Assembly (NCBI GenBank): GCA_900016675.1
Contig: LN483070.1
Location: forward strand, 1,178,001-1,242,000
DNA length: 64,000 nucleotides
Direction: 5' to 3'
Source of the DNA: Arthrobacter saudimassiliensis
GTDB taxonomy: Bacteria > Actinomycetota > Actinomycetes > Actinomycetales > Micrococcaceae
The notes under the pieces were generated by a model. That model ran no database searches. It was not told the DNA's origin and saw only the letters and a list, made by a program, of their open reading frames with translations. This document shows positions 1-64,000 of the stretch, in pieces; the first letter of the stretch is position 1, and every line of letters starts with the position of its first letter. The translations under genes and the position numbers were made by a program.

Positions 1-680
1 ACTCCTACGGCCCCCGAATCACCAATGAACTGATCCGCGAGGCTCTGGCGCCCTATCCCGAGTCGCTGCACATCGCGACCAAGGTCGGCGGCCGCCGGGA
101 CGCGCAGGGCGGCTGGCCGCCGGCCCGGGAGCCGGACCAGCTGCGCCGGCAGGTCGAGGACAACCTGGACGTGCTCGGCCTGGAGCGGCTCGACCTGGTC
201 TATCTGCGGCTCGGCACCGCCCGGGGGCCGGAGGACGGCCCGGTGGGTGCGGCCTTCCGGACACTGCTGGAGCTGCAGGAGCAGGGCGTCATCCGCCATC
301 TGGGCGTCAGCAACGCCACCGGCCGGCAGCTGCGCGAAGCCCGATCGCTGGGACCGGTGGTCAGCGTGCAGAACATGTACAACCTGGCCCACCGGCAGGA
401 CGATGAGCTCATCGACCAGCTGGCCGCCGACGGCGTCGCCTATGTGCCGTTCTTCCCGCTGGGCGGCTTCACCCCGCTGCAGTCCGCGGCGCTCGACGCC
501 GTGGCCGCCCGCTGGAACGCCGCGCCCATGGGCGTGGCGCTCGCCTGGCTGCTCCAGCGCTCGCCGAACATCCTGCTCATCCCGGGCACCTCCTCGGCGG
601 CGCATCTGCGGGAGAACGCCGCCGGTGCGGCTCTCCGGCTGACTGCCGACGACGTGGCCGAGCTGGAGCGGATCGGCTGA
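1..680 (+). CDS. Aldo/keto reductase, 5'-truncated by window start
   Basis: About 225 residues are visible; the reading frame is already open at base 3 and stops with TGA at 678-680. It begins at the family's YGP...NELI helix that follows the catalytic-tyrosine region, so roughly 55 residues, including the catalytic Asp/Tyr, lie outside the window. Visible family landmarks are IRHLGVSN, the strand PVVSVQNMYN, YVPFFPLGG and the NADPH-binding LLIPGTSS. The family reduces aldehydes and ketones with NADPH in the cytosol; the substrate cannot be told. An internal ATG at 171 is not the start, because homology continues upstream of it. Confidence 0.85.
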   Translation, partial: SYGPRITNELIREALAPYPESLHIATKVGGRRDAQGGWPPAREPDQLRRQVEDNLDVLGLERLDLVYLRLGTARGPEDGPVGAAFRTLLELQEQGVIRHLGVSNATGRQLREARSLGPVVSVQNMYNLAHRQDDELIDQLAADGVAYVPFFPLGGFTPLQSAALDAVAARWNAAPMGVALAWLLQRSPNILLIPGTSSAAHLRENAAGAALRLTADDVAELERIG

Positions 681-793
681 GCCTGCCGCTGCCCACCGAT
701 ACGCTCCGCCGCCCTTGACCTGCCCGGCACCGCGGGAGGCACTATCGACCCGGCAGCTTTCGTCCGTCCTCCGCCCGAGCCGAAAGGAATCCC

Positions 794-1174
794 ATGCCCC
801 AGCCCACCGGCTTCGCCGTCTCCCTGAACGTTCCCGATCCGCAGGCCTCCGCGGACTTCCTCACCACCCATCTGGGCTACGCCGTGGAAATGGAGCAGGA
901 CGGCATGGTCTCGCTGAAACATCCCGACGGCGGCTCCAACCTCATCTTCCTGCGCACCGGGCTGCCGACCTTCAAGCCCTCCGAGATAGCCGGCCGCGCC
1001 CGTGACGGGCTGCTGCTGGTGCACGTGGTGGAGGGCATCGACCGCTGGCATGAGCAGCTGGCGGCCGCCGGCGTCGACGTCGTCACCGCACCCGAGACCG
1101 AGCCCTGGGGTGAACGGTACTGCCAGTACCGGGACCCGAACGGGCTGATCGTACAGCTGGTCGAGTGGGTCTGA
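794..1174 (+). CDS. VOC family (glyoxalase/bleomycin resistance-like) protein
   Basis: A 126-residue single-domain protein with the vicinal-oxygen-chelate fold pattern: N-terminal NVPDPQASADFLTTHLGY, a central strand GGSNLIFL, and the C-terminal RYCQYRDPNGLIVQLVEWV typical of glyoxalase-like proteins. Such proteins dimerise and bind a divalent metal, acting as lyases, dioxygenases or drug-binding resistance proteins. Which one applies here cannot be decided. The start is the ATG at 794, preceded by AAAGGA at good distance. It stands alone between an aldo/keto reductase and a methyltransferase, all on the same strand. Confidence 0.8.
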   Translation: MPQPTGFAVSLNVPDPQASADFLTTHLGYAVEMEQDGMVSLKHPDGGSNLIFLRTGLPTFKPSEIAGRARDGLLLVHVVEGIDRWHEQLAAAGVDVVTAPETEPWGERYCQYRDPNGLIVQLVEWV

Positions 1175-1222
1175 TCCGCGCCTAGGCTGGAAGGTAAGAC
1201 TCACCGCCGCAGGAAGGCACGC

Positions 1223-1867
1223 ATGACACATGACCACCACTCGCATCAGGGCGAAGAGCACACCGGCCACGAGCAGTTCGGCAAGGACTACTGGGAGGCG
1301 CACTGGACCGAACCCGGCGGGGACGCCGCCGTCGTGCCCGCCCATCCGGCGCTCGAGGAGGAGATCGCGGGCCTGGCGCCGGGGACGGCGCTCGACGCCG
1401 GCAGCGGCGAAGGTGCCGAGGCGGCATGGCTGGCGACGCACGGCTGGTCGGTGACCGCCGTCGACCTGTCCGCCGAAGCGCTGGGGCGCGCCGCCGCCCG
1501 AGCCCCGGAGGCCGACATCACCTGGATCGAAGCCGACCTCACCGAGTGGCAGCCGGAGGGGACCTTTGATCTGGTCACCACCTTCTACGCGCATCCCACC
1601 ATTCCGCAGCTGGCGTTCTACGCGCGGATCTCCCGCTGGGTGGCCCCGGGCGGGACGCTGCTGATCGTCGGACACCGGCACGGCCACGGACACGGCGCGC
1701 ACGAGCACCCGGAGGAGGCGGTCACGTCCGCCGACGCCGTCCAGGCGCTGCTGGACCCGGCGCAGTGGCGGATCGACACCGCCGTCGAACGCGGCCGCAC
1801 CGCCATCAGCCGGCACGGCGACCCCGTACAGCTGCAGGACGTGGTGGTCCGCGCCGTCCGCCGCTAA
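1223..1867 (+). CDS. Class I SAM-dependent methyltransferase with histidine-rich segments
   Basis: A 214-residue Rossmann-type methyltransferase. Motif I is ALDAGSGEGAEAAWL (about residues 57-70), followed by the acidic strand VTAVDLSAEAL and FDLVTTFYAHP. It resembles TehB/thiopurine-like small-molecule methyltransferases; the acceptor is unknown. Two histidine-rich stretches are unusual: residues 3-16 hold six His, and residues 151-162 hold six His in HRHGHGHGAHEH, just after the motif-III-like LLIVG strand. They could bind a metal (inference). The start ATG 1223 follows a good AGGAAG ribosome site. Confidence 0.8.
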   Translation: MTHDHHSHQGEEHTGHEQFGKDYWEAHWTEPGGDAAVVPAHPALEEEIAGLAPGTALDAGSGEGAEAAWLATHGWSVTAVDLSAEALGRAAARAPEADITWIEADLTEWQPEGTFDLVTTFYAHPTIPQLAFYARISRWVAPGGTLLIVGHRHGHGHGAHEHPEEAVTSADAVQALLDPAQWRIDTAVERGRTAISRHGDPVQLQDVVVRAVRR

Positions 1868-1903
1868 AGGCAGCACTCCCTCCGCCGGGCCTTCGGCCTG
1901 TCC

Positions 1904-2653
1904 TTACAGCGCCAGCACGACCCCGAGCACCAGCGGAATCCCCACGAACACCGCCAGGAACACGACGACGGCGGCGCGGCCCTTCGCGTTGCCGACGTTT
2001 ACCGTCATCCCGGTGCCGGACCCGCTGCGCTTGGGCACCAGGACGTGCGGGTCATCGGGGTTGTTGTAGAAGCCGCCCGCGACCCAGAGCCTGTCCTCGG
2101 CCTGCTCTTCCTCCGTGGGCTGGATGCCGCGGGCCAGGGCGGTGCGCCGGGCCCAGCGGGATGCCAGCGCATAGGCGGCCACGACTGCCGCCAGCAGCAG
2201 CGCGGTGCCCGTCAGCGCCGGCCAGAGGGCCACCTGCTCCGGATTCCGCCAGCCGTTCACCGTCAGGTACCCGAGGATGCACGCCAGCAGTACGCCGACG
2301 CCGCCCATCGCCGCGATGGTGCCGCGGATCATGCCTTCGCGCCGGTACAGCTCCCAGGCCGTGGCTTCCCGCTCCGCGGGAACCATCAGGGGCACCGCGG
2401 CGGCGATCAGCGCGAGGAACAGGATGAGTCCCGCCCCGATCAGCAGGGGCAGGAAGACCGAGCCGAAGGACTTCTCCGCCCAGGCATCGGGCTGCCCGGA
2501 GCCTCCCCAGTGGGTCGGCACGGTGTCCGGAAGTGAGTCGTAAATCGTCGCCCCGTAGGCGAAGCACCCGGCCAGGATCAGCAGCGCCGCGGGATACAGC
2601 AGCCAGAGTGCGGCGCGGCCGCGGGTGATCTGAAGGTCGGTCTCGGCGGTCAT
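1904..2653 (-). CDS. DUF1648/SdpI-like membrane protein with DUF5808 tail
   Basis: A 249-residue multi-pass membrane protein starting MTAETDLQITRG. The first helix (about residues 14-35) leads into LPDTVPTHWGGSGQPDAW, the hallmark of DUF1648 (also found in SdpI immunity-like proteins). Further hydrophobic helices follow near residues 50-75, 100-125 and 130-155, and two more at the C-terminus. The stretch FYNNPDDPHVLVPKR near residue 195 is the DUF5808 signature. Function is unknown. The start at 2653 is chosen because a TAGGCT hexamer sits 8 bases upstream (leaderless start); an in-frame upstream ATG at 2692 has no support. Confidence 0.75.
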   Translation of the reverse strand: MTAETDLQITRGRAALWLLYPAALLILAGCFAYGATIYDSLPDTVPTHWGGSGQPDAWAEKSFGSVFLPLLIGAGLILFLALIAAAVPLMVPAEREATAWELYRREGMIRGTIAAMGGVGVLLACILGYLTVNGWRNPEQVALWPALTGTALLLAAVVAAYALASRWARRTALARGIQPTEEEQAEDRLWVAGGFYNNPDDPHVLVPKRSGSGTGMTVNVGNAKGRAAVVVFLAVFVGIPLVLGVVLAL

Positions 2654-2661
2654 GGGTCCAC

Positions 2662-2667
2662 AGCCTA
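2662..2667 (-). promoter_or_regulatory. Leaderless -10 element of the DUF1648 gene
   Basis: TAGGCT on the minus strand, 8 bases before the ATG at 2653. It matches the actinobacterial TAnnnT -10 consensus, so the transcript would start at or next to the start codon. Confidence 0.4.
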
Positions 2668-2718
2668 ACCCGGGCCGTGCGGGGCGGCGCACTCCGCTGC
2701 CGGCCGACGCCGGTGGCT

Positions 2719-3684
2719 TTAGTCGATCAGCGACGCCAGGAAGTCGTCAGCGGCGGCGACGTCGGCGCGGTCGTAGGCGCTGACGCTGGGCATGATTTCC
2801 GCGGCCCCGGTCCGCTCAAGCAGCCGTTCCAGCTGCCCGGCGACCTGCTCGGGCGTGCCGGTGACGGCCGAGGCCGTGAACGAGCGGACCGCAGCGGCCT
2901 TTTTCGGGCTTGCCTTCGCCAGCAGCTCGCGGACTTCCTCCAGCGGCTGCAGCGGGCGGAACTCGCCGACGTCGCGCGAATCCGCATGCGCCCAGGCCTC
3001 GGGCAGCAGCAGCTCCCGGGCACGGCCGGCGTCGTCGGCGACCGAGACCTCCACGCTGGCGATCAGGTAGGGCTCCGGCGCCGTGTCGCTGGGCCGGAAG
3101 TCGGCGAAGTAGCGGCCGAGGGCGGCGGTGTTGCCGAGCAGGGGCCCGCCGACCACCGCCGGCAGGCCCAGCCGCGCTGCCAGCGACAGTCCGTCCTTGA
3201 TCGCCAGGAGGAACATCGGCGGGGCGGCGGTCCGGGGCCGGGCCGTGAGTCCGGCCCGGCCGTGCAGGTAGTCCCGGACCTCGGCCACTTCGGCGGCGTA
3301 TTCGCCGTCGCGCAGCACGGTGCGTCCCAGCGCCTGGCGCACGGGGGCCGTGAAGCCCAGGGAGCCGCCCAGCCCGAGGTCGATCCGTCCCGGGGCGAGC
3401 GCCTCCAGCAGCAGCGCCTGCTCGGCGATCACCAGCGGCCGGTGGTTGGGCACCATGATCCCGCCGGTGCCGAGCCGGATCCGCTGCGTGCGGGCACCGA
3501 CTGCGGCCAGCAGCAGCGACGGCGCGGAAATGGCAATGCCGGGAACGGCATGATGCTCGGCGGTCCAGAACCGGGAGAACCCAAGCTGCTCGGCCCGTAC
3601 CGCCCGATCCACGGTGGCGGTGATCGTCTCGGCGTCCGGCTCGCCGACGCGGGTCCGTGCCCGGTCCAGCAGGGAGATGCGCAT
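2719..3684 (-). CDS. LLM class flavin-dependent oxidoreductase (MsnO8-like)
   Basis: A 321-residue TIM-barrel luciferase-like protein. It starts MRISLLDRARTRVGE and shows LGFSRFWTAEHHAVPG, IRLGTGGIMVPNH and GRIDLGLGGSLG, the signature blocks of the MsnO8-type LLM subgroup. These enzymes use reduced FMN or F420 to oxidise small organic molecules; the cofactor cannot be read off. The ATG at 3684 overlaps the stop of the upstream gene by one base (TGATG), implying translational coupling. That partner resembles F420:NADPH oxidoreductase, which makes F420 a reasonable guess for the cofactor. Confidence 0.8.
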   Translation of the reverse strand: MRISLLDRARTRVGEPDAETITATVDRAVRAEQLGFSRFWTAEHHAVPGIAISAPSLLLAAVGARTQRIRLGTGGIMVPNHRPLVIAEQALLLEALAPGRIDLGLGGSLGFTAPVRQALGRTVLRDGEYAAEVAEVRDYLHGRAGLTARPRTAAPPMFLLAIKDGLSLAARLGLPAVVGGPLLGNTAALGRYFADFRPSDTAPEPYLIASVEVSVADDAGRARELLLPEAWAHADSRDVGEFRPLQPLEEVRELLAKASPKKAAAVRSFTASAVTGTPEQVAGQLERLLERTGAAEIMPSVSAYDRADVAAADDFLASLID

Positions 3685-4391
3685 CAGGGCCGGCCCGCCG
3701 GCACCGCGACCAGCTCGCGGAGCTCCGCCGCGGTCAGCCGGGCACCGAAGGCCGGTCCGCCGGGCTCGAGGAAACGCGTCGCGGCCAGCGAGTCCACCGG
3801 GACGGGATCGTAGCCCAGCCGGTCCACCAGCCCGGCGACCAGCGCGACGGCGCCCGGCTCGTCTCCGGCCACGGCCAGGCCCAGGCGCTCCGGATGCCCG
3901 GCGGGGCGCCGGTCCGGCTCCAGGTGGTGGTAGCCGGTGTGGTTGAAGGTCTTGACCACGATGGCCTCCGGGAACATCTGCTGCACCACCGGGCTGGAGC
4001 CCTGCTCGGCGGCGTCGAAGGCGGCGATGCTGCCATCCACCGGCGGCCAGTAGTTCATCGAGTCCACCACGATCCGCCCCGCCAGCAGCGCGGGATCGAG
4101 GTCCGGCAGCCGGTGCAGCGGCAGGGCGAGGACCACCAGGTCGGCCTCCGCCACGGCATCGGCCGTCCAGCGCGCCTCGGCGCCGGGGGCGAGGATCCCG
4201 ATCATCAGCGCCAGCTCCGCAGGATCGCCGGAGCCCGACAGCGTGACCCGGTATCCGGCCTCCAGCAGGCTGCGGGCGACGACGGTGCCCACCTTTCCGG
4301 CCCCGATGACTGCGACCTGCTGGACGGATCGGGCGGCGGCGGGCTCTGCGGGGGAGAGTCGGAGGTTCTCGACGGGCGGCTGGCTGCTCAT
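3684..4391 (-). CDS. NADPH-dependent F420 reductase-like / NAD(P)-binding protein
   Basis: A 235-residue Rossmann protein: after a 35-residue leader comes VAVIGAGKVGTVVARSLLEAG (about 37-57), then ADLVVLALPLHRLPDL, IVVDSMNYWPPVDGS and VVKTFNHTGYHHLE, the pattern of the F420-dependent NADP reductase / YrkJ-like dinucleotide-binding family. The role would be hydride transfer between NADP(H) and a deazaflavin or flavin. The start MSSQPP at 4391 is preferred to further in-frame codons upstream, which encode an unconserved Arg/Gly-rich stretch. It lies immediately before the LLM oxidoreductase, overlapping by one base. Confidence 0.7.
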   Translation of the reverse strand: MSSQPPVENLRLSPAEPAAARSVQQVAVIGAGKVGTVVARSLLEAGYRVTLSGSGDPAELALMIGILAPGAEARWTADAVAEADLVVLALPLHRLPDLDPALLAGRIVVDSMNYWPPVDGSIAAFDAAEQGSSPVVQQMFPEAIVVKTFNHTGYHHLEPDRRPAGHPERLGLAVAGDEPGAVALVAGLVDRLGYDPVPVDSLAATRFLEPGGPAFGARLTAAELRELVAVPAGRP

Positions 4392-4461
4392 GCCTTCGGC
4401 AACGCCCGCACCCGGCCCGCCATTCCCGCAGGTTTCCGGCGGGTACCGGACCGCGGACCGC

Positions 4462-4490
4462 TTTCGGCCCGGACTCCGCACGCCTAAAGT
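4462..4490 (+). promoter_or_regulatory. Probable promoter of the sorbosone dehydrogenase gene
   Basis: TTTCGG (4462-4467), a 17-bp spacer and TAAAGT (4485-4490) lie 37 bp upstream of the ATG at 4528. The -10 fits TAnnnT well; the -35 is weak. Confidence 0.35.
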
Positions 4491-4527
4491 GGACGCCACT
4501 GCGCTTCCGCCAGGTCAGGAGGCAGCC

Positions 4528-5691
4528 ATGCCCTTGAGCGCCGCCCACCGGAACCTGACCGAGCCCTGCCCTCCGCCCCGGCAGGCGCAACCGCCTCCGC
4601 CCCGGCGAGCGTACCGCCGCGCCGTCGGGCTCGCCGTCGTCCTGCTGCTCCCCGGACTCGCGGGATGCACATCCGGCCCGGGGCAGCAGGGCCCGGCACC
4701 GGCCACATCATCCGCAACCGCCGCGGCCGTGGAGACGATCACGGAGGACCTGGACGCGCCGTGGTCCATCACCTTTACCGCCGACGGCATCCCGCTGGTG
4801 AGCGAGCGTGGCACCGCGCGGATCCTCGAACTGGACGCCGACGGCGGCGCCCGCGACGTCGGCACGATCGACGGCGTCGGGCCGCGCGGAGAAGGCGGCC
4901 TGCTGGGCATCGCCGCCCACGAGGGATACCTCTACACCTACTTCACCGGCCGGGGCGAAAACCGGATCGAACGCCGGGAACTGACCGGCACGCCCGGCGC
5001 CCTGGGCCTCGGCCCGGCCCAGACGCTGCTGGCAGGCATCCCCGCCGGAGCGATCCACAACGGCGGCCGGATCGCCTTCGGCCCGGACGGGATGCTGTAC
5101 GCCACGGCCGGCGACGCCGGGAACTCCGAGAAGGCGCAGGATCGGGCCGCGCTCGCCGGCAAGATCCTGCGGCTGGAGCCCGACGGCGCGGTGCCGGACG
5201 ACAACCCGTTTCCCGCGTCGCCGGTGTACAGCTACGGGCACCGCAACCCGCAGGGCCTGGCCTGGGACGCCGACGGGACGCTGTACGCCAGCGAGTTCGG
5301 GCAGAACACCTGGGACGAACTGAACGTCATCGACCCCGGCGGCAACTACGGCTGGCCTGCGGTCGAAGGCGCCGCCGGGGCCGAAGCGGCCGACGGCCCG
5401 GACTTCGTCGACCCGGTGCAGCAGTGGGAACCGGCGGCCGCGAGTCCCAGCGGCATCGCCGTCGCCGGCGGCAGCATCTGGATTGCGAACCTGCGCGGCG
5501 AACGGCTCCGCGAGGTGCCCTTGGACGACACCGGCACGGCGACCGAGTACCTCGTGGGGGAATACGGGCGGCTGCGCGACGTCGTCACCGCTCCCGACGG
5601 CGCGCTGTGGGTGCTCACCAACAACACCGACGGGCGCGGCAGCCCCGCGCCCGGGGATGACCGGATCCTGCGCGTCGACGTCGGCGCCTGA
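4528..5691 (+). CDS. PQQ-dependent sugar (glucose/sorbosone) dehydrogenase lipoprotein
   Basis: A 387-residue exported protein. The N-terminus has a basic region (RRAYRRAVG), a hydrophobic core and the lipobox LAGC near residue 50, so it should be anchored in the outer face of the membrane. The mature part is a soluble-GDH/YliI-type six-bladed propeller: LDAPWSITFTADGIPLVSER, GGLLGIA, HNGGRIAFGPDGMLYATAGD, YSYGHRNPQGLAWD and FGQNTWDELNVI are family signatures, including the catalytic-His strand and PQQ-site residues. It would oxidise aldose sugars or a related polyol in the wall space. The ATG at 4528 has a strong AGGAGG ribosome site. Confidence 0.85.
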   Translation: MPLSAAHRNLTEPCPPPRQAQPPPPRRAYRRAVGLAVVLLLPGLAGCTSGPGQQGPAPATSSATAAAVETITEDLDAPWSITFTADGIPLVSERGTARILELDADGGARDVGTIDGVGPRGEGGLLGIAAHEGYLYTYFTGRGENRIERRELTGTPGALGLGPAQTLLAGIPAGAIHNGGRIAFGPDGMLYATAGDAGNSEKAQDRAALAGKILRLEPDGAVPDDNPFPASPVYSYGHRNPQGLAWDADGTLYASEFGQNTWDELNVIDPGGNYGWPAVEGAAGAEAADGPDFVDPVQQWEPAAASPSGIAVAGGSIWIANLRGERLREVPLDDTGTATEYLVGEYGRLRDVVTAPDGALWVLTNNTDGRGSPAPGDDRILRVDVGA

Positions 5692-5709
5692 GCCCTGCCT
5701 CTGTGGCGG

Positions 5710-6588
5710 CTACTTGAGCAGCCGGGAGAGCCGGCGGTCCGCCAGGATCTTGCCGCCGGTCTGGCAGTTGGGGCAGTACTCCATGGAGTTGTCGGCGAAG
5801 GACACGCTGCGCACCGTGTCCCCGCACACCGGGCAGACCTCACCGGCCCGGCCGTGCACGCGCATGCCGCTGCGCTTGGCGTCCTTCAGTTCGGCCGCCG
5901 GCTTGCCCGCCGCTGCCGCCACCGCCCCCGCCAGCACCCCGCGCAGCGCCGTGTACAGTCGCTGCACCTCGTCGGCGTCCAGCGAGTCCGCGAGCGCGAA
6001 CGGGGACATGTGCGCCGCGTGCAGGATCTCATCGGAGTAGGCATTGCCGACGCCGGCGATCGTGCCCTGGTCCCGCAGCACGCCCTTGATCTGCGTCCGC
6101 CGCCCGGCGAGCAGGCCGGCGAACACCTCGGCGGTGAAATCCTCATCCAGCGGATCCGGGCCCAGGCGGGCGATGCCAGGCACCTGGTCCGGTTCACGCA
6201 CCACGTAGACGGCCAGGGATTTCTTCGTGCCGGCCTCGGTCAGGTCGAACCCGGAGCCGTCGGAGAAGCTGGCCCGCAGCGCGGTCCGGCCCTTGCCGGG
6301 CTTCAGCGGAGCGGCGGGCGCCTGCTCGTACCAGCGCAGCCAGCCGGCCTTGGCCAGATGGAACACCAGGTGCAGCTGCTCGCCGGTGCCCGGGTCCGCC
6401 GCCGCCAGGTCCAGGAACTTGCCGTGCCGGACGACGCCGGTCACCGCCGCGCCGTCGAGCGCGCCGATGGGCGGGTCAAAGGTCTTCAGGGCGTTGATCT
6501 GGCCGACGGCCACGCGCGTCAGCTGCAGCCCGCGCGTGCGTTCATCCAGGAATCGGACCAGGCCCTCCACTTCCGGCATCTCAGGCAT
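5710..6588 (-). CDS. Fpg/Nei family DNA glycosylase
   Basis: A 292-residue formamidopyrimidine-DNA glycosylase family protein. It begins MPEMPEVEGL: after Met removal Pro-2 is the catalytic nucleophile and Glu-3 the general acid, which fixes the start at 6588. VVRHGKFLDL carries the conserved Lys. The H2TH region IAGVGNAYSDEILHAA is present, and a C-terminal CxxC...CxxC zinc finger (CPVCG...CPNCQTGGK) is intact. It should excise oxidised bases and cut abasic sites during base excision repair. It is one of the extra Fpg/Nei paralogues common in Actinobacteria; assignment to MutM or Nei is not possible here. Confidence 0.85.
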   Translation of the reverse strand: MPEMPEVEGLVRFLDERTRGLQLTRVAVGQINALKTFDPPIGALDGAAVTGVVRHGKFLDLAAADPGTGEQLHLVFHLAKAGWLRWYEQAPAAPLKPGKGRTALRASFSDGSGFDLTEAGTKKSLAVYVVREPDQVPGIARLGPDPLDEDFTAEVFAGLLAGRRTQIKGVLRDQGTIAGVGNAYSDEILHAAHMSPFALADSLDADEVQRLYTALRGVLAGAVAAAAGKPAAELKDAKRSGMRVHGRAGEVCPVCGDTVRSVSFADNSMEYCPNCQTGGKILADRRLSRLLK

Positions 6589-6652
6589 GCGCCCATCCTT
6601 CCACCGGCCGCCGCCGATGGCGACCTTGCCGGCGGGTCCGCGGCCGCCGTCG

Positions 6653-7642
6653 TCACGCGAGCCCGGGCCCCGGAGAGGCCGGCGCAGGCAGCAGCCGGGG
6701 CAGGATCCGGACGCAGGCCACCATGCCGATCAGTTCCACGAGGGTCTGCGTGACGACGACCAGGGGCACCAGCGCCAGGGAGTCCGGCAGGGCCAGGGCC
6801 AGCGGAAGAACCACGAGGGAGTTCCTCGTCGCTCCGCTGAAGACCGCCGCGGTGGAACTGCCCGGGTCCAGGCCCGCCGTCCGGGCGGCGAGCAGGCCCA
6901 GCGGGACCATGACGGCCAGGAAGGCGACGTACACCGGCACCACAGCGAGCAGGGCTCCGAGTTCCCGCCCCACGCCCACGATCTGGGAGGCGACCACCAC
7001 GGCGAGCACCAGCATCATCAGCGGAACCATCAGGTCCTGCAGCAGGGCCATCCGGCGGCGCGCGGCCGACCAACGGCGCGCCAGGCGCTGGACCAGGGCC
7101 GCCGCCGCCAGCGGAACGGCGATCAGGCCGATGAGCGCCTCAAGGAAGGGCGCAGGGTCGATGAGCGAGACCAGGTCCGGTCCGATGAACAGCAGCAGGA
7201 AGAGCGGGAGGAACAGCATCTGGGCCAGCATCAGGACCGGCGCCGCGGCGAGCAGGCGGTCGCTCGAACCGCCGGCCAGGCCGGTGAACACGATGACGTA
7301 GTCGATGCAGGGGGCCAGCAGGACGAGCAGCACCCCGACGAGCAGCGCCTGCTCCCCGGCGACGAACCGGGACAGGGCGTAGACCACAAGCGGTACCACC
7401 AGGAAGTTCAGGACCAGCACCGTGGCCATGAACCGGCCGTCCCGGACGGCGCGGCCGATCCGGGCGAACGGAATGCCCAGGAAGGTGGCAAACAGCAGCA
7501 GGCCCAGGGCGGGGTTGATGGATCGCTGAAGGGGATCGGCGGCGGCCGGCGCGAGCCATCCGATGATTCCGCCGGCCGCAAGGGCCAGCAGGTAGAGGCC
7601 CACCTGGTGTTGTTCCATTCGGGCCACCAGACGCGTCTGCAT
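6653..7642 (-). CDS. Bile acid:sodium symporter/ACR3-like transporter (putative arsenite efflux)
   Basis: A 329-residue polytopic membrane protein with about ten hydrophobic helices. The helix-4 motif LLLVLLAPCIDYVIVF has the conserved cysteine that is essential in ACR3 arsenite permeases, and the fold LGLLLFATFLGIPF near residue 50 matches the 'arsenic resistance protein' branch of the BASS superfamily. It would export a small anion using the proton gradient. No arsR, arsC or arsenate reductase is nearby, so the arsenic role is inferred from family only. The start ATG 7642 sits 6 bases after a TAGGCT hexamer (leaderless). Confidence 0.7.
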   Translation of the reverse strand: MQTRLVARMEQHQVGLYLLALAAGGIIGWLAPAAADPLQRSINPALGLLLFATFLGIPFARIGRAVRDGRFMATVLVLNFLVVPLVVYALSRFVAGEQALLVGVLLVLLAPCIDYVIVFTGLAGGSSDRLLAAAPVLMLAQMLFLPLFLLLFIGPDLVSLIDPAPFLEALIGLIAVPLAAAALVQRLARRWSAARRRMALLQDLMVPLMMLVLAVVVASQIVGVGRELGALLAVVPVYVAFLAVMVPLGLLAARTAGLDPGSSTAAVFSGATRNSLVVLPLALALPDSLALVPLVVVTQTLVELIGMVACVRILPRLLPAPASPGPGLA

Positions 7643-7648
7643 GCACCC

Positions 7649-7654
7649 AGCCTA
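7649..7654 (-). promoter_or_regulatory. Leaderless -10 element of the ACR3-like gene
   Basis: TAGGCT on the minus strand, exactly 6 bases before the ATG at 7642; no Shine-Dalgarno sequence is present, as expected for a leaderless mRNA. Confidence 0.5.
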
Positions 7655-7722
7655 AGGTGGAGTGCCCGCCCGGATTCGCGCCCCCGCTCCGGCACCGCGC
7701 ACCGCCGCCGCCTGGGGCGGAG

Positions 7723-8049
7723 CTAGCCTGACCGGTTGAACTCCAGCGCCACACCCAGCCAGAAGGCCAGCTGCTCCTGGTCGGCGACGGCGTCCCCGCT
7801 CACGGAGATCCAGCCTTCCCCCATGCTGCGCCCGGCGCCCATCTCCGCCTGTGCCGCTTCCGGCCTGCCCAGCAGCTCGGCATGGCGGTCCGGTGACACC
7901 CGCACCAGCAGATCACCGGTCTTCCGGGCAGCGGCCACCATCTTTCCGTTGACCATGAAGGACCGGCCGCCGAACATGGCCACTTCCCGGACCGGCGGCC
8001 CCGCCGCCAGCCCGGCCCGTACCCGGCCTGCCAGATCCTCCTGCGCCAT
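7723..8049 (-). CDS. TfoX/Sxy N-terminal domain protein
   Basis: A 108-residue protein with the TfoX N-terminal domain pattern: VREVAMFGGRSFMVNGKMVAAARKTG (split motif), then LLVRVSPDRHAELL and ending in an alpha-helical tail. In gammaproteobacteria the full-length protein controls competence; actinobacterial single-domain versions have no established function. The ATG at 8049 is preceded by an AAGGG-rich ribosome site, better than an upstream in-frame ATG at 8121. It is divergent from the NTF2-like gene. Confidence 0.7.
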   Translation of the reverse strand: MAQEDLAGRVRAGLAAGPPVREVAMFGGRSFMVNGKMVAAARKTGDLLVRVSPDRHAELLGRPEAAQAEMGAGRSMGEGWISVSGDAVADQEQLAFWLGVALEFNRSG

Positions 8050-8239
8050 CGGTCGCCCCTTCCCTTGATCCCGGGCACCGTCCTGCCGGTATGGGGCCGG
8101 ATTCGCCGCCGGCTGCCGCAACCGCCCCGATTCGCTTCTGGTGCCCCGGGTACCGGCCTATTCTGTCTCCGGGCGCCGCCGCGGCGACCTGCCGGACTGT
8201 AGCTGACCGGGCCGCCGCCGGGTACCAGGGGAGGACGAT

Positions 8240-8620
8240 ATGACCGCAGCGGGAGCGCAGGGCAGGAGCGAGGGACGGACGGGACTGCAGGCGGAGGAGC
8301 TGCTGGTGCTGGAGCGGCAGCTGGCCGCGGAGGGGGCGCCCGCGTACGTGGAGCTGCTGCACCAGGAGGCGCTGCTCGTGGTTCCCGGGGCGGTCCTGGA
8401 CCGGAGCCGGTGCATCGACGCGATCGCCGCGTCCCCGGGCTGGGACGACATTGACCTCGCCCCGCTGTGGTACTTCAGGAACGGCCGGTCCGCCGTCCAC
8501 ACCTATCGGTTCACCGGCCGCCGCGGCGGCGAGACCTACCGGGCGGTGATGTCCTCGAGCTGGGTGGACACCCCGGAGGGCGCCCGGCTGATCCACCACC
8601 AGCAGACACCGGAGCGCTGA
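8240..8620 (+). CDS. DUF4440/NTF2-like small protein
   Basis: A 126-residue protein with an NTF2-like cone-fold pattern: LVLERQLAAEGAPAYVELL, a short loop PGAVLDRSRCIDAI, then strands YRFTGRRGGETYRAVMSSSW and the terminal LIHHQQTPE that ends many DUF4440 proteins. Members bind small ligands or act as isomerases; no catalytic residues can be assigned. The ATG at 8240 follows AGGGGAGG. A TATTCT hexamer at 8159-8164 may be its -10. Confidence 0.65.
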   Translation: MTAAGAQGRSEGRTGLQAEELLVLERQLAAEGAPAYVELLHQEALLVVPGAVLDRSRCIDAIAASPGWDDIDLAPLWYFRNGRSAVHTYRFTGRRGGETYRAVMSSSWVDTPEGARLIHHQQTPER

Positions 8621-8788
8621 CCAGCCGGACACGGGGCAGCCGGACGCCGGCCCTGCTGCTCTGCCGGGCCTGTTGCCGGGCCTGCCGTCTCCCCGCCGCG
8701 TGCCGGTGACGTGCCGCGTCATCACTGCGGCTTAGGCTGCCCCGGTAGGTAGGCTTTTAGGCCGAAGTGCTCGCGATAAGGGGTTTGT

Positions 8789-9880
8789 GTGTCCACAGCT
8801 GTCCCGGCGGGAACCCGGCCCGAGGCTGATCCGCTGGGCCGGGCCCGACGCCGCCGCCGCAACACCGGCATCCTCGCCGCGCTCGCCGCCGCCCTGTTCG
8901 GCGCCGCCGTGCTGGGCGTGGCGGTCGGCCCGGTCTGGGTGCCGCCCGGTGAGGTCCTGCAGGTCATTGCGGCACGCCTCGGGGCCGGCCCGACGGCGGG
9001 CCTGGACCCGGTGGCCGACGCCATCGTCTGGGACGTCCGCCTGCCCCGGGTGGTCATGGGCCTGTCCGTGGGTGCCGGGCTGGCCGTGTGCGGCATGGCG
9101 CTGCAGGCCATGGTGCGCAACATGCTGGCCGATCCGTACCTGCTCGGCATCAACTCCGGCGCCTCCAGCGGCGCCGCCGCCACCATCCTGTTCGGGCTCG
9201 GCCTCGGGCTGGGCGAGCATGCCCTGGCCGGCAGCGCCTTCCTGGGTGCGCTCGCCGCCTCCCTGCTGGTGTTCGTGGTCGCCCGGGCCGCCGGGCGGAT
9301 CACCTCCGTGCGCCTGCTGCTGGCCGGTGTGGCCGTCGGCTATGCGCTTTCCGCGCTGACCAGTTTCCTGATCTTTGCCTCCGGCTCCGCCGAGGGCGCC
9401 CGTTCGGTGATGTTCTGGCTGCTCGGTTCCCTGTCCCTGTCCCGGTGGGGCACCCCGCTGGCGGCGCTGGGCGCCGTCGTCGTGCTCACCGTCGTCCTGC
9501 TCACGGCCTGGGCCCGGCGGCTGGATGCCCTGGCCGTGGGGGACGAAACCGCCCTGGCCCTGGGCGTGCGGCCCACCCGCTTCCGCACCCAGCTGCTGGT
9601 GGTGGTCTCGCTCTGCGTCGGCTTCATCGTGGCCGCCTCCGGCAGCATCGGCTTCGTCGGCCTGGTGGTCCCGCACCTGGCCCGCCGCCTGGCCGGCGCC
9701 GCCCACGCCTGGGCCGTGCCCGCGGCGGCGCTGCTCGGCGCCCTGTTCCTGCTCGCCGCGGACCTGCTCTCCCGGATGGTGATGCAGCCGCGCGAACTGC
9801 CCATCGGCATCGTCACCGCCCTGGTCGGTGCGCCGTTCCTGCTCTACCTCGTCCGCAGGCTGCGTCCCGCCGCCGCCTGA
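8789..9880 (+). CDS. FecCD-type ABC transporter permease (siderophore or F420-0 import)
   Basis: A 363-residue permease with about ten membrane helices. The FecCD blocks are clear: LPRVVMGLSVGAGLAVCGMALQ (split), NMLADPYLLGINSGAS, and SIGFVGLVVPHLAR near residue 290, which contacts the ATPase. It forms a homodimer importing a ligand handed over by the lipoprotein encoded next. GTG at 8789 is taken as start; a GTG two bases earlier is out of frame. First gene of a three-gene cassette. The same permease-lipoprotein-ATPase cassette in some Actinobacteria has been proposed to carry F420-0. Confidence 0.85.
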   Translation: MSTAVPAGTRPEADPLGRARRRRRNTGILAALAAALFGAAVLGVAVGPVWVPPGEVLQVIAARLGAGPTAGLDPVADAIVWDVRLPRVVMGLSVGAGLAVCGMALQAMVRNMLADPYLLGINSGASSGAAATILFGLGLGLGEHALAGSAFLGALAASLLVFVVARAAGRITSVRLLLAGVAVGYALSALTSFLIFASGSAEGARSVMFWLLGSLSLSRWGTPLAALGAVVVLTVVLLTAWARRLDALAVGDETALALGVRPTRFRTQLLVVVSLCVGFIVAASGSIGFVGLVVPHLARRLAGAAHAWAVPAAALLGALFLLAADLLSRMVMQPRELPIGIVTALVGAPFLLYLVRRLRPAAA

Positions 9881-9909
9881 CCCGATTCCACCCCCGCCAG
9901 GAGCCTTTG

Positions 9910-10956
9910 ATGATCCGCACGGCCCCCACCGCCCGTACCCGCACCATCCGGTCCCGCACCGCCCGTACCCGCACCGCCCGGACGCTTGCCGCCGCCGCGG
10001 CCCTCGCAGCCGCTCTCAGCGGCTGCGGCGCGGGCGACGCCGGGCCCGACGCCCCGGCGGCGGCCGGCGAGACCGGTTATCCGCTCACCGTCCGGAACTG
10101 CGGCGCCGAGGTGACCTTCGACCAGCGTCCGGAGCGGGCGGTGCTGCTCAAATCCGCCGCCGTGCCGTTCCTGCACGAGCTGGGCGTGCTCAGCGAGGTG
10201 GTCACCGCCCGCGCCGGCGCCTATCCCCGGGACTATTACGACGACGCGACCTGGGCCGAGCTGCAGGAGATTCCCATGCTCAGCGACGAACTGGATTCCT
10301 CCGGTCACCTGCAGATCTCCCGTGAGGCGGTGGTGGCGCAGCAGCCCGACGTCGTCCTCGGCGACGCCGCCAACCTGGACCGCGACACGCTGGCCGCCGC
10401 CGGGCTGCCGCTGCTGCAGGAACCGGCGCTCTGCCCGCAGCCGCCCACGGACCCCTCCTTTGAGGACGTCTACGACCAGATGCGCACCTACGGGCGGATC
10501 TTCGACGCCGGGGCGGAGGCGGAGGCCGCCGTCGCGCGCCTGCAGGAACAGCTGGCGGACGTACTCGCCGACGTCGACCCGAACGAGCAGCGCACCGCCG
10601 CCGTGCTGTACCCGACCGTCGGCGGGGGAGTGCCCTACGCCTACGGCACCTCCTCAATGGCGCATCCGCAGCTGGAGGCCGCCGGCTTCACCAACGTGTT
10701 CGCCGACGTCGAGGAACGGGTCTTCGAGGTCACCCCGGAGGAACTGGTCGGCCGCAACCCGGACGTGCTGATCCTGCTCTACTCCGACGGCGCGCCGGAG
10801 GACATCAAGGCAGCCGTAACGTCTCTGAACGGCGCGGAGGCGATCACCGCGGTGCAGCAGGACGCGATCCTGGTCCAGCCGTTCAACTTCACGGAGCCGC
10901 CGGGCCCGCTGGCCATCGACGGCCTGGCGCGCATCGTGGAGCATTTCTCCCGATGA
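9910..10956 (+). CDS. ABC transporter substrate-binding lipoprotein (siderophore or F420-0)
   Basis: A 348-residue class III binding protein. The signal peptide is unusually long and basic, built of Arg-Thr repeats (MIRTAPTARTRTIRSRT...), with a lipobox ALSGC at about residue 38. The mature part has VTFDQRPERAVLLKSAAVPFL and YPRDYYDDATW in lobe 1, a long backbone helix, and VGRNPDVLILLYSD in lobe 2, as in FecB/BtuF-like proteins. The Cys pair NCGAEV...CPQPP and the AGAYPRDYYD stretch recall the proposed F420-0-binding subgroup. Its stop overlaps the next start (ATGA). Confidence 0.8.
   Translation: MIRTAPTARTRTIRSRTARTRTARTLAAAAALAAALSGCGAGDAGPDAPAAAGETGYPLTVRNCGAEVTFDQRPERAVLLKSAAVPFLHELGVLSEVVTARAGAYPRDYYDDATWAELQEIPMLSDELDSSGHLQISREAVVAQQPDVVLGDAANLDRDTLAAAGLPLLQEPALCPQPPTDPSFEDVYDQMRTYGRIFDAGAEAEAAVARLQEQLADVLADVDPNEQRTAAVLYPTVGGGVPYAYGTSSMAHPQLEAAGFTNVFADVEERVFEVTPEELVGRNPDVLILLYSDGAPEDIKAAVTSLNGAEAITAVQQDAILVQPFNFTEPPGPLAIDGLARIVEHFSR
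9931..9975 (+). repeat. 15-bp direct repeat in the signal-peptide coding region
   Basis: GCCCGTACCCGCACC occurs at 9931-9945 and 9961-9975, period 30 bp. It encodes two copies of the Ala-Arg-Thr-Arg-Thr block of the lipoprotein signal peptide and looks like an in-frame duplication. Confidence 0.6.
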
Positions 10957-11771
10957 TCGCGGCCAGCGGCGTGGGCTACGCCTTCGGGGACCGGCGGGTG
11001 CTCGAGGCGGTGGACCTGCAGGCCCCGCACGGGCAGGTCCTGGGCCTGGTCGGGCCCAACGGCTCCGGCAAGACCACTCTGCTGCGCACCCTCTACGGCT
11101 CGCTGAAGGGCGACGGCGCGGTGTTCCTGGACCGCGAGGAGCTCACCTCTCTGCCGGCCCGGGAGATCGCCCGCCGAGTCTCCGTGGTGGTGCAGGAAAC
11201 CCCGGGAGAGCTGCCGCTGCTGGTCTCGGACATGGTGCTGCTCGGCCGCACCCCGCACCGCTCCGGCTTCGCCCGCAGCGGGGCCGCCGACGAGCGGGCC
11301 GCCGCCGCCGCGCTGGAGCAGGTCGGGGCGCTGCACCTGGCCGCGCAGCCCTTCGACGCGCTGTCGGGCGGCGAACGGCAGCGGGTGCTGATCGCCCGGG
11401 CGCTGGCCCAGCAGGCCACGCACATGCTGCTGGACGAACCGACCAACCACCTGGACGTGCGCTACCAGCACGAGGTCCTGGGCCTGGTCCGCTCCCTCGC
11501 GGTGGAACGGCACCACACGGTGGCGGTGGTGCTGCATGACCTGAACCTCGCCGCCGCCTACTGCGACCGGCTGCTGCTGCTCGACGGCGGCCGGGTGGCC
11601 GCCGCCGGCACCGCCGACGAGGTACTGGTTCCCGAGGTGCTGGAACCGGTGTACGGGGTGGCGGTGCGGCGCCTCGACCTGGGCGAGGAGGGCTTCCACC
11701 TTGCCTTCCGGGCCGGCCGCTACCCGGGCCCGGCCAAAACGGCAGTGCCGGATCCGGGGCGCAGCAGGTAG
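10953..11771 (+). CDS. ABC transporter ATP-binding protein of the FecCD cassette
   Basis: A 272-residue ATPase of the FecE/HmuV type. Walker A is GPNGSGKTT (about residues 35-43), the signature is LSGGERQRVLIARAL, Walker B is HMLLDEPTNHLD, and the switch His lies in VVLHDLNLAAAYC. It energises the permease encoded at 8789. The ATG at 10953 overlaps the lipoprotein stop by 4 bases, so the three genes form one translation-coupled operon. Confidence 0.88.
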   Translation: MIAASGVGYAFGDRRVLEAVDLQAPHGQVLGLVGPNGSGKTTLLRTLYGSLKGDGAVFLDREELTSLPAREIARRVSVVVQETPGELPLLVSDMVLLGRTPHRSGFARSGAADERAAAAALEQVGALHLAAQPFDALSGGERQRVLIARALAQQATHMLLDEPTNHLDVRYQHEVLGLVRSLAVERHHTVAVVLHDLNLAAAYCDRLLLLDGGRVAAAGTADEVLVPEVLEPVYGVAVRRLDLGEEGFHLAFRAGRYPGPAKTAVPDPGRSR

Positions 11772-11885
11772 GCTAGGTGAGCCGGTACGGCAGATTATGT
11801 CAGCAGCATTTGCACGGCCCCGGCCCAGCGTTCACCCTAGTGGGAACGCAGGTGACGGAGTCGGGCTCTTTGGGGAGGGATAACA

Positions 11886-12356
11886 ATGGCGGGCGAGGAA
11901 CACAACGCCGCACAGGGCGATCAGCGCGAGCTGACCGCGGAAGACACGACGTCGATTTTTCTTCCGCCGCTGCAGGATGCCACCACGATCGAGCCGAAGC
12001 TCAGCCCGGACGAGCGGGCCGCCGTCGCGGCGCTGCCGGCCGGCTCCGCGCTGCTGATCGCGCACACCGGCCCGAACACCGGAGCACGGTTCCTGCTTGA
12101 CTCCGACGTCACCACCGCCGGGCGGCACCCGAACGCCGACATCTTCCTGGACGACGTCACCGTCTCCCGCAAGCATGCCGAGTTCCACCGCACCGCCGAA
12201 GGCTTCCGCCTGGTGGACGCCCGCAGCCTCAACGGCACCTACGTGAACAACGACCGGGTCGACACCCTGATGCTGCGCAACGGCAACGAGGTGCAGATCG
12301 GCAAGTTCCGGCTCACGTTCTACGCCGCCCGCCCCGCCGCCAGCCGCGAGGGCTAG
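11886..12356 (+). CDS. garA: FHA domain regulator GarA/OdhI
   Basis: A 156-residue FHA protein. The N-terminal phospho-acceptor motif EDTTSIF has threonines at 21 and 22, the positions phosphorylated by PknG and PknB in M. tuberculosis GarA. The FHA domain (about 55-145) has the pThr-binding TAGRHPNADI, VSRKHAEF and SLNGTYVNN. In the family, unphosphorylated protein inhibits 2-oxoglutarate dehydrogenase and glutamate dehydrogenase and activates glutamate synthase; phosphorylation closes it on itself. The start ATG 11886 follows GGGAGGG. ftsR follows 12 bp downstream, as in mycobacteria (Rv1827-Rv1828) and corynebacteria. Confidence 0.9.
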   Translation: MAGEEHNAAQGDQRELTAEDTTSIFLPPLQDATTIEPKLSPDERAAVAALPAGSALLIAHTGPNTGARFLLDSDVTTAGRHPNADIFLDDVTVSRKHAEFHRTAEGFRLVDARSLNGTYVNNDRVDTLMLRNGNEVQIGKFRLTFYAARPAASREG

Positions 12357-12362
12357 TAGGCT
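12357..12362 (+). promoter_or_regulatory. Possible leaderless -10 element of ftsR
   Basis: TAGGCT directly after the garA stop codon and 6 bases before the ftsR ATG. It would allow ftsR to be transcribed separately from garA. Confidence 0.4.
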
Positions 12363-12368
12363 TACGGT

Positions 12369-13118
12369 ATGTCAGCATCACAACCGGTCAGGCGCCCCCT
12401 CGGCGCCGGACAGGACCGCCCCCGCGGCCGCGTCCTGAACATCGGTGAGGTGCTCTCTACCCTCAGCACGGAGTTTTCCGGCATCAGCGCCTCCAAGATC
12501 CGCTTCCTGGAGGAGAAGGGGCTGGTCACCCCGCAGCGCACGGCGGCCGGCTACCGCAAATATTCGGCGCACGACGTCGAGCGGCTGCGGTTTGTCCTGG
12601 CCCTGCAGCGGGACCAGTACCTGCCGCTGAAGGTCATCAAGGACTACCTCGACGCCATCGACCGCGGCGAGCGGCCCGAGCAGCTGCCCGGCGGGCTGTC
12701 CCTGACCCCCCGCGTAGTCTCCGACCAGCTGGCCGGCGAACGCTCCGCCCAGGCCCGCACCCTCAGCTTCGACGAACTGGTGGCCGAGTCCGGCGTCGGC
12801 GCCGAGCTGGCCCGCGACCTGGTCGAGTACGGCCTGATCGGCAGCCCCGATGACGGCTATGACGAACACGCCCTGAAGGTGGCCCGGGCCTGCGCCCAGC
12901 TGCAGTCCCACGGCCTGGAACCGCGCCACCTGCGTCCCTTCCGCGCCGCGGCGGACCGTGAACTGGGCCTGGTGGAAACGGTGGTGGCCCCCGTCGCCTC
13001 CCGGCGCGACGTCGCGTCCAAGGCGCGGGCGGCGGAGATGGCCCGCGAAATCAGCGAGCTCTGCCTGAACCTGCACAGCGCCCTGGTCAATGGGCAGATC
13101 GCCCGGATGGAGAACTGA
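12369..13118 (+). CDS. ftsR: MerR-type cell-division regulator FtsR
   Basis: A 249-residue MerR-family protein. The winged helix (about residues 24-95) holds LNIGEVLSTL, ASKIRFLEEKGLVTP and GYRKYSAHDVERLRFVLALQ; the C-terminal half is a unique helical effector domain. It matches M. tuberculosis Rv1828 and C. glutamicum FtsR by sequence pattern and by location right after garA/odhI. FtsR of corynebacteria activates ftsZ, and ftsZ is in this window. The ATG at 12369 has no ribosome site but a TAGGCT 6 bases upstream, so it may also start as a leaderless mRNA. Confidence 0.85.
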   Translation: MSASQPVRRPLGAGQDRPRGRVLNIGEVLSTLSTEFSGISASKIRFLEEKGLVTPQRTAAGYRKYSAHDVERLRFVLALQRDQYLPLKVIKDYLDAIDRGERPEQLPGGLSLTPRVVSDQLAGERSAQARTLSFDELVAESGVGAELARDLVEYGLIGSPDDGYDEHALKVARACAQLQSHGLEPRHLRPFRAAADRELGLVETVVAPVASRRDVASKARAAEMAREISELCLNLHSALVNGQIARMEN

Positions 13119-13120
13119 GC

Positions 13121-13618
13121 GTGCGAGAAGTCGAAGTCGTGGGCGTGCGGATCGAGCTGCCCTCCAACCAGCCGCTGGTCCTGCTCAAGGAGACCGAGGG
13201 GGAGCGGCACCTGCCCATCTGGATCGGCGCCCCGGAGGCCAGCGCCATCGCCTTCGTGCAGCAGGGCATCGTCCCCCCGCGCCCGATGACCCACGACCTG
13301 CTGGTCAACACGGTCAACGCCCTGGGCCGGACCGTCACCCGGGTGCAGCTGGTGCGCGTGCAGGACACCGTGTTCCACGCCGAGCTGGTGTTCGACGACG
13401 GCACCACCGTGAACTCCCGCGCCTCCGACGCGATCGCCGTCGCGCTCCGGGTGCCCTGCACCATCTACTGCGCCGACGAGGTCCTGGATGAGGCCGGCGT
13501 GCGGATCGCCGAGGCCGACGACGACGAGGACGAGACCGAGACCCGCGACACCGAGCAGGAGCTGCGCCAGTTCCGCGAGTTCCTGGCCGACGTCGAGCCC
13601 GAGGACTTCGAGCACTGA
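13121..13618 (+). CDS. Bifunctional nuclease (DUF151) family protein
   Basis: A 165-residue protein with the DUF151/BFN pattern: LLKETEGERHLPIWIGAPEA, RPMTHDLLVN and NSRASDAIAVALRVPCTIYC. It corresponds in order and sequence type to M. tuberculosis Rv1829. The plant homologue has nuclease activity, but the bacterial function is unsettled. The C-terminal 40 residues are strongly acidic. The GTG start is 2 bp after the ftsR stop, so the two are almost certainly cotranscribed. Confidence 0.85.
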   Translation: MREVEVVGVRIELPSNQPLVLLKETEGERHLPIWIGAPEASAIAFVQQGIVPPRPMTHDLLVNTVNALGRTVTRVQLVRVQDTVFHAELVFDDGTTVNSRASDAIAVALRVPCTIYCADEVLDEAGVRIAEADDDEDETETRDTEQELRQFREFLADVEPEDFEH

Positions 13619-13670
13619 CCCGCCCCGCCCGGTGGCGGTCCGACACGCGGCAGAAAAACCGCCGGCGTCT

Positions 13671-13699
13671 TTGACCTTGGTCCCGCCCGGCTCTAACGT
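13671..13699 (+). promoter_or_regulatory. Promoter of the second MerR gene
   Basis: TTGACC (13671-13676), 17-bp spacer, TAACGT (13694-13699): a good SigA-type promoter in the 205-bp gap after the DUF151 gene. The leader to the GTG at 13824 would be about 118 nt, long for this genome. Confidence 0.55.
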
Positions 13700-13823
13700 C
13701 GAAGCATAGAGTTCCCCATTGCACCTATGGTCCGCCGGGGGCAGACTGAGAAGCAATTTCCTCAAGCCTGTTCCGTCGCGGCCAGTGTCGATCTCAGGAG
13801 GGGACCGCAACAAGGAGGCACAC

Positions 13824-14420
13824 GTGAGTCCGAAAGGCGACGCCGGTAATCAGGGGAAGGGCGCGGCCAACCGCGGCAGGATCCCTGAATCCAGTGCCCA
13901 GGGCTTGCTGTTCACCGAAGACCTGCCCCTGCTCGACGAAGACGCCGGCTACCGCGGCCCCACCGCCTGCAAGGCCGCCGGCATCACCTACCGTCAGCTG
14001 GACTACTGGGCCCGCACCGGGCTGGTCGAGCCCGCGGTCCGCGGGGCGTCGGGATCGGGCAGCCAGCGGCTCTACTCCTTCCGCGACATCCTGGTCCTGA
14101 AGGTCGTCAAGCGCCTGCTGGACACCGGGGTCTCGCTCCAGCAGATCCGCACCGCCGTCGAGCACCTGCGCGAGCGCGGCGTCGAGGACCTGGCCCAGAT
14201 CACCCTGATGAGCGACGGGGCCAGCGTCTACGAGTGCACCTCCGCCGACGAGGTCATCGACCTGGTCCAGGGCGGGCAGGGCGTGTTCGGCATCGCCGTC
14301 GGCCGTGTCTGGCGCGAGGTCGAGGGCAGCCTGGCCCAGCTGCCGAGCGAACACGCCGAAGACCAGGCGTTCCCCAACGACGAGCTGGGCGCCCGGCGCG
14401 CGGCCCGCAAGATCAGCTAG
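13824..14420 (+). CDS. MerR family regulator, Rv1830/ResR-like
   Basis: A 198-residue MerR-type protein. The DNA-binding region has GPTACKAAGITYRQLDYWARTGLVEP and GSQRLYSFRDILVLKVVKRLLDTGVSLQQIR (both broken here for length), and the C-terminal part is small and uncharacterised. It corresponds to M. tuberculosis Rv1830, keeping the order garA-ftsR-DUF151-merR. Mycobacterial work links that gene to growth control and antibiotic recovery. GTG 13824 is chosen over an in-frame upstream TTG at 13719 because an AAGGAGG ribosome site lies just ahead of it. Confidence 0.82.
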   Translation: MSPKGDAGNQGKGAANRGRIPESSAQGLLFTEDLPLLDEDAGYRGPTACKAAGITYRQLDYWARTGLVEPAVRGASGSGSQRLYSFRDILVLKVVKRLLDTGVSLQQIRTAVEHLRERGVEDLAQITLMSDGASVYECTSADEVIDLVQGGQGVFGIAVGRVWREVEGSLAQLPSEHAEDQAFPNDELGARRAARKIS

Positions 14421-14466
14421 CCACCCCGGCCGGGTCACCACCGGATCAGTTTTTGAGCAGGCACGG

Positions 14467-14500
14467 CGAAGGGCGCCTCCCGCGGGGGAGGCGCCCTTCG
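14467..14500. terminator. Bidirectional terminator hairpin
   Basis: A perfect 15-bp stem (arms 14467-14481 and 14486-14500) with a GCGG loop, between the convergent MerR gene and the ParA-like gene. No long T-run follows. Confidence 0.75.
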
Positions 14501-14533
14501 CTGTAGGGAACGCGGTTCGCCCGGGCCGGCCGC

Positions 14534-15388
14534 TCAGGCCACGGGCCGGCGCATCACCCGGTTGCGGCTGCGGCCGCTCTCCACGAGGTTCTTCAGCAGC
14601 GCGTCAAAGGAACCGGCGGCCTGCTTGGCGGACTCGCCCGGCCAGTGATGCACCGCATGCGCGGCGCCCTGGATCTGCTGCCAGTTGGCCTGCTCGGCAA
14701 TGTGCGGCTGCAGCAGCAGGTCACCGAACATCTGCTGCATCTCCGCCAGGCGGAAGGAATGCTCGTTGGAGCTGGTGCGCACCCGGTTGGCCACGATGCC
14801 CGCCGGTGCCAGGTTCGGAGCGAACTCCTCGCGGAACAGGTCCAGCGCCCGCATGGTCCGTTCGGTGCCGGCCACGGAGAACAGGCCCGGCTCGGCCACC
14901 AGCAGGACCCGGTTGCTGGCCATCCAGGCCATCCGGGTCAGGCCGTTCAGCGACGGCGGGCAGTCAATGAGCACCAGCCCGTAGCCGCTCACCCGGGACA
15001 GCAGGGTGGAGAGCCGGCGCAGGTCCCGCCGGCCCAGGTCGGGGCGGTCATAAATGCCGGTGAACGCCGAGCCCATGGCCACGTCGAGCACCGGGGGACG
15101 CTTCGGATCGCCCTTTCGGCGGCGCAGGTGGTTTTCCGTCCAGCCGCTGGACACCACGTTGTCGGTCAGTACCGCCCGGCGGGCCCCCTTGAGCATCTCG
15201 CCGATGCCGGGCTTGTCACCCGGGTTCACGGCCAGGCCGGTGGTGGCGTCAGCATGCGGGTCCAGGTCCACCACCAGGGTCGGGATGCCCGCTGCCAGTG
15301 CAGCCGATGCCAGTCCCAGGGTCACCGATGTCTTGCCCACACCGCCTTTGAGACTGCTGATGCTCACTACTTGCACTTGTTGAACCAA
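14534..15388 (-). CDS. ParA-like P-loop ATPase
   Basis: A 284-residue MinD/ParA-family protein. The deviant Walker A KGGVGKTSVT lies near residue 14, LVVDLDPHADATTG follows, and LIDCPPSLNGL is the Walker B/switch II region. It lacks a DNA-binding N-terminal domain, and no parB or parS is adjacent, so it is an orphan ParA rather than the chromosomal segregation pair near oriC. Possible roles are positioning of a cell-envelope or chromosome-linked cargo. The start is uncertain: TTG at 15388 or GTG codons at 15376 and 15367 fit, none with a clear ribosome site. Confidence 0.75.
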   Translation of the reverse strand: MVQQVQVVSISSLKGGVGKTSVTLGLASAALAAGIPTLVVDLDPHADATTGLAVNPGDKPGIGEMLKGARRAVLTDNVVSSGWTENHLRRRKGDPKRPPVLDVAMGSAFTGIYDRPDLGRRDLRRLSTLLSRVSGYGLVLIDCPPSLNGLTRMAWMASNRVLLVAEPGLFSVAGTERTMRALDLFREEFAPNLAPAGIVANRVRTSSNEHSFRLAEMQQMFGDLLLQPHIAEQANWQQIQGAAHAVHHWPGESAKQAAGSFDALLKNLVESGRSRNRVMRRPVA

Positions 15389-15671
15389 AACCTAACGTTT
15401 CTCGGGATCACGAGCGAAGGGCCCCCTGGGGAAGCTGCACGATCATTCTATGTGACAGGTGCAGGTAACCCGGGAAGCGGCTGTTGCGGGGGTGGCGCAT
15501 AGACTGTGCCGCAGAACTGTGACACGCAGCACGCTTGGCAATGCAGCCCTGTGTGGCGTCGGCCCCAAGGGCCGCCGCCCTTCCGGGCTGCGCAGCCGCG
15601 CGTAAGATTTCGGTTAGAGGGTCCGCGGCCACACACTGCGGCCTCCCTGCCGCCTACGATGCAGGAGAGCA

Positions 15672-18600
15672 ATGTTCTCGAAGATTCTGGTCGCCAACCG
15701 CGGTGAAATCGCCATCCGGGCCTTCCGAGCCGCGTATGAGCTCGGCGCGAAAACCGTCGCCGTGTTCGCTTATGAGGACCGCAACTCGATCCACCGGCAG
15801 AAGGCCGACGAAGCCTATCTCATCGGCGAGAAGGGCCACCCCGTCCGCGCCTACCTCGACGTGGACGAGATCATCCGCGTGGCCCGGGAGGCCGGCGCCG
15901 ACGCCATCTACCCCGGCTACGGCTTCCTGTCCGAGAACCCCGGCCTGGCCCGGGCCGCCGCCGAGGCCGGCATCACCTTCATCGGACCCGCCGCCGACGT
16001 GCTGGAACTGGCCGGGCACAAGGTGCACGCCCTCGACGCCGCCCGCAGCGCCGGCATTCCCGTGCTGCGCTCCACCGCGCCGAGCGCGGATGCGGAGAAG
16101 CTGCTCGCCGAAGCCGAGGAGATCGGCTTCCCGATCTTCGTCAAGGCCGTCGCCGGCGGCGGCGGCCGCGGCATGCGCCGGGTGGACACCGCCGAGCAGC
16201 TGCCCGAGGCCCTGGCCGCCGCGATGCGCGAAGCCGACACCGCCTTCGGCGATCCCACTGTCTTCCTGGAACAGGCCGTGCTGCGGCCGCGGCACATCGA
16301 GGTGCAGGTCCTGGCCGACGGCGAAGGCAACGTCATCCACCTCTTCGAGCGCGACTGCTCGCTCCAGCGCCGCCACCAGAAGGTCATCGAAATCGCGCCG
16401 GCCCCGAACCTGGACGAAGGCATCCGCCAGGCCCTCTACCGCGACGCCGTCGCCTTCGCGAAGTCGCTGAACTACGTCAACGCCGGCACCGTCGAATTCC
16501 TAGTGGACACCGTCGGCGACCGCGCCGGACAGCACGTCTTCATCGAGATGAACCCGCGCATCCAGGTGGAGCACACGGTCACCGAGGAGATCACCGACGT
16601 CGACCTGGTGCAGGCCCAGATGCGCATCGCCGCCGGCGAGACCCTCTCCGACCTGGGCCTGGTCCAGGAGGAACTGCAGATCCGCGGGGCGGCCCTGCAG
16701 TGCCGGATCACCACCGAGGACCCGGCCAACGGCTTCCGGCCCGACGTCGGCAAGATCAGCGCCTACCGCTCCGCCGGCGGCGCGGGCGTCCGGCTGGACG
16801 GCGGCACCGTCTACGCCGGCGCCGAGATCAGCCCGCACTTCGACTCCATGCTGGTCAAGCTCAGCTGCCGCGGCCGCACCTACCCCCTGGCCGTGAGCCG
16901 CGCCCGCCGGGCGCTGGCCGAGTTCCGGATCCGCGGTGTCTCCACCAACATCCCGTTCCTGCAGGCCGTGCTGGACGATCCGGCGTTCGTGGCCGGCGAC
17001 GTCGCCACCTCCTTCATCGAGGAGCGGCCGGAGCTGCTGGGCGCCCGGGCTTCCGCGGACCGCGGCACCAAGATCCTCAGCTGGCTGGCCGACGTCACCG
17101 TGAACCAGCCGTACGGCGCCCCGCCCACCGAACTGGACCCCGAGGCCAAGCTGCCCGCCGAGCTGCCCGAGGTCCGCCCCGGCTCCCGGGACCGGCTGCG
17201 GGAACTGGGCCCGGAGGCCTTCGCCGCCGAACTGCGGGCACAGACCGCCCTGGCGGTCACCGACACCACCTTCCGTGACGCCCACCAGTCGCTGCTGGCC
17301 ACCCGGGTCCGCACCCGGGACCTGCTATCCGCCGCGCCCGCCGTCGCCGCCCTGACCCCGCAGCTGCTCTCGGTGGAGGCCTGGGGCGGGGCCACCTACG
17401 ACGTCGCGCTGCGCTTCCTCGGCGAGGATCCGTGGGAGCGGCTCACCGCCCTGCGCGAGGCGCTGCCCAACATCTGCATCCAGATGCTGCTGCGCGGCCG
17501 CAACACCGTCGGCTACACGCCCTACCCGGTGGAGGTCACCGAGGCGTTCGTGCAGGAGGCCGCCGACGCCGGCGTCGACATCTTCCGCATCTTCGACGCC
17601 CTCAACGACGTCTCGCAGATGGAGCCGGCCATCCGGGCGGTGCGCGCCACCGGCACCGCCGTCGCCGAAGTGGCCCTGTGCTACACCTCCGACATGCTGG
17701 ACCCGGAGGAAAAGCTCTACACGCTGGACTACTACCTGAACCTGGCCCAGCAGATGGTCGACGCCGGCGCCCACATCCTGGCCATCAAGGACATGGCCGG
17801 GCTGCTGCGCCCGCCGGCCGCCGCGAAGCTCGTCACCGCGCTGCGCGAACGGTTCGACCTGCCGGTGCACCTGCACACCCATGACACCGCCGGCGGGCAG
17901 CTGGCCACGCTGCTCGCCGCCGCCGAGGCTGGCGTGGACGCGGTCGACGTCGCCAGCGCCTCGCTGGCCGGCACCACCAGCCAGCCGGCCGCCTCCGCCC
18001 TTGTCGCCGCCCTGGCCCACACCGAGCGGGACACCGGCCTGGACCTGGCCGCGGTCAGCGCCATGGAGCCCTACTGGGAAGCCGTCCGCCGCGTCTACGC
18101 ACCGTTCGAGTCCGGTCTCGCCGGGCCCACCGGCCGCGTGTACCTCCACGAGATCCCCGGCGGGCAGCTCTCCAACCTGCGCCAGCAGGCCATCGCCCTG
18201 GGGCTGGGGGAGCGGTTCGAGGCGATCGAGGACATGTACACCGCCGCCGACCGCATCCTGGGCCGGCTGGTCAAGGTCACCCCGTCCTCGAAGGTGGTCG
18301 GTGACCTGGCCCTGCAGCTGGTCGGACAGAACGTGGATCCGAAGGCCTTTGAGGAAAACCCGCAGGACTACGACATCCCCGACTCGGTCATCGGCTTCCT
18401 CAACGGCGAACTGGGCGACCCGCCCGGAGGCTGGCCCGAGCCGTTCCGCAGCAAGGCGCTGCAGGGACGCAAGATGAAGCCGCGCGACGTCGAACTCACC
18501 GACGAGGACCGCGCCGGGCTGGCCGCGGACTCCGCCGAACGGCGCCGCACCCTGAACCGGCTCCTGTTCCCCGGCCCGGCCAAGGAATTCGATTCGGTGC

Positions 18601-19076
18601 GCAGCACCTACGGAGACCTCTCCGTCCTGCGCACCCGCGACTACCTCTACGGGCTGCAGTACGGCGAGGAGCACGTGGTGGACCTGGAGAAGGGCGTCCG
18701 GCTCATCGCCACCGTTGACGCCGTCTCCGAGCCCGACGAAAAGGGCATGCGCACGGTCATGACCACCCTGAACGGCCAGCTGCGCCCCGTGCTGGTGCGC
18801 GACCGCAGCGTAGAGACCGACTTCAAGGTCGCCGAGCGGGCCGATCCGGGCAACCCCGGCCACGTGGCCGCGCCGTTCGCCGGAGCGGTCACCGTGACGG
18901 TGAAGGAAGGCGACACCGTTGCCGCAGGTGACGCCGTCGCCACGATCGAAGCGATGAAGATGGAAGCCTCGATCACCAGCCCCACCGGGGGCACCGTGCA
19001 GCGGGTGGCCCTGACCGGAGTCTCCCAGGTCCAGGGCGGAGACCTGATCGTCGTGCTGGAGCCCGAAGGCAAGTAG
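15672..19076 (+). CDS. pyc: Pyruvate carboxylase
   Basis: A 1134-residue single-chain pyruvate carboxylase, the usual length. Order: biotin carboxylase with ATP-grasp (about 1-460; AVAGGGGRGMR, EMNPRIQVEH), carboxyltransferase TIM barrel (about 525-830; TDTTFRDAHQS, metal-site HTHDTAGG), the PYC/OADA linker domain, and a C-terminal biotinyl domain with EAMKMEAS, biotin on Lys-1096. It carboxylates pyruvate to oxaloacetate, an anaplerotic feed of the TCA cycle. The ATG at 15672 follows AGGAGAG. The 283 bp upstream carry a TAAGAT (15603-15608) as possible -10. Confidence 0.97.
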   Translation: MFSKILVANRGEIAIRAFRAAYELGAKTVAVFAYEDRNSIHRQKADEAYLIGEKGHPVRAYLDVDEIIRVAREAGADAIYPGYGFLSENPGLARAAAEAGITFIGPAADVLELAGHKVHALDAARSAGIPVLRSTAPSADAEKLLAEAEEIGFPIFVKAVAGGGGRGMRRVDTAEQLPEALAAAMREADTAFGDPTVFLEQAVLRPRHIEVQVLADGEGNVIHLFERDCSLQRRHQKVIEIAPAPNLDEGIRQALYRDAVAFAKSLNYVNAGTVEFLVDTVGDRAGQHVFIEMNPRIQVEHTVTEEITDVDLVQAQMRIAAGETLSDLGLVQEELQIRGAALQCRITTEDPANGFRPDVGKISAYRSAGGAGVRLDGGTVYAGAEISPHFDSMLVKLSCRGRTYPLAVSRARRALAEFRIRGVSTNIPFLQAVLDDPAFVAGDVATSFIEERPELLGARASADRGTKILSWLADVTVNQPYGAPPTELDPEAKLPAELPEVRPGSRDRLRELGPEAFAAELRAQTALAVTDTTFRDAHQSLLATRVRTRDLLSAAPAVAALTPQLLSVEAWGGATYDVALRFLGEDPWERLTALREALPNICIQMLLRGRNTVGYTPYPVEVTEAFVQEAADAGVDIFRIFDALNDVSQMEPAIRAVRATGTAVAEVALCYTSDMLDPEEKLYTLDYYLNLAQQMVDAGAHILAIKDMAGLLRPPAAAKLVTALRERFDLPVHLHTHDTAGGQLATLLAAAEAGVDAVDVASASLAGTTSQPAASALVAALAHTERDTGLDLAAVSAMEPYWEAVRRVYAPFESGLAGPTGRVYLHEIPGGQLSNLRQQAIALGLGERFEAIEDMYTAADRILGRLVKVTPSSKVVGDLALQLVGQNVDPKAFEENPQDYDIPDSVIGFLNGELGDPPGGWPEPFRSKALQGRKMKPRDVELTDEDRAGLAADSAERRRTLNRLLFPGPAKEFDSVRSTYGDLSVLRTRDYLYGLQYGEEHVVDLEKGVRLIATVDAVSEPDEKGMRTVMTTLNGQLRPVLVRDRSVETDFKVAERADPGNPGHVAAPFAGAVTVTVKEGDTVAAGDAVATIEAMKMEASITSPTGGTVQRVALTGVSQVQGGDLIVVLEPEGK

Positions 19077-19090
19077 CGCCGCAGGCAGGA

Positions 19091-19128
19091 CCGCGGGGCG
19101 GTACGGCAGCAGCCGTACCGCCCCGCGG
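19091..19128 (+). terminator. Terminator of pyc
   Basis: A perfect 17-bp stem (19091-19107 with 19112-19128), AGCA loop, 15 bp after the pyc stop codon. Confidence 0.8.
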
Positions 19129-19146
19129 CCGTCTCCGGGCCCGGAC

Positions 19147-19152
19147 TAGACT
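19147..19152 (+). promoter_or_regulatory. Leaderless -10 element of mtr
   Basis: TAGACT, 6 bases before the GTG of mtr, with no ribosome binding site between. Confidence 0.5.
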
Positions 19153-19158
19153 GAAGCC

Positions 19159-20565
19159 GTGACCCATTACGACCTCGCCATCGTCGGCTCCGGCTCCGGC
19201 AACACCCTCATCACCCCCGACTGGGACGGGCGCAAGGTCGCCCTGGTCGACGGCGGAACCTTCGGCGGCACCTGCCTGAACGTCGGGTGCATCCCCACCA
19301 AGATGTTCGTCTATCCGGCCACGCTCGCCGCCACGTCGGCCGAAGCCGGCCGGCTGGGCGTGGACCTGGCCCACACCGGGACCCGGTGGAGGGAAATCCG
19401 CGACCGCATCTTCACCCGGATCGACGCGATCTCCGACGGCGGGCGCCGCTACCGGGACGAAGAGCTGGAGAACGTCACCCTCTATCCCGAGTTCGCCCGC
19501 TTCACCGGACCGCACGCCCTGGAAACCGCGTCGGGGCAGCGGATCAGCGCCGACCAGATCGTCATCGCGGCAGGCTCCCGGCCCTTCGTCCCCGGCATTC
19601 CCGGCATCGACCTGCCCCAGGTGCACACCTCCGACACCGTCATGCGGGTGGACGAGCTGCCGCGCCGGATCCTGATCCTCGGCGGCGGCTACATCGCGGC
19701 GGAGTTCGGGTTCATCTTCTCGGCCCTGGGCAGCGAGGTCAGCATGGCGGTGCGCTCCGGCTTCCTGCTCCGCGGCCAGGACCAGGCCGTGGCCGAACGC
19801 TTCACCGTCGAAGCGGAGCAGCAGTGGAACCTCCTGCGCCGCCACGAAGCCCGCGGCATCACCGCCAACCCCGACGGATCGGTTCATGTGGTGCTGGACG
19901 CCCCGGGCAAGGTGACCGAACTCGACGTCGACCTGGTCCTGGTGGCCACCGGCCGGATCCCCAACACCGACCGCCTGGACACCGCCGCCGCCGGCTTCGA
20001 CCACCACCCGGACGGGCGGGTGGCCGTGGATGAGCACCAGCGGGTGCTCAGCGGCGGCACGCCGGTGCCCGGCCTGTGGGCGCTCGGAGATGCCAGCAGC
20101 GAGCACCAGCTCAAGCACGTGGCCAACCATGAGGCGCGCGTGGTGGCCCACAACCTGGTCCACCCCGACGACCTGCGCCGCAGCGACCACCGCTTCGTGC
20201 CGGCCGCCGTGTTCACCAACCCGCAGATCGCCGCCGTCGGGCTCACCGAGGACCAGGCACTGGACTACACCGCCGAACGCGGCACGCATCTGGCCGTGGC
20301 CGTCCAGGAGTACGGCTCCACCGCCTACGGATGGGCCATGGAGGACACCACCGGGTTCGTCAAGCTGCTCGCCGAACGCGAGACCGGCAAGCTGCTCGGC
20401 GCGCACATCCTCGGGCACGAGGCCTCCATGCTCATCCAGCCGCTGGTCCAGGCCATGTCCTTCGACCAGCATCCGCTGGAGGTGGCCCGCGGGCAGTACT
20501 GGATCCACCCGGCGCTGACCGAGGTCGTGGAGAACGCGCTGCTCTCACTGAACCTGGACGCCTGA
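19159..20565 (+). CDS. mtr: Mycothione reductase
   Basis: A 468-residue flavoprotein disulfide reductase. FAD-binding LAIVGSGSGNT opens the chain, the redox-active disulfide is Cys39-Cys44 in GGTCLNVGCIPTK, the NADPH site is LILGGGYIAAEFG, and the C-terminal active-site pair is in HPALTEVVENAL. The N-terminal SGSGN in place of GxGxxG-A and the overall length mark it as mycothione reductase rather than glutathione or lipoamide reductase. It regenerates mycothiol from the disulfide using NADPH, the main thiol buffer of Actinobacteria. It is monocistronic, with a leaderless-type start. Confidence 0.93.
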   Translation: MTHYDLAIVGSGSGNTLITPDWDGRKVALVDGGTFGGTCLNVGCIPTKMFVYPATLAATSAEAGRLGVDLAHTGTRWREIRDRIFTRIDAISDGGRRYRDEELENVTLYPEFARFTGPHALETASGQRISADQIVIAAGSRPFVPGIPGIDLPQVHTSDTVMRVDELPRRILILGGGYIAAEFGFIFSALGSEVSMAVRSGFLLRGQDQAVAERFTVEAEQQWNLLRRHEARGITANPDGSVHVVLDAPGKVTELDVDLVLVATGRIPNTDRLDTAAAGFDHHPDGRVAVDEHQRVLSGGTPVPGLWALGDASSEHQLKHVANHEARVVAHNLVHPDDLRRSDHRFVPAAVFTNPQIAAVGLTEDQALDYTAERGTHLAVAVQEYGSTAYGWAMEDTTGFVKLLAERETGKLLGAHILGHEASMLIQPLVQAMSFDQHPLEVARGQYWIHPALTEVVENALLSLNLDA

Positions 20566-20598
20566 GCAAAAGGAACCCAACGTCCGGGCCCGCCGCTC

Positions 20599-20628
20599 TG
20601 GCAAAATACTAGGACATCCAACTAGTCT
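20599..20628 (+). promoter_or_regulatory. Promoter of the mmsA operon
   Basis: TGGCAA (20599-20604), an 18-bp spacer and TAGTCT (20623-20628). The palindromic site at 20608-20626 fills the spacer and the first part of the -10, a placement typical of repressor operators. Confidence 0.5.
20608..20626. promoter_or_regulatory. Operator-like palindrome upstream of mmsA
   Basis: ACTAGGACATCCAACTAGT: an imperfect palindrome whose GGACATCC core recurs at 28498-28505 between two other acyl-CoA metabolism genes. The better half-site AGTTGGA (here inverted as TCCAACT) is shared by both copies. Confidence 0.55.
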
Positions 20629-20663
20629 GTGAACTGAACCACACCGACAGTTCAGGAGCATCG

Positions 20664-22223
20664 ATGTCCAGCCACCAGTCCACCGGCACCATTGACAATC
20701 CGCAGTCCGGAGCCGCCGCCGCGCCCGCCCTGGCCCACTACGTCGGCGGGCGCCGGCTGGAGGGAACCTCCGGCCGCTTCGGCGACGTCTGGGATCCCAA
20801 CACCGGCCGCGTCCAGTCCCGCGTGCCGCTGGCCTCCGCCGGGGAGGTGGGCGCCGCCGTCGACGCCGCCGCAGCCGCCCAGCCGACGTGGGCGGCCACC
20901 AACCCGCAGAAGCGCGCCCGGATCCTGGGCCGCTTCGTGGACCTGGTCCGCGCCGACATGGACAACCTCGCCGCCCTGCTCTCGGCCGAACACGGCAAGA
21001 CCCTCGCCGACTCCCGCGGCGACATTGAACGCGGGCTCGACGTCGTCGAATTCGCCATGGGCGCCCCGCACCTGCTCAAGGGCGAATACAGCGACAGCGT
21101 GGGCCCGGGCATCGACACCTACTCCATGCGCCAGCCGCTCGGCGTCGTCGCAGGCATCACCCCGTTCAACTTCCCGGCCATGATCCCGCTCTGGAAGGCC
21201 GGGCCGGCGATCGCCGCCGGCAACGCATTCATCCTCAAGCCCTCCGAGCGGGACCCCTCCGTGCCGCTGCGCCTGGCCGAGCTGTGGACCGAGGCCGGGC
21301 TGCCGGCCGGCATCTTCAACGTGGTCAACGGGGACAAGGAGGCGGTCGACGCGCTCCTGGACGATCCCCGGATCCAGGCCGTCGGCTTCGTCGGCTCCAC
21401 GCCCATCGCGCAGAGCATCTATGCCCGCGCCACCGCCAACGGCAAACGCGCCCAGTGCTTCGGCGGTGCCAAGAACCACATGCTGGTGATGCCCGACGCC
21501 GACCTGGACCAGGTCGCCGACGCCCTGATCGGCGCCGGCTACGGCTCGGCCGGCGAACGCTGCATGGCCATCTCCGTCGCCGTACCGGTCGGCGAGGCCA
21601 CCGCCGACGCGCTGGTCGCCAAGCTGAAGGAACGGGTCGAGCAGCTGCGCGTGGGCACCTCCACCGACCCCGACGCCGACTACGGCCCCCTCGTGGGCCG
21701 CGACGCACTGGAGCGGGTGCGCGGCTACATCGGCATCGGCGAAGAGGAAGGCGCCGAGCTGGTGGTGGACGGCCGGAACTTCAGCCTGGCCGGGCACGAG
21801 GAGGGGTACTTCATCGGCCCGTCCCTGTTCGACCGCGTCACCCCGGAGATGCGCATCTACCAGGAGGAGATCTTCGGTCCGGTGCTCGTGGTGGTCCGCG
21901 CCGCCGACTACGAGGAGGCGCTCCGGCTGCCCAGCGAACACCGCTTCGGCAACGGCGTCACCATCTACACCCGCGACGGCGACGCCGCCCGCGACTTCGC
22001 CTCCCGGGTCAACACCGGCATGGTCGGCATCAACGTGCCGATTCCGGTGCCGATCGGCTACCACACCTTCGGCGGCTGGAAGGCCTCCGGCTTCGGGGAC
22101 CTGAACCAGCACGGCCCCGACGCGTTCCGCTTCTACACCAAGACCAAGACCGTCACCGAGCGCTGGCCCTCCGGCATCAAGGACGGCGCCAGCTTCATCA
22201 TGCCCGCCGGAGACCACTCGTGA
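20664..22223 (+). CDS. mmsA: Methylmalonate-semialdehyde dehydrogenase (CoA-acylating)
   Basis: A 519-residue aldehyde dehydrogenase. GVVAGITPFNFPAMIPLW and FILKPSERDPSVP shape the NAD site, FVGSTPIA follows, and GSAGERCMAIS carries the catalytic cysteine, the CoA-acylating MMSDH signature. It converts methylmalonate semialdehyde to propionyl-CoA, the last step of distal valine degradation (also thymine and inositol routes). The operon partners at 22220 and 23332 supply the two preceding valine steps, which fixes the pathway. The ATG at 20664 follows CAGGAG. Confidence 0.93.
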   Translation: MSSHQSTGTIDNPQSGAAAAPALAHYVGGRRLEGTSGRFGDVWDPNTGRVQSRVPLASAGEVGAAVDAAAAAQPTWAATNPQKRARILGRFVDLVRADMDNLAALLSAEHGKTLADSRGDIERGLDVVEFAMGAPHLLKGEYSDSVGPGIDTYSMRQPLGVVAGITPFNFPAMIPLWKAGPAIAAGNAFILKPSERDPSVPLRLAELWTEAGLPAGIFNVVNGDKEAVDALLDDPRIQAVGFVGSTPIAQSIYARATANGKRAQCFGGAKNHMLVMPDADLDQVADALIGAGYGSAGERCMAISVAVPVGEATADALVAKLKERVEQLRVGTSTDPDADYGPLVGRDALERVRGYIGIGEEEGAELVVDGRNFSLAGHEEGYFIGPSLFDRVTPEMRIYQEEIFGPVLVVVRAADYEEALRLPSEHRFGNGVTIYTRDGDAARDFASRVNTGMVGINVPIPVPIGYHTFGGWKASGFGDLNQHGPDAFRFYTKTKTVTERWPSGIKDGASFIMPAGDHS

Positions 22224-23335
22224 GCGCCGAAACCCCGGCCGAACTGCTCACCGAAGTCCGCGGCCGGGCCGGCGTCATCACGCTCAACCGGCCGCGCGCC
22301 ATGAACGCGCTCACCCACGGCATGGTGCTGGCCATGGCCGAGGCGCTCGACGCCTGGGCCCGGGATCCGGCGGTGGACCTGGTGATCGTCACCGGCGCGG
22401 GGGAGCGGGCGCTGTGCGCCGGCGGCGACATCGTGGACCTGTACTACGACGGCTTCGAGGGCGGCCTCGGCGGCGCGCGCATGTGGGCCGACGAGTATGC
22501 GCTCAACCACGCGATCTCCGCATACCCGAAGCCGTACGTCGCCGTCATGCACGGGCTGGTCCTGGGCGGCGGCATCGGCATCTCCGCGCACGGCTCGCAC
22601 CGCGTCGTCACCGACAGCACCCGCGCCGGGATGCCGGAGACCGCCATCGGCTTCGTGCCCGACGTCGGGGGCACCTGGCTGCTTTCCCGCGCTCCCGGCG
22701 GCATCGGCGCCCACCTGGCCCTGACCGCGGCGCATGTGGGCCCGGGGCGGGCCATTGAAGCCGGCCTGGCCGACAGGTACGTGCCTGAGGCCGACCTTCC
22801 GGCCCTCATCGCCGAGCTGGCGGCCACCGGCGATCCCGCGGTGATCGACCGGTTCGCCCGCCCGGCACCGGATTCCTTCGAGGAGGAGCGTGCCGTGCTG
22901 GACCGCGCCTATGCCGCCGACACGGTGGAGGAGATCCTCGCGGCGCTGGACGCCGAGGACGCCCCGGAGGCTGCCGACGCCGCCCAGCGGATCCGGCGCA
23001 ACAGCCCGCTCGGACTGAAGGTGACCCTGGAATCCCTGCGCCGGGCGGCCGGCCGGGAGCTGGCCGACGTGCTGGTGACCGAGTACCGGGTCTCCTGCCG
23101 CTTCCACCTTGGCCACGAGCTGAGGGAAGGGGTCCGTGCGCAGGTGATCGACAAGGACCGGCAGCCGCGCTGGGAGCCGCCGGTGCTGGAGGAGGTGGAC
23201 CCGGACGAAGTGGCCCGGTACTTCCTGCCCCTGGACCATCCGCAGATTCCGGAGCTGGACCTCGGGCGCCGGCCCGCCGACGTCGGCGGCGCCGACGCCG
23301 CTCAGTCAGCCGCAGCAGCAGGGAGCCGGGCATGA
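22220..23335 (+). CDS. 3-hydroxyisobutyryl-CoA hydrolase / enoyl-CoA hydratase family
   Basis: A 371-residue crotonase-fold protein, longer than simple enoyl-CoA hydratases (about 260) and matching HIBYL-CoA hydrolases. The oxyanion-hole regions are CAGGDIVDLY and GLVLGGGIGISAHGSHRV, and MPETAIGFVPDVGG holds the catalytic Glu and the hydrolase-type Asp. The C-terminal SCRFHLGHELREGVRAQ is also hydrolase-like. It would release 3-hydroxyisobutyrate from its CoA ester in valine catabolism. The GTG start overlaps the mmsA stop by 4 bases. A fatty-acid enoyl-CoA hydratase is the less likely alternative. Confidence 0.87.
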   Translation: MSAETPAELLTEVRGRAGVITLNRPRAMNALTHGMVLAMAEALDAWARDPAVDLVIVTGAGERALCAGGDIVDLYYDGFEGGLGGARMWADEYALNHAISAYPKPYVAVMHGLVLGGGIGISAHGSHRVVTDSTRAGMPETAIGFVPDVGGTWLLSRAPGGIGAHLALTAAHVGPGRAIEAGLADRYVPEADLPALIAELAATGDPAVIDRFARPAPDSFEEERAVLDRAYAADTVEEILAALDAEDAPEAADAAQRIRRNSPLGLKVTLESLRRAAGRELADVLVTEYRVSCRFHLGHELREGVRAQVIDKDRQPRWEPPVLEEVDPDEVARYFLPLDHPQIPELDLGRRPADVGGADAAQSAAAAGSRA

Positions 23336-24216
23336 ACATCGCCTTTATCGGATTGGGCAACATGGGCGGACCGATGGCCGCCAACCTCGTCAAGGCGGGC
23401 CACCGGGTGGTCGGCTTCGATGTGGTGCCGGAGGCCCTGGAGAAGGCCCGCGCCGCCGGGGTCGAGACCGCCGCGACCGGTGCCGACGCAGCGGCCGGCG
23501 CCGAGCTGGTCGTCACCATGCTGCCCAGCGGCCGGCACCTGCTGGATGCCTACCAGGGCGGGCTGCTGGCCGCCGCGGCGCCGGACACGCTCTTCCTCGA
23601 CTGTTCCACCGTGGACGTCGCCGATGCCCGGGCAGCGCGGGAGCTGGCCGTCGGCGCCGGACACCGCGCTGCGGACGCCCCGGTCTCCGGCGGCACGGTG
23701 GGCGCGGAGGCGGGCACGCTGACCTTCATGGTCGGCGGAGACGAGGCCGACTTCGCCCAGGCCGAACCGCTGCTGCAGGTCATGGGCGCCACGGTGGTGC
23801 ACTGCGGGGCCTCCGGTGCCGGGCAGGCCGCCAAGGTGTGCAACAACATGATCCTGGGCGTCTCGATGATCGCGGTCAGCGAGGCCTTCGTGCTCGCCGA
23901 GAGGCTGGGCCTGAGCCACCAGGCGCTGTTCGATGTCGCCTCCCGTTCCAGCGGCCAGTGCTGGGCCCTGACCACCAACTGCCCCGTGCCCGGGCCGGTG
24001 CCGGCCAGCCCGGCGAACCGGGACTATGCGCCGGGCTTCATGGGCGCGCTGATGAGCAAGGACCTGCAGCTGGCCCTGAACGCCATCGAAGCGACCGGCA
24101 CCGCCGCCGAACTCGGTCCGCTGGCGGCCGGCATCTACCGCCGGTACGCCGAGGAGGGCGGGGCGCAGACCGACTTCTCCGGCATCATCAACACGATCCG
24201 GGAGGCCTCGGCCTGA
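23332..24216 (+). CDS. mmsB: 3-hydroxyisobutyrate dehydrogenase
   Basis: A 294-residue beta-hydroxyacid dehydrogenase. IAFIGLGNMGGPMAANL binds NAD, DAPVSGGTVGAEAGTL is the substrate loop, and GQAAKVCNNMILG holds the catalytic lysine. The C-terminal YAPGFMGALMSKDLQLAL is typical of HIBADH. It oxidises 3-hydroxyisobutyrate to methylmalonate semialdehyde, the substrate of the mmsA product. The ATG overlaps the hydrolase stop by 4 bases, so the three genes form one coupled operon for the distal half of valine degradation. Confidence 0.93.
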   Translation: MNIAFIGLGNMGGPMAANLVKAGHRVVGFDVVPEALEKARAAGVETAATGADAAAGAELVVTMLPSGRHLLDAYQGGLLAAAAPDTLFLDCSTVDVADARAARELAVGAGHRAADAPVSGGTVGAEAGTLTFMVGGDEADFAQAEPLLQVMGATVVHCGASGAGQAAKVCNNMILGVSMIAVSEAFVLAERLGLSHQALFDVASRSSGQCWALTTNCPVPGPVPASPANRDYAPGFMGALMSKDLQLALNAIEATGTAAELGPLAAGIYRRYAEEGGAQTDFSGIINTIREASA

Positions 24217-24224
24217 CCCCGGCA

Positions 24225-24259
24225 GGGCCTGCGCCGCCGTCTCCGGGCGGTGCAGGCCC
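24225..24259. terminator. Bidirectional terminator hairpin
   Basis: Arms 24225-24238 and 24246-24259 pair over 14 bp with one G-T mismatch around a 7-nt loop, between the convergent mmsB and acyl-CoA ligase genes. Confidence 0.65.
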
Positions 24260-24285
24260 CGCTGCGCGTCAGGACAGTGTCCGGC

Positions 24286-25935
24286 TCAGCTCCGCTCGGC
24301 CCGCAGCGCCCGCTTGAGCAGCTTGCCGGACTGGTTGCGGGGCAGCTCGGCGACGAAGTCCACCCGCTTGGGCACCTTGTGCCCGGCCAGCCGGCCGCGG
24401 ACGTGGGCGCGCACGGCCTCGGCGGTCAGGACCGCGTCCTCCTTGAGGACGACGACGGCGGTCACCGCCTCGATCCAGCGCTCGTCCGGCAGTCCGATCA
24501 CCGCTGCCTCGGCGACCTCGTCCAGCTCGTAGATGCAGTCCTCGATCTCCCGCGGTGCCACCAGGACCCCGCCGGTGTTGATGACGTCCTTGATCCGGTC
24601 CACCACCTGGATGTACCCGGCGGCGTCGCGGGTGACCTGGTCTCCGGAGCGGAACCAGCCGTCGTCGAACGCCGCTGCGGTGGCCTCGGGGTTGTTCCAG
24701 TACCCGGCCAGCAGCTGCGGGGAGCGGTACTGGATTTCGCCCGGTTCCCCGGGGGCCGCCGGAGCGCCGTCGGCGGCCATGACCCGGGCCTCCACGTGGT
24801 AGACAGGCCGGCCGCAGGAGGCGGGCCGTGCCTCATGCTCCTCCGGGCGCAGCACGGTGCACAGCGGGCCCAGTTCCGACTGCCCGAAGCAGTTGTAGAA
24901 CCCGATCTCCGGATACCGCAGGCGCAGCCGCTGCAGCACCGTCACCGGCATGATCGAGGCGCCGTACTGCGCCTTGGCCAGCGACGAGAGGTCCCGGGCA
25001 GCGAGGTCGGGGTGGTTGCTCAGCGGAACCCAGACCGTGGGGGCCAGGAACAGCGAGCCGATGCGCTCCTCCTCGACCAGGCGCAGGATCTCGCCGACGT
25101 CTGGCTTGGCAATGATGCGTACCGCGGCGCCCAGGGCCAGGTAGGGCAGCAGGAACACGTGCATGGCGGCCGAGTGGTACAGCGGCATGGCGATCAGCGG
25201 ACGGTCCTCGGCCGTGAGGTCCAGGGCAATGATCGCCGAGACGTACTCCGCCAGGAGGGCGGAATGGGTCATCATCGCGCCCTTGGGCGCGGAGGTGGTG
25301 CCGGAGGTGTAGAGCAGCTGCACCACGGTGTCCCCGGCCGGTGCCGCTGCCGGGGCCCCGCCGGCTGCGCCCTGCTGCGCAGCGTCCGGCCCGTCCTCGG
25401 CGAGGGCGGTCTCCAGGAGGGCGGGCCCGCCGCGGCCGCCGTCCGGGAACATCGGCCACACCTGCCCGACGGCGGGGGCACGCCCGGCGGCCCGGACTTC
25501 CCCGACCAGCGGCAGCAGCGCGTCGTCGGCGACCACCAGGGCCGCTCCGGAGCCCTCGAGCAGGTAGGCGAGTTCATCGCCCTTGAGGGCAAAGTTGACC
25601 GGCACGTGCACCATCCCCGCCTCGGCGCAGGCCAGGAACAGGATCAGATACGCATCGGAGTTCGCTCCAAACGCCGCCACCCGGGACCCGGCCGGAAGGC
25701 CGGCGTCGAGCAGCCGGGCACGGACCCGCTGCACCGCGGCGGCCAGCTCCGCGTAGGTCCAGCTGCGTTCCCCGAACCTGACTGCGGTGGCCGGGCCGCT
25801 GCGCGCGAGGCTGCGGCGCAGCAGCGCGCCGATGGTGTCGGCACGCGGGTCGGCCCCCGAAGCAGCCGTCGGAGCGGGGGCTGGAGCGGGCGCGGTGCCG
25901 GGGCCGGCAACGGGACTGGGGTCGATGACGCTCAT
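24286..25935 (-). CDS. Acyl-CoA ligase (AMP-binding, class I adenylate-forming)
   Basis: A 549-residue adenylate-forming enzyme. The AMP-binding P-loop is LLYTSGTTSAPKGAMMTHSA, followed by FYNCFGQSELGPLC, the hinge GWFRSGDQVTRDAAGYIQVVDR (given in part) and a C-terminal Lys in NQSGKLLKRAL. It activates a carboxylic acid to its CoA thioester via an acyl-adenylate. The substrate is unknown; the medium-length pocket region resembles the FadD3/CaiC-like group. MSVIDPS at 25935 is the start: GAGAGGA lies ahead, and the sequence further upstream is unconserved and Arg-rich. It follows the MarR gene on the same strand. Confidence 0.85.
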   Translation of the reverse strand: MSVIDPSPVAGPGTAPAPAPAPTAASGADPRADTIGALLRRSLARSGPATAVRFGERSWTYAELAAAVQRVRARLLDAGLPAGSRVAAFGANSDAYLILFLACAEAGMVHVPVNFALKGDELAYLLEGSGAALVVADDALLPLVGEVRAAGRAPAVGQVWPMFPDGGRGGPALLETALAEDGPDAAQQGAAGGAPAAAPAGDTVVQLLYTSGTTSAPKGAMMTHSALLAEYVSAIIALDLTAEDRPLIAMPLYHSAAMHVFLLPYLALGAAVRIIAKPDVGEILRLVEEERIGSLFLAPTVWVPLSNHPDLAARDLSSLAKAQYGASIMPVTVLQRLRLRYPEIGFYNCFGQSELGPLCTVLRPEEHEARPASCGRPVYHVEARVMAADGAPAAPGEPGEIQYRSPQLLAGYWNNPEATAAAFDDGWFRSGDQVTRDAAGYIQVVDRIKDVINTGGVLVAPREIEDCIYELDEVAEAAVIGLPDERWIEAVTAVVVLKEDAVLTAEAVRAHVRGRLAGHKVPKRVDFVAELPRNQSGKLLKRALRAERS

Positions 25936-26072
25936 GCGGGTCCTCTCGCTGCGGAGTGTGGAACGCAAGGATCTCCGAGGATCCCCGCCTTGTCCAGAGG
26001 CATCCGGGCGGCCGAAGCGGCGCCGACGGCGGGAGGAGGGGACCGGCCAGGGGCTCGGCGGCGATCCTCCGG

Positions 26073-26585
26073 TCAGGATTCGGTGAAGTCGCCGGCCTGC
26101 TGCCGGAACCTGCGCAGGATGGCCGCCAGGACCTCCAGGTCCTCCTCGGGGAGGCCGATGTCGGCGAAGACCCCGTTCAGGTCTGCGGTGGCCCGTTGCG
26201 CCACGTCCCGCCCCGCGTCGGTGATGGCCACCAGCCTGCTGCGTCCGTCCGCGGGGTCCGGCCGGCGGCGGACCAGGCCTGCGGCCTCGAGCCGGTCGAC
26301 GGTGTTGGTCACCGAGGTGGGATGCACCTGCAGCCGTGCGCTGAGCTTGGACATCGGCAGCATGCCCGTCCGGGTGAAGCTCAGCAGGGTCAGCAGTTCG
26401 TACCGGGAGAAGCTGATGCCGAACGGGCGCAGCGCGGCCTCGATGCGGGTGAGCATGATCTGCTGGGCGCGCATCACCGCCGTCACGGCCTCCATCCCGG
26501 GCGCCGCATCCGCCCAGCCGTGGTCCTCCCACTGGCGGCGTGCCTCGGCGATCGGGTCCATCGGCAGCGGGCGCGTGGCAGTCAT
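26073..26585 (-). CDS. MarR family transcriptional regulator
   Basis: A 170-residue winged-helix protein. FSRYELLTLLSFTRTGMLPMSKLS is helix 2-3, LQVHPTSVTNTVDRLEAAGLV the recognition helix, and RRRPDPADGRSRLVAITDAG the wing, all standard MarR. It is encoded just upstream of an acyl-CoA ligase on the same strand and likely controls it or the neighbouring catabolic genes with a CoA ester or aromatic acid as effector (inference). A minus-strand TAGAAT at 26646-26651 may be its -10. Confidence 0.87.
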   Translation of the reverse strand: MTATRPLPMDPIAEARRQWEDHGWADAAPGMEAVTAVMRAQQIMLTRIEAALRPFGISFSRYELLTLLSFTRTGMLPMSKLSARLQVHPTSVTNTVDRLEAAGLVRRRPDPADGRSRLVAITDAGRDVAQRATADLNGVFADIGLPEEDLEVLAAILRRFRQQAGDFTES

Positions 26586-26682
26586 CGGAGGTCCTTGGGG
26601 GGTGGGCGGCGGACACGGCAGCGCGGCAGGGCCGCGGACAGCTGGATTCTACCGTTCCCGGCGCCGCCGGCGCCGGTCCGTC

Positions 26683-28419
26683 TCACTCCCTGAGCCCCAC
26701 GACCGGGGTATCCGAGTACTCCCGGCCCTCCGTGGGTCGGCCCTCGGCGTCGTGCAGCAGCTGCTCCCGGGCGCGCAGCTCCACCCGCCGGATCTTCCCG
26801 GAGACGGTCTTGGGCAGCTCGCGGAACTCCAGGCGGCGGATCCGCTTGTACGGCGCCAGGTGCTCGCGGCAGAACGCCAGGATGTCCTGCGCGGTTTCGG
26901 CTGTCGGTTCCCAGCCGGCGGCCAGCACCACGTAGGCCTTGGGCACGGCCAGGCGGATCGGGTCGGGGGAGGGCACGACGGCGGCCTCCGCCACCGCGGG
27001 ATGCTCGATCACCACCGACTCCAGTTCGAAGGGTGAGAGGCGGTAGTCGGAGGCCTTGAACACGTCGTCGGCCCGGCCCACGTAGGTGATGACGCCGTCC
27101 TCGGAACGGCTGGCGACGTCGCCCGTGTGGTAGAGCCCATCACGGAAGGCCTCGGCGGTCTTCTCGGCGTCGCCCCAGTATCCGGGGGTGAGGCCCACCG
27201 GCCGGGGATCCAGGCGCAGGCAGATCTCGCCCTCGTCGGCCTCCTCGCCGGTGGCGGGGTCCACCAGGACGACGTCGTAGCCGGGAAGGGGACGTCCCAT
27301 GGAGCCCGGGCGCACCGGCTGGCCGGGAGTGTTGGCGATCTGCAGGGTGGACTCGGTCTGTCCGAACCCGTCGCGGATCTGTGTGCCCCACGCCTGCTCC
27401 ACCCGGGAGATCACCTCCGGATTGAGCGGCTCGCCTGCGGCCACGAGCTTGGTCGGCGGGGTCGCCAGCTGCGAGAGGTCCGCCTGGATGAGCATCCGCC
27501 ACACCGTCGGCGGGGCGCAGAAGCTGGTGACCTGCTCCCGCTCCATCTGCGCCATCAGGGCCCCGGCGTCGAAGCGCGTGTAGTTGTAGACGAAGACGGT
27601 GGCCTCGGCGATGAACGGGGCGAAGAAGTTGGACCAGGCGTGCTTGGCCCAGCCCGGCGAGGCGACGTTGAGGTGTACATCGCCGGGCTCCAAGCCGATC
27701 CAGTACATGGTGGAGAGGTGGCCGACGGGGTAGGACGTGTGGGTGTGCTCGACCAGCTTGGCCTTGGACGTGGTGCCGGAGGTGAAGTAGAGCAGCATGG
27801 TTTCGTCTGCCGGGGTGGGAGCCGTGGTGGTGAAGGCGGAGTCGAAGCCGTCGGCGGCCGAGTAGGCCAGCCGCGGGCGGGCGCCCTTGACGCTGCCTTC
27901 CGGAGCGCCGGCGTCCTCGCCGACCACCAGCAGCCGGAAGCCGCCGGGCACCGCATCGAACTTCGCTGCATTCGCGGCGTCCGTCAGCACCCACGACGCG
28001 CGGCCGCGCTCCACCCTGTCGGCCAGGTCCGCCGGCCCCAGCATCACGGTGGTGGGAATGACCGGCGCGCCGATCTTGATGCAGGCCAGCATGGCCTCCC
28101 ACAGCTCCACCTGGTTTCCCAGCATCAGCAGGACCCGGTCCCCGCGCTCCAGGCCCAGGGAAAGCAGCCAGTTCGCCACCTGTCCGGAACGCCCGCTGAG
28201 CTGCCGGTAGGTCATCCGGGCCGTCGAGCCGTCCTGCTCGGCGATGACCAGCGCGTCCTGGCCGCCGCGTTCCCCGGCGGCCACCTGGTCGAACCAGTCC
28301 AGGGCGAAGTTGAACTCTGCCGGGCGGGGCCACTCGAAGCCGTCCCGGGCCGCGTCAAGGTCCTCCCGGAGCGCCAGCAGGCGGTCCCGTGCCGCGCGGA
28401 ATTCCATGGTTGCCGTCAT
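26683..28419 (-). CDS. Medium-chain acyl-CoA synthetase-like AMP-binding protein
   Basis: A 578-residue adenylate-forming enzyme. Motifs: LLYFTSGTTSKAKLVEHTH (P-loop), IRDGFGQTESTLQ, GLYHTGDVASRSEDG and PKTVSGKIRRVELR with the catalytic lysine. The N-terminal FNFALDWFDQVAAGE is typical of the ACSM/acetyl-CoA-synthetase-like branch acting on medium-chain, aromatic or branched acids. The ATG at 28419 follows AAGAGGT; an in-frame ATG at 28530 would place the promoter inside the gene. It is divergent from an acyl-CoA dehydrogenase, sharing an operator-like site with it and with mmsA. Confidence 0.85.
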   Translation of the reverse strand: MTATMEFRAARDRLLALREDLDAARDGFEWPRPAEFNFALDWFDQVAAGERGGQDALVIAEQDGSTARMTYRQLSGRSGQVANWLLSLGLERGDRVLLMLGNQVELWEAMLACIKIGAPVIPTTVMLGPADLADRVERGRASWVLTDAANAAKFDAVPGGFRLLVVGEDAGAPEGSVKGARPRLAYSAADGFDSAFTTTAPTPADETMLLYFTSGTTSKAKLVEHTHTSYPVGHLSTMYWIGLEPGDVHLNVASPGWAKHAWSNFFAPFIAEATVFVYNYTRFDAGALMAQMEREQVTSFCAPPTVWRMLIQADLSQLATPPTKLVAAGEPLNPEVISRVEQAWGTQIRDGFGQTESTLQIANTPGQPVRPGSMGRPLPGYDVVLVDPATGEEADEGEICLRLDPRPVGLTPGYWGDAEKTAEAFRDGLYHTGDVASRSEDGVITYVGRADDVFKASDYRLSPFELESVVIEHPAVAEAAVVPSPDPIRLAVPKAYVVLAAGWEPTAETAQDILAFCREHLAPYKRIRRLEFRELPKTVSGKIRRVELRAREQLLHDAEGRPTEGREYSDTPVVGLRE

Positions 28420-28480
28420 GCCGGTACCTCTTTCGTGCCGCCAGCCGCCGTGCCGCCGGCAATTGACAAATGTGATCTGC

Positions 28481-28517
28481 GTGACACGAGAATAGTTGGA
28501 CATCCTACAATTGTTAA
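28481..28517. promoter_or_regulatory. Divergent overlapping promoters of the acyl-CoA synthetase and acyl-CoA dehydrogenase
   Basis: Minus strand: TTAACA (28517-28512), 17-bp spacer, TATTCT (28494-28489), a strong promoter for the synthetase. Plus strand: GTGACA (28481-28486), 19-bp spacer, TACAAT (28506-28511) for the dehydrogenase. Both overlap the palindromic site at 28492-28511. Confidence 0.55.
28492..28511. promoter_or_regulatory. Second copy of the operator-like palindrome
   Basis: ATAGTTGGACATCCTACAAT. The core GGACATCC and the half-site AGTTGGA are the same as (or inverse of) the site before mmsA at 20608-20626. It lies between the -35 and -10 elements of both divergent promoters. 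Confidence 0.55.
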
Positions 28518-28592
28518 GGGGCAGGGCCACCGGCGGATCCGCCGGCGGCGCGGCACAACCGCCGGTCCGGCTCCCGATCCGAGAGGAACACT

Positions 28593-29801
28593 ATGCCGCC
28601 GGTACTGCGCGGAGAGTCCCCGACCCTGGAAGCCCCGAGCGGCGGCGGCCTGCCGGACGCCGACCTGTTCAACTTCGCCGCCCTGCTGCCGTCGGGGGAG
28701 CGGCTTCGGCTGGCGGAGCTGCGCGACTATCTCCAGGCGGAGATCCGGCCCGCCTCGGTCGGGCTGTGGAACCGCGAAGAGTTCCCGACGGCGCTGCTGC
28801 CGGGCCTGGCCGCGCACGGGCTGGCGGAGCTGGAGCTCTCCGGGTTCAGCCGGCTGTTCCGGGGCCTGGCCTATGCGGAGGTGGCGCGCGCCGACGTCTC
28901 GGTCAGCGCCCTGGTGGGCATCCACAACGAGCTGATCCTGGGCTTGATCGACGCGCTGGGCTCCGAGGAGCAGAAAGCCCGCTGGCTGCCCGAGCTGCGC
29001 AGTTTCCGCGCGCTGGGCGCCTTTGCGCTGACCGAGCCCGGGCACGGTTCGGACATTGCCGGCGGCCTGGCCACCACCGCCACGCGAGACGGCGGCCAGT
29101 GGGTACTGACCGGCGCGAAGCGGTGGATCGGGTCCGGGACGGTGGCCGACGTCGCGATCGTCTGGGCGCGCGACACCGCCGACGGCCAGGTCAAGGGCTT
29201 CCTGGTCGAGACCGACCGGCCGGGATGGACCGCCAGCCGAATCGAGAACAAGATCGGCCTGCGGATCATGCAGAACGCCGACATCGAGCTGGACGAGGTG
29301 CGCATCCCGGCGGCCAATGCCCTGCCCGGAGCGTCCGGTTTTGCGGCCGCCAACGAGATGCTGCGCAACTCCCGCGCCTGGGTGGGCTGGCAGTGCGCCG
29401 GAGCGCAGCTGGCCATCTTCGACGTCGCCCGGGATTATGCCGTGAACCGGACCCAGTTCGGGCGGCCGCTGGCGAAGTTCCAGCTGGTGCAGGAGCCGCT
29501 GGCCCGGATCCTGGGAAACGCCACGGCGGCCCTGGGCCTGATGGCACAGATCGCCCGGCTGCAGGAGTACGGCGGATTCGACATGGCGCATGCGGCGCTG
29601 GCCAAAGCCACCACCACGGCGCAGGCCCGCGAGTCCGCGTCCCTGGGCCGCGCCCTGCTCGGCGGCAACGGGATTGTCACGGATTACGAGATGGCCAAGA
29701 TCTTCAACGACGTGGAGGCCCTGTACACCTATGAGGGCACCTATGAGATCAACGCGCTGATCGTCGGCCGGGCGGCCACCGGGCACTCGGCCTTCGTGTA
29801 G
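28593..29801 (+). CDS. Acyl-CoA dehydrogenase (glutaryl-CoA dehydrogenase-like clade)
   Basis: A 402-residue flavoprotein. Motifs: FALTEPGHGSDIAGGL and WVLTGAKRWIGSGTVADVAI bind FAD and substrate, LGGNGIVTDYEMAKIFNDVE is in the C-terminal domain, and YEGTYEINALIVGRAATG holds the catalytic Glu in the YEGT position used by glutaryl-CoA dehydrogenases. It would desaturate an acyl-CoA, passing electrons to ETF. Isobutyryl-CoA or 2-methyl-branched substrates are possible, given the operator shared with the valine operon (inference). The start ATG follows GAGAGGA. Confidence 0.85.
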   Translation: MPPVLRGESPTLEAPSGGGLPDADLFNFAALLPSGERLRLAELRDYLQAEIRPASVGLWNREEFPTALLPGLAAHGLAELELSGFSRLFRGLAYAEVARADVSVSALVGIHNELILGLIDALGSEEQKARWLPELRSFRALGAFALTEPGHGSDIAGGLATTATRDGGQWVLTGAKRWIGSGTVADVAIVWARDTADGQVKGFLVETDRPGWTASRIENKIGLRIMQNADIELDEVRIPAANALPGASGFAAANEMLRNSRAWVGWQCAGAQLAIFDVARDYAVNRTQFGRPLAKFQLVQEPLARILGNATAALGLMAQIARLQEYGGFDMAHAALAKATTTAQARESASLGRALLGGNGIVTDYEMAKIFNDVEALYTYEGTYEINALIVGRAATGHSAFV

Positions 29802-29840
29802 CGAAGGGGAGCTGCCCGGAGCAGCTGCCGGAGAGAGAGC

Positions 29841-29885
29841 ACAGGTGAGGCGGAACCCCCCCCGTGGGTTCCGCCTCACCTGTGT
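29841..29885. terminator. Strong bidirectional terminator
   Basis: A perfect 19-bp stem (29841-29859 with 29867-29885) and a 7-nt loop, followed by TTT on the plus strand, between the convergent acyl-CoA dehydrogenase and FadD15-like genes. Confidence 0.85.
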
Positions 29886-29935
29886 TTCCGTTCGGACCGA
29901 CGACGGCGGCCTGGTGTGCCCGCCGTCGCCGACGC

Positions 29936-31741
29936 TCAGCGCGCCGGCTGTGCGCTGTAGATGTCCTCCACCACGGCGGCGTAGTCCTTCAGCACCTGGG
30001 CCCGCTTGATCTTCAGCGACGGGGTCAGGTGGCCGCTGGCCTCGGTGAAGTCGGTCGGCACGATGCGGAAGACCTTGATCGCCTCGGCCTGGGAGACCGC
30101 CTCGTTGGCGCGGTCGACCAGCGCCTGGATTTCGCTGCGCATCTCCTCGGTGCCGGCGGCGTCCTCCACCGACATGGACGGCAGCTTGTGCCGTTCGAGC
30201 CAGCCGGGCAGTGCCTCCTCGTCGATGGTGATCAGGGCGGAGATGAACGGGCGCTGGTCGCCGACCACCACGCACTGGCTGACGATGGCATCGGCGCGGA
30301 TGGAGTCCTCGAGCAGCGCCGGGATGACGTTCTTGCCGCTGGCGGTGACGATGATTTCCTTCTTGCGGCCGGTGATGCGCAGGAAGCCGTCGTCGTCGAG
30401 CTCGCCGATGTCTCCGGTGCGCAGCCAGCCGTCCACGAAGGTCTCTTCGTTCAGCTCGGGCCGGTTGTAGTAGCCCTTCATGACGCACACGCCCTTGGCG
30501 AGGACTTCGCCGTCCTCCGCAATCCGCACCGCGTTGCCGGGCAGCGGCGCGCCCACCGTGCCGATCTTGATCAGCTCCGGGGTGTTCACCGAGACGGGAG
30601 CGGTGGTCTCGGTGAGGCCGTAACCTTCGAGCACCATGACGCCGATGCCGTGGAAGAAGTGGCCGAGCCGCTCACCGAGCGGAGCGCCGCCGGACACGGC
30701 GTACTTGACCTTGCCGCCCATCGCGGCGCGGATCTTGGAGTAGAGCAGCTTGTCGAACAGGGCATGCTTGAGGTTCAGCAGGAACGGAACCCGTCCGGCC
30801 TCCTTCGCCTTGGACCACTCGATGGCGGTCCTGGCGCCGGCGTGGAAGATCTTCCCCTTGCCGCCGTCCTCCGCCTTGAGCATGGAGGAGTTGTAGACCT
30901 TCTCGAACACCCGGGGCACCACGAGGATGAAGTCCGGCTGGAAGCTCTGGAGATCCGGCAGCAGGTTCTTCACGTCGGGGGTGTGGGCCACGGTCGCGCC
31001 GGTGGTCACCGCAAGGATGGAAATCATGCGCGCGAACACATGGGCCAGCGGCAGGAACATGATGGTCTGGGCGCCTTCGCGGGCCACTTCGGGCAGGCCG
31101 GCGCCGGCGTTGCGGCACAGCTCCACGAAGTTGGAGTGCATGAGCATGCAGCCCTTGGGCTTGCCGGTGGTCCCGGAGGTGTAGATGATGGTCGCCAGGT
31201 CATCCAGGTTGGCCAGCGAACGACGGCGTTCGATCTCCTCATCGGGGACCTGGCTGCCGGCTGCGCGGAGCTTGTCCAGGCCGCCGCCGTCCATCTGCCA
31301 GACGTTGGCGACCGCGCTGAGGTCCTCTTCCATTGCCGCCCGGCGCACCACCGACTCGTTCTGGGCGGTCTCCACGACGACGGCGACCGCCCCCGAGTCG
31401 CCGAGGATCCAGGCCACCTGCGAGGGGGAGGAGGTCGCGTAGACCGGCACGGACACCGCGCCGGCGAACCAGACGGCGAAGTCCATCAGGGTCCACTCGT
31501 AGCGCGTCCGGGACATGATGCCCACGCGGTCGCCGGGGTTGACCCCGCTCGCCGCGAGCCCCTTGGCCAGCAGCCGTACATCATCCAGGAACTCGCGGGC
31601 GGTGATCCGGCGCCACTGATCACCCTCGGGCACCGCGAAGAGAGCCGGATTGCTGGGCTTGGCCGCCTGTTCAAGCAGGAGGTCCGTTGTATTCGTCTGC
31701 TGCTGCGATTCCACGAGGACGGGAACGCTGTATTCACGCAC
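29936..31741 (-). CDS. Long-chain-fatty-acid-CoA ligase, FadD15-like
   Basis: A 601-residue long-chain acyl-CoA synthetase. Motifs: IIYTSGTTGKPKGCMLMHSN, VMVLEGYGLTETTAPVSVN, GWLRTGDIGELDDDGFLRI and the C-terminal TPSLKIKRAQVLKDY. The length and RISTL-like region SRTRYEWTLMDFA are those of the FadD15 branch found near aroG/plsC in mycobacteria and Streptomyces. It activates long-chain fatty acids for beta-oxidation or lipid synthesis on the inner membrane face. It is divergent from the glucokinase gene; the 139-bp gap holds a direct repeat. Confidence 0.88.
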   Translation of the reverse strand: MREYSVPVLVESQQQTNTTDLLLEQAAKPSNPALFAVPEGDQWRRITAREFLDDVRLLAKGLAASGVNPGDRVGIMSRTRYEWTLMDFAVWFAGAVSVPVYATSSPSQVAWILGDSGAVAVVVETAQNESVVRRAAMEEDLSAVANVWQMDGGGLDKLRAAGSQVPDEEIERRRSLANLDDLATIIYTSGTTGKPKGCMLMHSNFVELCRNAGAGLPEVAREGAQTIMFLPLAHVFARMISILAVTTGATVAHTPDVKNLLPDLQSFQPDFILVVPRVFEKVYNSSMLKAEDGGKGKIFHAGARTAIEWSKAKEAGRVPFLLNLKHALFDKLLYSKIRAAMGGKVKYAVSGGAPLGERLGHFFHGIGVMVLEGYGLTETTAPVSVNTPELIKIGTVGAPLPGNAVRIAEDGEVLAKGVCVMKGYYNRPELNEETFVDGWLRTGDIGELDDDGFLRITGRKKEIIVTASGKNVIPALLEDSIRADAIVSQCVVVGDQRPFISALITIDEEALPGWLERHKLPSMSVEDAAGTEEMRSEIQALVDRANEAVSQAEAIKVFRIVPTDFTEASGHLTPSLKIKRAQVLKDYAAVVEDIYSAQPAR

Positions 31742-31813
31742 GATAGCTCCTTCGATATCTTTCGGTGCCGCAGGTTTCCCCTACCCTATAACCTGGATCA
31801 CATTTTCTACCCG

Positions 31814-31837
31814 ACGGTAACCTTGCGGAACGGTAAC
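31814..31837. repeat. Direct repeat ACGGTAAC, possible operator
   Basis: ACGGTAAC at 31814-31821 and 31830-31837, spaced 16 bp, in the divergent region between the FadD15-like gene and the ROK kinase. The same GGTTACCGT word appears twice on the minus strand. Confidence 0.4.
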
Positions 31838-31865
31838 GCTTCCGCGGCGGCTCTTGCCCTTTGCC

Positions 31866-31871
31866 TAGAAT
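31866..31871 (+). promoter_or_regulatory. Leaderless -10 element of the ROK kinase gene
   Basis: TAGAAT, 9 bases before the ATG at 31881; no ribosome binding site is present. Confidence 0.4.
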
Positions 31872-31880
31872 GGGTTTTTG

Positions 31881-32945
31881 ATGCCTCCCTTGAACCAGCC
31901 CCCGTCCCCCCGCACCACAGTTTCCTGGAGGCGCCGGCCCGCCGGGCCCCTGCCCGGCCGGCCGATGCGGCTGGCCAATCCCATGCGGCGGCGCGGGCTG
32001 GCGATCGGGATCGACATCGGCGGCACCAAGGTGGCCGCCGGCCTGATCGACGCGTCCGGCAGGGTCCTCGCCGAAGCCAGGCGGTCCACCCCCGGCCACG
32101 ACCCGCGCGAAGTGGAAGCCGTCATCGTGGAACTGGTCCGCGAACTCAGCGCGGAGCACCATGTCTGGTCGGTGGGCATCGGCGCCGCCGGCTGGATGGA
32201 CCTGGCGGGCAGCACCGTCCTGTTCAGCCCGCACCTGGCCTGGCGCAACGAGCCGCTGCGCGAAAACCTGGAGCGCCTGCTCCGCCGCCGGGTCTTCCTG
32301 GTCAACGACGCGGACGGCGCCGCGTGGGCGGAGTGGCGCTACGGTGCCGGCGCCGGCGAGAGCCGGATGGTCTGCATCACCCTCGGCACCGGCATCGGCG
32401 GCGCCATGGTCATGGACGGCCGGCTCGAACGCGGCCGGTTTGGAGTGGCCGGCGAGTTCGGCCACCAGGTCATCATGCCCGGAGGCCAGCGCTGCGAGTG
32501 CGGCAACCGGGGCTGCTGGGAGCAGTACGCCTCCGGCAATGCCCTGGGACGGGAGGCGCGGGAACTTGCCGCCGCCAACTCGCCCGTGGCGCAGGAACTG
32601 CTGCGCGCGGTGGGCGGACGGATCGGCGACGTCACCGGCGCGGTGGTGACCCGCCTGGCGCTTGAGGGCGATCCGGCCAGCGTGGAGCTGCTGGAAGAGG
32701 CCGGCGAATGGCTGGGCCTGGGACTGGCCAACCTCGCCGCGGCCCTGGACCCGGGCATGTTCGTCATCGGCGGCGGACTGGGCGCCGCCGGCGACCTGCT
32801 CCTGGAGCCGGCCCGCCGATCCTTCGCCCGGAACCTGACCGGGCGCGGCTTCCGCCCGGCCGCTTCCATCCGGCCCGCGGCGCTGGGCCCGGCGGCCGGC
32901 ATGATCGGCGCGGCCGACCTCTCCCGGATCGCCGCGCGGCGCTGA
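31881..32945 (+). CDS. glkA: ROK family glucokinase
   Basis: A ROK-family sugar kinase of about 354 residues. IGIDIGGTKVAAGLIDASG binds phosphate, LVNDADGAAWAEW contains the catalytic Asp, LGTGIGGAMVMDG the second phosphate loop, and CECGNRGCWEQYASG the structural zinc site. There is no helix-turn-helix, so it is an enzyme, not an NagC-type repressor. In Streptomyces the orthologous glkA lies in the same neighbourhood and phosphorylates glucose and mediates carbon repression. ATG 31881 is favoured by the upstream TAGAAT; ATGs at 31965 or 31983 would give a shorter, better-conserved N-terminus. Confidence 0.8.
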   Translation: MPPLNQPPSPRTTVSWRRRPAGPLPGRPMRLANPMRRRGLAIGIDIGGTKVAAGLIDASGRVLAEARRSTPGHDPREVEAVIVELVRELSAEHHVWSVGIGAAGWMDLAGSTVLFSPHLAWRNEPLRENLERLLRRRVFLVNDADGAAWAEWRYGAGAGESRMVCITLGTGIGGAMVMDGRLERGRFGVAGEFGHQVIMPGGQRCECGNRGCWEQYASGNALGREARELAAANSPVAQELLRAVGGRIGDVTGAVVTRLALEGDPASVELLEEAGEWLGLGLANLAAALDPGMFVIGGGLGAAGDLLLEPARRSFARNLTGRGFRPAASIRPAALGPAAGMIGAADLSRIAARR

Positions 32946-32961
32946 CCGGGCCGGAAGCCCC

Positions 32962-33567
32962 TCACACCGCCGAGCCGTCATCTCCGTCCTCGCGCTGCTG
33001 CGGCAGCCGGTACAGCAGGTAGCCGGCCGAACCGGCGAACAGGGCAATCACGCCCAGGACCACGGTGAGCGGGGCGCTGCGCCAGAACATCGCAAACAGC
33101 AGCAGGAGCAGCGGCCCGCCGGCCGCGCCGATCCAGGCCAGCACCAGCAGCGGCTCCCCGCTGCCCAGCGGCGGCGGTTCGGGAGGAACGAAGCCGCCGT
33201 CGTCGTCATCCTCGACCTCGTAGTCCCGCGGACCCGCGGGACGGTTCCCGCCGGGGCCGTCCTCTCCGGCGGCTGTCCGGGGCGGCCCGGACGACGTCGG
33301 GCCGGCGGACAGGTCGGGCTGCAGCCGGTTGCCGAACAGGGCGCGGGTGCGCTCCGCCGGGCTGGGCGGAACGGCCTGCGGAGCGCGCGGCTCCTGCGGC
33401 CGCCGGTCCCCGGGGCCGGCGTCCGGGTCCTCCGGGCGGGAGCGGCCGGGGGACGGCGGGCTGTCCCGTCCGTCATCGAGGTCGGGCGTCTGCTCCAGGC
33501 GGGCCACCAGGTCCAGCCAGACGGCGTCGTCCGTGGACCCGTTGCGGTCCGGTTCCTTCTCGTTCAT
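32962..33567 (-). CDS. Hypothetical membrane protein with acidic disordered N-terminus
   Basis: 201 residues. The first 130 are disordered, Pro/Asp/Glu-rich, ending in YEVEDDDDGGFVPPEPPPL. Two hydrophobic segments follow (about 140-160 and 166-187), and the chain closes with a charged tail. It is a tail-anchored-like hairpin protein with its bulk likely cytoplasmic. I do not recognise the function. Its ATG overlaps the stop of the upstream alpha/beta hydrolase by 4 bases, so the two are coupled. Confidence 0.75.
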   Translation of the reverse strand: MNEKEPDRNGSTDDAVWLDLVARLEQTPDLDDGRDSPPSPGRSRPEDPDAGPGDRRPQEPRAPQAVPPSPAERTRALFGNRLQPDLSAGPTSSGPPRTAAGEDGPGGNRPAGPRDYEVEDDDDGGFVPPEPPPLGSGEPLLVLAWIGAAGGPLLLLLFAMFWRSAPLTVVLGVIALFAGSAGYLLYRLPQQREDGDDGSAV

Positions 33568-34328
33568 CTCCGGCTTCCTGCACTGACGTCCTGGATGAAA
33601 TCGCTGCTCCGCTCGAAGATCAGCGGCGCGTCGTGGTCCATGGTGGCCACGTGGTAGCTGTTGGGCAGGGGAACCACGGTCAGATCGGCGGAGGTCAGGC
33701 CGCGGCGCAGCGCCGCCATGCTCGACTCGGGCACGATCGGGTCCACCGCGGAGCGGAACACCAGCACCGGCGCGGTGATCCGCGGCAGCGATGCCGTGGT
33801 GTCACGGAACAGGCGCATCAGCTGGTGCACGGCGGCCACGGGGGTGCGTGTGTAGGCACCCTCGTCCTGGCCCGGCAGGGCGATGCTGTTCCCGATCGCG
33901 GGAACCGAGCGCACCAGGTATTTCAGTGCCCCCGCGTACCGGGCGCGCGGGTCGGCGGCGGTCAGCCCGGGGTTCACGACGGCGACCCCGGCCACCTCCC
34001 GCCGGGACGCCAGGCGCAGGGCCAGGGCTCCACCCATCGACAGGCCGCCGGCGACCACCCGCCCCGTGGTTTCGGAGAGCCGGTCGTAGGCCTGTTCGTA
34101 GGCGTCGTACCAGTGCTCCCACGGCGTGCGTGCCAGCTCCTGCCAGGTGGTGCCGTGGCCCGGCAGCAGCGGCAGCGACACCGCATAGCCCTGGTCCGCC
34201 AGATGGCCGGCCCATGCCCGCAGGCTGACCGGAGAGCCCGTGAAGCCGTGGCTGAGCAGCACGCCGGTGGAGGCATTGGGGCCATGGCCCGCGTACATGA
34301 AGGGGGCCGAAGGGGGCTGCGCAGTCAT
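33564..34328 (-). CDS. Alpha/beta hydrolase (carboxylesterase Est30-like)
   Basis: A 254-residue serine hydrolase. VLLSHGFTGSP is the oxyanion-hole strand, GGLSMGGALALRLA the nucleophile elbow, a conserved Asp follows LVFRSAVDPIVP, and the catalytic His lies in LPNSYHVATMDHD. This pattern is that of monoacylglycerol lipase/Est30 carboxylesterases, which cleave short to medium acyl esters. The start is the ATG at 34328. In this neighbourhood of acyl transferase and acyl-CoA ligase genes a role in lipid turnover is plausible. Confidence 0.85.
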   Translation of the reverse strand: MTAQPPSAPFMYAGHGPNASTGVLLSHGFTGSPVSLRAWAGHLADQGYAVSLPLLPGHGTTWQELARTPWEHWYDAYEQAYDRLSETTGRVVAGGLSMGGALALRLASRREVAGVAVVNPGLTAADPRARYAGALKYLVRSVPAIGNSIALPGQDEGAYTRTPVAAVHQLMRLFRDTTASLPRITAPVLVFRSAVDPIVPESSMAALRRGLTSADLTVVPLPNSYHVATMDHDAPLIFERSSDFIQDVSAGSRR

Positions 34329-34514
34329 ACCCACTATGGTGGCATCCGGGGTGGCGAAATCCACCCCGCGGCGCGGTAAACCGGCTGCCGGTCCGCGGCC
34401 CGGTTCATCCGTGGCGGCGGAAAAGCATAGAGTATGGGGGAGGGAAGCGAGCCGGAGAATGCCGCTTTCCCTCTTGAGCTGCGGGATTAACTGAGGAATG
34501 GGAGCGCCGGCCGC

Positions 34515-35375
34515 GTGTTTTACTGGGTGATGAAGACGATTGTCATCGGACCAATCGTCAACCTCCTCTTCCGGCCCTGGGTCAAGGGCATGGACAACGT
34601 TCCCGCCAAGGGCGCCGCGATCCTGGCCAGCAACCACCTGTCCTTCTCCGACTCGATCTTCCTGCCGCTGCAGGTGCCCCGGCCGGTCTCCTTCCTCGCG
34701 AAGTCCGAGTACTTCACCGGCAAAGGCGTCAAGGGACGGCTGACGGCCCTGTTCTTCCGGCTCGCCAACCAGCTGCCGATGGACCGCTCCGGCGGGCAGG
34801 CGTCCGCGAACAGCCTCCAGGCCGGGGTCGACGTGCTGCGCGGCGGCGGGCTGCTGGGCATCTATCCCGAAGGCACCCGCAGCCCGGACGGCCGGCTCTA
34901 CCGCGGCAAGGTCGGCGTCGCCAAGCTGGCGCTGTCCACCGGGGTTCCGGTGATCCCCGTCGCCATGATCGGCACCGACAAGGTCCAGCCGATCGGCCGC
35001 CGCCTTCCGAACATCCGCAGGATCGGCATCATCGTCGGTGAACCGCTGGACTTCTCCCGCTACGCAGGCATGGAGGACGACCGGTTCGTGCAGCGGGCCG
35101 TCACCGACGAGATCATGTACGAGCTCATGCGCCTCAGCGGCCAGGAATACGTGGACGTCTACGCCTCCACCGTCAAGGAACAGCTGGCCCGGAAGAAGGC
35201 CGCCGAGCGCACCGGCCGCGGCTCCGCGGCCGGCCGCAGCGCCGTCCGGCTCGCAGGTCCGCAGCATTCGGCACCGGTGGTCGGCCCGGCCTCCACGCCC
35301 GGCGAAGCCACTGCGGAGGAACCCCGCCCGGCCCGCCGCGACGAGGATCCGCAGGCGGGCGCGCACAGCGCCTGA
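34515..35375 (+). CDS. 1-acyl-sn-glycerol-3-phosphate acyltransferase-like protein
   Basis: A 286-residue PlsC-family acyltransferase. The catalytic NHxxxxD box is Asn40-His41...Asp46, FLAKSEYFTG and YPEGTRSPDGR (Glu119 onward) bind the phosphate, and IPVAMIGTDKVQP follows. An N-terminal hydrophobic segment (VMKTIVIGPIVNLLF) should hold it at the membrane. It acylates lysophosphatidate to phosphatidate. The last 50 residues are basic, then Pro/Ala-rich and unconserved. GTG 34515 is the start, with GGAG 10 bases upstream. Mycobacterial Rv2182c is its likely counterpart near aroG. Confidence 0.87.
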   Translation: MFYWVMKTIVIGPIVNLLFRPWVKGMDNVPAKGAAILASNHLSFSDSIFLPLQVPRPVSFLAKSEYFTGKGVKGRLTALFFRLANQLPMDRSGGQASANSLQAGVDVLRGGGLLGIYPEGTRSPDGRLYRGKVGVAKLALSTGVPVIPVAMIGTDKVQPIGRRLPNIRRIGIIVGEPLDFSRYAGMEDDRFVQRAVTDEIMYELMRLSGQEYVDVYASTVKEQLARKKAAERTGRGSAAGRSAVRLAGPQHSAPVVGPASTPGEATAEEPRPARRDEDPQAGAHSA

Positions 35376-35429
35376 GGTGCCACGCACCGGTTCGCAGCGG
35401 TCAATGCCCGCCCCGGCCGGGGCCGCCGG

Positions 35430-36902
35430 CTACCCGGCGGCGGCCGCCGCCCCGGCGCGCCGGCCGAAGAAGGTGCCGTCGCCCAGGGACGTCCCGCTGA
35501 GGTAGCCGTGGCCATGCAGCCCGGAGGCGGCACGTCCGGCGGCGAAGAGCCCCGGAACGGGATCTCCGGAGAGGTCGATGACTTCGCCGTCGAGCCCCGT
35601 GCGGAGCCCGCCGAGCGTGAAGACCTCGGCACCGCCGCGTCCGGCGCTGCCCATTTCCGGCGGGGCGAATCCCCGGCGGACATCGATCGCGGCGAAGGGC
35701 GGCTCCAACGGACGCAGCCACTGTTTGGCCTTGTGGAAGTACGGGTCTTCGCCGAGTGCCGCGTACCGGTTGTATTCGTGCACTGTTGAGGACAGGGCGC
35801 CCTCAGGCATGCCGATCTCCTGTTCGAGCCCGCCGATGGTTTCGGCAACGAACCCCGGCTGGACGCCCCATCGCTCCGCCTCGGGCACCTCCTCGAAGGC
35901 CTGCTCGTCCAGGACCACCCACACCGCCAGGTCGTGGCGGAAGAGGGCGGCCTGGCCGAGCAGCCCCGGATACTGGTCCTCGTTGATGAACCGCTGGCCG
36001 ACGTCGTTCACGAGCAGCCCGCGCACCGCCAGGCCGGGCACCAGGGCGATGCCGACCTGGGCGGTCGACATCCGCTGCACCGCGGCGCCCGCGGCCTGCG
36101 CCATCCGGATGCCGCGGCCGTCATCGCCGCCGTCGCTGGTGACCCCCAGCCCGGTCAGCAGCGGGGCGTGCATGGCCACCATTTCCGGATTGTCGGCGAA
36201 TCCTCCGGTCGCCAGGACCACGCCCCGCCGGGCCCGCACCGCGATCCGGTCCTGGAAATGCCGGGCCAGGACGCCGGCTGCGCGGGGGCCGTCCATGATC
36301 AGCTGCAGGGCCTGCGTGTTGGTCCGCACCTGGATGCCGGCGGCCTCCACGGCGGCGCTGAGCGCGTTCATCAGCACCTTGCCGCCGAAACCCTCCGACG
36401 TCACCCGATGCCCGCGCGGCGCCGGTTTGGCGATGTCGGTGAACGGCCAGGCGTTTTCGCCCAGCCACATGAGCCCGTCATCGGTGGGCGGCACCCAGGT
36501 GGGGGAGTCCCAGAAACCGGGCTTGAACGGAACCCCGTGGCCCGTGAGCCAGCCGTAGTGGTCCAGGCTGCCCCGGCAGTACTCCCGGATCTTCTCCGCG
36601 TCGGCCTGCGGCCCCAGCGCGGCCAGCAGATAGGCCTCCATCTCCTCCGGCGTATCCGTGAAGCCGCACGCCTGCTGGATCGGGGTGCCGCCGCCCAGGT
36701 AGATCTCCCCGCCGGACAGGGCGGACGAGCCCCCGCCGCCGCCGGCCTGCTCCAGGAGGAGGACCTCGGCGCCGCAGGCGCGTGCTTCCAGCGCCGCGGC
36801 TGCTCCCGCACATCCGTACCCGATCACCAGCACATCAACCTCGACGTCGAAGCGGCCGATACTGTCCGCATCCACCGGTCGCACTGTCCGTTGGTCGCTC
36901 AC
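35430..36902 (-). CDS. FAD-dependent oxidoreductase (fumarate reductase/ketosteroid dehydrogenase-like)
   Basis: A 490-residue flavoprotein. VLVIGYGCAGAAAALEA binds FAD, the glycine-serine stretch GGGGGSSALSGGEIYLGGG follows, VRARRGVVLATGGFADNPEM closes the flavin domain, and GLFAAGRAASGLHGHGYLSG is the C-terminal FAD block. It belongs to the FAD_binding_2 family with KstD and fumarate reductase; it is neither a secreted fumarate reductase nor a clear KstD (no heme or steroid genes nearby). GTG 36902 is chosen over GTG 36941 because AAAGGGG lies just ahead of it. Confidence 0.8.
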   Translation of the reverse strand: MSDQRTVRPVDADSIGRFDVEVDVLVIGYGCAGAAAALEARACGAEVLLLEQAGGGGGSSALSGGEIYLGGGTPIQQACGFTDTPEEMEAYLLAALGPQADAEKIREYCRGSLDHYGWLTGHGVPFKPGFWDSPTWVPPTDDGLMWLGENAWPFTDIAKPAPRGHRVTSEGFGGKVLMNALSAAVEAAGIQVRTNTQALQLIMDGPRAAGVLARHFQDRIAVRARRGVVLATGGFADNPEMVAMHAPLLTGLGVTSDGGDDGRGIRMAQAAGAAVQRMSTAQVGIALVPGLAVRGLLVNDVGQRFINEDQYPGLLGQAALFRHDLAVWVVLDEQAFEEVPEAERWGVQPGFVAETIGGLEQEIGMPEGALSSTVHEYNRYAALGEDPYFHKAKQWLRPLEPPFAAIDVRRGFAPPEMGSAGRGGAEVFTLGGLRTGLDGEVIDLSGDPVPGLFAAGRAASGLHGHGYLSGTSLGDGTFFGRRAGAAAAAG

Positions 36903-37072
36903 CTTTGAGCCCCTTTCGAATGGAGAGGACCAACCAAGCACAGCGCCGGGGGGCTGTCGGCCGCTGATCCCGGTGACCGGGACGGCCGGGGCCGCGGGCC
37001 GCCGGATGTCGAAGTGTGGCGAACCGGACGCGGGCGTTACGGCGTTCCGCTACCTCGGCCGCGGCGGCCCGA

Positions 37073-37078
37073 TAGGAT
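37073..37078 (+). promoter_or_regulatory. Leaderless -10 element of aroG
   Basis: TAGGAT, 7 bases before the GTG at 37086; no Shine-Dalgarno sequence is present. Confidence 0.5.
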
Positions 37079-37085
37079 TTAAGCC

Positions 37086-38474
37086 GTGACCTTCAACAGC
37101 ACTGACACGTCCAGCACACCCACGACCGCCGGGGCAGGGGCGGTTGACGCCGCCGTGGACCACTGGCGCACGCTGCCGATCAGCCAGCAGCCGGACTGGC
37201 GGGACCACCCCGGTTACGGCGCGGCGGTGGCGGAGCTGTCGATGCTGCCGCCGCTGGTCTTCGCCGGCGAGGTGGATGTCCTCCGCAGCCGGCTCGCCGA
37301 GGCGGCGGCGGGGCGGGCCTTCCTGCTCCAGGGCGGCGACTGCGCGGAAACCTTCGAGGGAGCCACCGCCGACCGGATCAGCGCACGCGTCAAGACCATC
37401 CTCCAGATGGCCGTGGTGCTGACCTACGGCGCGTCCCTTCCGGTCATCAAGATGGGCCGCATGGCCGGGCAGTTCGCCAAGCCGCGTTCCTCGAACGAGG
37501 AGACGCGCGACGGCGTGACCCTGCCGGCCTACCGCGGGGACATGGTGAACGGCTTTGACTTCACGGCGGCCTCCCGTGCCCACGACCCCGCCCGGATGGT
37601 GCGGGCGTACCACACCTCGGCCTCCACGCTGAACCTGATCCGGGCCTTCACGCAGGGCGGCTTCGCCGACCTGCGGCTGGTCCATGACTGGAACCGCGGG
37701 TTCACGGCCAACCCGGCGCACTCCCGCTACGAGTCGCTCGCGGCGGAGATCGACCGCGCGGTCCGCTTCATGGACGCGTGCGGGGCCGACTTCGAGGCCC
37801 TCAAGCGTGTGGAGTTCTTCGCCAGCCACGAGGCCCTGCTGCTGGACTACGAGCGGGCCCTCACGCGCACCGATTCGCGGACCGGCCTGCCGTACGACAC
37901 CTCGGCGCACTTCCTGTGGATCGGGGAGCGGACCCGCGACCTGGATTCCGCCCACGTCGACTTCCTCTCCCGGGTCCGGAACCCCATCGGCGTCAAGCTC
38001 GGCCCCACCACGCGGCCTGAGGACGCGCTGGCCCTGATCGACAAGCTCGACCCCAACCGCGAACCCGGCCGGCTGACCTTCATCACCCGCATGGGTGCGA
38101 AGAACATCCGCGAGAAACTCCCGGACCTGGTCGAGAAGGTCACCGCCAGCGGTGCCCAGGTGCTCTGGGTCACCGACCCGATGCACGGCAACACGGTCAC
38201 CTCGCCCAACGGGTACAAGACGCGCAACTTCGACGACATCATGGACGAGCTGCGCGGCTTCTTCGAGGTCCACAAGGCCCTGGGCACGTTCCCCGGCGGC
38301 CTGCACGTGGAAATGACCGGCGACGACGTGGCGGAATGCCTGGGCGGAGCGGATCCGGTGGACCAGGATGCGTTTGTCGACGGCTACGCCTCCGTATGTG
38401 ATCCGCGCCTGAACCACATGCAGTCCCTGGAAATGGCGTTCCTCGTGGCCGGGGCCCTGGCCGGCAAGAAGTAA
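37086..38474 (+). CDS. aroG: 3-deoxy-7-phosphoheptulonate synthase, class II
   Basis: A 462-residue type II DAHP synthase. Conserved blocks: FLLQGGDCAETFEG (metal-site Cys), KMGRMAGQFAKPRS, PAYRGDMVNG, HFLWIGERTRDLD, VGVKLGPTT-like region IGVKLGPTTRPED, and LWVTDPMHGNT and FPGGLHVEMTGDDVAEC. It condenses PEP and erythrose 4-phosphate, the first step of the shikimate pathway. It corresponds to M. tuberculosis aroG (Rv2178c), next to the kinase gene pknL there as here. The GTG start with TAGGAT 7 bases upstream implies a leaderless mRNA. Confidence 0.95.
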   Translation: MTFNSTDTSSTPTTAGAGAVDAAVDHWRTLPISQQPDWRDHPGYGAAVAELSMLPPLVFAGEVDVLRSRLAEAAAGRAFLLQGGDCAETFEGATADRISARVKTILQMAVVLTYGASLPVIKMGRMAGQFAKPRSSNEETRDGVTLPAYRGDMVNGFDFTAASRAHDPARMVRAYHTSASTLNLIRAFTQGGFADLRLVHDWNRGFTANPAHSRYESLAAEIDRAVRFMDACGADFEALKRVEFFASHEALLLDYERALTRTDSRTGLPYDTSAHFLWIGERTRDLDSAHVDFLSRVRNPIGVKLGPTTRPEDALALIDKLDPNREPGRLTFITRMGAKNIREKLPDLVEKVTASGAQVLWVTDPMHGNTVTSPNGYKTRNFDDIMDELRGFFEVHKALGTFPGGLHVEMTGDDVAECLGGADPVDQDAFVDGYASVCDPRLNHMQSLEMAFLVAGALAGKK

Positions 38475-38493
38475 GACAGCCGGCGCCCGGGCA

Positions 38494-38531
38494 GGCAGGC
38501 CCCGGACCGCTTCGGCGGGCCGGGGCCTGCC
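38494..38531 (+). terminator. Terminator of aroG
   Basis: A 12-bp perfect stem, GGCAGGCCCCGG (38494-38505) with its complement (38520-38531), around a 14-nt loop, 20 bp after the aroG stop. Confidence 0.65.
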
Positions 38532-38569
38532 GCCGTTAAGGGGTGGCACGTCAGGGGTATGAAGAGAGG

Positions 38570-38588
38570 GAGCCCCGCCGCGGGGCTC
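38570..38588 (-). terminator. Terminator of the PASTA kinase gene
   Basis: GAGCCCCG CCG CGGGGCTC: 8-bp stem and 3-nt loop, 23 bp downstream of the kinase stop, followed on the minus strand by a pyrimidine tract. Confidence 0.55.
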
Positions 38589-38610
38589 GCGCCGGCCGTG
38601 CCGGGAAGGG

Positions 38611-40767
38611 CTAGACGACGGTCAGGGTGATGACCGAGCCCTCGGGCACGGACTTGCCCACCGGATCCTGGGCCCGGACGGTGCCGAAGAATCCGCCCAG
38701 CACCTCATTGACCTCCACCCGGAAGCCGAGGGCCTCCAGCTCGCGGCGCGCGTCGCCGGCCTGCCGGCCCACGAAGCTCGGGACCTCCACCATCCGCGGC
38801 CCCATGGACAGCGTCAGCACCACGGTGCCGCCGCGTTCGAGGGTGCCGGAGGCGGGGGACTGGGTGACGACGGCGCCGTCGGGCACCGTGGCCGAATGCA
38901 CCCGGTCGGGGGAGACCCGGGCGGTGAGTCCGGCCTCCTCGAGGGCAGCCACCGCTTCGGCTTCGCCAAGCCCGGCGACCGCGGGCACCTCCACCGGTGC
39001 GGGCCCCTTCGAGACGGTGAGGGCGACCTGGGTGTCGCGGCGCAGTTCGGCGTCCGCGGCCGGGTCCTGGGCCAGGATCTGACCGGCCGGCACGTTCTCG
39101 CTGTATTCCTCGGTGACCGTGCCCACGGCGAGGTTTGCCTCCTCCAGCTCCGCGGAGGCTTCCTCGACGGTGCGCTGGATGAGGTTCGGGACGGCGAAGA
39201 GCTCCGGCCCGCGGGAGACCAGCAGGGTGACGGTCTGGAAGCGGCGGATTTCCTGGCTGCCGGCCGGGTCGGTGCCCACGGCCAGTCCCGCAGGAACCAC
39301 CTCGTCGTGGATCCGGTCGGTGCTGAAGCTCAGCCCCTCGCCGCTGAGCCGGTCGCCCGCCTCCTGTTCGGTGGCGTTGGCGACGTCGGGGATGACCACC
39401 AGGGCGCCGGGCCCGGATCCGAAGAACCACCCGGCGAAGACCGCGGCGGCGACGAGCAGGGCGATCAGCAGGCCGAGCAGGGCCCCGCGGCGGCGCGGGT
39501 GGGCACGGAGCGAGACTTCGGGGCGGCGGGCATCGCGTTCGCGCTGCTTCTGCATGGCCAGCAGGTCGCGGCGCGCCTGCCGGGGAGTGCGGTGCTCCTC
39601 CGCGTCGTCGTCCCAGGTGTCGCCGTCGTCGTCGCCGTAACCGCCGTCGGCATTGGAGGGCGGCGGCGCGGCGGCCGGCGGGGATGCGGGCGGACGCGCC
39701 CCCGGATACACGGCGGTGGCATGGTCCCGGCCGGTGCGTGCCAGCACTTCCGTCGCTCCGCCGGGCAGGGCGCCCAGCACCTCGGTTCCGGCCCGGTCGC
39801 CGATCACTTCGGTGCCCCCGGCGCCGTCGATGACGTCGGTGGCACCGTCCGGCGCCGTTGCCCCGGCCGCTGCGGCTGGGTCTGCGGGGCCGCCGGGGCT
39901 GCAGCGGAAGTCCAGCTGCTCATCCGTCAGGGAGGTGCGGATGTGGCGCAGCTCGCCCAGCAGCGCGCTGCCGTCCACCGGCCGGTCCTCGGGATCCTGG
40001 CGGGTGCACCACTGGACGAGTTCGTCAAGGTCCTCCGCCAGGCCCGGGCAGGCGGCGGACGGCGGGGGCACGGTGCCGTGCACGTGCTGGAACGCCACCT
40101 GGATGGGGACGTCTCCGGTGAAGGGCTGGCGGCCGGTGAGCAGCTCGTAGAGCATGATGCCGGCGGAGTAGACGTCGCTGCGTTCATCCGCGCCCCCGCC
40201 GGTCACCAGTTCGGGGGCCAGGTAGGCCACGGTCCCGACGAGGGTTCCGGTGTTGGTGCTGGTGGTCACGGCCCGGGAAAGCCCGAAGTCGGCGATCTTG
40301 ATCCGGCCGTCTTCGGAGAGGAGGACGTTTTCCGGCTTCACGTCGCGGTGGATCAGGCCGGCCGAGTGCGCGGCGGCGAGTCCCTCGATGACGGCGTCGA
40401 GCATGGCCAGGGCCTGGCGCGGGGTGAGCGTGCCACGCTCCCGCAGCAGGTCCCGCAGCGTCCGGCCCGGAACGTATTCCATGACCAGGTAGGCCAGGCC
40501 GTTCTCATCGATGCCCTGGTCCAGCACGCCGACGACGTGCGGATGCGACAGGCGGGCCGCGGACTTGGCTTCCCGCTCAAAGCGGTCCAGGAATCCGGGA
40601 TCGGCGGCGAGGTGGGGATAGAGGACCTTCAGCGCGACGTCGCGGTCCAAGCGGGTGTCCGTGGCCAGATAGACCGTGGACATGCCTCCTCGGGCCACGC
40701 GGGCGCGGACCAGGTACCGGTTGTCCACCAGGGCCTGGACCAGGGAATCATTCACGGACTCTCGCAC
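38611..40767 (-). CDS. PASTA domain serine/threonine protein kinase (Stk1/PknB-like)
   Basis: A 718-residue membrane kinase. The cytoplasmic kinase domain (about 15-275) has VARGGMSTVYLATD, the ATP-site Lys in VALKVLYPHL, HRDVKPENVLL and the DFGLSRAV loop. A Pro-rich linker leads to one membrane helix (LLGLLIALLVAAAVFAGWFF), then four extracellular PASTA repeats with EVPxxxG starts. PASTA domains sense peptidoglycan fragments or lipid II. It occupies the pknL position (by aroG and an Rv2175c-like gene) but, unlike mycobacterial PknL, carries PASTA repeats. The start is GTG 40767 or GTG 40755. Confidence 0.9.
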   Translation of the reverse strand: MRESVNDSLVQALVDNRYLVRARVARGGMSTVYLATDTRLDRDVALKVLYPHLAADPGFLDRFEREAKSAARLSHPHVVGVLDQGIDENGLAYLVMEYVPGRTLRDLLRERGTLTPRQALAMLDAVIEGLAAAHSAGLIHRDVKPENVLLSEDGRIKIADFGLSRAVTTSTNTGTLVGTVAYLAPELVTGGGADERSDVYSAGIMLYELLTGRQPFTGDVPIQVAFQHVHGTVPPPSAACPGLAEDLDELVQWCTRQDPEDRPVDGSALLGELRHIRTSLTDEQLDFRCSPGGPADPAAAAGATAPDGATDVIDGAGGTEVIGDRAGTEVLGALPGGATEVLARTGRDHATAVYPGARPPASPPAAAPPPSNADGGYGDDDGDTWDDDAEEHRTPRQARRDLLAMQKQRERDARRPEVSLRAHPRRRGALLGLLIALLVAAAVFAGWFFGSGPGALVVIPDVANATEQEAGDRLSGEGLSFSTDRIHDEVVPAGLAVGTDPAGSQEIRRFQTVTLLVSRGPELFAVPNLIQRTVEEASAELEEANLAVGTVTEEYSENVPAGQILAQDPAADAELRRDTQVALTVSKGPAPVEVPAVAGLGEAEAVAALEEAGLTARVSPDRVHSATVPDGAVVTQSPASGTLERGGTVVLTLSMGPRMVEVPSFVGRQAGDARRELEALGFRVEVNEVLGGFFGTVRAQDPVGKSVPEGSVITLTVV

Positions 40768-40792
40768 CTTACCGATCCTACTTGGAGCACAG

Positions 40793-40833
40793 CGGGCGGG
40801 CCCCACCGACACAGCGTCGGCAGGGCCCGCCCG
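40793..40833 (-). terminator. Terminator of the LysM transglycosylase gene
   Basis: CGGGCGGGCCC (40793-40803) pairs with 40823-40833; an inner CCGAC/GTCGG stem extends the hairpin. It starts 15 bp after the gene's stop. Confidence 0.65.
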
Positions 40834-40847
40834 TGGTGGCAGCGGAC

Positions 40848-42017
40848 TTACTGGAAGCCGGCCCGGTGTGCCATGACGTTGGCGACGTACTGCTCCGTAT
40901 CAGGGAACATGCCCTGGGTGGTGACGGAGTGCTGGCCCTGGTAGTAGGAGGCCACGGCCACTTCGGTGCTGGGGCTGGTGCGCAGCAGGGAGCGGATGAT
41001 CGCGACGCCGGCGGTGGCGTTGTCGTACGGGTCGAGCAGGTTCAGCTGCCGGCCCACCAGTTCCGAGGCCCATTCGCCGGAGGAGGGGATCACCTGCATG
41101 GCGCCGATGGCGTTGGCGGGGGAGACCGCCCGCATGTCGAAGCCGGACTCCTGGTAGGCGTGGCCCAGCGCCAGCGCCGGGTCGACGCCCATGGCGGCCG
41201 CGGTGTCGGCGATGATCTGCTGCATCTGCGCCCGGTCCGGGACCTGCATGGCGTTCAGCGCGTGCTTGTTCGCATTGGCGTCCGCAACCACGTGGTCCGG
41301 GTAGGTGTAGTGCAGGAAGGTGTTCGGGACCAGGTCGGCGGGCGCGGCCGCGGGCGCTGCCGGTGCGGGTTCGGCCGTGCCCATGGTGGTCACGGTGCCG
41401 GCGTCGGCGCCGCCGCCCAGGGAGATGACCTGGCCGGGCTGGATGATCGAGGTCAGGGTGAGCCCGTTGGCGGACAGGACCGACTCCAGGGAGACGCCGT
41501 GGGCCGCCGCGATGGCGCTGAGCGTGTCACCGGCCTGGACGGTGTAACCCGAGGCGGCGGGCGCCTGCGCTGCCGCGGCCGGTGCGCCGGCTGCCAGCTT
41601 CAGCGTCTTGCCCGCGAAGATCAGGCTGTCGGGCTGCAGGTTGTTGATGCGCAGCACCTCGGCCATGTCGAGCCCGTATTGGGCGGCGATGGAGCTGACC
41701 GTGTCGCCGGGCTGGATGGTGTATTCGGCAGGTGCGGCGGATTCGGCCGGCACCGTTGCCGGCACAGTCACCGCGAACGACGGCGCGGACGGTGCGGAGA
41801 TGTTCAGGTTCTTGATGGCCTGCAGGGGCAGGTGGGGGAACAGGGTGTTGGAGTCAGGCTGCACCGGGGCGGCCGTGGCAGGCTCCGCGACGGCCAGGGC
41901 CGACATCATGACGGCCGGAATGGCCGCCGTCGTAACGGCGACGCTGAGCCGCCGGGGCCTGGACGGAGCGGCGGAATGCGGCTGTGCGCCGGGGCCCTGC
42001 GTCGGTGTGGCTGTCAT
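40848..42017 (-). CDS. Secreted lytic transglycosylase with two LysM domains
   Basis: A 389-residue exported wall enzyme. A signal peptide (RRLSVAVTTAAIPAVMMSAL...ATAAP) ends near residue 51. Two LysM motifs (EYTIQPGDTVSSIAAQYGL and YTVQAGDTLSAIAAAHGV) bind peptidoglycan. The C-terminal SLT domain has the catalytic Glu in GHAYQESGFDMRAVSPANAIGAMQVIP (given here as landmarks HAYQESGF and GAMQV) and ends with ATAGVAIIRSLL and VASYYQGQ. It should cleave glycan strands during growth or separation. The ATG at 42017 follows GAGGGAAAG. Its leader carries a period-9 repeat. Confidence 0.88.
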   Translation of the reverse strand: MTATPTQGPGAQPHSAAPSRPRRLSVAVTTAAIPAVMMSALAVAEPATAAPVQPDSNTLFPHLPLQAIKNLNISAPSAPSFAVTVPATVPAESAAPAEYTIQPGDTVSSIAAQYGLDMAEVLRINNLQPDSLIFAGKTLKLAAGAPAAAAQAPAASGYTVQAGDTLSAIAAAHGVSLESVLSANGLTLTSIIQPGQVISLGGGADAGTVTTMGTAEPAPAAPAAAPADLVPNTFLHYTYPDHVVADANANKHALNAMQVPDRAQMQQIIADTAAAMGVDPALALGHAYQESGFDMRAVSPANAIGAMQVIPSSGEWASELVGRQLNLLDPYDNATAGVAIIRSLLRTSPSTEVAVASYYQGQHSVTTQGMFPDTEQYVANVMAHRAGFQ

Positions 42018-42106
42018 ATGGTGCTTTCCCTCATCTGTGCTTGGCGGGCCGAACCCGCCTGTGGAACAAATCGAGTATTGCAACAAGCGGCTTATTAGTG
42101 TCTGCT

Positions 42107-42139
42107 GTTGCTTTTGTTGCTGATGTTGCTTCTGTTACT
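42107..42139 (-). repeat. Period-9 repeat in the transglycosylase 5' leader
   Basis: On the minus strand GTAACA, then three GCAACA words, each 9 bases apart (42139-42134, 42130-42125, 42121-42116, 42112-42107). They fall between the predicted -10 (42146-42151) and the start codon, so they would be in the mRNA leader. Confidence 0.6.
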
Positions 42140-42145
42140 AATGCG

Positions 42146-42173
42146 AATCTACACGAATGAGCCCGATCACCAA
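42146..42173 (-). promoter_or_regulatory. Promoter of the LysM transglycosylase gene
   Basis: Minus strand TTGGTG (42173-42168), 16-bp spacer, TAGATT (42151-42146). The transcript would carry a leader of about 120 nt. Confidence 0.5.
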
Positions 42174-42280
42174 TAGCCGTTGGGCCTCAAAACGGCCACA
42201 GTGCGTCTTCGTTTCGGCGGCGCCCGCTTCGGCTGCGGGCAGGGAAGGCTGACGGGACCGGCGGGCAGGCGGCGGGAGCG

Positions 42281-42319
42281 GGCCTTCCCGGGCCCGCCGG
42301 CAGGCCCGGTGGGAAGGCC
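42281..42319. repeat. Interrupted inverted repeat upstream of the Rv2175c-like gene
   Basis: GGCCTTCCC (42281-42289) pairs with 42311-42319, and GGGCC (42290-42294) with 42303-42307, leaving a 3-nt bulge and an 8-nt loop. The role is unclear; it lies before the -10-like CAATCT at 42370. Confidence 0.4.
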
Positions 42320-42381
42320 GGCCCGGCCCGGGCGACGCCGGAAAAGTGGCCCGCACGCCCGTCCCGTGGCAATCTGGACGG

Positions 42382-42735
42382 GTGAATGAACTTGAGGAAC
42401 TTGTCGGCGACTGGCTGACCCTGCCCGATGCCGCCGAACAGCTTGGATTGTCCGTAACGAAGGTGCACAGCCTGCTGGAGGAACGGGCGCTGGTCGCCCT
42501 GCGGATCGGCGAGCGGAAGGTGCGCAGCATTCCCGCCGCCTTCCTGGCCGACGGCGCCGTGCTGGACAGCCTGAAGGGAACCATCTCCGTCCTGGTCGAT
42601 GCCGGATTCAAGGACGATGAAATGGTCCGCTGGCTGTTCACCCCGGACGAGACCCTGCCGGGGCGCCCCGTGGACGCCCTGCGTGAAGGCCGGAAGACGG
42701 AGATCCGGCGCCGCGCGCAGGCCCTGGCCTGGTAG
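42382..42735 (+). CDS. Rv2175c-like winged-helix DNA-binding protein
   Basis: A 117-residue protein with WLTLPDAAEQLGLSVTKVHSLLEERAL as an excisionase/MerR-like winged helix (about 12-40) and a conserved C-terminal domain ending RPVDALREGRKTEIRRRAQAL. In M. tuberculosis Rv2175c is a DNA-binding substrate of the kinase PknL, encoded next to it; here it lies 1.6 kb from the PASTA kinase, with the transglycosylase gene between. The GTG start at 42382 has no ribosome site; CAATCT 6 bases upstream suggests a leaderless mRNA. Confidence 0.82.
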   Translation: MNELEELVGDWLTLPDAAEQLGLSVTKVHSLLEERALVALRIGERKVRSIPAAFLADGAVLDSLKGTISVLVDAGFKDDEMVRWLFTPDETLPGRPVDALREGRKTEIRRRAQALAW

Positions 42736-42782
42736 CAGGACCGACGGTCTTTCCACCGGGACGGCTTGGCGGCCGTGACCGG

Positions 42783-42828
42783 AGACAGCAGCAGGGCGGG
42801 ACCGCTTGGTCCCGCCCTGCTGCTGTCT
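42783..42828. terminator. Strong bidirectional terminator
   Basis: A perfect 21-bp stem (42783-42803 with 42808-42828) and a GCTT loop, between the convergent Rv2175c-like and polyprenyl synthase genes. Confidence 0.85.
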
Positions 42829-42835
42829 GTATCGG

Positions 42836-42855
42836 TCGGCTCGGCTCGGCTCGGC
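42836..42855. repeat. TCGGC tandem repeat
   Basis: Four copies of TCGGC directly abutting the stop codon of the polyprenyl synthase gene. Confidence 0.6.
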
Positions 42856-43992
42856 TTAGGCGCGACGGCGGACAGCCGCATCCGCCAGCCGGGCAAGGGC
42901 GGCGCCGGCCGGCGTCGGCAGGTCCAGGGCGGCCAGCGCCCGGTCCGCCGCTGCGGTGTGTCCGGCGATCAGCTCCTCCGTGGCGGCCAGCGCCCCGGTC
43001 TCCGTGATGAGGGCGCGCAGCCGCTGCACGCCGTCGTCGTTTAGGTCGGCTGCGCCGAGGCTGCCCGAGACCTCCGCACGGACCCCGGCGTCGCCGTGCT
43101 CCAGGGTGTAGGCGATCAGTACCGTCCGCTTGCCTTCGCGCAGGTCGTCGCCGGCCGGCTTGCCGGTGGTTTCGGGATCGCCGAAGACGCCGAGGACGTC
43201 GTCGCGCAGCTGGAAGGCCTCGCCGAGCGGCAGCGAGAACGCCGCATAGGCCTGCTGCAGGCCGCTGTCCGCACCGGCCAGGGCTCCGCCGATGGCCAGC
43301 GGATGCTCCGTGGTGTACTTCGCCGCCTTGTAGCGCAGGATGTTCCGCGCCCGGCGGACGGCGTCCTCGGGGCGGTGTCCCGGGCCCACCACCTCTTCGA
43401 GGATGTCCAGGTACTGTCCGGCCATCACCTCGGTGCGCATCCGGTTGAAGATGTCGCGGGCCGCGGTCCCGTGCGCCGCCGCAGGACCGACGGAGGTGAA
43501 GACCTCCTCGCTCAGGGCCAGGCAGAGGTCACCGGCCAGGATGGCCGCCGAGGTGCCGAACCGGTCCCCGTCCAGGTGCCAGCCGGAGTCACGGTGCGTG
43601 CCGGTGAACCTGCGGTGGACGGAGGGCGCGCCGCGGCGGGTGTCGGAGCGGTCAATGATGTCGTCGTGGATCAGCGCGGCGCTCTGGAACAGCTCCAGCG
43701 CCAGGCCGGCCCGGACGGCCACCGGGTCCAGCGGCGCTCCGCCCGCCCCCCGGAACCCCCAGTAGCAGAGCAGTGCGCGAAGGCGCTTGCCGCCGCGGGC
43801 AAGGGCATGGATGGCCTCAAGCAGCGGCACCGACTCGGCGGAGACCTCACGGAGCATCCGTGTCCGCTCGGTGAGGAAGGACACGAGCTCCGCTTCGAGC
43901 AGTCCGCGGAACCGGTCCTCCTCCTCCCGGGCGGCGGCGGCGTCGGGATCCGGTGGAACCGGGAGCGACGCCGGGGCGTCGGGGACGCTCAC
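42856..43992 (-). CDS. Polyprenyl diphosphate synthase (IdsA/GGPP synthase-like)
   Basis: A 378-residue trans-prenyltransferase. ALARGGKRLRALLCYWGF precedes the first aspartate-rich motif, ALIHDDIIDRSD (DDxxD); the second is AFQLRDDVLGVFGD, followed by GKPAGDDLREGKRT. It condenses isopentenyl diphosphate with allylic diphosphates to C15-C20 or longer prenyl chains used for undecaprenyl or decaprenyl carriers, menaquinone or carotenoids. The position matches idsA2 near pknL in mycobacteria. The GTG start overlaps the stop of the upstream lipoprotein gene by 4 bases, so the two are translated together. Confidence 0.88.
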   Translation of the reverse strand: MSVPDAPASLPVPPDPDAAAAREEEDRFRGLLEAELVSFLTERTRMLREVSAESVPLLEAIHALARGGKRLRALLCYWGFRGAGGAPLDPVAVRAGLALELFQSAALIHDDIIDRSDTRRGAPSVHRRFTGTHRDSGWHLDGDRFGTSAAILAGDLCLALSEEVFTSVGPAAAHGTAARDIFNRMRTEVMAGQYLDILEEVVGPGHRPEDAVRRARNILRYKAAKYTTEHPLAIGGALAGADSGLQQAYAAFSLPLGEAFQLRDDVLGVFGDPETTGKPAGDDLREGKRTVLIAYTLEHGDAGVRAEVSGSLGAADLNDDGVQRLRALITETGALAATEELIAGHTAAADRALAALDLPTPAGAALARLADAAVRRRA

Positions 43993-44516
43993 TCCCGGGC
44001 CCCGTCGACGGTGGAGGAAAGCACGTTCGCGCCCACGGTGAACGCGGAGGAGCCGTCGCCGGGCACCACGCTCACATTGGCGGTCTCCTCCCCGCCGTCG
44101 CGGACAAAGTCCTTCGACACGGTCTTGCCGACCGTCTCGCCTTCCAGCGGATGGAAGCCCCGCTCCTCGAAGGCCTTGGCGTACCACGCCACGACCTCCT
44201 CCGGGGTGGCCGTCGTCCGTCCCGTGAGGCTGACCGTGACCAGGTCGCCTTCCTGGTCGAAGCTGGTGGCCAGTACGGTGGCGCCGTCCATGGGCGGGAC
44301 CACCTCCACCGGGAAGCCGGGCGCAATCGGGTCGGCGGTCGGTTCGGCCGAGGCCGTGGCTCCGCCGGAACCGGTGACCGAAGCCGCCGGCGTGGGGGAG
44401 GAGGAGGCCGACGTCGGGCCCGGAGAGGCGGCGGAGGCATCGCCGGAGCTGTCCGCGCAGCCGGCGGCAAGAAGCAGGACGGCAGCGGCGGTGAGGGCTA
44501 TGGGGGTTCTCTTCAT
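43989..44516 (-). CDS. Putative lipoprotein of unknown function
   Basis: 175 residues: MKRTPIALTAAAVLLLAAGC is a clear lipoprotein signal with lipobox LAAGC (Cys20). A Ser/Thr/Ala/Pro-rich linker of 45 residues follows, then a small domain with VVPPMDGATVLATSF, VVAWYAKAFEERGFHPLEG and FTVGANVLSS. I do not recognise the domain; the layout resembles small cell-surface lipoproteins of Micrococcaceae. It is transcribed just ahead of the polyprenyl synthase (4-base overlap), suggesting a role in the envelope. A minus-strand TAGACT at 44556-44561 may be the -10. Confidence 0.75.
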   Translation of the reverse strand: MKRTPIALTAAAVLLLAAGCADSSGDASAASPGPTSASSSPTPAASVTGSGGATASAEPTADPIAPGFPVEVVPPMDGATVLATSFDQEGDLVTVSLTGRTTATPEEVVAWYAKAFEERGFHPLEGETVGKTVSKDFVRDGGEETANVSVVPGDGSSAFTVGANVLSSTVDGARE

Positions 44517-44566
44517 GGTCTTTCGGTTCTGCTGGGAAACGATGGACTGGACCCCAGTCTAGGCGA

Positions 44567-44595
44567 CTGCGAATGTCGGACCCGGTGCCTACGAT
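44567..44595 (+). promoter_or_regulatory. Promoter of dinB
   Basis: CTGCGA (44567-44572), 17-bp spacer, TACGAT (44590-44595), 7 bases before the GTG at 44603. I see no LexA/SOS box of the GAAC-N4-GTTC type in the region. Confidence 0.5.
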
Positions 44596-44602
44596 GAGAG
44601 GC

Positions 44603-45820
44603 GTGGGCACCGAACCGAGCGGCGAAGACCGGGACTGCACGATCATGCACGTCGACATGGACGCCTTCTACGTGTCCGTGGAACTGCTGCAGCGCCCCGA
44701 CCTGGTCGGGCGCCCGGTCATCGTCGGCGGCCTGGGCGGGCGCTCGGTCGTGCTCTCCGCCTCCTACGAGGCACGGCGGTTCGGGGTACGCTCCGCCATG
44801 CCGATGGCCAGCGCCCGGCGCATGTGCCCGCAGGCCGTGGTGCTCGAACCGCACCATGAGGCGTACCGCCGGGTCTCGTCACGGATCATGGAGATCTTCG
44901 GCACCGTGACCCCGCTGGTGGAGCAGCTCAGCGTCGACGAGGCGTTCCTCGACGTCGCCGGGGCGCTGCGCCGGCTGGGCCCGCCGCGGGCGATCGGCGA
45001 GCAGCTGCGCGCCACCATCCGGCAGGAGCTGGGCATCACGGCCAGCGTGGGCATCGCCGCCACCAAGTTCGTGGCCAAGATCGCCTCGACCCGGGCCAAG
45101 CCCGACGGGCTGCTGCTGATTCCGCGTGACCGCACCGTCGAGTACCTGCACGGGCTCGACGTGTCAGCGCTGTGGGGCGTGGGCGAGCGGACCCGGGAGG
45201 TGCTGGCACGGGTGGGAATCCGGACCGTGGCGGACCTCGCCCACACTCCCGTGCCCACGCTGCGCCGCCTGCTGGGCAGCACGGGCCTGCACGTCCATGA
45301 ACTTGCCTGGGGCAGGGATCCCCGGCCGGTGACGCCCGTGCGGCAGGAAAAGAGCATCGGTGCGGAGGAAACGTTCGCCAGCGACGTCGACAGCGACGAC
45401 GTCCTGCACACGGAGCTGCTGCGCCTGGCGCATCGGACGGCGACGCGGATGCGGTCGGCCGGAATGCAGGCCCGGACCGTGTCGCTGAAGCTGCGCTACG
45501 CGGACTTTTCCACCCTGACCCGCAGCCATCGGCTGACCGAACCCGTGGACAGCGCCCAGCTGCTTTACGAGACCGCCCGCTCCCTGCTGGCCGGGCTGGG
45601 GCGGCGGCCCATGAGCGTGCGGCTGATCGGGCTGCGGGCCGAGAACCTTGAGGAGGCCGGGGGAGCCGCCCAGCAGCTGACACTCGACGGCCGCGACGAC
45701 AACTGGCGCTCCGCCGAGGATGCCCTGGACCGGGTCAACCGGCGTTTCGGGGACAAGGGGGTCATGCCCGCCCGGCTGCTTCGTCCTGCCCGCCGCCCGC
45801 CCGCCGCGCAGGACGGGTAG
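44603..45820 (+). CDS. dinB: DNA polymerase IV
   Basis: A 405-residue Y-family polymerase. MHVDMDAFYVSVE and SVDEAFLDVAG carry the three catalytic acidic residues, VGIAATKFVAKIAS is the fingers/palm region, a helix-hairpin-helix ALWGVGERTREVLARVG follows, and the little-finger domain ends near SVRLIGLRAENL. No beta-clamp motif can be named with certainty, but QLTLD near residue 368 fits. It performs error-prone translesion synthesis. GTG 44603 is preferred (TACGAT 7 bases upstream); in-frame ATGs at 44573 and 44594 are alternatives. Confidence 0.9.
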   Translation: MGTEPSGEDRDCTIMHVDMDAFYVSVELLQRPDLVGRPVIVGGLGGRSVVLSASYEARRFGVRSAMPMASARRMCPQAVVLEPHHEAYRRVSSRIMEIFGTVTPLVEQLSVDEAFLDVAGALRRLGPPRAIGEQLRATIRQELGITASVGIAATKFVAKIASTRAKPDGLLLIPRDRTVEYLHGLDVSALWGVGERTREVLARVGIRTVADLAHTPVPTLRRLLGSTGLHVHELAWGRDPRPVTPVRQEKSIGAEETFASDVDSDDVLHTELLRLAHRTATRMRSAGMQARTVSLKLRYADFSTLTRSHRLTEPVDSAQLLYETARSLLAGLGRRPMSVRLIGLRAENLEEAGGAAQQLTLDGRDDNWRSAEDALDRVNRRFGDKGVMPARLLRPARRPPAAQDG

Positions 45821-45985
45821 CAACCCTCCACCGCCGTCGGTGTGAGCTTTCGCCCGCCCCGGAAGCAACCTATCCTTAGGGGTAGGTGCAAAGCGGGCGT
45901 GGCAGCCACCGGTGTGAGGGAACCACCGGAGGCCGGGACACGTTCACTGCTTTACACGGCACATACGAACCGCTAGGAGGCAGTG

Positions 45986-46369
45986 ATGGCACTCTCCGAA
46001 CACGAGCAGCGCCTGCTTGAGCAGTTGGAGCAGCAGTTGCACGCCGAAGACCCCAAATTCGCCAGCTCCATGGCCGCAAGCTCGGCCACCGGGATATCCA
46101 CCCGGAGGATTGTGCTGGGTGCCCTCGTTGCGGTTGCCGGCATCGCTGTTCTGATCTTCGGGGTGTCCCTGTCCATGCCGTGGGGCATCGCCGTCGGGAT
46201 TCTCGGGTTCCTCGTCATGGGATCCGGCGTGTACTACGCAACCACCAAGGGCAAGCGCGTCCAGGCGGCCGTCGGAGGCAGCCGGCGCGAGCGCGAGGCG
46301 TCCTCACCCAAGGGCTTCATGAGCAACCTCGAGTCCCGCTGGGACGAGCGCAAGCGCGACCAGCCCTAG
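45986..46369 (+). CDS. DUF3040 membrane protein
   Basis: A 127-residue protein beginning MALSEHEQRLLEQLEQQL, the fixed N-terminus of DUF3040, followed by two membrane helices (about 41-58 and 64-83) and a basic tail ending ESRWDERKRDQP. The family is confined to Actinobacteria and sits between dinB and mraZ in many genomes; its function is unknown but the position suggests the envelope or division. ATG 45986 is 5 bases after AGGAGG, better than the adjoining GTG at 45983. Confidence 0.88.
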   Translation: MALSEHEQRLLEQLEQQLHAEDPKFASSMAASSATGISTRRIVLGALVAVAGIAVLIFGVSLSMPWGIAVGILGFLVMGSGVYYATTKGKRVQAAVGGSRREREASSPKGFMSNLESRWDERKRDQP

Positions 46370-46403
46370 GGGCGCGGTCCACGACGCTGGAAGCAGCAGC
46401 ACC

Positions 46404-46440
46404 GCCTGAACACACTGCCTGAACACACTGCCTGAACAGC
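46404..46440. repeat. 13-bp tandem repeat
   Basis: GCCTGAACACACT at 46404-46416 and 46417-46429, then a partial third copy to 46440. It lies in the 3' untranslated region of the DUF3040 gene, ahead of its terminator. Confidence 0.6.
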
Positions 46441-46464
46441 AGCACAGGCTGAACAGCACAGCCG

Positions 46465-46496
46465 AAGAGGGTCCGGCCACGCCGGACCCTCTTTTT
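46465..46496 (+). terminator. Intrinsic terminator before the dcw cluster
   Basis: A perfect 13-bp stem, AAGAGGGTCCGGC (46465-46477) with 46481-46493, CAC loop, then TTT. It isolates the dinB-DUF3040 side from mraZ. Confidence 0.85.
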
Positions 46497-46522
46497 CATG
46501 CCCGCTCCCGGCAGCCGGTTCA

Positions 46523-46565
46523 TCCCCGTGCTCCACTTTCCTCCCCGTGCTCCACTTTCCTCCAC
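46523..46565. repeat. 19-bp tandem repeat carrying inverted GTGGAG boxes
   Basis: TCCCCGTGCTCCACTTTCC is repeated exactly at 46523-46541 and 46542-46560. On the minus strand GTGGAG appears at 46536-46531, 46555-46550 and 46565-46560; the last two are 10 bp apart, the spacing of the boxes at the mraZ promoter. Confidence 0.7.
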
Positions 46566-46772
46566 GCAGCACTCCCCCGAGGGAAACTGCGCCCCTGAGA
46601 CGCCGTTCGACAGGCCTCGGCGGGGCCGGGACGGTCCCTGCCGCCTCCCTTTTCCTCCACTTCGTCGAGGCGTGCCGTCGGGCGCTCCGGAGCCTGGTTC
46701 TGCCTTGAAACGGCGGGGAAGCGGCGGTGTCGATACGGCGACACGCCACGCGTGAAAAGCCGCGCGGCGTCG

Positions 46773-46804
46773 TTGACTGTGGAGGGAAGTGGAGTAAAGT
46801 GGAG
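46773..46804 (+). promoter_or_regulatory. mraZ promoter overlapped by three MraZ-type boxes
   Basis: TTGACT (46773-46778), 16-bp spacer, TAAAGT (46795-46800). GTGGAG boxes at 46779-46784, 46789-46794 and 46799-46804 are spaced exactly 10 bp, one helical turn, and cover the spacer and -10. MraZ proteins bind such short direct repeats upstream of their own gene, so autorepression of the dcw cluster is likely. Confidence 0.75.
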
Positions 46805-46863
46805 GGCATCGGAGTTACGGCGATGCAGAAGGAGTTTTCTCCCTTTCAGACAGGCGGTGGCGG

Positions 46864-47295
46864 ATGTTCCTCGGAACCCATTCGCCGCGCCTTGATGACA
46901 AGGGCAGGATCATCCTTCCGGCCAAGTTCCGGGACGAGCTGGCCGACGGGCTGGTGCTGACCCGGGGCCAGGAGCGGTGCATCTACGTCTTCAGCCGGAA
47001 AGAGTTCGAACGGATCCACGAGCAGATGAGGGAAGCCCCGCTGTCCTCACGCCAGGCCCGTGACTACATCCGAGTTTTTCTCTCCGGCGCCTCCGACGAA
47101 GTGCCGGACAAGCAAGGGCGGGTCACCATCCCGCCGGCGCTGCGCAGGTATGCCGGTCTGGACCGCGAGCTGGCCGTTATCGGCGCCGGCACGCGGGCCG
47201 AGATCTGGGATGCCGAGGCCTGGCAGGAATACCTGGACGAGAAGGAAGCCGCCTTCTCGGACACCGACGAAGACGCAATTCCCGGAGTCTTCTGA
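46864..47295 (+). CDS. mraZ: Transcriptional regulator MraZ
   Basis: A 143-residue protein with two SpoVT/AbrB-type half domains: [19 protein letters not shown] with AKFRDEL, then [18 protein letters not shown] (about residues 80-97). These form a ring oligomer that binds direct repeats. MraZ controls its own dcw operon; three boxes over its promoter support this here. It starts at the canonical ATG-TTC-CTC-GG. First gene of the division and cell-wall cluster, separated from rsmH by 262 bp containing tandem hairpins. Confidence 0.96.
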
Positions 47296-47414
47296 CCCTT
47301 TCCGCCGCCGGCGGCTCGGGCAGGGCAACGGAAACAGCAGCACCTCAGACCCAGTAACGGACAGGCGCCACGCCGGTTCTTGCATGAGATCTCCAGCCGC
47401 CCCGCGGATCAGGA

Positions 47415-47506
47415 TCCTGGCTCACCTTCCCCTGAGCCAGGCCCCGGCCGCCAGGCGCGGTTCCTGGCTCACCTTCCCCGGAGCCAGGCCCGGCCGCGAG
47501 GCGCGG
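47415..47506 (+). repeat. Tandem 46-bp repeat forming twin hairpins in the mraZ-rsmH spacer
   Basis: Copy 1 is 47415-47460, copy 2 is 47462-47506 (one base shorter, two substitutions). Each contains an 8-bp stem CCTGGCTC/GAGCCAGG (47416-47423 with 47434-47441; 47463-47470 with 47481-47488) and a 10-nt loop, ACCTTCCCCT or ACCTTCCCCG. The CCTTCC of both loops is complementary to GGAAGG in the rsmH ribosome binding site (47543-47548). There is no T-run, so these are not standard terminators. Confidence 0.7.
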
Positions 47507-47557
47507 ATGGGGATCTGATCCAAGAACCCGGTGCGGCTCCGCGGAAGGAAGCAGCAC

Positions 47558-48556
47558 ATGAGCGAAGAGCGTCCCGCCTCGGAACGCCACGTTCCGGTGC
47601 TCCGTGACCGGTGCGTCAACCTGCTCGCCCCCGCACTCGAAGCCGCCGCCGCTGCAACCGGGCGCGCCGTCGTCGTCGACGCGACCCTGGGCATGGGCGG
47701 CCACTCCGAGGCAATGCTCGAGCGGTTCCCCAACCTGCACCTCATCGGCCTGGACCGCGACACCCAGGCCCTGCGCCTGGCCGGGGAGCGGCTGGCCCCC
47801 TGGAACGACCGCATCGACCTGGTCCACGCCGTCTATGACGAGATCGCCGACGTCGTCACCGACCTCGGGTTCGACTCCATCGACGGCGTGCTGTTCGACC
47901 TCGGGGTCTCCTCCCTGCAGCTCGACGAGCGGGGCCGCGGCTTCGCCTACTCCTACGACGCCCCGCTGGACATGCGGATGGACACCTCCCGCGGAGCCAC
48001 CGCGGCCGACGTCGTCAATACCTACGACGAGGCGGAGCTCGCCTCCGTGATCCGCCGGTGGGGCGAAGAGAAGTTCGCCCGGCGGATCGCCGCGGCCATC
48101 GTCGCCGCCCGGGACGAGGAACCCTTCAGCACCACCGGCCGCCTGGTGGAGGTCATCCGGACCGCTGTCCCGGCCGCCGCCGCCCGCACCGGCGGGCACC
48201 CGGCGAAGCGTACCTTCCAGGCCCTGCGGATCGAGGTCAATGAGGAGCTGGACGTCCTCGAGCGGGCCATCCCCGCCGCACTGTCCGTCCTCGGCGTCGG
48301 CGGCCGGGCCGTGGTCATGTCCTACCACTCGCTGGAGGACAAGATCGTCAAGTCGGTCTTCGCCGCGGAATCCTCCTCCTCCGCTCCGAAGGGCTTCCCC
48401 GTGGAGCTCGAGGAGCACAAGCCGCGCTTCAGGCGCCTGACCAAGGGCACCGAAACGCCCACGGCCGAGGAAATCGCCGAGAACCCGCGCGCCGCCTCAG
48501 CCAGGCTGCGCGCCGTCGAACGCATCCGCACGAGCAGGGACGGGGCACGATCATGA
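47558..48556 (+). CDS. rsmH: 16S rRNA m4C1402 methyltransferase RsmH
   Basis: A 332-residue methyltransferase (formerly MraW). [13 protein letters not shown] opens the domain, [15 protein letters not shown] is the SAM site, [19 protein letters not shown] and [17 protein letters not shown] are family blocks, and the C-terminal [16 protein letters not shown] and [13 protein letters not shown] are intact. It methylates the N4 of C1402 in 16S rRNA in the ribosomal P site. The ATG at 47558 follows GGAAGGAA. Its stop overlaps the ftsL start (ATGA). Confidence 0.96.
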
Positions 48557-49257
48557 GCGGATCCATCACAGGCAGCGGCGCCCGCCGGCCGGCCGCCGGG
48601 CGCACCGGGCGGCCCGCCGTCAGCGGTGCCAACGCGCTTGCGCTGGGTGGCCGGCCGGAGCAGGCCCAGGCGCCCCGGCGCCGCACCGTGCTGTCGGTGG
48701 TCCCGGCCGCCGCCGGCCGCCGCCGCGTGCCGTTCGCCGTGCTCTGCTTCATGTTCCTGGTCGCGGCACTGGCCACCGTCCTGGTCCTGAACATCTCCGT
48801 ATCCAGCGGCCAGTACCGCCTGGTCCAGCTGCAGAACGAACGCACGGAGCTGGCACAGCGCAACGAGGCACTGAGCCAGCGCGTCGAAAGCCACCAGGCA
48901 CCGCAGAACCTGGCCGCCCGGGCCGCCGAGCTCGGCATGGTCCCGGCCGGCGCCGTCGGCGCCGTCGACCTGCAGACGCTCGACGTCACCGGTACGCCCG
49001 CCCCCGCGGCCGAAGGCGGCAAGGTCCCGTCCCGGGTCCCAGCCCCGGCGGTGCTCACCGATCCCGTCCTTCCGCCCGGAGCCGCCGCCCCGGACCCGGC
49101 ACCCGAACCCGCCCGGGCGGCGGAGCAGCGGGCCGGCCAGGGCGAATCCGCACCCGCCCCGGCCGCAGCCGAGGCGCCCGCCCCGGCGGCCGCCGAACCG
49201 GAACCCGAGCTCAACGGCGGCACCATTCCCGCACCCGTGCAGCGGAGCGGACAGTAA
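48553..49257 (+). CDS. ftsL: Cell division protein FtsL (septum formation initiator-like)
   Basis: A 234-residue bitopic protein. A 60-residue basic N-terminus leads to one membrane helix ([21 protein letters not shown]), then a coiled coil of about 45 residues ([20 protein letters not shown]) ending in [14 protein letters not shown], typical of FtsL/DivIC. An extra C-terminal tail of about 100 residues, rich in Ala, Pro and Glu, is unusual. It should bridge FtsQ, FtsW and FtsI in the divisome. Assigned mainly from topology and position between rsmH and ftsI. Confidence 0.85.
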
Positions 49258-49284
49258 CAGCGCACCAGACATCGGAGTTCGCCA

Positions 49285-51069
49285 GTGGCACCAAGTTCGC
49301 AGCCGGACGGGGCAGCACCCCGTACCGCCGCGGCCGGATACCGGCTGCGCGCTGGAATGATCCTTGCCCTGGTCCTGCTCCTGGTCCTGGCCGGACGGCT
49401 CTTCCACGTCCAGGCCCTCGACCCTGAAGGCATGGCCCAGACCGCTGTCGAGAACCGGCTGGTGACCACCACCGTTCCGCCGCTGCGCGGCAGCATCATG
49501 GACGCCGACGGCAACTACCTCGCCCGGAGCGTGGAGCGCTTCGACATCGTGGTCGACCAGCGCCTCTCCCAGGGGGAGGACAGCTACACCCGCACCAACC
49601 CCGACGGCGAGAAGGAAGAGGTCAGCTACGACCAGGCCTTCCGCGAACTCTCCGCCATCCTCGGCCAGGACCCGCAGACGCTGCGCGCCTCCGTGCTGGG
49701 GGAGAAGGGCTTCAACTTCGTGGCCAAGACCGTCACCCCGGAAATCCGGGACAAGGTCCTCGCCGTGCGCTTCCCCGGCATCTACGCGGACCGCACCACC
49801 CTGCGCACCTACCCCTCCGGATCGGTTGCCGGCGCCATGGTCGGCTTCCTCGGCACGGACGGGCCGCTGGAGGGCCTGGAGCTGACCCAGGACTCCGTCC
49901 TGGCCGGCGAGGCGGGCAGCAAGACCTTCGAAATCGGCGGCGACGGCATCCGGATCCCGTACGCCACCAACGAGGACACGGCCGTCCGCGACGGCGACTC
50001 GATCCGGCTGACCATTGAGCAGGACATCCAGTGGTTCGCCGAGGAGACCATCAGCGCGCAGGTGGAGGAATACCGCGCCGAGTGGGGCAACATCGTGGTG
50101 GTCGAGGCGGACACGGGCAATGTCGTCGCCATGGCCGAATCCGGCACCGTCGACCCGAACAACCCCGGCGCCACCCCGGCCGAGTCGCGCAAACCGCTGT
50201 CGGTGGCCGCCTCCTTCGAACCGGGCTCGACCACGAAGGTGATCACCATGGCCGCGGCCCTCGAGGAGGGGCTGATCGAACCCACCAGCCGGTTCGAGCT
50301 GGACAACACCTACACGGTGGACGGGCAGACCTTCAAGGACGCGTTCGAGCACGGCCGGCTGCAGATGACCGCCGCCGGAGTCCTGGCCCGGTCCATGAAC
50401 ACCGGCACCGTGGCGATCGGCCGCCAGCTCACCCCCGACCAGCGGTATGAGTGGCTGCGGAAGTTCGGCATCGGCGAGCCCCTGAACGTGGGCCTGAACG
50501 GCGAGACCGCGGGCATCCTGGCACCGGCCGACCAGTGGGATCCCCGCCAGCAGTACACCGTGCTCTTCGGCCAGGGCCTGGCCCAGACCGCGCTGCACAC
50601 CGCCATGGTCTACCAGACGATCGCCAACGACGGCGTGCGCCTGCCCCCGCGGCTCGTCGATGCCCGCATCGACGCCGACGGCAACGAGGAGAAGATCGAC
50701 GCCGGCGACGGCACCAGGGTGATGTCCGCCGAGACGGCGAAGGAACTGCAGCGGATGCTGGAGACCGTCACCGTGGAGGGCTCCGGAGCCACCGGTGCCC
50801 TGGACCAGTACCGGGTGGGCTCCAAGACCGGCACCGCGGAGGCGCCGGGAGCCAGCGGCGGCTATGACGGCTACACGCTCTCGTATGCTGGAATGGCACC
50901 CATGGAGGACCCCAGATACGTCGTTGTGGTGACCCTGCAGCGGCCGAAGGGCGACCTGTACTACCTGCTGCCGGGGGAGTCCTTCAAGAAAGTGATGGAG
51001 AAGGTCCTGACCACGCACAACGTACCCCCCTCCCAGGGCGAGCCCGACATTTACCCCATCGAGTACTAG
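49285..51069 (+). CDS. ftsI: Penicillin-binding protein 2/3, septal transpeptidase FtsI (PbpB)
   Basis: A 594-residue class B penicillin-binding protein. One N-terminal helix (ILALVLLLVLAGRLFHV), a dimerisation domain (LRGSIMDADGNYLAR), then the transpeptidase: SxxK is Ser315-Thr-Thr-Lys318 in EPGSTTKV, SxN is SMNTGT, and KTG is GSKTGTAEAPG. It crosslinks septal peptidoglycan and is a beta-lactam target. GTG start, 27 bp after ftsL; murE follows by 14 bp. No PASTA domain is present, unlike some actinobacterial septal PBPs. Confidence 0.95.
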   Translation: MAPSSQPDGAAPRTAAAGYRLRAGMILALVLLLVLAGRLFHVQALDPEGMAQTAVENRLVTTTVPPLRGSIMDADGNYLARSVERFDIVVDQRLSQGEDSYTRTNPDGEKEEVSYDQAFRELSAILGQDPQTLRASVLGEKGFNFVAKTVTPEIRDKVLAVRFPGIYADRTTLRTYPSGSVAGAMVGFLGTDGPLEGLELTQDSVLAGEAGSKTFEIGGDGIRIPYATNEDTAVRDGDSIRLTIEQDIQWFAEETISAQVEEYRAEWGNIVVVEADTGNVVAMAESGTVDPNNPGATPAESRKPLSVAASFEPGSTTKVITMAAALEEGLIEPTSRFELDNTYTVDGQTFKDAFEHGRLQMTAAGVLARSMNTGTVAIGRQLTPDQRYEWLRKFGIGEPLNVGLNGETAGILAPADQWDPRQQYTVLFGQGLAQTALHTAMVYQTIANDGVRLPPRLVDARIDADGNEEKIDAGDGTRVMSAETAKELQRMLETVTVEGSGATGALDQYRVGSKTGTAEAPGASGGYDGYTLSYAGMAPMEDPRYVVVVTLQRPKGDLYYLLPGESFKKVMEKVLTTHNVPPSQGEPDIYPIEY

Positions 51070-51083
51070 TTCCTGGAGCACCA

Positions 51084-52742
51084 GTGCCTGCAACACACGA
51101 TTCCCGGCCTGCCGCGCGCATGCGGCCCACCCGGGTGAGCCCGGTGACCCTGGCCGAGGCCGTCCACGCCCTTCCCCCCGGACTGCCGGGGCCCGGCCCC
51201 GCTCCCGGCACGCCCGCGGACGCCTGGCAGGTGGCCGTAACCGGCCTGAGCATCAGCTCCGCCGACGTCGTTCCCGGCGACCTCTACCTGGGCCTGCCCG
51301 GGGCACGCCACCACGGCGCCCGGTTCGCGGCCGACGCCGTGGCCGCCGAAGCCGCCGCCGTCCTGACCGACGAGGCCGGGCTGGAGCACGTCCGCGGACT
51401 GGACGTGCCGGTCTTCACCGCGCCGGAGCTGCGCCGCCTGGTGGGCCCGCTCTCGGCCGTCATCTTCGCCAGCCGGCCCGACGACGGCAGCGCACCGGTC
51501 CTGCTGGGCGTGACCGGGACGAACGGCAAGACCACCACCACCTACTTCATCAACTCGCTGCTCGGGGCGCTGGGCCGCACCACGGGCCTGATCGGCACCA
51601 TCGAGATCAAGGCCGGCGACGAACCGATTCCGAGCACCCTCACCACACCCGAGTCCCCGCAGGTCCACGGCCTGCTGGGCCTCATGCGGGAGAAGGGCCT
51701 GGATGCGGCGGCCATGGAGGTCTCCTCCCACGCCATCTCCTACCGGCGGGTGGACGGAGTGCGGTACGACGTGGCCGGGTTCACCAACCTCACCCAGGAC
51801 CACCTCGACCTGCACGGGTCCATGGAGGAGTACTTCCAGGCCAAGGCCGCGCTGTTCACGCCCGAGCGGGCACGGCGCGCCGTGGTGACGGTCGACGACG
51901 AGTGGGGCGCCCGCCTGGCAGGCCAGGCCCGCATTCCCGTCCTCAGCCTCGACACCTCCGCCGCGTCCGGCGGGACCCCCTTCCGGAGCGAATCCGGCGC
52001 ACCCGCCGACTGGACGGTGCGGGCCCTCACCCGGCGCGGGCTCGGCCACGCCTTCGAACTGCACGGACCGGACGGCGCCGTCCTGCGGGCGGCCACCGGC
52101 CTGCCGGGCACCTTCAACGTCTCCAACGCCGCCCTGGCCGCGGTCATGGTCCTGGCCTCGGGCGTGCCGGCGGCCCGGCTCCAGGAGGCGCTGGACCGGG
52201 ACCCGTTCACGGTGGAGGTTCCCGGACGGATGCAGCTGATCAGCGAGCAGCCGGCGGCGATCGTCGACTTCGCGCACAATCCCGATGCGCTCTCCCGCAC
52301 CCTCGAAAGCGTCCGCCGGCCGGGGACGGGATCCCGGGTGATCGCGGTCTTCGGCGCCACCGGACAGCGGGACGAGACCAAGCGCCCGCTGATGGGGGCC
52401 GTCGCGGCGCGCCTTGCGGACGTGGTCATCGTCACCGATGACGATCCCCACGACGAGGACGAGGCGCGGATCCGCGCCGGCGTGCTGGCCGGCGCCCGGG
52501 AGGCGCAGCGGGCCGAATCGCTGCCCTGCGAGATCCTCGAGGTCGCCCCCCGCGCCGCCGCCATCGAGCGCGCCGTCCAGCTGGCCAAACCGGCGGACAC
52601 CATCGTGGTCGCAGGCCGCGGCCACGAGGTCTGGCAGGAAGTGAAGGGCGTCAACCTGGCGCTCGATGACCGGGTCGAGTTGAGGCAGGCTTTGACAAAG
52701 CACGGATTCAGTGGCCTTTCCCCTGAGCGGGTAGAGTCCTAA
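51084..52742 (+). CDS. murE: UDP-MurNAc-tripeptide synthetase MurE (probably L-lysine-adding)
   Basis: A 552-residue Mur ligase. The ATP site is [20 protein letters not shown] (given in part), the central domain has TTPESPQVHGLLG and MEVSSHAIS, and NLTQDHLDLHGSMEEYFQAK follows. The amino-acid-specificity loop that reads DNPR in diaminopimelate enzymes is here D-D-P-H at residues 453-456. The loss of the Arg that grips diaminopimelate indicates another third amino acid, most likely L-Lys as in Micrococcaceae walls. GTG start; murF begins 6 bp after the stop. Confidence 0.93.
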   Translation: MPATHDSRPAARMRPTRVSPVTLAEAVHALPPGLPGPGPAPGTPADAWQVAVTGLSISSADVVPGDLYLGLPGARHHGARFAADAVAAEAAAVLTDEAGLEHVRGLDVPVFTAPELRRLVGPLSAVIFASRPDDGSAPVLLGVTGTNGKTTTTYFINSLLGALGRTTGLIGTIEIKAGDEPIPSTLTTPESPQVHGLLGLMREKGLDAAAMEVSSHAISYRRVDGVRYDVAGFTNLTQDHLDLHGSMEEYFQAKAALFTPERARRAVVTVDDEWGARLAGQARIPVLSLDTSAASGGTPFRSESGAPADWTVRALTRRGLGHAFELHGPDGAVLRAATGLPGTFNVSNAALAAVMVLASGVPAARLQEALDRDPFTVEVPGRMQLISEQPAAIVDFAHNPDALSRTLESVRRPGTGSRVIAVFGATGQRDETKRPLMGAVAARLADVVIVTDDDPHDEDEARIRAGVLAGAREAQRAESLPCEILEVAPRAAAIERAVQLAKPADTIVVAGRGHEVWQEVKGVNLALDDRVELRQALTKHGFSGLSPERVES

Positions 52743-52748
52743 ACCGTC

Positions 52749-54244
<1,496 letters not shown>

Positions 54245-54248
<4 letters not shown>

Positions 54249-55348
54249 TCTCCCTGCTGGTCGGGTCGTCGCTGGCACTGCTTTTCGCCTTCGCCGGGAC
54301 GCCCCTGTTCATCCGCCTGCTCGTGCGCCGCGGCTACGGCCAGTTCGTGCGCGACGACGGCCCCACCTCGCACCACACCAAGCGCGGCACGCCCACCATG
54401 GGCGGCGCCGTCATCGTCGCGTCCGTGGTGGCGGCCTATTTCCTCACCCACCTGGCGAGCTCGGCGATCAACCCGGGCAGCCCGGGCCCGACGGCGTCGG
54501 GCCTGCTGGTGCTCTTCCTGCTGGTCGGCATGGGCCTGGTCGGCTTCATCGACGACTACACCAAGATTTCCAAACAGCGCAGCCTGGGCCTGAACGCGAC
54601 GGCCAAGATCGTGCTGCAGACCGCCGTCGGCGTGGCCTTCGCGATCATGGCCCTGCAGTTCCCCAACCGGAACGGGCTGACGCCGGCGTCCACCGAGATC
54701 AGCTTCGTCCGGGACACCGGACTGGACCTGGCCTTTGCCGGCACCACCATCGGCGCCATCCTTTTCGTGATCTGGGCGAACCTGATCGCCACCGCCACCA
54801 CCAACGGCGTGAACCTCACCGACGGGCTCGACGGCCTGGCGGCCGGCGCGTCGGTGCTGGTCTTCGGCGCCTACTTCCTGATCGGCATCTGGCAGTGGAA
54901 CCAGAGCTGCTACGGCCCCGACGCCGGCAACCGCTGCTACGAGGTGCGGGACCCGATGGACCTGGCCCTGCTGGCCGGCGCCCTGGCCGGAGCCCTGATC
55001 GGCTTCCTCTGGTGGAACACCTCCCCGGCGAAGATCTTCATGGGCGACACCGGCTCCCTGGCCCTGGGCGGCGCGATTGCCGCGTTCGCCGTCCTCTCCC
55101 GCACCCAGATCCTGCTGGTGATCCTGGCCGGCCTGTTCGTGCTGATCACCCTGTCGGTCATCATCCAGGTCGGATACTTCAAGATCAGCGGCGGCAAGCG
55201 CGTGTTCAAGATGGCCCCGCTGCAGCACCACTTCGAGCTCAAGGGCTGGGCGGAGGTCACCGTGGTGGTCCGGTTCTGGATCATCGCCGGGCTCTGCGTC
55301 GCCGCGGCCCTGGGCATCTTCTACGCCGAATGGGTGGTGGGCCAGTGA
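54245..55348 (+). CDS. mraY: Phospho-MurNAc-pentapeptide transferase MraY
   Basis: A 367-residue enzyme with ten membrane helices. Landmarks: [12 protein letters not shown] (cytoplasmic loop), [16 protein letters not shown] with the catalytic Asp pair, [24 protein letters not shown], and [11 protein letters not shown] near the C-terminus. It transfers phospho-MurNAc-pentapeptide to undecaprenyl phosphate to make lipid I. Its GTG start overlaps murF, and its stop overlaps murD, each by 4 bases. Confidence 0.96.
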
Positions 55349-56898
55349 GCACCGATTCCGCCGGGACCTCCCGGCTTGATTCCCTGACCACCTGGGACTC
55401 GGACTGGTCCGGCCTGCGCGTCGTCGTGACCGGCATCGGCCTGTCCGGCTTCTCCGCGGCCGACACCCTGGTCGAGCTCGGCGCCCGCGTGGTCGTCGTC
55501 GACGGCGCGGACACCGACGCCAACCGGGCCAAGGCCGACACCCTGCGCATCGTCGGCGCGGCCGACGTGCTCCTCGGGGCGGATGCGGCCGCCGCGCTGC
55601 CCGCCGTCGACGGCCATCCGGCCGACCTCGTCGTCACCTCGCCCGGCTTCCGCCCCGACCACCCGGTGCTGGCACAGGCCGCCGCGGCCGGGATCCCCAT
55701 CTGGGGCGACGTCGAGCTGGCCTGGCGGGTGCGGATCCGCGAGGGCCGGAAGACCGCCGAATGGCTGGCCATCACGGGCACCAACGGCAAGACCACCACC
55801 GTGGGCATGACCGAGGCCATGCTGCGCGCCGCCGGACTGCGCGCCATCGCGGCCGGCAACGTCGGCACCCCGATCCTGGACGCGGTCCGGGACCCGGAGG
55901 GCTGGGACTTCATCGCCGTCGAACTCTCCAGCTTCCAGCTGCACTGGACCTGGTCGATCTCCCCGCTGGCCAGCGTGTGCCTCAACGTGGCCGAAGACCA
56001 CGTCGACTGGCACGGCTCCTTCGAGGCCTACCTGGCCGACAAGGCCAAGGTGTACGAAAACACCCGGGTCGCGTGCGTCTACAACGCCGAACAGGCGGAG
56101 ACCGAGCGGATGGTGGAGGAAGCCGACGTCGTCGAGGGCTGCCGCGCGGTCGCCTTCACCACCGGCATGCCGGCCATCAGCATGCTCGGCGTCGTCGAAG
56201 GCCTGCTGGTGGACCGCGCGTTCATCGCCGAACGCCGCGATTCCGCCGCCGAACTGGCCACCCTGGCCGACCTCGGCCGGAACGCCGCCCTGCACACCGT
56301 GGCCAACGCCCTGGCCGCCGCCGCCCTGGTCCGCGCCGCCGGCGTCGAACCGGCGGCCGTCCGCGAGGGCCTGCGCAGCTTCGAGCCGGGGGACCACCGC
56401 ATCCAGCCCGTGGCCCGGCTGAACGACGTGCTCTGGATCAACGACTCCAAGGCCACCAACCCGCACGCCGCCGCCGCGTCGCTGTCCGCCTTCTCCAGCG
56501 TCGTCTGGATCGCCGGCGGGCTGTCGAAGGGCGTGGAGTACGACGAGCTGGTGGCCGCCAACGCGGACCGCCTGCGCGCCGTCGTGGTGATCGGCACCGA
56601 TACCGGGGCCCTGCGCTCGGCTTTGGCGCGACACGCCCCCGGGGTGCCGGTGATCGGCGCCGCGACCGACCACACTGGTGGGGACGACACCACCGGCGGA
56701 CCCGCTGCCGGGGAAGAGATCATGGCGGCGGCCGTGGCCCGCGCCGCTGCCGCGGCCGAGCCCGGCGACACGGTGCTGATGGCCCCGGCAGCCGCCTCCA
56801 TGGATCAGTTCACTTCCTACGCACACCGCGGCAACGCCTTCATCGAGGCCGTCCGCGGATACGTGGAGGGACAGGCGCAGGCCGTAAAGGAGCAGTAA
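55345..56898 (+). CDS. murD: UDP-MurNAc-L-Ala:D-Glu ligase MurD
   Basis: A 517-residue Mur ligase. [22 protein letters not shown] is the N-terminal nucleotide-like fold (given as landmark VTGIGLSGF), [11 protein letters not shown] the ATP site, NVGTPILD and [10 protein letters not shown] the central domain, and [12 protein letters not shown] and WIAGGLSKG the C-terminal domain. It adds D-glutamate to UDP-MurNAc-L-Ala. The GTG start overlaps mraY by 4 bases; ftsW begins at the base right after its stop. Confidence 0.95.
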
Positions 56899-58176
56899 AT
56901 GGTCAGCACGTCCACCGGAAGCGGTCGGAAACCGGCGGTCCGCCGCACCGCACCCGCCGCGGGACGTGCGGCCGACGCCGGCTCCGCGAAGGCTTCGGCT
57001 CCCCGCCGGGGCCGGGTCAAGCGGCTGCTCATCTGGCTCGAAGGCAGCGAACACGACGCCACCGGCGGCGCCTACTACTGGATCCTCGGCACCACCCTGG
57101 CACTGACCGCCATCGGCCTGATGATGGTGCTCTCCGCATCCTCCGTGGAGTCCATCGCCGCGGCCGCGGGCGAGCCGCTGGGTGCCAGCACGTTCGACCT
57201 GTTCGTCAACCAGTCGATCTTCGCGGCCGTCGGCGTCGCGGCCATGCTGGGACTCTCCCGCATCCCGCCGTCCTGGTATCCGGCCATCGGGTGGATCGCC
57301 ATGGTGGTCGCCGCGGGCCTGCTCGTGGCGGTGCTGCTGGTGGGCGAGGAGGTCAACGGCAACAAGAACTGGATCCGGATCGGGCCCATCCAGGGCCAGC
57401 CCTCCGAGGCCGCGAAACTCGCGATGGCCATCTGGTTTGCCGCCGTCCTGTCACGCAAGGGGCGGCTGATCAACCAGCCCAAGCACGCCTTCGTGCCGGT
57501 CGTGCCCGGCGGCGGCGTGCTGATCCTCCTTGTCGTCCTCGGCAAGGACCTCGGGACGGTGATCATCATGGGCCTGATCATGCTTGCCGCGCTCTTCTTC
57601 GCCGGCGCGCCGCTGCGGCTGCTCGGACTGATGTCGGCGCTGGGAGTCGGCGCCGGCCTGCTGCTGTCGGTCTTCAGCGGCAACCGCTCCAGCCGCATTT
57701 CCGCCTGGCTGAAGCTGGACTGCTCGGGCGGCCTCTGCGACCAGGCCAACGCCGGCATGTATGCCCTGGCCAGCGGCGGCTGGTGGGGCGTGGGCATCGG
57801 CCAGAGCCGGCAGAAGTGGAACTGGATTCCCGAAGCCCACAACGACTTCATCTTCGCGATCATCGGCGAGGAGTTCGGCCTGCTCGGCACCCTGGTGATC
57901 ATCGGCCTCTTCGCCGCCCTGGCCCTGGCCACCATCCGCGTGATGGTCCGGCACACGGCCCCGTTCGCCCGGATCGCCTGCGGCTCCATCCTCGTCTGGA
58001 TCGTCGGCCAGGCGTTCGTGAACATCGCCATGGTCACCGGACTGGCGCCCGTGATCGGCATTCCGCTGCCCTTCATCTCCTACGGCGGCTCCTCGCTGCT
58101 GTTCACCCTCGCCGCCGTCGGCGTCCTGCTCTCCTTTGCCCGCAAGATCCCGCAGAAGGAAGTTCCCGCTTCATGA
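56899..58176 (+). CDS. ftsW: Lipid II polymerase FtsW
   Basis: A 425-residue SEDS glycosyltransferase with about ten helices after a 45-residue basic N-terminus. [38 protein letters not shown], the Asp loop in [20 protein letters not shown] with [21 protein letters not shown] (landmarks only) and [13 protein letters not shown] are the SEDS signature blocks. With FtsI it polymerises septal glycan. It starts directly after murD, and its stop overlaps murG (ATGA). Confidence 0.95.
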
Positions 58177-59273
58177 ACCAGCCCCTTTCCGCAGTCCTCG
58201 CCGGCGGCGGCACCGCCGGCCACATCAGCCCCCTGCTGGCGATTGCCGACGCCCTGCGCCGCCGCGACCCCGACACGGCCGTCCGCGTGGTGGGAACCAA
58301 AGCCGGCATGGAGACCCGACTGGTGCCCCTGGCAGGCTACGACCTGGCCACCATCGACCGCGTGCCCATGCCCCGGCGCCCCTCCGGGGACCTGCTGCGG
58401 CTGCCCGGCCGGCTGGTGCGCGCCGTCCGCCAGGCCGGCGCCATCCTCGACGAGGCGGCCGCCGACGTCGTCGTGGGCGTGGGCGGCTACGTCAGCACCC
58501 CGGTCTACCTGGCCGCCCGCCGGCGGGGCCTCCCCGTCGTCGTGCACGAAGCCAACGCCCGCCCGGGCCTGGCCAACCGGGTCGGTGCCCGCGGCGCCGC
58601 CGCCGTCGGCACCGCCTTCGAAGGCACGCCGCTGCCGCATGCCGTGCACGTGGGCATGCCCATGCGGCAGGCCATCTCCCAGCTGGACCGCGCCGGCAAG
58701 CAGGCCGAGGCGCGCAGCGCCCTGGGCCTGGACGCGGACCGGCCCACCCTGATCGTCACCGGCGGGTCCTCCGGCGCGGCCAGCATCAACCGGGCCGTCG
58801 CCGAGGCCGCGGCCGACCTCGGCGCCGCCGGGATCCAGACCCTGCACATCACCGGACGGGACAAGGTGGTCCGCACCGCCGCCGGGGAGCCGCTCAGCGC
58901 ACCCGGCTACCGGCAGGTCGAGTACATCGACGGCATGGAGACGGCCTACGCCGCCGCCGACCTGCTGCTCGCGCGGTCCGGGGCCGGCACGGTCAGCGAA
59001 GTCAGCGCCGTCGGGCTGCCGGCCTTCTTCGTGCCGCTGCCGCACGGCAACGGCGAGCAGGCGCTCAACGCCCGCGGGCTCGTCGACGGCGGCGGCGCCC
59101 GGCTGGTGGAGGACAGGCTGTTCACCGCTGACGTCATCAGGACCCAGCTGCTACCTTTGCTCACCGACGCCGCGGCGCTGGAGCGGATGTCCGCGGCCTC
59201 CGCGGCGCTGGGCATCCGTGACGCCGACGAGCGGATGGCCGACATCATCATCAAGGCGGCGCGCCGGGCATGA
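58173..59273 (+). CDS. murG: Lipid II synthase MurG
   Basis: A 366-residue GT-B glycosyltransferase. [21 protein letters not shown] is the first glycine loop (landmark GGGTAGHI), [15 protein letters not shown] and [14 protein letters not shown] lie in the N-domain, [15 protein letters not shown] is the second glycine loop, and [21 protein letters not shown] with [15 protein letters not shown] binds UDP-GlcNAc. It adds GlcNAc to lipid I. It overlaps ftsW upstream and murC downstream by 4 bases each. Confidence 0.95.
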
Positions 59274-60772
59274 GCACCACCCCCCACACCACAGCAAGGA
59301 ACAGCACCATGGACGACGCCGCAGCCACCGCACCCGACGAGGCCGGCGCGCAGCACCGGCTGCGCCCGGCGGACCTGGGCCGCGTGCACTTCATCGGCCT
59401 CGGCGGAGCCGGAATGTCCGCCGTGGCGCGGATCCTGCTCGGCCGCGGCACCGCCGTCTCCGGCTCCGATGCCAAGGACAGCGCGGCGCTGCGCGCGCTG
59501 GCCGCACTCGGTGCGGAAACCCATGTCGGGCACGACGCCGCCCACCTGGGCCAGGCCGACACGGTGGTCATCTCCACGGCGATCCGCCCGGACAACCCCG
59601 AACTGGCCGCAGCCCGCCGGGCGGGACTGCGGATCCTGCACCGCTCCGTGGCCCTCGCCGCAGCCATGGAAGACAGCCGGCTGGTGGCCGTCGCCGGCAC
59701 CCACGGCAAGACCACCACCACGGCCATGACCACCGTGCTGCTGCGCTCCGCGGGACTGGACCCGTCCTTCGCCATCGGCGGCGACGTCTCCGGGCTGGGC
59801 GTGAACGCCGCCTGCGGCGGGGGAGAGGTTTTCGTGGCCGAGGCCGATGAATCGGACGGCTCGTTCCTGAACTACCGTCCCTCGGTGACGGTCGTGACCA
59901 ACGTCGAAGCGGACCACCTGGACCACTACGGGACGGCCGAAGCCGTGTACGCCTCCTTCGACCGCTTCGTCGAGCTGCTCCCGGCCGACGGGCTGCTCGT
60001 GGCCTGCGCCGACGACCCCGGCGCCGCGGACCTGGTCCGGCGCAGCAACGCTCCCGCCGTGCTCACCTACGGCTACGCGGCCGACGCCGACGTGCGGATC
60101 CTGGACACCGTCGCCGAAGGCAGCGGAACGGTCAGCACGCTCTCGTATACCCGCGACGGCCGGAGCGGACAGTGCACCCTGCGGCTGCAGGTGCCCGGCC
60201 GCCACAACGTCGCCAACGCCACCGCCGCCTTCGCCGTCGGACTGCACCTGGGCGTGGCCCCGGAGGCCGCAGCCGCCGGACTGGCCGGGTTCTCCGGAGC
60301 AGCCCGCCGCTTCGAACCCCGCGGCGAGGCCGCCGGGGTCCGGGTCTTCGACGACTACGCCCACCATCCCACCGAGCTCGACGCCGCCCTGCGCGCGGCC
60401 CGGACGGTTGCCGGCGAGCACCGGGTGCACGTGCTGTTCCAGCCCCATCTGTTCAGCCGGACCCGGAACTTCGCCGCCGAATTCGCCGCCGCCCTGGGCC
60501 TGGGCGACTCGGCGACGGTGCTGGATATCTATCCGGCGCGGGAGGATCCCATCGAAGGCGTCACCAGCGAGCTGATCACCAGCCGGCTGCAGGTTCCCGG
60601 CGGCTACGTCCCGGACGCCGCCGGCGCCGTCCGCTCCGTTGCGGCCCGCGCCGAGCCGGGGGACATCATCCTCACCGTCGGAGCAGGCGACGTGACCCGC
60701 CTCGGCCCGGAGCTGGTGGCGGAGCTTGCCGCCAAGGCCGCGCCGGCCGCACCCACCGACCATGGCCGGTAG
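59270..60772 (+). CDS. murC: UDP-MurNAc:L-alanine ligase MurC
   Basis: A 500-residue Mur ligase. [19 protein letters not shown] is the UDP-sugar fold, [19 protein letters not shown] the ATP site, [21 protein letters not shown] and [16 protein letters not shown] typical MurC blocks, and [13 protein letters not shown] near the C-terminus. It adds L-Ala to UDP-MurNAc, the first peptide step. ATG 59270 overlaps murG; an internal ATG at 59309 with AAGGA ahead is a possible alternative start, which would remove 13 unconserved residues. Confidence 0.94.
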
Positions 60773-62117
60773 GCGGCCCCGGGTTCCGGGCCGGACCCCC
60801 GGCCAACCCTGGTCCGCCGAAGAGGGCGGCACCCGCCCCGAGCAGCCCTCCGGGGGACTGCGGGCCGGGGATGACGGCTCCACCGCCGGAAGTGCCTTCG
60901 CCGGGCGTGCCGCGGACGAAGCGGAGCCCATTGTCACAGCCGTCCGGGAGCTGCCCGCCGAGGAGCCCGACGACGCCCGGTCCCGTCGCCGGAGCCGGCG
61001 CCGAACCAAGCGGCGGCGCGGTCGGGAAGGATCCGGGCAGACGCCGCAGGAACCGGAGGCCGGGCCTGAACGGGCGGCCGGCGGCGGGCCGGCGCCTTCG
61101 GCCGCGGATACACCCGCCGCATTGCGGGCCGACGAGCCGAAGCCGCGGCGTACTCCCCGGCGCAGCGGTACCTCCGCTCCCGGACCGCAGCCGGACAGCT
61201 CACCCGGCGCCCTGCCGCGCGTACCCCGCCCGAAGCGTTCCCGACGCTCCGCCGCGGCTGCGGGGGAGGACCGGCCCGCCGGCCTGGGCTCCGGCACCGG
61301 GGCATCCGGCTCCGGAACGGGGAGTCCGGCAACGGGAACATCCGCAACCGGGACACCCGGCGGCGGTCCCGGAGATCACGGAACCGCGGCGGACGAGGCG
61401 ACCGTGCTGGCCTTTCCGGAGCCGCCGCACCGGCGCCGCCGGCGCCGCCTGCTGCTGGGGGCCCTCATCGCGGCCGTGCTGACCGCGGCCTTCTTTGCCG
61501 TGCTCATTTTCACGCCGCTGCTGGCCACCCGCACCATCATCGTGGAGGGCCACTCGCTGCTGCCCGAGGAGACCGCGCAGGCGGCGCTGGCGCCGCTGGC
61601 GGGCAGGCCCCTGACCCTGATCACCGACGACCAGGTCCGCGAGCTGCTGGCCGACCGCCCCGAGGTGGCCGAGGTCACCGCGGCGGCCGAACCGCCGTCC
61701 ACGCTGCGGGTGGAAATCACCGAACGGGTACCGGTCGCCGTACTGCAGCAGGAGGGCGAGTACGTGCTGATCGACCGCGAGGGCAGGCGCCTGTCCGCCG
61801 TCGCGGACCGTGCCGCCGCGAAGCTGCCCCTGATCGACGGCGGCAGCGACGCCGTCGACAGCTCCGTCTTCGCCACGGTCACCGAGGTCCTGGCCGCGCT
61901 GCCGCCGGAGGTGCTGCAGCAGCTGGACCACGCCTCGGCCCCGACCGTGGATTCGGTGGAGCTGCGGCTGCTGAACGGACGCACCGTGCTGTGGGGCAGC
62001 GCGGAGGCCAACGCCGCGAAGGCCAGGGCGCTCCAGGCCCTGCTCGGCATGCCGGAGCAGGATCCTCCCGTGAAGACCTACGACGTCACCGCTCCCAACC
62101 GGCCGGCGGTGCGGTGA
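60762..62117 (+). CDS. ftsQ: Cell division protein FtsQ with long disordered N-terminus
   Basis: A 451-residue bitopic protein. About 220 N-terminal residues are disordered: a basic patch (SRRRSRRRTKRRR) and Gly/Ser/Thr repeats such as TGSPATGTSATGTPGG. One membrane helix (LLLGALIAAVLTAAFFAVLIF region, about 225-250) is followed by a POTRA domain (RTIIVEGHSLLPEETAQ, VEITERVPVAVLQ) and the FtsQ domain. FtsQ binds FtsL/FtsB-type proteins at the septum. The N-terminal extension is several times that of typical FtsQ. Its start lies 11 bases inside murC. Confidence 0.9.
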   Translation: MAGRRPRVPGRTPGQPWSAEEGGTRPEQPSGGLRAGDDGSTAGSAFAGRAADEAEPIVTAVRELPAEEPDDARSRRRSRRRTKRRRGREGSGQTPQEPEAGPERAAGGGPAPSAADTPAALRADEPKPRRTPRRSGTSAPGPQPDSSPGALPRVPRPKRSRRSAAAAGEDRPAGLGSGTGASGSGTGSPATGTSATGTPGGGPGDHGTAADEATVLAFPEPPHRRRRRRLLLGALIAAVLTAAFFAVLIFTPLLATRTIIVEGHSLLPEETAQAALAPLAGRPLTLITDDQVRELLADRPEVAEVTAAAEPPSTLRVEITERVPVAVLQQEGEYVLIDREGRRLSAVADRAAAKLPLIDGGSDAVDSSVFATVTEVLAALPPEVLQQLDHASAPTVDSVELRLLNGRTVLWGSAEANAAKARALQALLGMPEQDPPVKTYDVTAPNRPAVR

Positions 62118-62235
62118 GGCGCGGGACGGCCTGCAGGGAGGGCCGGCATCGGGAACGGCAAACTTTGCCCGACACGCGGGGGCGGTGTTTGCGCCGCTTC
62201 CTCCGGACCCATAGCGTCTGGAGATAGAGATTTAC

Positions 62236-62289
62236 TTGACATAACTATAACCCTCAACCAGAGGGTTAAGGTTGTTCGGGTTGAAGGTT
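62236..62289 (+). promoter_or_regulatory. ftsZ upstream regulatory region
   Basis: TTGACA (62236-62241) followed by a perfect 8-bp dyad TAACCCTC-AACCA-GAGGGTTA (62248-62268) and the near-repeat GGGTTAAGGTT (62263-62273) / GGGTTGAAGGTT (62278-62289). No -10 fits at 16-19 bp from TTGACA; TAAGGT at 62267 is 25 bp away, so activator-dependent transcription is possible. Confidence 0.55.
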
Positions 62290-62346
62290 AGGCCGGAGCC
62301 CGGCCGCAATTGATCAGTGCACAGATTCGAACAAGGGACACAGGAC

Positions 62347-63546
62347 GTGGCAGCACCGCAGAATTACTTGGCCGTCATCAAGGTCGTGGGCATCGGCGGC
62401 GGCGGCGTAAACGCCGTCAACCGGATGATCGACGTCGGCCTGCGCGGGGTGGAGTTCATTGCGATCAACACCGACGCCCAGGCGCTGCTGATGAGCGACG
62501 CCGACGTCAAGCTCGACGTCGGCCGCGAACTGACCCGCGGCCTCGGCGCCGGCGCTGATCCGGAGGTCGGCCGCAAGGCCGCCGAGGACCACGCCGAGGA
62601 GATCGAAGAGGTTCTGCGCGGAGCCGACATGGTCTTCGTGACCGCCGGCGAAGGCGGCGGCACCGGCACCGGCGGCGCGCCCGTCGTGGCCCGGATCGCC
62701 CGCTCCCTCGGAGCCCTGACCATCGGCGTGGTGACCCGTCCCTTCACCTTCGAAGGCCGGCGCCGCTCCAACCAGGCCGAGTCCGGCATCGACACGCTGC
62801 GCGACGAAGTCGACACCCTGATCGTCATCCCGAACGACCGCCTGCTTTCCATCAGCGACCGCAACGTGTCCATGCTCGATGCGTTCCGCTCCGCCGACCA
62901 GGTGCTGCTCTCCGGTGTCCAGGGCATCACCGACCTGATCACCACCCCGGGCCTGATCAACCTCGACTTCGCCGACGTGAAGTCCGTGATGCAGGGCGCC
63001 GGCTCCGCGCTGATGGGCATCGGTTCCGCCCGCGGCGAGGACCGCGCCGTCAAGGCCGCCGAGCTTGCCATCGCCTCGCCGCTGCTGGAAGCCTCCATCG
63101 ACGGCGCCCACGGCGTGCTGCTGTCCATCCAGGGCGGCTCCGACCTCGGCCTGTTCGAGATCAACGAGGCGGCCCGCCTGGTGCAGGAAGTCGCCCACCC
63201 CGAGGCCAACATCATCTTCGGCGCCGTCATCGACGACGCCCTGGGCGACGAGGCCCGCGTCACCGTCATCGCCGCAGGCTTCGACCAGGTGGACGTCACC
63301 TCCCAGCCGGCCGCGGCCGCGCAGAAGCCGGCCGAGCCGGCCGTTCCGCCGACGGCCGCAGGTGCCGCTCCGGCCTACGCGGCCCCGGCCTCCGCCGGAC
63401 TGTCCGCCTGGTCCCAGCAGCGCAGCGCGCAGCACAGCGATGTGCCGGCCGACGCCGGGTTTGACATCGACCTGCCCGCCGTCGTCGAGTCGGACCTGCC
63501 CGGCAGCCGCCGGGACGACCTGGACGTGCCCGACTTCCTCAAGTAG
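62347..63546 (+). CDS. ftsZ: Cell division GTPase FtsZ
   Basis: A 399-residue tubulin homologue. [16 protein letters not shown] and the tubulin signature [13 protein letters not shown] bind GTP, the T7 loop [11 protein letters not shown] supplies the catalytic Asp, and a 60-residue linker ends in the conserved C-terminal peptide DLDVPDFLK that binds SepF and other partners. It forms the Z-ring. GTG 62347 gives the usual actinobacterial start [15 protein letters not shown] and has AAGGGA ahead. A 229-bp gap from ftsQ suggests its own promoter. Confidence 0.97.
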
Positions 63547-63554
63547 GCCGGCCG

Positions 63555-64000
63555 GTGAGTGCCGGATTCCGGTGGCGCCAGGAGGTCGGCGACGGCCTCC
63601 TGGCGGCCTTCACCGGAACGGACGAAGGCAACCTCGCCCTCCATGTGGGAGATGACCGGGAGGCGGTCCTGGCCCGCCGCCGAAACCTGGAACAGGACAT
63701 GGGCGTGCCCCCAGGCAGCCTGCGCTTCATGGACCAGGTCCACTCCGCCCTGGTCGCCGACGTCAGCCGCGACGACCCGCCCGGACCGGCCCCGTCCGTC
63801 GACGCGCTGGTCAGCGCGGACGGCGGCGTGCCGCTGGCGGTCATGGTCGCCGACTGCGTGCCCGTCCTGCTGGCCGGGAAGCGTGCGGGCGGATCCGTTA
63901 CCGCCGCCGCCCACGCAGGGCGCGCAGGGCTGCTCGACGGCGTCCTGCCCGCCACCGTGCAGCGAATGCAGGCACACGGGGCGCAGGCCCTGCACGCCTG
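63555..64000 (+). CDS. pgeF: PgeF/YfiH-like purine nucleoside phosphorylase/laccase-domain protein, 3'-truncated by window end
   Basis: 148 residues are visible in an open frame with no stop before the window end. Family landmarks: RFMDQVHSALVADV, DALVSADGGVPLAVMVADCVPVLLAG (landmark VADCVPVLL) and TAAAHAGRAGLLDGV, holding the metal-binding His and Cys. The family (about 240-260 residues) has purine nucleoside phosphorylase activity and is implicated in proofreading peptidoglycan precursors. GTG 63555 is 8 bp after ftsZ, the position this gene holds in most Actinobacteria. Confidence 0.88.
   Translation, partial: MSAGFRWRQEVGDGLLAAFTGTDEGNLALHVGDDREAVLARRRNLEQDMGVPPGSLRFMDQVHSALVADVSRDDPPGPAPSVDALVSADGGVPLAVMVADCVPVLLAGKRAGGSVTAAAHAGRAGLLDGVLPATVQRMQAHGAQALHA

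Follow-up and report, generated by a model that had tools for sequence, protein, structure and literature searches.

A duplicated-tip form of the mraW RNA (RF01746) between mraZ and rsmH in Arthrobacter saudimassiliensis

The mraW RNA family and the locus in the window

The mraW motif was presented by Weinberg et al. in 2010 as probably an RNA and probably cis-regulatory, occurring in Actinomycetales, and the entry for it in their table carries a question mark under riboswitch status (PMC2864571); a 2017 paper, where it mentions the RNA, states that its function is unknown (PMC5640933). Among openly licensed PubMed Central papers we found none on the function of the mraW RNA or on two-headed forms, of which the supplements of Weinberg et al. 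may describe more. A further likeness, which we take as a lead only, is to the 6C and B11 sRNAs of mycobacteria, also actinobacterial RNAs with C-rich loops. C-rich loops such as these bind G-rich sites. The mraW RNA differs from these free sRNAs in forming a leader at rsmH, and its loop has no preference for the rsmH ribosome binding site.

The window, a 64,000-nt stretch of contig LN483070.1 of A. saudimassiliensis, holds in the 262-nt spacer between mraZ and rsmH a pair of near-identical hairpins that is a duplicated-tip version of this catalogued family. The sequence-only reading had recognized two tandem hairpins with CCTTCC in their loops, and a hairpin model built from 80 relatives, with the window left out, indeed finds both copies; its remark that no described element lies here was wrong, the element being RF01746. 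The family is a known one and the two-headed form is a variant of it. The features of the locus are as follows.

46864..47295, forward strand: mraZ, open reading frame with Pfam MraZ (PF02381), E 6e-38
47375..47528, forward strand: whole element, mraW RNA (RF01746) with duplicated apical hairpin, from the Rfam match, folding and relatives
47375..47400, forward strand: 5' strand of the basal helix, GGUUCUUGCAUGAGAUCUCCAGCCGC, pairing without gaps with 47503-47528
47416..47441, forward strand: apical hairpin copy 1, CCTGGCTCA/CCTTCCCC/TGAGCCAGG, CUUCCCC at 47426-47432; hairpin model 39.4 bits, E 6e-7
47463..47488, forward strand: apical hairpin copy 2, CCTGGCTC/ACCTTCCCCG/GAGCCAGG, CUUCCCC at 47473-47479; hairpin model 43.8 bits, E 5e-8; forms the apical portion of the RF01746 match
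47503..47528, forward strand: 3' strand of the basal helix, GCGGAUGGGGAUCUGAUCCAAGAACC, with GGGGA at 47509-47513 complementary to UCCCC of both loops
47543..47548, forward strand: GGAAGG, Shine-Dalgarno-like sequence of rsmH, judged to lie outside the element
47558..48556, forward strand: rsmH (mraW), open reading frame from the in-frame ATG at 47558; Pfam MraW methylase (PF01795), E 2e-112

At its 3' end rsmH overlaps the next gene, which we take to be ftsL, by the ATGA at 48553, as had been proposed, and an rsmH homologue is present in 244 of 246 genomes of the phylum. We also noticed three GTGGAG sequences at 10-nt spacing upstream of mraZ (46779-46804), presumably like the MraZ operator. 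The rsmH start context, GCGGAAGGAAGCAGC at 47541-47555, has what we take to be a resemblance to the conserved loop region of SRP RNA, probably by coincidence.

The Rfam scan matches RF01746 at 47424-47535 with 35 bits (E 1e-4, or 7.8e-6 in a shorter stretch), the one significant place in this genome, and falls short of the family's gathering score of 50 bits, probably owing to the second head inserted at the duplicated tip. The gathering score is exceeded in 22 of 59 genomes, including eight congeners (G005, G006, G016, G017 and G022-G025) in which rsmH adjoins the RF01746 locus, so that the membership of the window's element rests on orthology. It shares with the family its place 5' of rsmH on the same strand, the actinobacterial host, the CUUCCCC loop (in both copies) and a long hairpin in which the basal helix continues the apical stem. 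It differs in its score and in having two apical hairpins where the family has one.

The tandem repeats detected in the window are D1 (33 nt, 94% identity, spacing 47) and D7 (18 nt, spacing 46). A basal helix of 26 nt, for which the best 24 positions were computed and the last two pairs added by eye, surrounds both hairpins in the register found in 101 aligned relatives. The element as a whole exceeds the interval first given for it, 47415 to 47560, with 47375-47400 and 47503-47528 closing around both hairpins. With the basal helix, the RNA of the whole element folds much better than shuffles (z -5.4, 0 of 200), and 47400-47570 alone folds weakly (z -1.6, 14 of 200). The predicted minimum-energy fold is a rod formed between the two copies, with the twin-hairpin form about 6 kcal/mol higher, so that the latter is not certain in A. 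saudimassiliensis. Folding during transcription would form head 1 first.

Selection on the structure and its occurrence among relatives

A selected RNA structure between mraZ and rsmH is confirmed by the relatives, in which the apical stem and the basal helix covary and the loop CUUCCCC is constant. The pairing of the apical stem persists through sequence change in 133 unique hairpins (drawn from 146 distinct cores, of which the 144 with a stem register were used). Its covariation score in the alignment of 80 is 0.410 against 0.187 (sd 0.012) in shuffles, none of 500 reaching the observed value, which upholds the earlier suggestion of a selected structure; the simple tally of pairs in which both positions vary, 8 of 8, does not stand out, as 122 of 500 shuffles reach it too. 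The differences between the two copies, from which selection had been argued, make a weak case, since none of the 28 other congeners has the duplication, each bearing one head at the rsmH locus. The hairpin statistics take loci that contain CTTCCCC, so that loop constancy is there partly by construction, and the less biased figure comes from loci chosen by rsmH and not by motif: CTTCCCC is found in the spacer of 16 of 16 class members outside genus g34.

When aligned separately for 101 of the 102 selected single-head loci (L041 was left out), the flanks of the hairpin show a single pairing register of about 24 columns with clear covariation. One example pair, occurring as GC, TA, CG and AT, is Watson-Crick in 84 cases against 36 expected. 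Departures from standard pairing are kept as well, with G.G in 70, U.G in 71 and C.A in 36 of the 101.

In the apical stem of the 133 unique hairpins G.U outnumbers A.C by 60 to 38, and by 59 to 5 without the pair -6:11, an imbalance that we attribute to selection acting on the sense RNA. Since G.U and A.C would be equivalent in a DNA dyad, the asymmetry speaks against an element acting at the DNA level, that is, a dyad operator or a promoter upstream of an internal rsmH promoter. What favors such an element is that transcription is reported to start inside or after the motif in two corynebacteria: the 5' end reported for the C. glutamicum rsmH transcript, 2,266,932, lies inside the motif (2,267,021-2,266,916) and close to its 3' end (PMC3890552), and the motif of C. 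diphtheriae is placed upstream of the mraW start site (PMC5784534). Taken together, we regard a DNA element as very improbable. The basal helix shows this asymmetry only weakly (180 vs 131). As a separate observation, the apical pair -6:11 (47420:47437 and 47467:47484 in the window) is A.C in 33 of 133 hairpins and G.U in one; A.C is rare at the other eight apical pairs, with five in all.

RF01746 is found at E <= 0.01 in 52 of 59 genomes (the window genome counted), including all 28 other congeners, and in 216 of 295 genomes of the class; at E <= 0.001 it is found in 18 of 246 genomes of the phylum and in 249 of 251 within one family. Some genomes give two matches, which, among the matches listed with both, are the two strands of one place. 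The hairpin-only model detects 105 of 118 class genomes at E <= 0.05 and is insensitive in some genera, with 8 of 37 in the genus of G298, a member of the family with 249 of 251 by RF01746. Among the matches listed for that family, none has the coordinates published for the C. glutamicum motif; the 16 relatives read from it (13 in one genus), which were picked by RF01746, all carry CTTCCCC. In genus g34, 6 of 8 rsmH loci are without CTTCCCC, and L041 has the motif but no hairpin. No mraZ lies beside rsmH in any of the eight (L040-L044, L046-L048), and RF01746 is matched only in L047; the element and mraZ seem to have been lost together in this genus, though not strictly.

The hairpin-only model is also not fully selective, reaching up to 39.5 bits elsewhere in the genomes at sites unlike the element. 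A regulon of mraW hairpins was considered and rejected, as the 13 second matches read away from rsmH lack the full RF01746 element. Among the listed second matches, 20 stretches were read, 7 with rsmH alongside and 13 without. The latter score 28-39.5 bits, some equalling true copies, and two of them from one genome (L187 and L185 of G369; 39.5 and 36.5 bits) lie above that genome's own rsmH copy. The full element is absent from all 13 (best 27.9 bits, E 0.08, in L197), and 12 of the matches lie within a same-strand open frame of 450 nt or more; these 13, L187 and L185 included, appear to be chance matches in coding DNA. For the congener G017 one further hairpin-model match is listed, outside the 20 stretches read.

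The two-headed mraW RNA recurs before rsmH in several lineages, which is new here. A collection of named genomes contains 88 stretches that match a pattern of two tandem heads, and in 63 of the 80 readable loci rsmH follows on the same strand after 51-361 nt. These 63 come from Rhodococcus, Rhodococcoides, Prescottella, Williamsia, Millisia, Plantibacter, Amnibacterium, Nocardioides, Mycolicibacterium, Citricoccus and several metagenome-assembled genomes. The 17 without rsmH nearby comprise 15 assigned to other phyla, one Streptosporangiales metagenome-assembled genome and one Rhodococcus with the match at the locus edge. A helix above shuffled controls surrounds both heads in 15 of 16 sampled loci (every fourth of the 63); in the two-headed L287 the enclosing helix is another stretch than the consensus one. 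Of the 33 distinct two-headed elements (from 65 of 66 items), 25 are predicted to fold at minimum energy with two heads and 8, including that of the window, as a rod between the copies. At the 48 positions where heads differ in these elements, standard pairs number 66 of 96 within heads vs 49 of 96 between, with the register fitted within each head, which favors the within-head figure. A different arrangement is seen in L114 (G042): next to the canonical hairpin stands a non-homologous one with a CUUCCCC of its own in the loop, which may be a second head acquired by convergence.

The loop and the ribosome binding site of rsmH

The GGAAGG at 47543-47548 before the ATG of rsmH is, as the sequence-only reading pointed out, an exact 6-nt complement of the loop. 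The proposal built on it, that rsmH is repressed by pairing of the loops with its Shine-Dalgarno sequence, fails the mraZ control, the swap control and the congener counts. Both starts were located at 138 of 141 distinct loci. There, the longest Watson-Crick match to the loop averages 4.32 at rsmH and 4.35 at mraZ in those genomes, and exchanging the rsmH sites among loci gives a mean of 4.36 (sd 0.04), 178 of 200 swaps reaching the observed mean. Matches of at least 6 occur at 16 of 138 rsmH sites vs 18 of 138 mraZ sites. If wobble pairs are allowed, mraZ exceeds rsmH (6.54 vs 5.48), which fits a stronger mraZ site.

Neither do loop and site covary in the 28 other congeners, of which 12 have the extra loop C that the match requires together with GGAAGG, 8 the C only and 8 GGAAGG only. 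A longer complement of the loop between the hairpin and position +60 of rsmH is found in 1 of 158 loci as GGGGAAG and in 15 of 158 as GGGG[AG][AG]G. Between loop and start codon lie 59 to 356 nt, depending on the locus (script-chosen starts), a spread which argues against a direct loop-to-start geometry. GGAAGG stands 3-11 nt before an ATG eight times on the two strands of the window, with 3.4 expected and 1 of 100 shuffles reaching eight. The complement in the window is thus real and ordinary, and we conclude that it reflects a chance meeting of a Shine-Dalgarno-like sequence with a C-rich loop.

It is in line with sequestration in general that, in the account given for C. glutamicum, all 13 Rfam-predicted 5'-UTRs have a ribosome binding site that can be sequestered, at least partly, in a predicted stem-loop (PMC3890552). 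By the same account the mraW 5'-UTR begins near the end of the motif, so that sequestration there would not use the loop. Repression of rsmH through pairing of the loops with its Shine-Dalgarno sequence is, on all these grounds, barely credible.

Possible roles of the element

The 3' basal strand offers another partner for the loop. Its GGGGA is present in 57 of 101 elements and is fully Watson-Crick to the loop, and fully so to its helix partner in only 4 of 101. Judged by complementarity, the loop is the better partner in 79 of 101 elements, an equal one in 13 and a worse one in 9, a preference that is new here; it is at the GGGGA positions that the U.G and C.A departures persist. An intramolecular switch could follow, in which UCCCC of the loop is in competition with the 5' basal strand for GGGGA, with an H-type pseudoknot and the rod as alternates. 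The central G is A in 14 of 101 elements and T in 2 with no change in the loop, so that there is no covariation of loop and target; a 5-bp pseudoknot is also far shorter than the rod, and no expression platform was identified. We consider a switch of this kind decidedly unlikely, and a version in which the basal pairing stays imperfect (U.G, C.A, G.G), leaving it to a bound factor or to transcriptional timing to tip the balance, would be a long shot. Were such competition true, the lineages that double the head, the window's included, would have doubled the competing strand.

Alternatively, the helix could be a processing or stability element, either cut (e.g., by RNase III) or blocking decay, that separates mraZ from rsmH mRNA, with the loop kept for some reason of its own. 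The basal helix of about 24 pairs with conserved mismatches would suit this role, as would the position of the reported C. glutamicum 5' end, late in the motif (PMC3890552). RNase III cleavage of C. glutamicum mraZ mRNA is also on record (Maeda 2016, as cited in PMC8247434), although by that citation it falls in the mraZ coding region. A cleavage substrate alone leaves the constancy of a 7-nt loop across many genera unexplained, and the element can persist where mraZ is not found beside rsmH, as in L047. We think this role rather unlikely. Mimicry of the 16S rRNA substrate of RsmH by the element was considered as a further possible role.

The explanation that we favor, with about an even chance of being right, is that the mraW RNA is a cis-acting leader of rsmH-ftsL whose loop docks a trans factor tuning translation or stability. 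The long irregular basal helix would present the constant CUUCCCC loop, on two heads in this species; the partner, more probably an RNA-binding protein than a small RNA, would tune the translation or stability of the rsmH-ftsL message by binding at the loop, and a second head would add avidity or dosage. The structure is there, and docking fits the constancy of the loop, the covariation of the stem, the place before rsmH, the variable distance and the recurrent doubling better than the cis pairing that was tested. That a factor exists, what it is and in which direction it controls are what we infer. Several points weigh against docking: no candidate factor is known or was found here, the partner being putative; the doubled heads could be tolerated duplications; and the rod is the predicted fold in 8 of 33 two-headed elements, the window's among them. 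On the Rfam alignment of the motif, the loop precedes the reported C. glutamicum 5' end, and from this and the C. diphtheriae start site at least one transcript would be without the loop. Either the loop is carried by readthrough from mraZ and not by the internal transcript, or the 5' end is a processing product.

The negative result on the ribosome binding site and the map of kept mismatches narrow the experiments that remain worthwhile, and the natural one-headed and two-headed forms provide a ready-made test of the role of the loop. Most genomes searched in the class (216 of 295) have the mraW RNA in front of the rsmH end of their division and cell-wall gene cluster, and its hosts include relatives of mycobacteria, corynebacteria and rhodococci.
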